DNA of 16,207 nt from the NCBI GenBank assembly GCA_020061125.1, contig JAGUYV010000046.1:1-16207 (forward strand), in the 5' to 3' direction. The notes under the pieces are model-generated. The model saw nothing but the letters and a program-made list of their open reading frames with translations, did not search any database and had not been told where the DNA came from. This DNA comes from a bacterium. Lineage in GTDB: Bacteria; UBP15; UBA6099; DSWB01. The position numbers and the translations under genes are program-made. Position 1 is the stretch's first letter, and every line of letters begins with the position of its first letter. This document shows positions 1 through 16,207 of this stretch, one piece after another.

Positions 1-929
1 ACGGTGAGCATGTCTTCCGCAGTGTTTCCTGCGCTGTCCGTCACGGTCAGAAGCACATAGTAATCTCCACCCAAATCGAAAGTGTGGGACGGGTTCTGGG
101 TGGTTGCGATTTCTCCGTCGCCGAAGTCCCATTCGTAGGTCACGCCGCTGCAGTTGTCGCACACGGCCGCGCCCGCGAATTGGGCGGTGAGTCCGGGTTC
201 TCCGTAACCCTTGTCCACGCTGGCGTTGGCGGCCAGGTAGCCGCTGGTTCCCGAAGTGACCGTAACGGTTGCGAGTGTGGTTCCGGATTTGGAAACGGTG
301 TAGGTGCCCGCACTGGTGAAGGTGCAGGAGAGTTGTCCGTTGCGTCCGAAGGTGAGTGCTGTCGGGGGGCAGTTGGTGTTGGGAATCGAAAGCGCGAATG
401 AGTTCAGAGCTGAAATGTTCTTGACATTCAGCGTTTCGCCCACGGCCAGGGTGAATGTGCTGGGAACCGTGATAGGGCCGTCGGTAACGATGCCCAGTTC
501 CGAATACACCAGACTTGTGGCGCCTTCGAATATGGTCACGACTTCATTTCCGGCGGCCACGGTGTTGCCGTTGGCGTCGTCCGCGTTGATGGCGAAAGAT
601 GTTTCGCCCACGGGGATGTCCGCGATGGTGGCTGTCACGAGTTCGCCGGGCGCGCCCGTGACGGTCTGCACCAGTGGCTCGGCAAGGCTGTCATTCGAGA
701 CCTTGATTTCAATGGACGCCGTGGTGTCGGGAATCTTGGACACCGTGCGCGCGGTCTCGCGGCCCGAAGAGCCGCCGGGCATGACGAAGCTCAATCGGGC
801 GGATCCCGTGGGAACGCTCGCGGATGTTGCGGTTGAACCACCGCCGCCTCCGCCGCACCCGGAAACAAGCGTGAGCGCCATGGCGCAAGCCATGACCAGA
901 ATTGTGATTATCGCGAATTTTGTTTTCAT
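1..929 (-). CDS. Exported lipoprotein with Ig-like regions and a PKD domain (partial, C-terminus beyond window)
   Basis: The reading frame is open from an ATG at 929 down to the left edge, giving about 309 residues with no stop. The N-terminus is a lipoprotein signal peptide with lipobox LVSGC (Cys25), followed by a run of six glycines that would act as a flexible linker. Residues about 40-150 and 150-228 look like beta-rich Ig-type domains. Residues from about 232 form a PKD domain with the hallmark WDFGDG at 267-272 and the later pattern NPSHTF. An AGGAG-type ribosome site lies just upstream of the ATG. The start is only about 20 bases after the FecR-domain gene, so the two are probably co-transcribed. 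PKD proteins are usually surface or periplasmic adhesion or binding modules; the ligand here is unknown. The lipobox predicts outer-membrane or periplasmic anchoring. The family is clear; the specific role is not. Confidence 0.8.
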   Translation of the reverse strand, partial: MKTKFAIITILVMACAMALTLVSGCGGGGGGSTATSASVPTGSARLSFVMPGGSSGRETARTVSKIPDTTASIEIKVSNDSLAEPLVQTVTGAPGELVTATIADIPVGETSFAINADDANGNTVAAGNEVVTIFEGATSLVYSELGIVTDGPITVPSTFTLAVGETLNVKNISALNSFALSIPNTNCPPTALTFGRNGQLSCTFTSAGTYTVSKSGTTLATVTVTSGTSGYLAANASVDKGYGEPGLTAQFAGAAVCDNCSGVTYEWDFGDGEIATTQNPSHTFDLGGDYYVLLTVTDSAGNTAEDMLT

Positions 930-948
930 TGTGTGTTCTCCTCTCCGG

Positions 949-1881
949 TCACTCGATGACGATGACCGCACCGCCGGTTCCGGGTGCATATTGATAGGTC
1001 TGATCGATGATGTCGTTAATCACGGTCTCCTGATCAATGATGTCTCCGCTGATGCTGTCCACGGCCTGATTAGCGATATCTTCATCGCTCAAATCCTCAT
1101 CCATTCCGGCGTCCAGGGTGGCGTCCGTGTCTTCATCGCCGTCAAGCGAGGTGTCCTCGCCGTCGTCTTCATCACTGTCCTCGTCATCGTCCTGCAAGGA
1201 GGAATCGTCCTCACCGTCGTCTTCGTCGTCACCGAATTCGAGTTCAATGCTCTCGGCTTCGGCTTTAATTTCCTCGGCTTCTGTCTTGAGAACATCCAGT
1301 TCTTCGGCGGGAATCTCCGCAGGCTCCGGCGGAGGCTCATTGGCCACAACATCTACCTGGAAGTTCTGATCAATCACCACTTCCACGCCTTCGGACTCGA
1401 CCGCGAACGACCCGTCCAGAACCTGGAACGAGGAAACGCCCGGGTCCGCGGTCACGATGATTTCCGAACCGCGCACGCCGGCGATGGCCGTCGGGGTTTT
1501 GATGGTGAATTCGGAGTTCGAGCTTTGCAGCTTTCCCACTTTGGCGTATGTTTTTCCGTTTTTGACATCCAGGCCGGTTTTCTGCGCGGCGCCGTCCTTC
1601 ATGCTTTCCGTGATGGCCATGGCGCTTAATTCATTGACTCGCACCACATTGCCATTTTCCCAGGCAAGGATGCAAGAACCGCCTGCTGCGGTCTTGACCT
1701 GCGATCCCTTGTTCAATGACATATTGTCTGTTGCCGCGGTCCAGTTGGACGCGCCTGCCTTCATGACCATGACATTGCCCTTGATTTTCGTGACCTTGAC
1801 TTTGAGCGGCGCGGCACAAACTGCGGCGCTGAACAGGACCACTGCGAGCAATCCGAACATCGCCTGTGCTGTTCTCTTCAT
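949..1881 (-). CDS. Exported FecR-domain protein with highly acidic C-terminal tail
   Basis: This is a 310-residue protein. The start at 1881 is preferred over an upstream in-frame candidate at 1941 because GGAAGGAG lies 7-8 bases upstream and the protein then begins with a signal peptide (MKRTAQAM, hydrophobic core, cleavage near residue 23 after AVCA). Residues about 25-180 form a FecR-like domain: an SH3-like N-terminal segment, then FTIKTPTAIAGVRGSE at about 125-140, which is the family hallmark. Residues 217-268 are almost entirely Asp/Glu with Ser/Gly, recalling calcium-binding or thrombospondin-3-like acidic stretches but without a strict repeat. In classical systems FecR is an anti-sigma regulator. 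Here there is no transmembrane helix and no sigma-factor gene beside it, so the protein is more likely a periplasmic or surface protein using the same fold. It is the first gene of a unit with the PKD lipoprotein. Confidence 0.82.
   Translation of the reverse strand: MKRTAQAMFGLLAVVLFSAAVCAAPLKVKVTKIKGNVMVMKAGASNWTAATDNMSLNKGSQVKTAAGGSCILAWENGNVVRVNELSAMAITESMKDGAAQKTGLDVKNGKTYAKVGKLQSSNSEFTIKTPTAIAGVRGSEIIVTADPGVSSFQVLDGSFAVESEGVEVVIDQNFQVDVVANEPPPEPAEIPAEELDVLKTEAEEIKAEAESIELEFGDDEDDGEDDSSLQDDDEDSDEDDGEDTSLDGDEDTDATLDAGMDEDLSDEDIANQAVDSISGDIIDQETVINDIIDQTYQYAPGTGGAVIVIE
1078..1233 (-). repeat. Low-complexity acidic codon tract within the FecR-domain gene
   Basis: About 52 codons are dominated by GAC, GAT, GAA and GAG, encoding residues 217-268 of the FecR-domain protein. 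It is imprecise rather than a fixed-length tandem repeat. It also produces an artefactual long Ser-rich open frame on the opposite strand. Confidence 0.7.
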
Positions 1882-1932
1882 AATGTCACTCCTTCCATGT
1901 ATTCGTTCGTGATGTGAATATAATTGGATGCC

Positions 1933-1967
1933 TCCCGGCAATATCGGGAAAACAGGCTTCTGCCTGT
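1933..1967 (-). promoter_or_regulatory. Two adjacent hairpins in the 5' leader of the FecR/PKD transcript
   Basis: On the minus strand the leader holds ACAGGC-AGAA-GCCTGT (1952-1967, 6-bp stem, 4-base loop), then TCCCG-7-CGGGA (1933-1949). Both lie in the predicted untranslated leader of about 155 bases. They could stabilise the mRNA or take part in post-transcriptional control. I recognise no known riboswitch class. Confidence 0.4.
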
Positions 1968-2043
1968 GTGTGTAAATTGCAACTGCTCATAACATAAACA
2001 TTTCTCTTTTGCTTTTTCAAGTAAATGCGTTTAATCTTCTAGA

Positions 2044-2071
2044 ATTATACCACAAAACGGCAATATGTGAA
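2044..2071 (-). promoter_or_regulatory. Sigma-70-type promoter for the FecR/PKD unit
   Basis: On the minus strand, TTCACA (5/6 match to the -35 consensus) is followed after 16 bases by TATAAT (6/6 match). Transcription would start near 2037, leaving a leader of about 155 bases before the ATG at 1881. Confidence 0.6.
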
Positions 2072-2075
2072 AAGA

Positions 2076-2091
2076 TGTGATGCTAATCACG
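2076..2091. promoter_or_regulatory. CRP/FNR-family-like operator
   Basis: The sequence TGTGA-TGCTAA-TCACG matches the CRP consensus TGTGA-N6-TCACA at nine of ten half-site positions. The central GTGAT/ATCAC arms are a perfect palindrome. It sits 4 bases upstream of the -35 box of the minus-strand promoter, centred near -46. That is close to, but not exactly at, a classical activator position. It could also act on the divergent plus-strand gene. Confidence 0.5.
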
Positions 2092-2263
2092 AATTATCGG
2101 AAATTCGACAAACAACGCGACTATTTCTCACGCTTGTATCTTCAGCCAAGGCATGATTTGCCGACAATGGCAAAAAAATGGATTCAAAGGGTTTCAAAAG
2201 AATATTTTTGTGTTAATATGATTCATTACAATAGGATTGAATACATTGGAGAGGTTGTGCAGG

Positions 2264-3106
2264 ATGACGGATCATGCTGTCAAAGAAGAGTATCCCGGTC
2301 ATGTGCCGGTGTTGAAAATTGAGGGGCGCACGCTGCCCGAGGCGTGGGAAAAGTCCGTTCTGGCCGCCTGGGAACAGGGAGCGCGCGTTCCCACGGAATA
2401 CGACAAACCAGGGGATCCGCCCAGCCGGGACACCACCATGATCATCGTGGTGCACGAGCCGCTGGCCGAGCCGCGCATCCACCGCGCGTTTCCCGCAGGC
2501 CTGGCGGAACTCGAAGTTTATCGTCAGGAAGTGCTCCTCGGAATCCACGATCACTGGATTGACCCCGACGCCGGAAAGTGGACCTACACCTACCACAAGC
2601 GCTTATGCGCGTACGAAACAGAAGGCCAGACCATTGATCAGGTGGCGTACATGGTGGACCGCCTGGCGCGCGACACCTGCACGCGCCGCGCCAACGCCAT
2701 CACATGGAATGTCGCCCTGGACCCGCCCACGGACGACCCGCCGTGCCTGCAGCGCCTCTGGGGCCGCATCATCACTACGGAGCAGGGCGAGCTGGTTTTC
2801 AATTTCAACACCCACTGGCGCTCGCGCGACGCGTACAAGGCAGCATTCATGAACATGTTCGCGTTTACCGATCTGCAGCGCGCCATGGCCGCGGCCCTGT
2901 CCGAAAAAATCGGGAAACAGGTCGCCGTGGGCCGCTACTGCGACATTTCGGACAGTTTTCACATCTATGGCTCGTATTTTTCCGAGTTTGAAGGGTTCCT
3001 GCAGCTCATCGAGAAGCGTTCGTTCGAGGACCGCACCTGGAACACGGAGTTTGCCGAACCGTTCTTCGAGGAAGCGCGGCAGAGAATCGCCGCGGAAGGC
3101 AAATGA
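2264..3106 (+). CDS. Divergent thymidylate synthase / dCMP hydroxymethylase superfamily protein
   Basis: The ATG at 2264 has GGAGAGG 9 bases upstream and is preferred over an in-frame TTG at 2237; the product is 280 residues. It aligns by eye with ThyA. TRRANAITWN at 140-149 matches the RR-x-SAWN phosphate-binding segment. DPPC at 158-161 carries the nucleophile (Cys161). WRSRD at 185-189 matches QRSxD. Asn197 falls where Asn177 of E. coli ThyA reads uracil (Asp there would favour dCMP). FHIYGS at 232-237 matches THLYSN. The N-terminal third differs strongly from E. coli ThyA, though SRD at 54-56 could supply the phosphate Arg. The conserved Cys and Asn suggest methylation or hydroxymethylation of dUMP-like nucleotides with a folate cofactor. 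No folA or other nucleotide gene lies beside it, so it could be the housekeeping enzyme or a paralogue for modified nucleotides. Superfamily placement is fairly secure; the exact reaction is inferred. Confidence 0.7.
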   Translation: MTDHAVKEEYPGHVPVLKIEGRTLPEAWEKSVLAAWEQGARVPTEYDKPGDPPSRDTTMIIVVHEPLAEPRIHRAFPAGLAELEVYRQEVLLGIHDHWIDPDAGKWTYTYHKRLCAYETEGQTIDQVAYMVDRLARDTCTRRANAITWNVALDPPTDDPPCLQRLWGRIITTEQGELVFNFNTHWRSRDAYKAAFMNMFAFTDLQRAMAAALSEKIGKQVAVGRYCDISDSFHIYGSYFSEFEGFLQLIEKRSFEDRTWNTEFAEPFFEEARQRIAAEGK

Positions 3107-3107
3107 C

Positions 3108-3141
3108 GCATGGCCCCCGCGGCGTTGCCCGCGGGCCATGC
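3108..3141 (+). terminator. GC-rich hairpin after the thymidylate-synthase-like gene
   Basis: GCATGGCCC pairs with GGGCCATGC, with a further GCGG/CCGC segment beyond a small bulge, starting two bases after the stop. Only TT follows, so it is not a textbook intrinsic terminator. It may act with Rho or protect the 3' end. Confidence 0.4.
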
Positions 3142-3207
3142 TTGTGATACCATCAAAGAACGGGGCGCGCCGCGCTCCGTCCTACCTTCATTCTGGAGGA
3201 TCCCCCC

Positions 3208-4077
3208 ATGAGAATAGCCGTAGACGAATGGTGTTACCACAATTCCATGATGATCGGCCGCATGAACATCGAGGAACTCATTGCCCGGTGCGGCGAACTG
3301 GGCGTGGACGGCGTGGGCTTTGATTACTTCATGCTGCCCTCCGAGCACAAAAAGGATTCCGAGCAGATTCAAAGTTTGCTTCAGAGCAACAACCTCGAAC
3401 TGGTTTTCGGGTTCAGCATGCCGTTTGCGCTGCCCGAGTTCACCTTCAAGCTCATGGAGAACAAGAAGGACGAAATGTTCGATCTGGCGCACGATTTCGG
3501 GTGCAAGGTGGTGCGTGTCATCGGCGGCGTGGTGCTGCCCAACCCCGTGCACAAGCCGTTTCATGTGTCGGTGTCCCGGCGCCAGGAAATCAAGACCGTG
3601 GCCAAGAACCTCAAATCTTTCGTGGACGATGCGGCTCTCGAAGGCCTCACCGTGGCTCTGGAAAATCACACGGATTACAAAACCGACGAGATGCTCGAAA
3701 TTCTGGACCTGGTGGATAGTGAAGCCATGAAGGTCACACTCGACACGGGCAACGCCATGTTTCTGAAAGAAGACCCGGTCGAGACCGTGGAAAAGCTCTC
3801 GCCCTTCGCCGCATACACGCACATCAAGGACATGAAGCACTTCGGCCCCCTTGTCATGAGCGTGCCCCTGGGCCAGGGCGAGGTGGACATCGCGTCCATC
3901 ATCAGCATTCTCAAGGATACAGAATACAGCGGCCTGTACTCCATCGAGGTGGATCTGCCCCTGTGGAAGGTTGACGAAGAGGACTCCGCGCTGCAGCAGA
4001 GCATCGAGTACCTGCTGAATCTGGACAAGTCCACGGATCGCGCCGCAGCCGCAGCCGCGGACGACGGCGACGACTGA
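3208..4077 (+). CDS. Sugar phosphate isomerase/epimerase-like TIM-barrel protein (xylose isomerase-like)
   Basis: The 289-residue protein starts at an ATG with GGAGGA 7 bases upstream. The sequence pattern is that of the AP-endonuclease-2/xylose-isomerase-like TIM barrel. The four usual divalent-metal ligands are visible at the ends of barrel strands: Glu152 (VALENH), Asp179 (TLDTGN), His205 (YTHIKD) and Glu247 (SIEVDL). Members isomerise or epimerise sugars and inositols, or dehydrate related compounds, in the cytoplasm. The substrate cannot be read from the sequence, and the neighbours give little help. The last ten residues are a low-complexity Ala-run and Asp tail, probably disordered. 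There is a hairpin upstream and no obvious partner gene, so it may be transcribed alone. The fold is confident; a specific name such as hydroxypyruvate isomerase or inosose dehydratase is not justified. Confidence 0.8.
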   Translation: MRIAVDEWCYHNSMMIGRMNIEELIARCGELGVDGVGFDYFMLPSEHKKDSEQIQSLLQSNNLELVFGFSMPFALPEFTFKLMENKKDEMFDLAHDFGCKVVRVIGGVVLPNPVHKPFHVSVSRRQEIKTVAKNLKSFVDDAALEGLTVALENHTDYKTDEMLEILDLVDSEAMKVTLDTGNAMFLKEDPVETVEKLSPFAAYTHIKDMKHFGPLVMSVPLGQGEVDIASIISILKDTEYSGLYSIEVDLPLWKVDEEDSALQQSIEYLLNLDKSTDRAAAAAADDGDD

Positions 4078-4386
4078 CGCGGCTAAAAGCACGGTCCTCA
4101 ATTCTATAAGTGTTGGATGCAACAGCGCGATTGCTAATGATCGTATGGTATTCCTGTATTCTTGCAAGTGTCTGCCTGTCAAGTATGGAGTGTCAACAAC
4201 TGCCTCTTGAACATCATGACGGGTGTGAAATACCACATCGTCATTGCATGTCGAAATCAGCTTGAATAATATATGTTTCCATTTTGATAATTTGGATTTA
4301 AGCCCGGCATCCATGAGATGAGTGTTTGGGAAATGGCTATAATACAACAATGAAACAACAAATCTTCTCTTGTTCTGGAGTGCCTA
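4078..4386. other. Intergenic region, about 309 bases
   Basis: This region has lower GC than its surroundings. It contains no convincing ORF, tRNA or strong terminator for the upstream gene. Near its right end TATAAT at 4338-4343 is a plausible -10 for the next gene. A few TTGACA matches occur on the minus strand (as TGTCAA on the plus strand) but without good -10 partners. Confidence 0.5.
4338..4343 (+). promoter_or_regulatory. Candidate -10 box for the gene at 4387
   Basis: A perfect TATAAT lies 43 bases upstream of the ATG, giving a start site near 4350 and a short leader. No good -35 is present at 16-18 bases, so an activator may be needed, or it may be chance. Confidence 0.35.
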
Positions 4387-5775
4387 ATGAAATCAATCAG
4401 AATCATCATTGTGCTTGCTGTTGCGTTGTGGGGCGCGAACACGGCCCAGGCGCATCAGCCTCGATTCGTTTCGGGCCTTGAAACCGTTGTAAGCAATCCG
4501 GACATTTCCCAGGCCTTTTATGCGGAACTGAACGGAGAGCCCCATTCATTCCTTATCGAATCCGGCGAGGAATTCGAGCTTTTCGTCCAGTTGCTGGTTC
4601 CGGCCATTGAGGGCGCGGAAACGGATTTTTCCGCGGATGTGTTTCAAGAGGACGGCAAAATCGCCGAACTTGACGCCGCGGGGTCGCAATGGGACTTGTA
4701 TTATGAAGAATTCGGCGGGGACCATTATTTCATGGGGCCGGAATTCACGGCGCCTGTCCCTGCCGGAAATTACAGGGTCGTAGTCCGTTCTCCGGACAAC
4801 ACGGGCAAATATGTTTTCGTAATAGGAAAGAAAGAGGTTTTCACTCCGCGAGACATGGTTCACGCTCTCAAAAGCCTCCCCCGGTTGAAATCGTATTTTG
4901 AAAAACCCAGACACACGGCGCTGTTCAACACCTCCGGCCGATTCCTGCTCCTCACGGCTGTGACTCCCATAATGCTCCTCAACGGAGAGGACATGCAAAA
5001 GGGCCGGAAAGAGGCCCTGCTCGGCGCGGTGATGGCACAACTCGGGGCCATTGTTCCGGCCAGCGAATCAGGGTCTCCGGGAATGCTATTTACATCGGAC
5101 CCGTCCATTGCGGAATCCTGGAGCATGAACAGGAGTTTTTTCCCTGCGCACGAAAGCGCGGCGGCGGGCGCAGGCCCGGATCTTGTGAAAGCAAGGGGAG
5201 GGCACACGGAACTGGCTCTGCGCGCTGGCGGCGATGTGCAGATCGGGTTCGGCCGCCTGGACTTCGCCGTAAACGGGTATGCGAACGGCGTGCGCACGGG
5301 TTACGCCCACGCGGGTGCGGATGTGTATTCCCTAAAGGCCGTGTCTGAACAGGGCCGCAACAACTGCGCCGGATTCGGCATGCAGGCCAGATATCTCGAC
5401 AACCGGGACGGGGCGGACATGCGCTTCGTGGACATATTTACCACAGCGGGCGGGAGCGGATTCAAGGCCACGGCCGGCGTGACATGGCAAACCGGAGACG
5501 GCCTCGACACCCGGGCCGCGGGATTCGGCAACGCATCCTACGACATCACGGACGATCTCGCTGTGTTTGCGGAATACAGCGGCGCGGATTATTTCAAAGC
5601 CATACAGAAACATGTGATTCATTCTTCCATTGGATCCGCCGCGGACCGCATCCGGCTTCGCACCCTGTCCGCGGGATTGAGTGTGCGCCTTCCCGAGGAT
5701 ACATTTTTCAAGCTGGCCGTGTACGACGCCGGCGCGGGCAATGATATTCTGATGCAAATCAACCTTGCCCGATGA
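4387..5775 (+). CDS. Exported protein of unknown function with beta-rich C-terminal half
   Basis: The 462-residue protein starts at an ATG with GGAG 7 bases upstream. Residues 1-22 are a signal peptide (hydrophobic core, cleavage after AQA before HQ). The mature protein opens HQPRFVSGLE. Residues about 23-150 resemble an uncharacterised periplasmic domain with the pattern nPdISqAFYaeLnGEPhsF...FELFVQLLVP...FMGPEF...PAGNYRVVV. Residues about 175-225 include a hydrophobic segment near LLLTAVTPIMLL. From about 270 to the end the sequence alternates polar and apolar residues with many Gly and aromatic residues, as in porin-like outer-membrane strands. The protein ends in QINLAR rather than a terminal aromatic, so barrel insertion is uncertain. 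I do not recognise a function. It is probably transcribed alone, with a transposase-like gene downstream. Confidence 0.65.
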   Translation: MKSIRIIIVLAVALWGANTAQAHQPRFVSGLETVVSNPDISQAFYAELNGEPHSFLIESGEEFELFVQLLVPAIEGAETDFSADVFQEDGKIAELDAAGSQWDLYYEEFGGDHYFMGPEFTAPVPAGNYRVVVRSPDNTGKYVFVIGKKEVFTPRDMVHALKSLPRLKSYFEKPRHTALFNTSGRFLLLTAVTPIMLLNGEDMQKGRKEALLGAVMAQLGAIVPASESGSPGMLFTSDPSIAESWSMNRSFFPAHESAAAGAGPDLVKARGGHTELALRAGGDVQIGFGRLDFAVNGYANGVRTGYAHAGADVYSLKAVSEQGRNNCAGFGMQARYLDNRDGADMRFVDIFTTAGGSGFKATAGVTWQTGDGLDTRAAGFGNASYDITDDLAVFAEYSGADYFKAIQKHVIHSSIGSAADRIRLRTLSAGLSVRLPEDTFFKLAVYDAGAGNDILMQINLAR

Positions 5776-5814
5776 CGCAAAAACCGCTTTACTGAAAATA
5801 AGAGCAAAAAATAC

Positions 5815-5843
5815 TTGACACGCTCTGCCATGCCTGTTATAAT
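5815..5843 (+). promoter_or_regulatory. Perfect-consensus sigma-70 promoter positioned for a leaderless mRNA
   Basis: TTGACA (5815-5820), a 17-base spacer and TATAAT (5838-5843) match consensus at all 12 positions with optimal spacing. The expected start is about 7 bases past the -10 box, at 5850-5851, which is the A of the ATG at 5851. There is no Shine-Dalgarno sequence between the -10 box and the ATG. Confidence 0.85.
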
Positions 5844-5850
5844 CCGGGTT

Positions 5851-6669
5851 ATGAAGACGAGCGATGCGCGAACATTGTCCCCGGACGCACAGGAAGCCAT
5901 CCGCATGCGAGTGGTTGCGGCGGTGGGCGAGGGCATGACCCAGGGCGAGGCGGCGCGGGTGTTCGGGGTGTCCCGGGCGTCGGTGAATGCGTGGGTGAAG
6001 AAGCTCCGGGAGCAGGGCGCGGCCGGGCTGGAGTCCCAGACGCGCGGCCGCCCCGCGCAGACCACGCTTCTGAAAACGCGGTCCGAGGCTGCGGTTCGCG
6101 CCATCTGCGAACATTGCCCAGACGCGCTCGGGCTGGACGAGGCGCTTTGGACCCGCGAGGCGCTGTGCGCATTTCTTGCGCGTGAGCATGGCACGGACAT
6201 TTCCGTGTGGACCGCATCGCGCTATTTCAAACGCTGGGGCTTTTTACCCCAGAGGCCGCTGTTCCAGGCCACGCGCTCGGCGCCCGCGCCCGTGCGGCGC
6301 TGGTTCGAGCGCGAATATCCTCCCATCCACGCCGCGGCCATGCGCCTCAAGTCCGAGGTGCTCTGGTGCGGTGATGCGGCGGTAAGCCCAGAGAAATTCC
6401 CTGGCTTTTCAGGGGTCATGTATTCAGCCATCACAGCACGCAACGAGTTGAGTTTCATGATTATGCCGGAATTCACCCCGGCCGCGTTCCAGGAGTTCGC
6501 GGAACGCCTGTTGCGGCAGCGTGGCCGCTCCGTGTTCATGATGGCCGCCATGCACCCGGTGTACGAGTCCGCGCAGGTGCGCGCCTGGCTCGCGGCCAAC
6601 AGGGCGGGGGCGCAGCTCCACATCCTTCCGGCGCGCAGTCCCGAAGATGCGCCGCACCTGATCTATTGA
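5851..6669 (+). CDS. IS630-like transposase homologue with lost catalytic residues (candidate domesticated DNA-binding protein)
   Basis: I start this 272-residue protein at the ATG at 5851 (MKTSDARTLS). The earlier in-frame TTG at 5815 is the first half of the promoter's -35 box. Residues 1-65 are the IS630-type helix-turn-helix (TQGEAARVFGVSRASVNAWVK at 30-50). Residues 90-135 match the winged-helix linker with ALWTREAL and RYFKRWGFLPQRPL. The DDE domain follows from about 165. The first Asp remains (WCGDAA, Asp175). The second is Ala (VFMMAAMHP, Ala233, where IS630 proteins have a D after VFLIL). The third position in SPEDAPHL is Leu270 instead of Glu. About 20-30 residues of the catalytic core between 180 and 190 appear deleted, and the C-terminus is short. 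The frame is otherwise intact, which argues for retained function as a DNA binder rather than fresh decay. No convincing terminal inverted repeats are seen. Confidence 0.75.
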   Translation: MKTSDARTLSPDAQEAIRMRVVAAVGEGMTQGEAARVFGVSRASVNAWVKKLREQGAAGLESQTRGRPAQTTLLKTRSEAAVRAICEHCPDALGLDEALWTREALCAFLAREHGTDISVWTASRYFKRWGFLPQRPLFQATRSAPAPVRRWFEREYPPIHAAAMRLKSEVLWCGDAAVSPEKFPGFSGVMYSAITARNELSFMIMPEFTPAAFQEFAERLLRQRGRSVFMMAAMHPVYESAQVRAWLAANRAGAQLHILPARSPEDAPHLIY

Positions 6670-6758
6670 TGTAAAGCATTTATTGCACATAAAGCAAGTC
6701 GCGCGCGATATTGAAAAACCGCATCAGATCTTACAAACCAGGAAAGCGAGGCCATGCC

Positions 6759-8021
6759 ATGCCTGCACTCACAAAACCGCAACCCGTTGCCTACAAACCC
6801 CTGCCGGGTCACCCGCGCCCCGCGGATGTAAACGCGCGCGCCGATGAACTCGTCAAGGCCGCCCTCGATGTCATCGAGACCGATTCCCATTCCCTGCAGG
6901 AGAAGATTGACGACGCCAAGCGCGTGGCTGGCGCGCTCACCACCGCAGTTGAATCCTTCCGCACCAATTACAAGCGTTTTCACGACAACGACCACACGCT
7001 GCTGCCCCCGTATGTGATTTGGACCATGCACAACACCTGCAATTTCCGCTGCACCTACTGCGACAACCATCGCGGCGAAAAGTATTTCGATCTCAAAAAC
7101 GAGGGCAAGCTCGACACGGAACAGGGCAAGAAATTGCTCGGGATTATCCGCGAAAACACCACCGGCATCTATTTCTGCGGGGGTGAGCCGACACTGCGCC
7201 AGGACCTTCCCGAACTGGCCGCGCACGCCCGCAAGCTCGATTTCTTTCCGCTCATGATCAACACCAACGGCTCCCGGTTCCACAAAATGCTGCCCGACCC
7301 CCGCTACGCCTCATTCCTCAAAAACATGGACATCATCATTGTGTCCCTGGACGCGCTCAACATCGAGCGCCTGTCCAAGGTGTGGGGCATGCCGGAAGAT
7401 CTGTGCGAACAGGTTGTGGCCAACATCCTGGCCCTGCGCCGCCTGCAAAAGCGCGTGCGCTTCAAACTCATGGTCAACACGGTCATCACCCCGGAGACCA
7501 TCGGGGAGGCCGACGCGGTGCTGGACTGGGCCAATCACCACGATATCTGGTACTCGCCCGTGCCCATGAACTGCGGCCCGCGCGTGAACAATGTGCTGCT
7601 CGAAAACGACGATTATCAAAAACTGGTGCGCAAGATTATGAAGCGCAAGGAGCAAGGGCACAAAATCCTCGGATCGCGCCGCCTGGTCAGCGATCTGCTG
7701 AACGGCAAGCCCATCAAGTGTTACCCTTCGCTCAAGCCGCACATTGACATTGACGGCTCCTTGATCTGGCCGTGCAAAGTCGGGTCCAATCTTGACCCCG
7801 TGAAGATCAATGTGCTCGAATACGGATCTCTGGACGCCGCATATCTGGCTGCGGCCGCGCGCATCAACCCCACGGACATTCACGGCCACGGACCGGGACA
7901 GTGCGGCTCGGACTGCAACTGGATGCAAAATTACACCACGGATGCGTATGTGCGCGGCTTGAAGAAGCCCGTGGGCGGCGGCCTGGCCAAAGAGCTGTTC
8001 GAGTTCGCGGGCGTGGTGTGA
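6759..8021 (+). CDS. Radical SAM protein with C-terminal auxiliary-cluster-type cysteines
   Basis: The ATG at 6759 has GCGAGG 7 bases upstream and is preferred over a TTG at 6711; the product is 420 residues. The radical SAM signature TCNFRCTYC supplies Cys94, Cys98 and Cys101 for the 4Fe-4S cluster that cleaves S-adenosylmethionine. GGEP at 141-144 is the usual SAM amino-group motif. After the partial barrel come Cys321 (KCYPS), Cys339 (IWPCK), Cys382 and Cys386 (QCGSDC). This is the layout of a twitch or SPASM-like extension holding an auxiliary cluster. Residues 1-80 are a family-specific helical N-terminal extension. The substrate is unknown; no precursor peptide or known cofactor gene lies beside it. 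It follows the transposase-like gene by 89 bases and ends at a strong terminator, so it may share that gene's promoter or use a weak one near 6683-6712. Confidence 0.8.
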   Translation: MPALTKPQPVAYKPLPGHPRPADVNARADELVKAALDVIETDSHSLQEKIDDAKRVAGALTTAVESFRTNYKRFHDNDHTLLPPYVIWTMHNTCNFRCTYCDNHRGEKYFDLKNEGKLDTEQGKKLLGIIRENTTGIYFCGGEPTLRQDLPELAAHARKLDFFPLMINTNGSRFHKMLPDPRYASFLKNMDIIIVSLDALNIERLSKVWGMPEDLCEQVVANILALRRLQKRVRFKLMVNTVITPETIGEADAVLDWANHHDIWYSPVPMNCGPRVNNVLLENDDYQKLVRKIMKRKEQGHKILGSRRLVSDLLNGKPIKCYPSLKPHIDIDGSLIWPCKVGSNLDPVKINVLEYGSLDAAYLAAAARINPTDIHGHGPGQCGSDCNWMQNYTTDAYVRGLKKPVGGGLAKELFEFAGVV

Positions 8022-8096
8022 ACGATGCCGGACAACGCCGGGACAGGACCGCAGTAACAGAAACATAACCACGAAGAACGCATAGTGCATCGGGGG

Positions 8097-8119
8097 GCGC
8101 GGCCGTTGGCCGCGCTTTT
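8097..8119 (+). terminator. Intrinsic terminator after the radical SAM gene
   Basis: A perfect 8-bp stem GCGCGGCC / GGCCGCGC with a 3-base loop is followed directly by TTTT. It lies 75 bases past the stop and separates this transcript from the MreB-like/Mla operon. Confidence 0.75.
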
Positions 8120-8174
8120 CCGATTTGTCCCGGTTCACGGCGGATGATTCAAGTTCCGTATGTGTCAAATAAAA

Positions 8175-8203
8175 TAAACAGGTTCGGATATTAGATATAT
8201 ATT
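8175..8203 (+). promoter_or_regulatory. Candidate promoter for the MreB-like/Mla operon
   Basis: TAAACA (4/6) at 8175-8180, a 17-base spacer and TATATT (5/6) at 8198-8203 lie in an AT-rich pocket between GC-rich flanks. The start site would fall near 8210. Confidence 0.45.
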
Positions 8204-8218
8204 GCGGACCGGGTCCGC
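8204..8218. promoter_or_regulatory. Palindrome over the predicted start site of the Mla operon
   Basis: GCGGACC-G-GGTCCGC is a perfect 7+1+7 palindrome starting directly after the candidate -10 box. Part of the arm (GCGGAC) recurs at 8231-8236. A one-base centre is too tight for an RNA hairpin, so a protein operator is more likely. Confidence 0.4.
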
Positions 8219-8264
8219 GGATTTGCGCATGCGGACTGCCCGGCGGTGAAAGGAAACGCAACAC

Positions 8265-9281
8265 ATGGCAGTGGGACTGGCTCCTCGCATGGGGCTGGAC
8301 ATGGGAACGAGCAAGACCGTGGTGTGGGCCGGGAAGCGCGTGGCGTACAATGAGCCGACATTGCTGGCGGTGAACCCGCAGCGCAACCGGGCGCTGTACT
8401 GGGGCAAGGCCGCGGCCGAGCGCACGGGCAAGATGAAGCAGGACACGGAGATGCTGCGCCCGGTGCGGCGCGGCGCCATCGCGGATTACGCGGCAACGGT
8501 TTTTTATCTGAAAAAGGCGTTGGCTGCGGCCCAGCGGTTCAGGGTGCTCAAGCCCGTGCTGGTGGCGGGCGTGCCCATTCAGTTGAGCAGCGTGGAGGCG
8601 CGCGCCCTGTGCGACGCCGCACGCGAGGCCGGTGCGGGCGGAATTTTCCTGGTCCCCAGCACCCTGGCCGCGCTTTGGGGCTGCCTCGAAGACCCCGAGG
8701 ATCCTACTGGCTCGCTGGTCGTGGACATGGGCGCGGGCGTCACCGATGTGTCCGTGATCGCATCCAACCAGCTCATCGTGGGTCGAACCATCCCCATCGG
8801 CGGGGACGACATCACTCTTCTGGCCGAGCGGGTCATGGAAGTGTCCTACGGCGTGCGCATGGGGCGCATCGAGGCCGCGGCCGTGAAAATGGATGTGGGC
8901 GTGGGTTATTACCAGGATGAAATGTTCGAAAAACGGCGCAACGACCCGGACCACAAGGGCGGGTTCAACAATGTGCGCATATCCAAGCGGCAGGTAGCCG
9001 AGTTTTTGCTCCAGGGCCTGGAACCGCTGTTTTCCGGCATCATCAACACCCTTGAGGAAACGCCGCCCGAACTGTTCGAGGACATTTTCCGCAAGGGCTT
9101 GATATTGAGCGGCGGATCATCGCTGCTGCCCGGGCTGCGCCGCCGTTTGCAGGACCGCCTGAACCTGAATGTCACGCGTCTGCCCGAGCCGTCGTTGAGC
9201 GTGATTCAGGGCGTGGGGCGGATCATCACGCGTTTCGGCCAGTTCCGCGAGTATTTCGACGAGCAGATGGCCATGGCGTAA
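8265..9281 (+). CDS. MreB-like bacterial actin, divergent
   Basis: This 338-residue protein has the length of MreB. The actin-fold nucleotide motifs are present: phosphate-1 GLDMGTSKT (10-18), phosphate-2 VVDMGAGVTD (152-161) and adenosine LSGGSSLLPGL (281-291). NEPTLLAV at 29-36 matches MreB NEPSVVAI, and GVPIQLSSVEARAL at 102-115 matches its VERRAI region. The loop that reads EEPMAAAIG in MreB is PSTLAALWG here (131-139), so the Glu thought to assist ATP hydrolysis is replaced. Residues 210-235 are unlike MreB. MreB organises cell-wall synthesis as membrane-bound filaments. Here the gene opens an operon with the lipid transporter genes mlaE, mlaF and mlaD, rather than mreC and mreD. It may be a scaffold for that transporter or a shape protein that happens to be linked. 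An AAAGGA-type ribosome site lies about 10 bases upstream. Confidence 0.8.
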   Translation: MAVGLAPRMGLDMGTSKTVVWAGKRVAYNEPTLLAVNPQRNRALYWGKAAAERTGKMKQDTEMLRPVRRGAIADYAATVFYLKKALAAAQRFRVLKPVLVAGVPIQLSSVEARALCDAAREAGAGGIFLVPSTLAALWGCLEDPEDPTGSLVVDMGAGVTDVSVIASNQLIVGRTIPIGGDDITLLAERVMEVSYGVRMGRIEAAAVKMDVGVGYYQDEMFEKRRNDPDHKGGFNNVRISKRQVAEFLLQGLEPLFSGIINTLEETPPELFEDIFRKGLILSGGSSLLPGLRRRLQDRLNLNVTRLPEPSLSVIQGVGRIITRFGQFREYFDEQMAMA

Positions 9282-9323
9282 CCGGCCATGCCCGTGCGCG
9301 GCCGATTGGTTGCGCGGAGATTC

Positions 9324-10115
9324 ATGAAACACATCGCAGCGTTTTTTGAGAGCATCGGCGCGGGGTTCATGTACTTTCTGGAGTACATCGGCCGCGCCGT
9401 GAACATCCTGGCGTCGGCCCTGTATTACATCGGCCGTATGGCCATCGAGTGGCCCATCACCGTTACCCAGATGTCGGTCATGGGCGTGAATTCCATGCCC
9501 ATCGTGTTTCTGGTGGTGTCGTTCACGGGCATGTTTCTGTCGCTGATGCTCACGCAGCAGGCGGTGCGGTTCGGCACCGTGGAGTATGTGGGCGCGGCCA
9601 TTGTGTATGTGATGATTCGTGAACTTGCGCCGGTGCTGTCCGCAGTGGTGATCGCCGGGCGGGTCGGCTCGGCCATCGCCTCGGAAATCGGGTCCATGAA
9701 GGTGAGCGAGCAGATTGACGCGCTGCGTTCGCTGGCCACGAATCCGGTGCAGTACCTGGTGGTGCCGCGCATGGCCGCGCTTGTGATCATGCTGCCGGTG
9801 GTGACGGTGTTCGCAGCCCTGGTCAGCATTCTGATGTCTTATGTGGTGGCCTATCAGGTGGGCGGCCTTGAATGGATGGTGTTCATGAAGAATGTGCCCA
9901 CGATAGTGGATCCGAAAATCGTGATCGGGGCGCTGATCAAGGCCGTGGCGTTCGCGGTGACCATCGCCATCATCGGGTGCGTCGAGGGCATGCATACCGA
10001 GGGTGGGGCCGTGGGCGTGGGCCGCGCAACCATCAATGCCGTGGTTGTGAGCATGGTCCTGATTTTCGGCCTCAATTTCCTGCTCTCCATGATCCTGTTT
10101 CCCATGGGGCCGTGA
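9324..10115 (+). CDS. mlaE: MlaE-type lipid ABC transporter permease
   Basis: This is the inner-membrane permease of an MCE/Mla phospholipid transporter. From the ATG at 9324 (GGAG just upstream, spacing short at about 4) it has 263 residues, the usual MlaE length. An alternative in-frame ATG at 9288 would add 12 basic residues, has no clear ribosome site, and cannot be excluded. The family signature is strong at 100-134, including ELAPVLSAVVIAGRVGSAIA and KVSEQIDAL. Hydrophobic segments lie at about 57-77, 89-110, 151-178, 205-220 and 237-258. It would pair with the ATPase encoded 18 bases downstream and with the MCE protein after that. It follows the MreB-like gene by 42 bases (6 if the upstream ATG is used), so translation of the operon is probably coupled. 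Confidence 0.92.
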   Translation: MKHIAAFFESIGAGFMYFLEYIGRAVNILASALYYIGRMAIEWPITVTQMSVMGVNSMPIVFLVVSFTGMFLSLMLTQQAVRFGTVEYVGAAIVYVMIRELAPVLSAVVIAGRVGSAIASEIGSMKVSEQIDALRSLATNPVQYLVVPRMAALVIMLPVVTVFAALVSILMSYVVAYQVGGLEWMVFMKNVPTIVDPKIVIGALIKAVAFAVTIAIIGCVEGMHTEGGAVGVGRATINAVVVSMVLIFGLNFLLSMILFPMGP

Positions 10116-10133
10116 CGCGGGCCGGCGAAGCCT

Positions 10134-10913
10134 ATGATTGAACTGAAAAAAGTCACTATTGCATTCGGAAGCAATGTGGTGTTGCGAGACATTGATCTGC
10201 GCGTGAACAAGGGTGAGATCGTGACCATTCTCGGGCGCAGCGGATGCGGCAAGAGCACGCTGCTGCGCGCGGCCATGGGCCTGATCCCCATTGCCTCGGG
10301 CGAAATATTCGTGCAGGGCCGCCGCGTGGACGACATCAAAGAGCGCGACATGGACGAAGTGCGCAAGACCATGGGAATGGTGTTCCAGGAAGGCGCGCTG
10401 TTCGACAGCATGACCGTGTTCGAGAATGTGGCTTTCGCGCTGCGGAGGCACACAAAACTCAAGGAAAAGGAAATCCGGGAGATCGTGAACGAGCGCCTCG
10501 AAGCCGTGGACCTTGAAGGCGCGGAGCACAAACGGCCGGACCAGTTGAGCGGGGGCATGCGCCGGCGCGTGGGCATCGCCCGCGCCCTGGCCATGAAGCC
10601 GGACATTCTGCTCTACGACGAGCCGACCACGGGCCTGGACCCCATTCTCACGGCCACGGTCGTGGAACTGATTTTGAAAATGCGGGACCGGTACGGCGCT
10701 ACGAGCATCGTGGTCACGCACGACCTCGAGGCCGCGTCCCGGATCAGCGACCGCGCGGCCATGATCCACGACGGCCGGTTCATCGCCCAGGGCGCGATCG
10801 CCGAACTTGAGGCCAGCGCGGACCCGGATGTTTCGACTTTTTTCACCATAATGGACAGGCGGGCGGCCGCCGGAAACGCAAAGCAGGGGAGGCGTCCCGA
10901 TGCTGACGCATAA
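10134..10913 (+). CDS. mlaF: MlaF-type ABC transporter ATP-binding protein
   Basis: This 259-residue cytoplasmic ATPase powers the MlaE permease. All ABC motifs are intact: Walker A GRSGCGKST (34-42), a Q-loop in MVFQEGALFDS (MlaF-like), the signature LSGGM, Walker B ILLYDEP followed by the D-loop TTGLD, and the switch His in VVTHD. The GALFDSMTVFENVAF segment is characteristic of the MlaF/Mkl subfamily. The C-terminal extension is short and rich in Ala, Arg and Lys. No MlaB (STAS) gene is seen beside it. The gene begins 18 bases after mlaE and overlaps the start of mlaD by 14 bases, which supports one operon and coupled translation. Confidence 0.93.
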   Translation: MIELKKVTIAFGSNVVLRDIDLRVNKGEIVTILGRSGCGKSTLLRAAMGLIPIASGEIFVQGRRVDDIKERDMDEVRKTMGMVFQEGALFDSMTVFENVAFALRRHTKLKEKEIREIVNERLEAVDLEGAEHKRPDQLSGGMRRRVGIARALAMKPDILLYDEPTTGLDPILTATVVELILKMRDRYGATSIVVTHDLEAASRISDRAAMIHDGRFIAQGAIAELEASADPDVSTFFTIMDRRAAAGNAKQGRRPDADA

Positions 10914-12219
10914 TGTGAAAGTGGGCCTGGCCGTGGTTGCGGCCGTAATCGTGATCATCGTGACCATGCGGTTCGTGGGCGGTGAAAAGTTCACTCCGGA
11001 CAACACCTACACTCTCAAGGTCGTGTTCGAGAATGTGCAGGGGCTGTCGCCGGGCGCCAAGGTGTGGTTGAGCGGCGTGGAGGTGGGCAAGGTCGAGGAG
11101 GTCGTGCTGCGCGACGACGGCAGGGCCGTGCTCAATCTGCGCATCGGAACGGGCTACCAGATCCGCCGCGACGCCGAGTTCAACATTAAGGTTGGCTTTC
11201 TGAAGGACACCATTTTGAGCATCACGAATCCCGATGTGCGGCCCGTGAAGCTCGAATATTTCAAGCCGGGGGACACCATCACAAAAACTCGCACACCGTC
11301 CACCCTCGACGACCTCGTGGGCGAGGCTCACAAGGCCCTCAAGCAGGTCAACGACATGCTCGCGTCCGTGAAGCAGATCGTTGGCGACGACACCATGAAA
11401 CACAATGTGCATGAGACCGTGGAAAATGTGCGCATGATCACCGAGCAGATTTACGATTTCGCCACCGTGCTCAAGGAAGTGGGCGTGCAGAATCAGGCCG
11501 AGATTGACGCCATCATCGCCAATGTCAACGCGCTTACCGCCAATTTGATCAAGACCTCGGAAAAAGCGGACATGCTCCTCGCCAATGTCAACGATGTGGC
11601 CGGGGATCCGGAAGTGAAAAGGGATCTCAAGCAGGCCATTGACAACCTGCAGGCCACCATGGCCAACCTCGAGGAAACCACGGATTCGGTGAAAAAACTC
11701 ATCACCGACGATGAGCTGAATCAGGATTTGAAACAGACCATCAAGAGCACGCGGCGCACCATGGAGAACGCGGACACGGCCTTGGCCGGCGTGCGCAAGG
11801 CCGTGGACACCGTGAACAATACCGAAGTCAAACCATCGTTCCAGTTTCGCTACAATGCGCGCGAAGATAAGTACCACGCGGACATGAACCTGCGCATGTT
11901 TCCGCCCGATCCGTCTGTAAGCTATCTCATCGGACTGGATGATCTGGGCGAGAACAGCAACACCAACCTGCAGCTTGGCGTGCGCGGCGCGCTTCCGGGC
12001 GTGTGGTACCGCCTCGGCATCAAGAGCGGCAAGCTGGGCATGGGCGCGGAATACGAAAAAGACGACATTTATATGGAAGGCGATCTCATAGACCCCAACG
12101 ATTTGCAATTCAATCTGCGCGTGGGCAAGCAGCTTCAGCCCAACCGGTATCTGCTGCTGGGATGGGAAGAAGCGTTCAAGCGAGACGGGTTGAGCTTCGG
12201 CTTTCTTCAGAAATACTGA
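10900..12219 (+). CDS. mlaD: MlaD-type MCE protein with long helical region and C-terminal beta domain
   Basis: This 439-residue protein is about twice the length of E. coli MlaD. A strong ribosome site (GGGGAGG) lies upstream, and the start overlaps the end of mlaF. Residues 7-26 are a single transmembrane anchor. Residues about 37-128 are the MCE domain, with FENVQGLSPGAKVWLSGVEV as hallmark. Residues about 135-310 are predicted long helices, probably coiled coil, with repeated NVNALTANL/NVNDVAGD-like and NLQATMANLEET-like segments. Residues about 312-439 switch to alternating, aromatic-rich beta sequence (VWYRLGIKSGKLGMGAEYE, FNLRVGKQL, YLLLGWEE) and end in a C-terminal Tyr, as outer-membrane strands do. 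This build fits a transenvelope bridge that carries phospholipid between membranes without MlaC or MlaA. It is the last gene of the operon. Confidence 0.9.
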   Translation: MLTHNVKVGLAVVAAVIVIIVTMRFVGGEKFTPDNTYTLKVVFENVQGLSPGAKVWLSGVEVGKVEEVVLRDDGRAVLNLRIGTGYQIRRDAEFNIKVGFLKDTILSITNPDVRPVKLEYFKPGDTITKTRTPSTLDDLVGEAHKALKQVNDMLASVKQIVGDDTMKHNVHETVENVRMITEQIYDFATVLKEVGVQNQAEIDAIIANVNALTANLIKTSEKADMLLANVNDVAGDPEVKRDLKQAIDNLQATMANLEETTDSVKKLITDDELNQDLKQTIKSTRRTMENADTALAGVRKAVDTVNNTEVKPSFQFRYNAREDKYHADMNLRMFPPDPSVSYLIGLDDLGENSNTNLQLGVRGALPGVWYRLGIKSGKLGMGAEYEKDDIYMEGDLIDPNDLQFNLRVGKQLQPNRYLLLGWEEAFKRDGLSFGFLQKY

Positions 12220-12283
12220 CGCGCGGCCGCGGCGCCGTCCGGTCCGTTTCCCCGCACATGCAGCGCCCGGGCGAAGGGTTTGC

Positions 12284-12312
12284 TTGACACCGGCCCGCAG
12301 CCGTTCTATTTT
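12284..12312 (+). promoter_or_regulatory. Sigma-70-type promoter for the HisD/HisB/HAD operon
   Basis: TTGACA at 12284-12289 (6/6), a 17-base spacer and TATTTT at 12307-12312 (4/6). The predicted start, about 12319, falls at the beginning of an alternating GC tract. It lies 57 bases before the next ATG. Confidence 0.65.
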
Positions 12313-12314
12313 GA

Positions 12315-12336
12315 GTATGCGCGCGCACGCGCGCGC
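12315..12336. repeat. 22-bp alternating purine-pyrimidine (mostly GC) tract at the start site
   Basis: Every step from 12315 to 12336 alternates purine and pyrimidine, with the GC part running 12319-12336. It is a classic Z-DNA-prone sequence. As RNA it folds into a GC hairpin (about 6 bp with a 4-base loop) at the very 5' end of the transcript, followed by UUU. Confidence 0.7.
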
Positions 12337-12368
12337 TTTGTGATTCCACCGGTGAGCCAGGTGCGCCC

Positions 12369-12977
12369 ATGAGGTTGCCGCAGGTTTTGAAAACGAGGCG
12401 CGCCGCTGTGCCGCTTCTTGTTCTGCTGTCTGTTGCAGGCGGCTATTTCATTTTTCGCGGGGCGCAGCAGGGAATCCGCGGCTTCGAAAACGGCATCCAG
12501 CGCAAGTCGAGTGAAATCCAGGAGGAGTTCAGGGCCACCATTTCCACTATGGCGGTCGAACACAAGCAGTATTTGGAGTGCGAACAGGTGGCGGACGCCT
12601 GGCGCATGGCGCAGAGCGGGTATCACAGGGATTTTGGCGCTTACGCTGGTGAGCCGGAAGCCATGCGGGGCCGCAACACGCTAAACAAGGATTATGTGGA
12701 CGAAACCCTCGCGGATGCCATGAAAGGCGTGTGCTACATCATCGAAATGAACGCTTCGGACACTGATTATCGCATGATGTTCGAGGTGGACAAGCAGGCC
12801 CTGGTTCAGCAGTACGAGAGGCGGCTGAACCGGGAGAAGGACGCGCGGACCAGGGAGCATCTCAAGCTTCGCATCAACCAGTTGCGCTCCGCGGAGCCGT
12901 GCCGCATTACAGCCACGGATCTGGAAATCGCGGCCAACGGACAGTGCGGGTTCGCGGCGCGGCCGGATGAGGATTGA
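12369..12977 (+). CDS. Membrane-anchored protein of unknown function
   Basis: I do not recognise this 202-residue protein. The N-terminus has a basic stretch (KTRR) and one hydrophobic segment at about 12-30, so it is either anchored with the rest in the periplasm or has an uncleaved signal. Residues about 38-75 and 138-175 are charged and helical. Four cysteines (71, 122, 178, 193) lie in the predicted exported part and could form disulfides. The ribosome site is weak (AGGTG, about 7 bases before the ATG). It is the first gene after the promoter at 12284, and its stop is 23 bases before the chosen start of the HisD homologue, so it is very likely co-transcribed with the His-like genes. That linkage is odd for a membrane protein and may be the best clue to its role. 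Confidence 0.6.
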   Translation: MRLPQVLKTRRAAVPLLVLLSVAGGYFIFRGAQQGIRGFENGIQRKSSEIQEEFRATISTMAVEHKQYLECEQVADAWRMAQSGYHRDFGAYAGEPEAMRGRNTLNKDYVDETLADAMKGVCYIIEMNASDTDYRMMFEVDKQALVQQYERRLNREKDARTREHLKLRINQLRSAEPCRITATDLEIAANGQCGFAARPDED

Positions 12978-13000
12978 AGGGCCGGGAAAGGATTGCCGCC

Positions 13001-14311
13001 ATGGCGGGTATGTTGACAATAAGGGTTCTTGACAGACTGGACCGGGAGGAATTGCGCTCCCTGTTCCACCGTGCGGAGACCGACATCCACGGGCTGGCGG
13101 ATGTTGTGCGGCCCGTTCTGGACGATGTGCGCATGCGCGGCGTGCGCGCTGTTTTGAAATACGCCAGGGAATTCGACGGCGCGGACATGACCAAAGCGCA
13201 ACTGGCCGTGTCGCGCAGGGAGTTCGAAGAAGCCGAGGGCAAGGTCGGCAGGAAAGTGCGCGACGCCATCGCCCGGGCCGTGCGCAATGTGCGCCTGTAC
13301 CATGAGCGGCAGATGCCCGATGCGCTGGTCATGACCGAGGTGGAGCCGGGCGTTTACGCGGGAGAGAAGATCACGCCCATCGCCTCGTGCGGCCTGTATG
13401 TGCCGCGCGGCAAAGGCTCATTTCCTTCGGTGATGGTCATGCTGGGCGTTCCTGCGGTTGTGGCCGGGGTCGAGGACTTGTGCGTGGTGTCCCCGCCGGA
13501 CAGGAACGGCATGGCGGACCCGGCCACGCTGGTGGCCGCGCGCGCGTGCGGCATCAGCCGGGTTTACAAGGTGGGCGGCGTGCAGGCCGTGGCCGCACTG
13601 GCGTACGGAGCCTCGCCCGTCCCGCGCATGGACAAAATCATCGGGCCGGGCAATCCGTATGTATCCGCGGCCAAGCGGTTGCTTTTCGGGGTCGTTGATG
13701 TGGGCGTGCCCGCGGGCCCGAGCGAATCCATTATTCTGGCCGACGAAACCACGGACCCGCGCATCGCGGCGCTGGACCTGCTTATCGAGGCCGAGCACGG
13801 GCCGGATTCCTGCGCCCTGCTTGTGACGGACTGCGAGCCTGTGGCGCGCGAGGTTGTGCGCCGCGCCGAGGCGCTCGTGAAGAAGCTGCCCGAGCCGCGC
13901 CGCTCGTTTTGCATCAGCGGGTTCAAGAAATACGGAGGCGTCGTGCTCACGAGCGGCCGCGCCCAGAGCATCGAGTTCACCAACCGCTTCGCGCCCGAGC
14001 ACCTCGAAATTCTCGTCGCGGAACCGTTCGCGGCCCTGGGGCAGATCAAGCACGCGGGCGAAATTCTCATCGGGCCGCACACGCCCATCACAACGGGGAA
14101 TTTCTGCCTGGGCATAGACGCGATTCTTCCCACAGGCGGATTCGCGCGCACCTTCTCGGGCGTGTCCGTGTACGATTTTCTCAAGCGCGCGTCCGTGGGC
14201 TTCGTCACGGAGCAGGGCCTGGAATCCATCGGCCCCCCGGCGGCCACGCTCGCCGAATACGAGGGGTTTCCTGCGCACGCGCGCGCCGTTCTCGACAGAA
14301 AACTCAAATAG
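13001..14311 (+). CDS. hisD: Histidinol dehydrogenase family protein (HisD-like) with altered metal-site residues
   Basis: This 436-residue protein matches HisD in length. The ATG at 13001 has AAGGA 8 bases upstream and is preferred over an overlapping TTG at 12974. Family landmarks are clear: YVPRGKGSFPS, GPGNPYVSAAKR, VPAGPSES and FTNRFAPEHLE, the last with the catalytic Glu-His pair at 333-334. HisD oxidises L-histidinol to histidine with NAD and a bound Zn. Against E. coli HisD, the Zn ligands Gln259, His262, Asp360 and His419 read Glu263, His266, Asn367 and His426. Active-site His367 reads Ala374 (GIDAILPT for GTNHVLPT). These changes suggest a different substrate or metal, as in other HisD paralogues (for example, dihydroxypropanesulfonate dehydrogenase is a HisD relative). 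The next gene is a HisB homologue, which keeps histidine synthesis possible. The family is certain; the activity is not. Confidence 0.85.
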   Translation: MAGMLTIRVLDRLDREELRSLFHRAETDIHGLADVVRPVLDDVRMRGVRAVLKYAREFDGADMTKAQLAVSRREFEEAEGKVGRKVRDAIARAVRNVRLYHERQMPDALVMTEVEPGVYAGEKITPIASCGLYVPRGKGSFPSVMVMLGVPAVVAGVEDLCVVSPPDRNGMADPATLVAARACGISRVYKVGGVQAVAALAYGASPVPRMDKIIGPGNPYVSAAKRLLFGVVDVGVPAGPSESIILADETTDPRIAALDLLIEAEHGPDSCALLVTDCEPVAREVVRRAEALVKKLPEPRRSFCISGFKKYGGVVLTSGRAQSIEFTNRFAPEHLEILVAEPFAALGQIKHAGEILIGPHTPITTGNFCLGIDAILPTGGFARTFSGVSVYDFLKRASVGFVTEQGLESIGPPAATLAEYEGFPAHARAVLDRKLK

Positions 14312-14382
14312 CCGCGCGCCGCGCAATTTTCATTCTCATATCAGGACATTATCAGCAGTACGCAAGACCCGGAGGTCACGCC

Positions 14383-15021
14383 ATGGCAGCGCCCAAAAAA
14401 CAGGTTGTCACCATCAAGCGCAAAACCGCGGAATCCGCGATTTCGTTCAAGCTGGACACAGGTCCGCGCGACAAGGATTACAAAAAGCACTTGCGCACGC
14501 CGCTCCAGTTTTTCAACCACATGCTCGAAACCATTGCCTGGCGCGCGTGCATGAACCTGTCCGTGGATGTGAAGCTGGACGATTTCAAGCTCACGCATGT
14601 GATTTGCGAGGATGTGGGACTGTGCGCGGGCGAAGCGTTCGCGGAACTCTTCGCGCGCCAGTGCGCGCAGGGCGTGAACGGGCAGGGCGCATCGTACAGT
14701 TGCATAGACGAAGCCGTAGCGCGATGTCAGGTGAGTTTCGAGGGCCGCACCCTGTCCGTGCTGGATCCGCAGCTTCACAACGCGCGCGAAATGGTCGAAG
14801 ATATGCAGAGCGCGGATCTGATCGCTTTCCTCGAAGGTTTTGCCCAGGGCGCCCGCGCCACACTGCACATTGACCTTCTGCGTGGAACCAATCCGCACCA
14901 TGTCTGGGAAGCCGTGTTCCGCGCTCTGGGCGAAGCGCTGCGCGTTGCGTTCGCGCCGTGCCCGTGGCGCGCTGGAACCACGCCCGGCGTCAAGGGCAAT
15001 GTGGAGCTGGACAAGGAATAA
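14383..15021 (+). CDS. hisB: Imidazoleglycerol-phosphate dehydratase family protein (HisB-like), divergent
   Basis: The ATG at 14383 has GGAGG 7 bases upstream; the product is 212 residues, close to monofunctional HisB. HisB dehydrates imidazoleglycerol phosphate using two Mn ions held by two HHxxE motifs. The second motif is intact (PHHVWEA, His172, His173, Glu176), with ATLHIDLLRG before it and GTTPGVKG at the end, as in the family. The first motif reads THVICED (His72, Val73, Glu76), losing one His. FxDHML is FFNHML (Asn45, His46). The His of the usual SHG segment is Arg54. The His of the EHFF-type helix is absent near 147-150. About four conserved positions are therefore changed. Either metal binding is remodelled or this is a paralogue with another substrate. 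It lies 71 bases after the HisD homologue and 36 before the HAD gene, in one apparent operon. Confidence 0.75.
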   Translation: MAAPKKQVVTIKRKTAESAISFKLDTGPRDKDYKKHLRTPLQFFNHMLETIAWRACMNLSVDVKLDDFKLTHVICEDVGLCAGEAFAELFARQCAQGVNGQGASYSCIDEAVARCQVSFEGRTLSVLDPQLHNAREMVEDMQSADLIAFLEGFAQGARATLHIDLLRGTNPHHVWEAVFRALGEALRVAFAPCPWRAGTTPGVKGNVELDKE

Positions 15022-15057
15022 TCCGCAGCGCGCCGTGTAGGCCGCAGGAGTGAATCC

Positions 15058-16207
15058 ATGAATTCTCGCGAGCAGTTCCGCAGCATCGAAACCATCCTGT
15101 TCGACATGGACGGCGTCGTCACGAGCGAAGAGGAATACTGGCTGGCCGCGGAATTGACCGTGCTGGAGTTGCTTTACAGTAAGCAATTCGTGGGCCTTGA
15201 AAACGATGTTTTGCGCACGGTGCTGTTCAAGCCCGGCCGCGCCGTGGCCGTTGACAAGTTCGTGTCCCCGAAATTCATCGGCGCGATTAAAAGCTGCGGC
15301 ATCAACTCCAACTGGGACCTGTGTTTTTTCTCGGCCGCCATATATCTGGTGGAGCTTTTGTTCACGGCGCGTGCGAGCGGTATTCTGGACACCATGGCCG
15401 AGCGCGGATTCACGGAGCGGACGCTTCAGGAACTGGGCGCGGCGCTGCCCAACCGGCGCAAGTACATGGAGCACATCAACCACGCGTCGGCCTTCTTTTT
15501 CCAGTTTTTCAAAAAGCTGAAGCAGGAGACCGCAGCTCCGGAATGTTCCGATCCCACGGCCCGGGGCGCGCTGTTCGAAAAGGGCATGAACCTGTGGCTT
15601 GCGGAGCGCACCGGCATCGAGGCCCCGCTGTTCACGCGAGGCAACAATTTCTGGGAACTGTGCCGCACCCTGTTTCAGGAACGGTTTCTGGGTGACGCGC
15701 TGTTCGAGGAGCAGGAGGGCGTGCCGCGAATTTCGCAGATTCACAAGGACGGGCTTATTGACTTCGAAATGCCCATCATTCCGCTGCGTCGCATCATTGA
15801 CGCTCTGGGCCTTCTGCGCGACGCCGGGCTGACGCTGGGCGTGGCCACTGGCCGCCCGTACCGCGAGATCATGATCCCGCTGGAAAAGTGGGGCTTGCTC
15901 CATTTCTTCGACAAAGACCGCATCGCCACGCACCGTGAAGTCGAGCGCGCGCAGCAGTCCACGCAGGGCGAGTCCCTGGCCAAGCCGCACCCGTTCATTT
16001 ATTTGCGCGCGCTGTTTCCGGAAATGACGGATCGGCAACTTCTGGAAATGCCGCGGCCCATTGCGGGCGCGGACAGGGTGCTGGTGGTGGGGGACAGCGC
16101 CGCGGATGTGCTCGCGGCCAAGGCCATGGGCTGCCCCAGCGCCGTGGTCATGACCGGGGTGAGCGACCTTGAAACCGCGGCACGGCTCAAGGCTCTGGAC
16201 CCGGAAT
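15058..16207 (+). CDS. HAD-superfamily hydrolase with very large cap insert (partial, C-terminus beyond window)
   Basis: The frame is open from an ATG at 15058 (AGGAG 7 bases upstream) to the window edge, giving 383 residues without a stop. HAD motifs are in order: motif I FDMDGVV with nucleophile Asp16 and acid Asp18, motif II ATGRP (Thr264), motif III AKPHP (Lys309) and motif IV GDSAAD (345-350). These are intact, so a phosphatase or phosphotransferase is expected, in the cytoplasm. Between motifs I and II lie about 245 residues, much longer than ordinary C1 caps. The insert is rich in Phe, Trp and Tyr and starts SEEEYWLAAELTVLELL. In E. coli the histidinol-phosphate phosphatase is a HAD domain fused to HisB, so a similar step is tempting here. 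However, that enzyme lacks a big cap and looks different. The substrate is unknown. Confidence 0.8.
   Translation, partial: MNSREQFRSIETILFDMDGVVTSEEEYWLAAELTVLELLYSKQFVGLENDVLRTVLFKPGRAVAVDKFVSPKFIGAIKSCGINSNWDLCFFSAAIYLVELLFTARASGILDTMAERGFTERTLQELGAALPNRRKYMEHINHASAFFFQFFKKLKQETAAPECSDPTARGALFEKGMNLWLAERTGIEAPLFTRGNNFWELCRTLFQERFLGDALFEEQEGVPRISQIHKDGLIDFEMPIIPLRRIIDALGLLRDAGLTLGVATGRPYREIMIPLEKWGLLHFFDKDRIATHREVERAQQSTQGESLAKPHPFIYLRALFPEMTDRQLLEMPRPIAGADRVLVVGDSAADVLAAKAMGCPSAVVMTGVSDLETAARLKALDPE

Follow-up and report, generated by a model that had tools for sequence, protein, structure and literature searches.

Does a row of genes encoding a HisD-like dehydrogenase, a HisB-like dehydratase and a large-capped HAD phosphatase, in which both His-type enzymes have changed active sites, still belong to histidine biosynthesis, or does it serve another pathway? 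The question is raised by the window, i.e., the whole analyzed stretch of DNA (16,207 bases), which is a complete contig from a genome that is 79% complete. The initial annotation had favoured a non-histidine pathway and had explained the parallel change of the two neighbouring enzymes by a shared new substrate.

Organization of the locus and its histidine context

The initial annotation had placed hisD-like, hisB-like and large-capped HAD genes in a row, behind a gene for an anchored protein, and the positions of all four ORFs were confirmed (Table 1). They lie on the same strand and are separated by 23, 71, and 36 bases, respectively; for hisD, either of two start codons (ATG 13001 or ATG 13010) may be used. 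The Pfam scores are 465 bits for Histidinol_dh, 119 bits for IGPD (PF00475, cut-off 27) and 36–48 bits for HAD families.

Table 1. Features of the hisD-hisB-HAD locus in the window (positions refer to the window; residues are numbered as in E. coli HisD or Arabidopsis IGPD2, apart from HisB V73, G100 and G202, which carry the protein's own numbers).
Feature	Position	Strand	Basis or remark
Sigma-70-like promoter match, TTGACA-17-TATTTT	12284..12312	+	Consensus match only, 10/12
N-terminally anchored protein, 202 aa, function unassigned	12369..12977	+	Outside the conserved unit
Variant HisD, histidinol dehydrogenase family, E259/I356/N360/A367 class	13001..14311	+	PF00815, TIGR00069
HisD codon GAG (E) at E. 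coli Q259	13787..13789	+	Alignments
HisD codon AAT (N) at E. coli D360, zinc ligand	14099..14101	+	Alignments
Variant HisB, imidazoleglycerol-phosphate dehydratase fold	14383..15021	+	PF00475, AlphaFold model
HisB codon for V73, replacing canonical metal-side H74	14599..14601	+	Alignment
HisB codon for G100, replacing canonical phosphate-binding R99	14680..14682	+	Alignment
HisB codon for G202, replacing canonical S199, phosphate-binding C loop	14986..14988	+	Alignment
Large-capped HAD phosphatase, 3' end lost at contig end	15058..16207	+	HAD motifs, 1qyi homologue

The four genes had been regarded as a single unit served by one promoter. A promoter-like match is indeed present upstream (a consensus scan of the region gave 2 such sites, with 0.5 expected), but the anchored protein is not conserved with the other three. 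It matches no Pfam or NCBIfam family above the cut-off, and comparison of gene neighbourhoods revealed no homologue of it near the trio in any relative; the conserved unit therefore consists of three genes, hisD-hisB-HAD, and not of four. Wherever the locus could be read in relatives from the order, this trio occurs with the HAD gene directly downstream; it is also present in a genome of another lineage (G038), so that the expected co-occurrence across genomes holds for the trio and fails for the anchored protein. Within the order, no conserved transporter, regulator or catabolic gene was found next to the trio.

A search of the whole genome revealed one HisD and one HisB, both encoded in the trio, and the same is true of five relatives within the order (G001–G004 and G006; up to 97% complete). 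The lack of any further hisD or hisB, combined with the remainder of a his operon directly downstream, had been named beforehand as what would refute the non-histidine idea; no second copy of either gene was found, and the contig ends within the HAD gene. Other parts of the window genome contain hisG, hisH, hisA, hisF and hisI, of which hisH-A-F-I form an operon, and HisG, HisA, HisF and HisI are likewise encoded away from the trio in most genomes of the order relatives.

When approximately 85,000 species genomes were scanned, the variant HisB as query retrieved 28 loci at 42–64% identity. Canonical HisB proteins share at most 36% identity with the query, and the two groups are thus sharply separated. 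In three loci (L098, L108 and L110) the variant hisD and hisB lie within hisG-(H)-A-F-I-D-B operons, the taxa concerned being Peptococcaceae UBA3933, Clostridiaceae BRH_c20a and Hydrogenibacillus schlegelii (Bacillota). In a peregrinibacterium (L107) and a myxococcote (L114) the variant hisB is located inside hisD-...-H-A-F-I operons. In 20 of 23 further genomes that encode the variant HisB, it is the only HisB; 22 of the 23 contain a single HisD, and 22 carry at least two genes of the HisA/HisF family. H. schlegelii is a facultative chemolithoautotroph (Hydrogenibacillus; PMC5928048). In this genome, the only one in which HisC was looked for (approximately 1.95 Mb of 2.6 Mb read), a HisC scoring above the equivalog cut-off is encoded beside tyrA. 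Near his operons, hisC was found in 0/6 variant and 8/24 canonical loci, numbers too small to matter.

Active sites of the variant HisB and HisD

The variant HisB misses every NCBIfam HisB equivalog model (best score 116 bits, cut-off 283) and also lies below the lowest curated equivalog cut-off (189 bits). Its AlphaFold model (pLDDT 91) has significant PDB matches only to IGPD structures, with TM-scores of up to 0.82. In a maximum-likelihood tree of 92 HisB proteins, the 30 variants form one clade with branch support of 100/100, and the remaining 62 served as the canonical comparison set. In Monoglobus, automated annotation labels the variant HisB (L304, WP_320690546.1) a "hypothetical protein". 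A search of the open-access literature revealed no description of this class of HisB.

Residues of HisB are numbered here according to Arabidopsis IGPD2 (4mu0/4mu4). In that enzyme, Mn2 is coordinated by H73, E77, H145 and H170, and the phosphate group is held by Q51, H55, R99 and K177, joined in the closed form by R121, S199 and K201 (PMC4509728); the other metal ligands (H47, H74, H169 and E173; Mn1) were assigned by elimination from the same source. The HisB of the window carries the substitutions H55R, H74V, R99G, K177R and S199G. H74, R99, K177 and S199 are present in all 62 canonical proteins. H74, R99 and S199 occur in none of the 30 variants, being replaced by V/L/I, mostly G, and G, respectively; K177 is changed to R in 29 of them and H55 to R in 28, and K201 is kept in 10 and lost in 20. 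The residues E21, H47, H73, E77, D108, R121, H169, H170 and E173, which include the acid-base pair E21 and E173, are retained in all 30. Thus, seven of the eight di-manganese ligands are kept, the exception being H74 (V/L/I in 30/30), and of the phosphate-binding residues H55, R99, K177, R121, S199 and K201 only R121 is kept throughout.

Compared with IGPD (EC 4.2.1.19; PF00475), the variant HisB is alike in fold, in E21/E173, in the relay residue D108, in the Mn2 ligands H73/E77/H145/H170 and in the gene context of its relatives, but differs in H74 (V/L/I), H55R, R99G, K177R and S199G, in its separate clade and in its scores below the cut-offs. The alignments thus show a retained catalytic core next to a rebuilt phosphate pocket and one rebuilt metal site. 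The pocket is remade around other arginines (R54, R122, R180 and R196), of which R196, located near the C loop, is invariant.

The HisD of the window is recognized without difficulty by the family model (TIGR00069, 442 bits; cut-off 243.8). It resembles the E. coli enzyme (EC 1.1.1.23; PF00815; 1kae) in family and length, and shares 35% identity with it, but differs by the substitutions Q259E, E356I, D360N and H367A (E. coli numbering), with H262, E326, H327, E414 and H419 kept. The catalytic residues E326/H327 and the imidazole-binding E414 are present in all 30 HisD proteins from variant-HisB loci. The zinc ligands Q259, H262, D360 and H419 have become E, H, N and H. This exchange of Q-H-D-H for E-H-N-H relocates the single first-shell carboxylate rather than removing it. 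The equivalent of Q259 joins the zinc site when the substrate binds; in plant HisD, this glutamine is hydrogen-bonded to a glutamate before substrate binding and then swings onto the zinc (PMC5585171). The variant HisD alters both members of this zinc-gating pair (Q259 and E356) together.

At the 30 variant-HisB loci, position 259 of HisD is E in 26 cases, R in three and A in one, and never Q, which in turn occupies this position in 66 of 68 HisD proteins from genomes with a canonical HisB. The two canonical exceptions (L288 and L230) were dropped, D360 also being absent in the extracted frames, which are probably wrong extractions. The E259 proteins additionally contain N360, A at H367 and mostly I at E356, and form one clade in the tree. 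The R/A259 proteins belong to a different, well-supported clade, which includes a protein with Q259 from a genome with a canonical HisB (G010). Outside histidine synthesis, the HisD-family dehydrogenase HpsN (sulfopropanediol 3-dehydrogenase; 8v35) offers a comparison: an HpsN-type protein (L303) retains Q259/D360/H367, is 33% identical and represents a class other than the variant HisD. The idea that E259/N360 might be a signature of diol substrates at large was rejected, since HpsN, a diol dehydrogenase, keeps Q259, D360 and H367.

The changed active sites postulated in the initial annotation are thus real, and the alignments show the substitutions to be conserved in both enzymes. HisB and HisD have changed together across phyla, and position 259 has lost its glutamine in two distinct lineages of HisD, both of them paired with the variant HisB. 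Because the R/A259 proteins sit in a separate clade that holds G010, the association, as read from the trees, arose at least twice or was switched off once. HisB type and HisD position 259 provide no more than two independent contrasts (p = 0.5 in a sign test), so that chance or co-inheritance of neighbouring genes is statistically possible. The step from parallel change to a shared new substrate thus holds up better than the non-histidine conclusion drawn from it: within the histidine route, the two enzymes may share a changed substrate. In the textbook route, HisB acts before and HisD after the transaminase and phosphatase steps, with no substrate in common, and their joint change is puzzling.

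The HAD phosphatase and homologues in apparently catabolic settings

The HAD protein has the complete set of catalytic motifs of its family, and the motif residues D16, D18, T264, K309, D346 and D350 are invariant in 16–17 homologues. By both sequence (E 7e-43) and fold (E 7.8e-20, TM-score 0.73), the nearest solved relative is the Staphylococcus aureus protein Q8NW41 (PDB 1qyi), which has the same large-capped HAD architecture and is without an assigned function or an established his context; no report on its function was found in the open-access literature. The HAD of the window would fill the same step as the HAD-type HisB-N, the PHP-type HisJ and the IMPase-type HisN, but is distinct from all three: its score against the Histidinol-ppas subfamily model (HisB-N type) is 20 bits, far below the cut-off of 84, and it is neither a PHP nor an IMPase protein.

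In 19 of 23 loci examined the HAD gene is located directly 3' of the variant hisB; it is absent in L098, L106, L108 and L110. All four of these HAD-less genomes, which belong to Bacillota, encode a HisJ-type phosphatase above the cut-off, and six HAD carriers do not. Both proteins are present in many genomes, including those of the window's order, so that the distribution hints at complementarity with HisJ without following it consistently; because of this coexistence the HAD may be redundant or act otherwise. Our best guess is that it is a histidinol-phosphate phosphatase. In the myxococcote his operon (L114), a different, small HAD gene lies between hisD and the variant hisB.

Two groups of relatives are found in other surroundings. 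An actinobacterium (L112) encodes a canonical HisB/HisD pair and, in addition, a variant pair within a histidine-utilization operon, together with HutH, HutF, HutI, an SDR protein and an ABC importer, with no kinase annotated. The variant enzymes are therefore not always biosynthetic, and this setting suggests an unphosphorylated, imported imidazole compound as the substrate. Plasmids of Rhizobium, Sinorhizobium, Pacificitalea, Shinella and Klebsiella carry HisD homologues that are nested in the E259 clade, share its active-site signature and are approximately 50% identical to the HisD of the window. Their neighbours are transporters and dehydrogenases, in some cases also an FMN hydroxy-acid oxidase and a HisC-like transaminase, and these clusters look catabolic.

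Pathway assignment and significance

In this bacterium the trio very probably provides the late steps of endogenous histidine biosynthesis, with a divergent HisD, a divergent HisB and a probable phosphatase. In such a route the divergent HisB would act as the dehydratase of step 6, the HAD phosphatase would most likely carry out the dephosphorylation of step 8, and the divergent HisD would catalyze the terminal oxidation of alcohol to acid (steps 9–10). The gene order, the sole copies, the conserved substitutions, the his-operon context of relatives and the folds were observed directly; from them we infer the catalytic activity of the three enzymes, the phosphatase step of the HAD and histidine as the product.

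Several observations were counted against this assignment: a HisB without the metal-side histidine and most phosphate contacts, and with a score far under every curated cut-off; a HisD that has lost two zinc-sphere residues; the coexistence of HisJ-type and HAD proteins; and the catabolic-looking homologues of L112 and the plasmids. The same changed active sites and the cousins in the L112 hut operon and on the Rhizobium and Klebsiella plasmids are what favours the proposal of the initial annotation, in which the trio serves the synthesis or breakdown of a different compound and histidine is obtained otherwise. That proposal is very unlikely and is not supported by the genomic comparison, because the trio holds the sole hisD and hisB, the early his genes are encoded elsewhere and the relatives' variants lie inside his operons. 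Genomes that keep HisG, HisA, HisF and HisI have no second HisB or HisD, the same variants occur within complete his operons and in an autotroph, and the surroundings of the trio in the order lack any conserved catabolic, transport or regulatory gene. Relaxed remnants, i.e., a HisB and HisD decaying or inactive in an auxotroph, would also account for substituted active-site residues, but this is the least credible of the readings: the substitutions are common to several phyla, E21, H73, E77, D108, R121 and E173 persist in all 30 variants, the gene order is conserved, the reading frames are intact, and neither gene has a second copy in genomes containing the rest of the pathway.

An unlikely, though less remote, alternative is a re-ordered late route in which the phosphatase acts first and transamination comes last, histidine still being made. 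The phosphatase would convert IGP into imidazoleglycerol, which the variant HisB would dehydrate to imidazole acetol; the variant HisD would oxidize this hydroxyketone, a substrate lacking the amino group, to imidazolepyruvate, which an aminotransferase would convert to histidine. With dephosphorylation before dehydration and transamination last, HisB and HisD would both meet a new substrate. This agrees with the changed phosphate contacts H55, R99, K177 and S199 and the loss of K201 in 20/30 variants, but three or four arginines are kept or gained in the HisB pocket, so that phosphate may still bind. The HisD changes cluster near the point at which the substrate amine meets the zinc (PMC5585171), and position 259 is changed whenever HisB is variant, in two lineages, while the HisD accompanying the canonical HisB of a close relative, G010, keeps Q259; against this stand the low number of independent contrasts (two, p = 0.5) and HpsN, which oxidizes a diol yet keeps Q259/D360, so that changes at these positions are no general mark of C2-oxygen substrates. 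Further points in its favour are the L112 operon, where the importer and the lack of an annotated kinase suggest an unphosphorylated substrate, and the plasmid clusters, in which HisD of the same class accompanies the oxidase and the HisC-like transaminase; a HisC of the usual family in Hydrogenibacillus speaks against it. The absence of HisC, considered as a sign of transamination last, failed as such in Hydrogenibacillus, the one genome examined for it, though a HisC would be compatible with both orders of steps.

IGPD, at which herbicides are aimed, depends for its mechanism on eight metal ligands together with a defined phosphate pocket, and to our knowledge the late histidine pathway is regarded as essentially invariant. 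The variant clade and its partner HisD, whose zinc site is always altered, mean that either the chemistry itself can take a rebuilt form or the steps follow another order; if the re-ordered route were true, the changes in HisB and HisD would both reflect a single change of intermediate. Histidinol-phosphate phosphatase is often missing and was of low confidence in 28% of 148 surveyed organisms (PMC7311316); the HAD is a candidate for this activity. The variant HisB explains false calls of a "missing HisB", as exemplified by the Monoglobus protein. Together with its HisD, it constitutes a rare, old class found in Bacillota, in the window's order and in a few other phyla. What is new is this enzyme class, which public annotation partly misses and in which the rebuilding of the active sites is sharp and old.

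Relatives of the trio in apparently or possibly catabolic settings

The plasmid-borne HisD homologues share about 50% identity with the HisD of the window and, like it, carry E259/N360 (E. coli positions Q259/D360). Their hosts are rhizobia, Pacificitalea and Klebsiella, and the surrounding gene clusters are apparently catabolic. These homologues are accompanied by an ABC transporter, an SDR and a zinc ADH, and in some clusters by an FMN hydroxy-acid oxidase, a HisC-like transaminase and a GntR/UTRA regulator. A 430-aa protein, kinase-like in appearance, is also encoded there; it has no match in Pfam.

In the actinobacterial bin, the variant HisB and HisD lie within a histidine-utilisation operon (HutH, HutF and HutI). 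An SDR is encoded there as well, as is an ABC importer of the SsuA type, and the operon possibly serves to degrade an imidazole alcohol via histidine. The same bin also carries canonical HisB and HisD.

Coordinates of the features described
Feature	Locus	Positions	Source
Plasmid HisD homologue	L298	7947-9275	
Plasmid HisD homologue	L299	2713-4041	
Plasmid HisD homologue	L300	7992-9320	
Plasmid HisD homologue	L301	7947-9275	
Plasmid HisD homologue	L302	5941-7284	
Operon with variant HisB and HisD	L112	6605-14998	Actinobacteria bin Ga0077560, LNFL01000111.1
Actin/MreB-like gene, then putative MlaE-, MlaF- and MlaD-type genes	Window	8265-12219	
Third HisA/HisF-family protein	L083	6726-7490	Window's order
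Third HisA/HisF-family protein	L085	3866-4630	Window's order
hisH2-hisF2 type, adjoining amidotransferase-like gene	L084	6852-9511	
HAD-like gene, HisD, variant HisB	L113	3638-8779	Levybacteria
Variant HisB, bacterial-type HisD	L109		Short contig JAHJBD010000085.1, labelled Nanoarchaeota
Variant HisB, WP_320690546.1	L304	11998-12618	Monoglobus pectinilyticus

Genomic neighbourhoods and histidine gene sets

Directly 5' of the stretch that begins with the promoter-like site at 12284 of the window are, judged from the translations, an actin/MreB-like gene and then genes that look like lipid-transport genes. The third HisA/HisF-family gene stands alone, without an adjoining hisH, and its product is distinct from the hisH2-hisF2 type.

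The Levybacteria genes represent a partial late histidine pathway; HisA/HisF were not detectable in this 0.6 Mb genome. A canonical hisB and a hisC adjoin them on the opposite strand.

Assembly and annotation of the variant HisB

G114, the genome of the L109 contig labelled Nanoarchaeota, has a second his region with stop codons within the HisA/HisF reading frames; mis-binning or sequencing errors are possible. In Monoglobus pectinilyticus, the variant HisB, flanked by hisD and a HAD gene, is annotated as a 'hypothetical protein', and such annotation gaps may underlie 'missing HisB' calls in related genomes.
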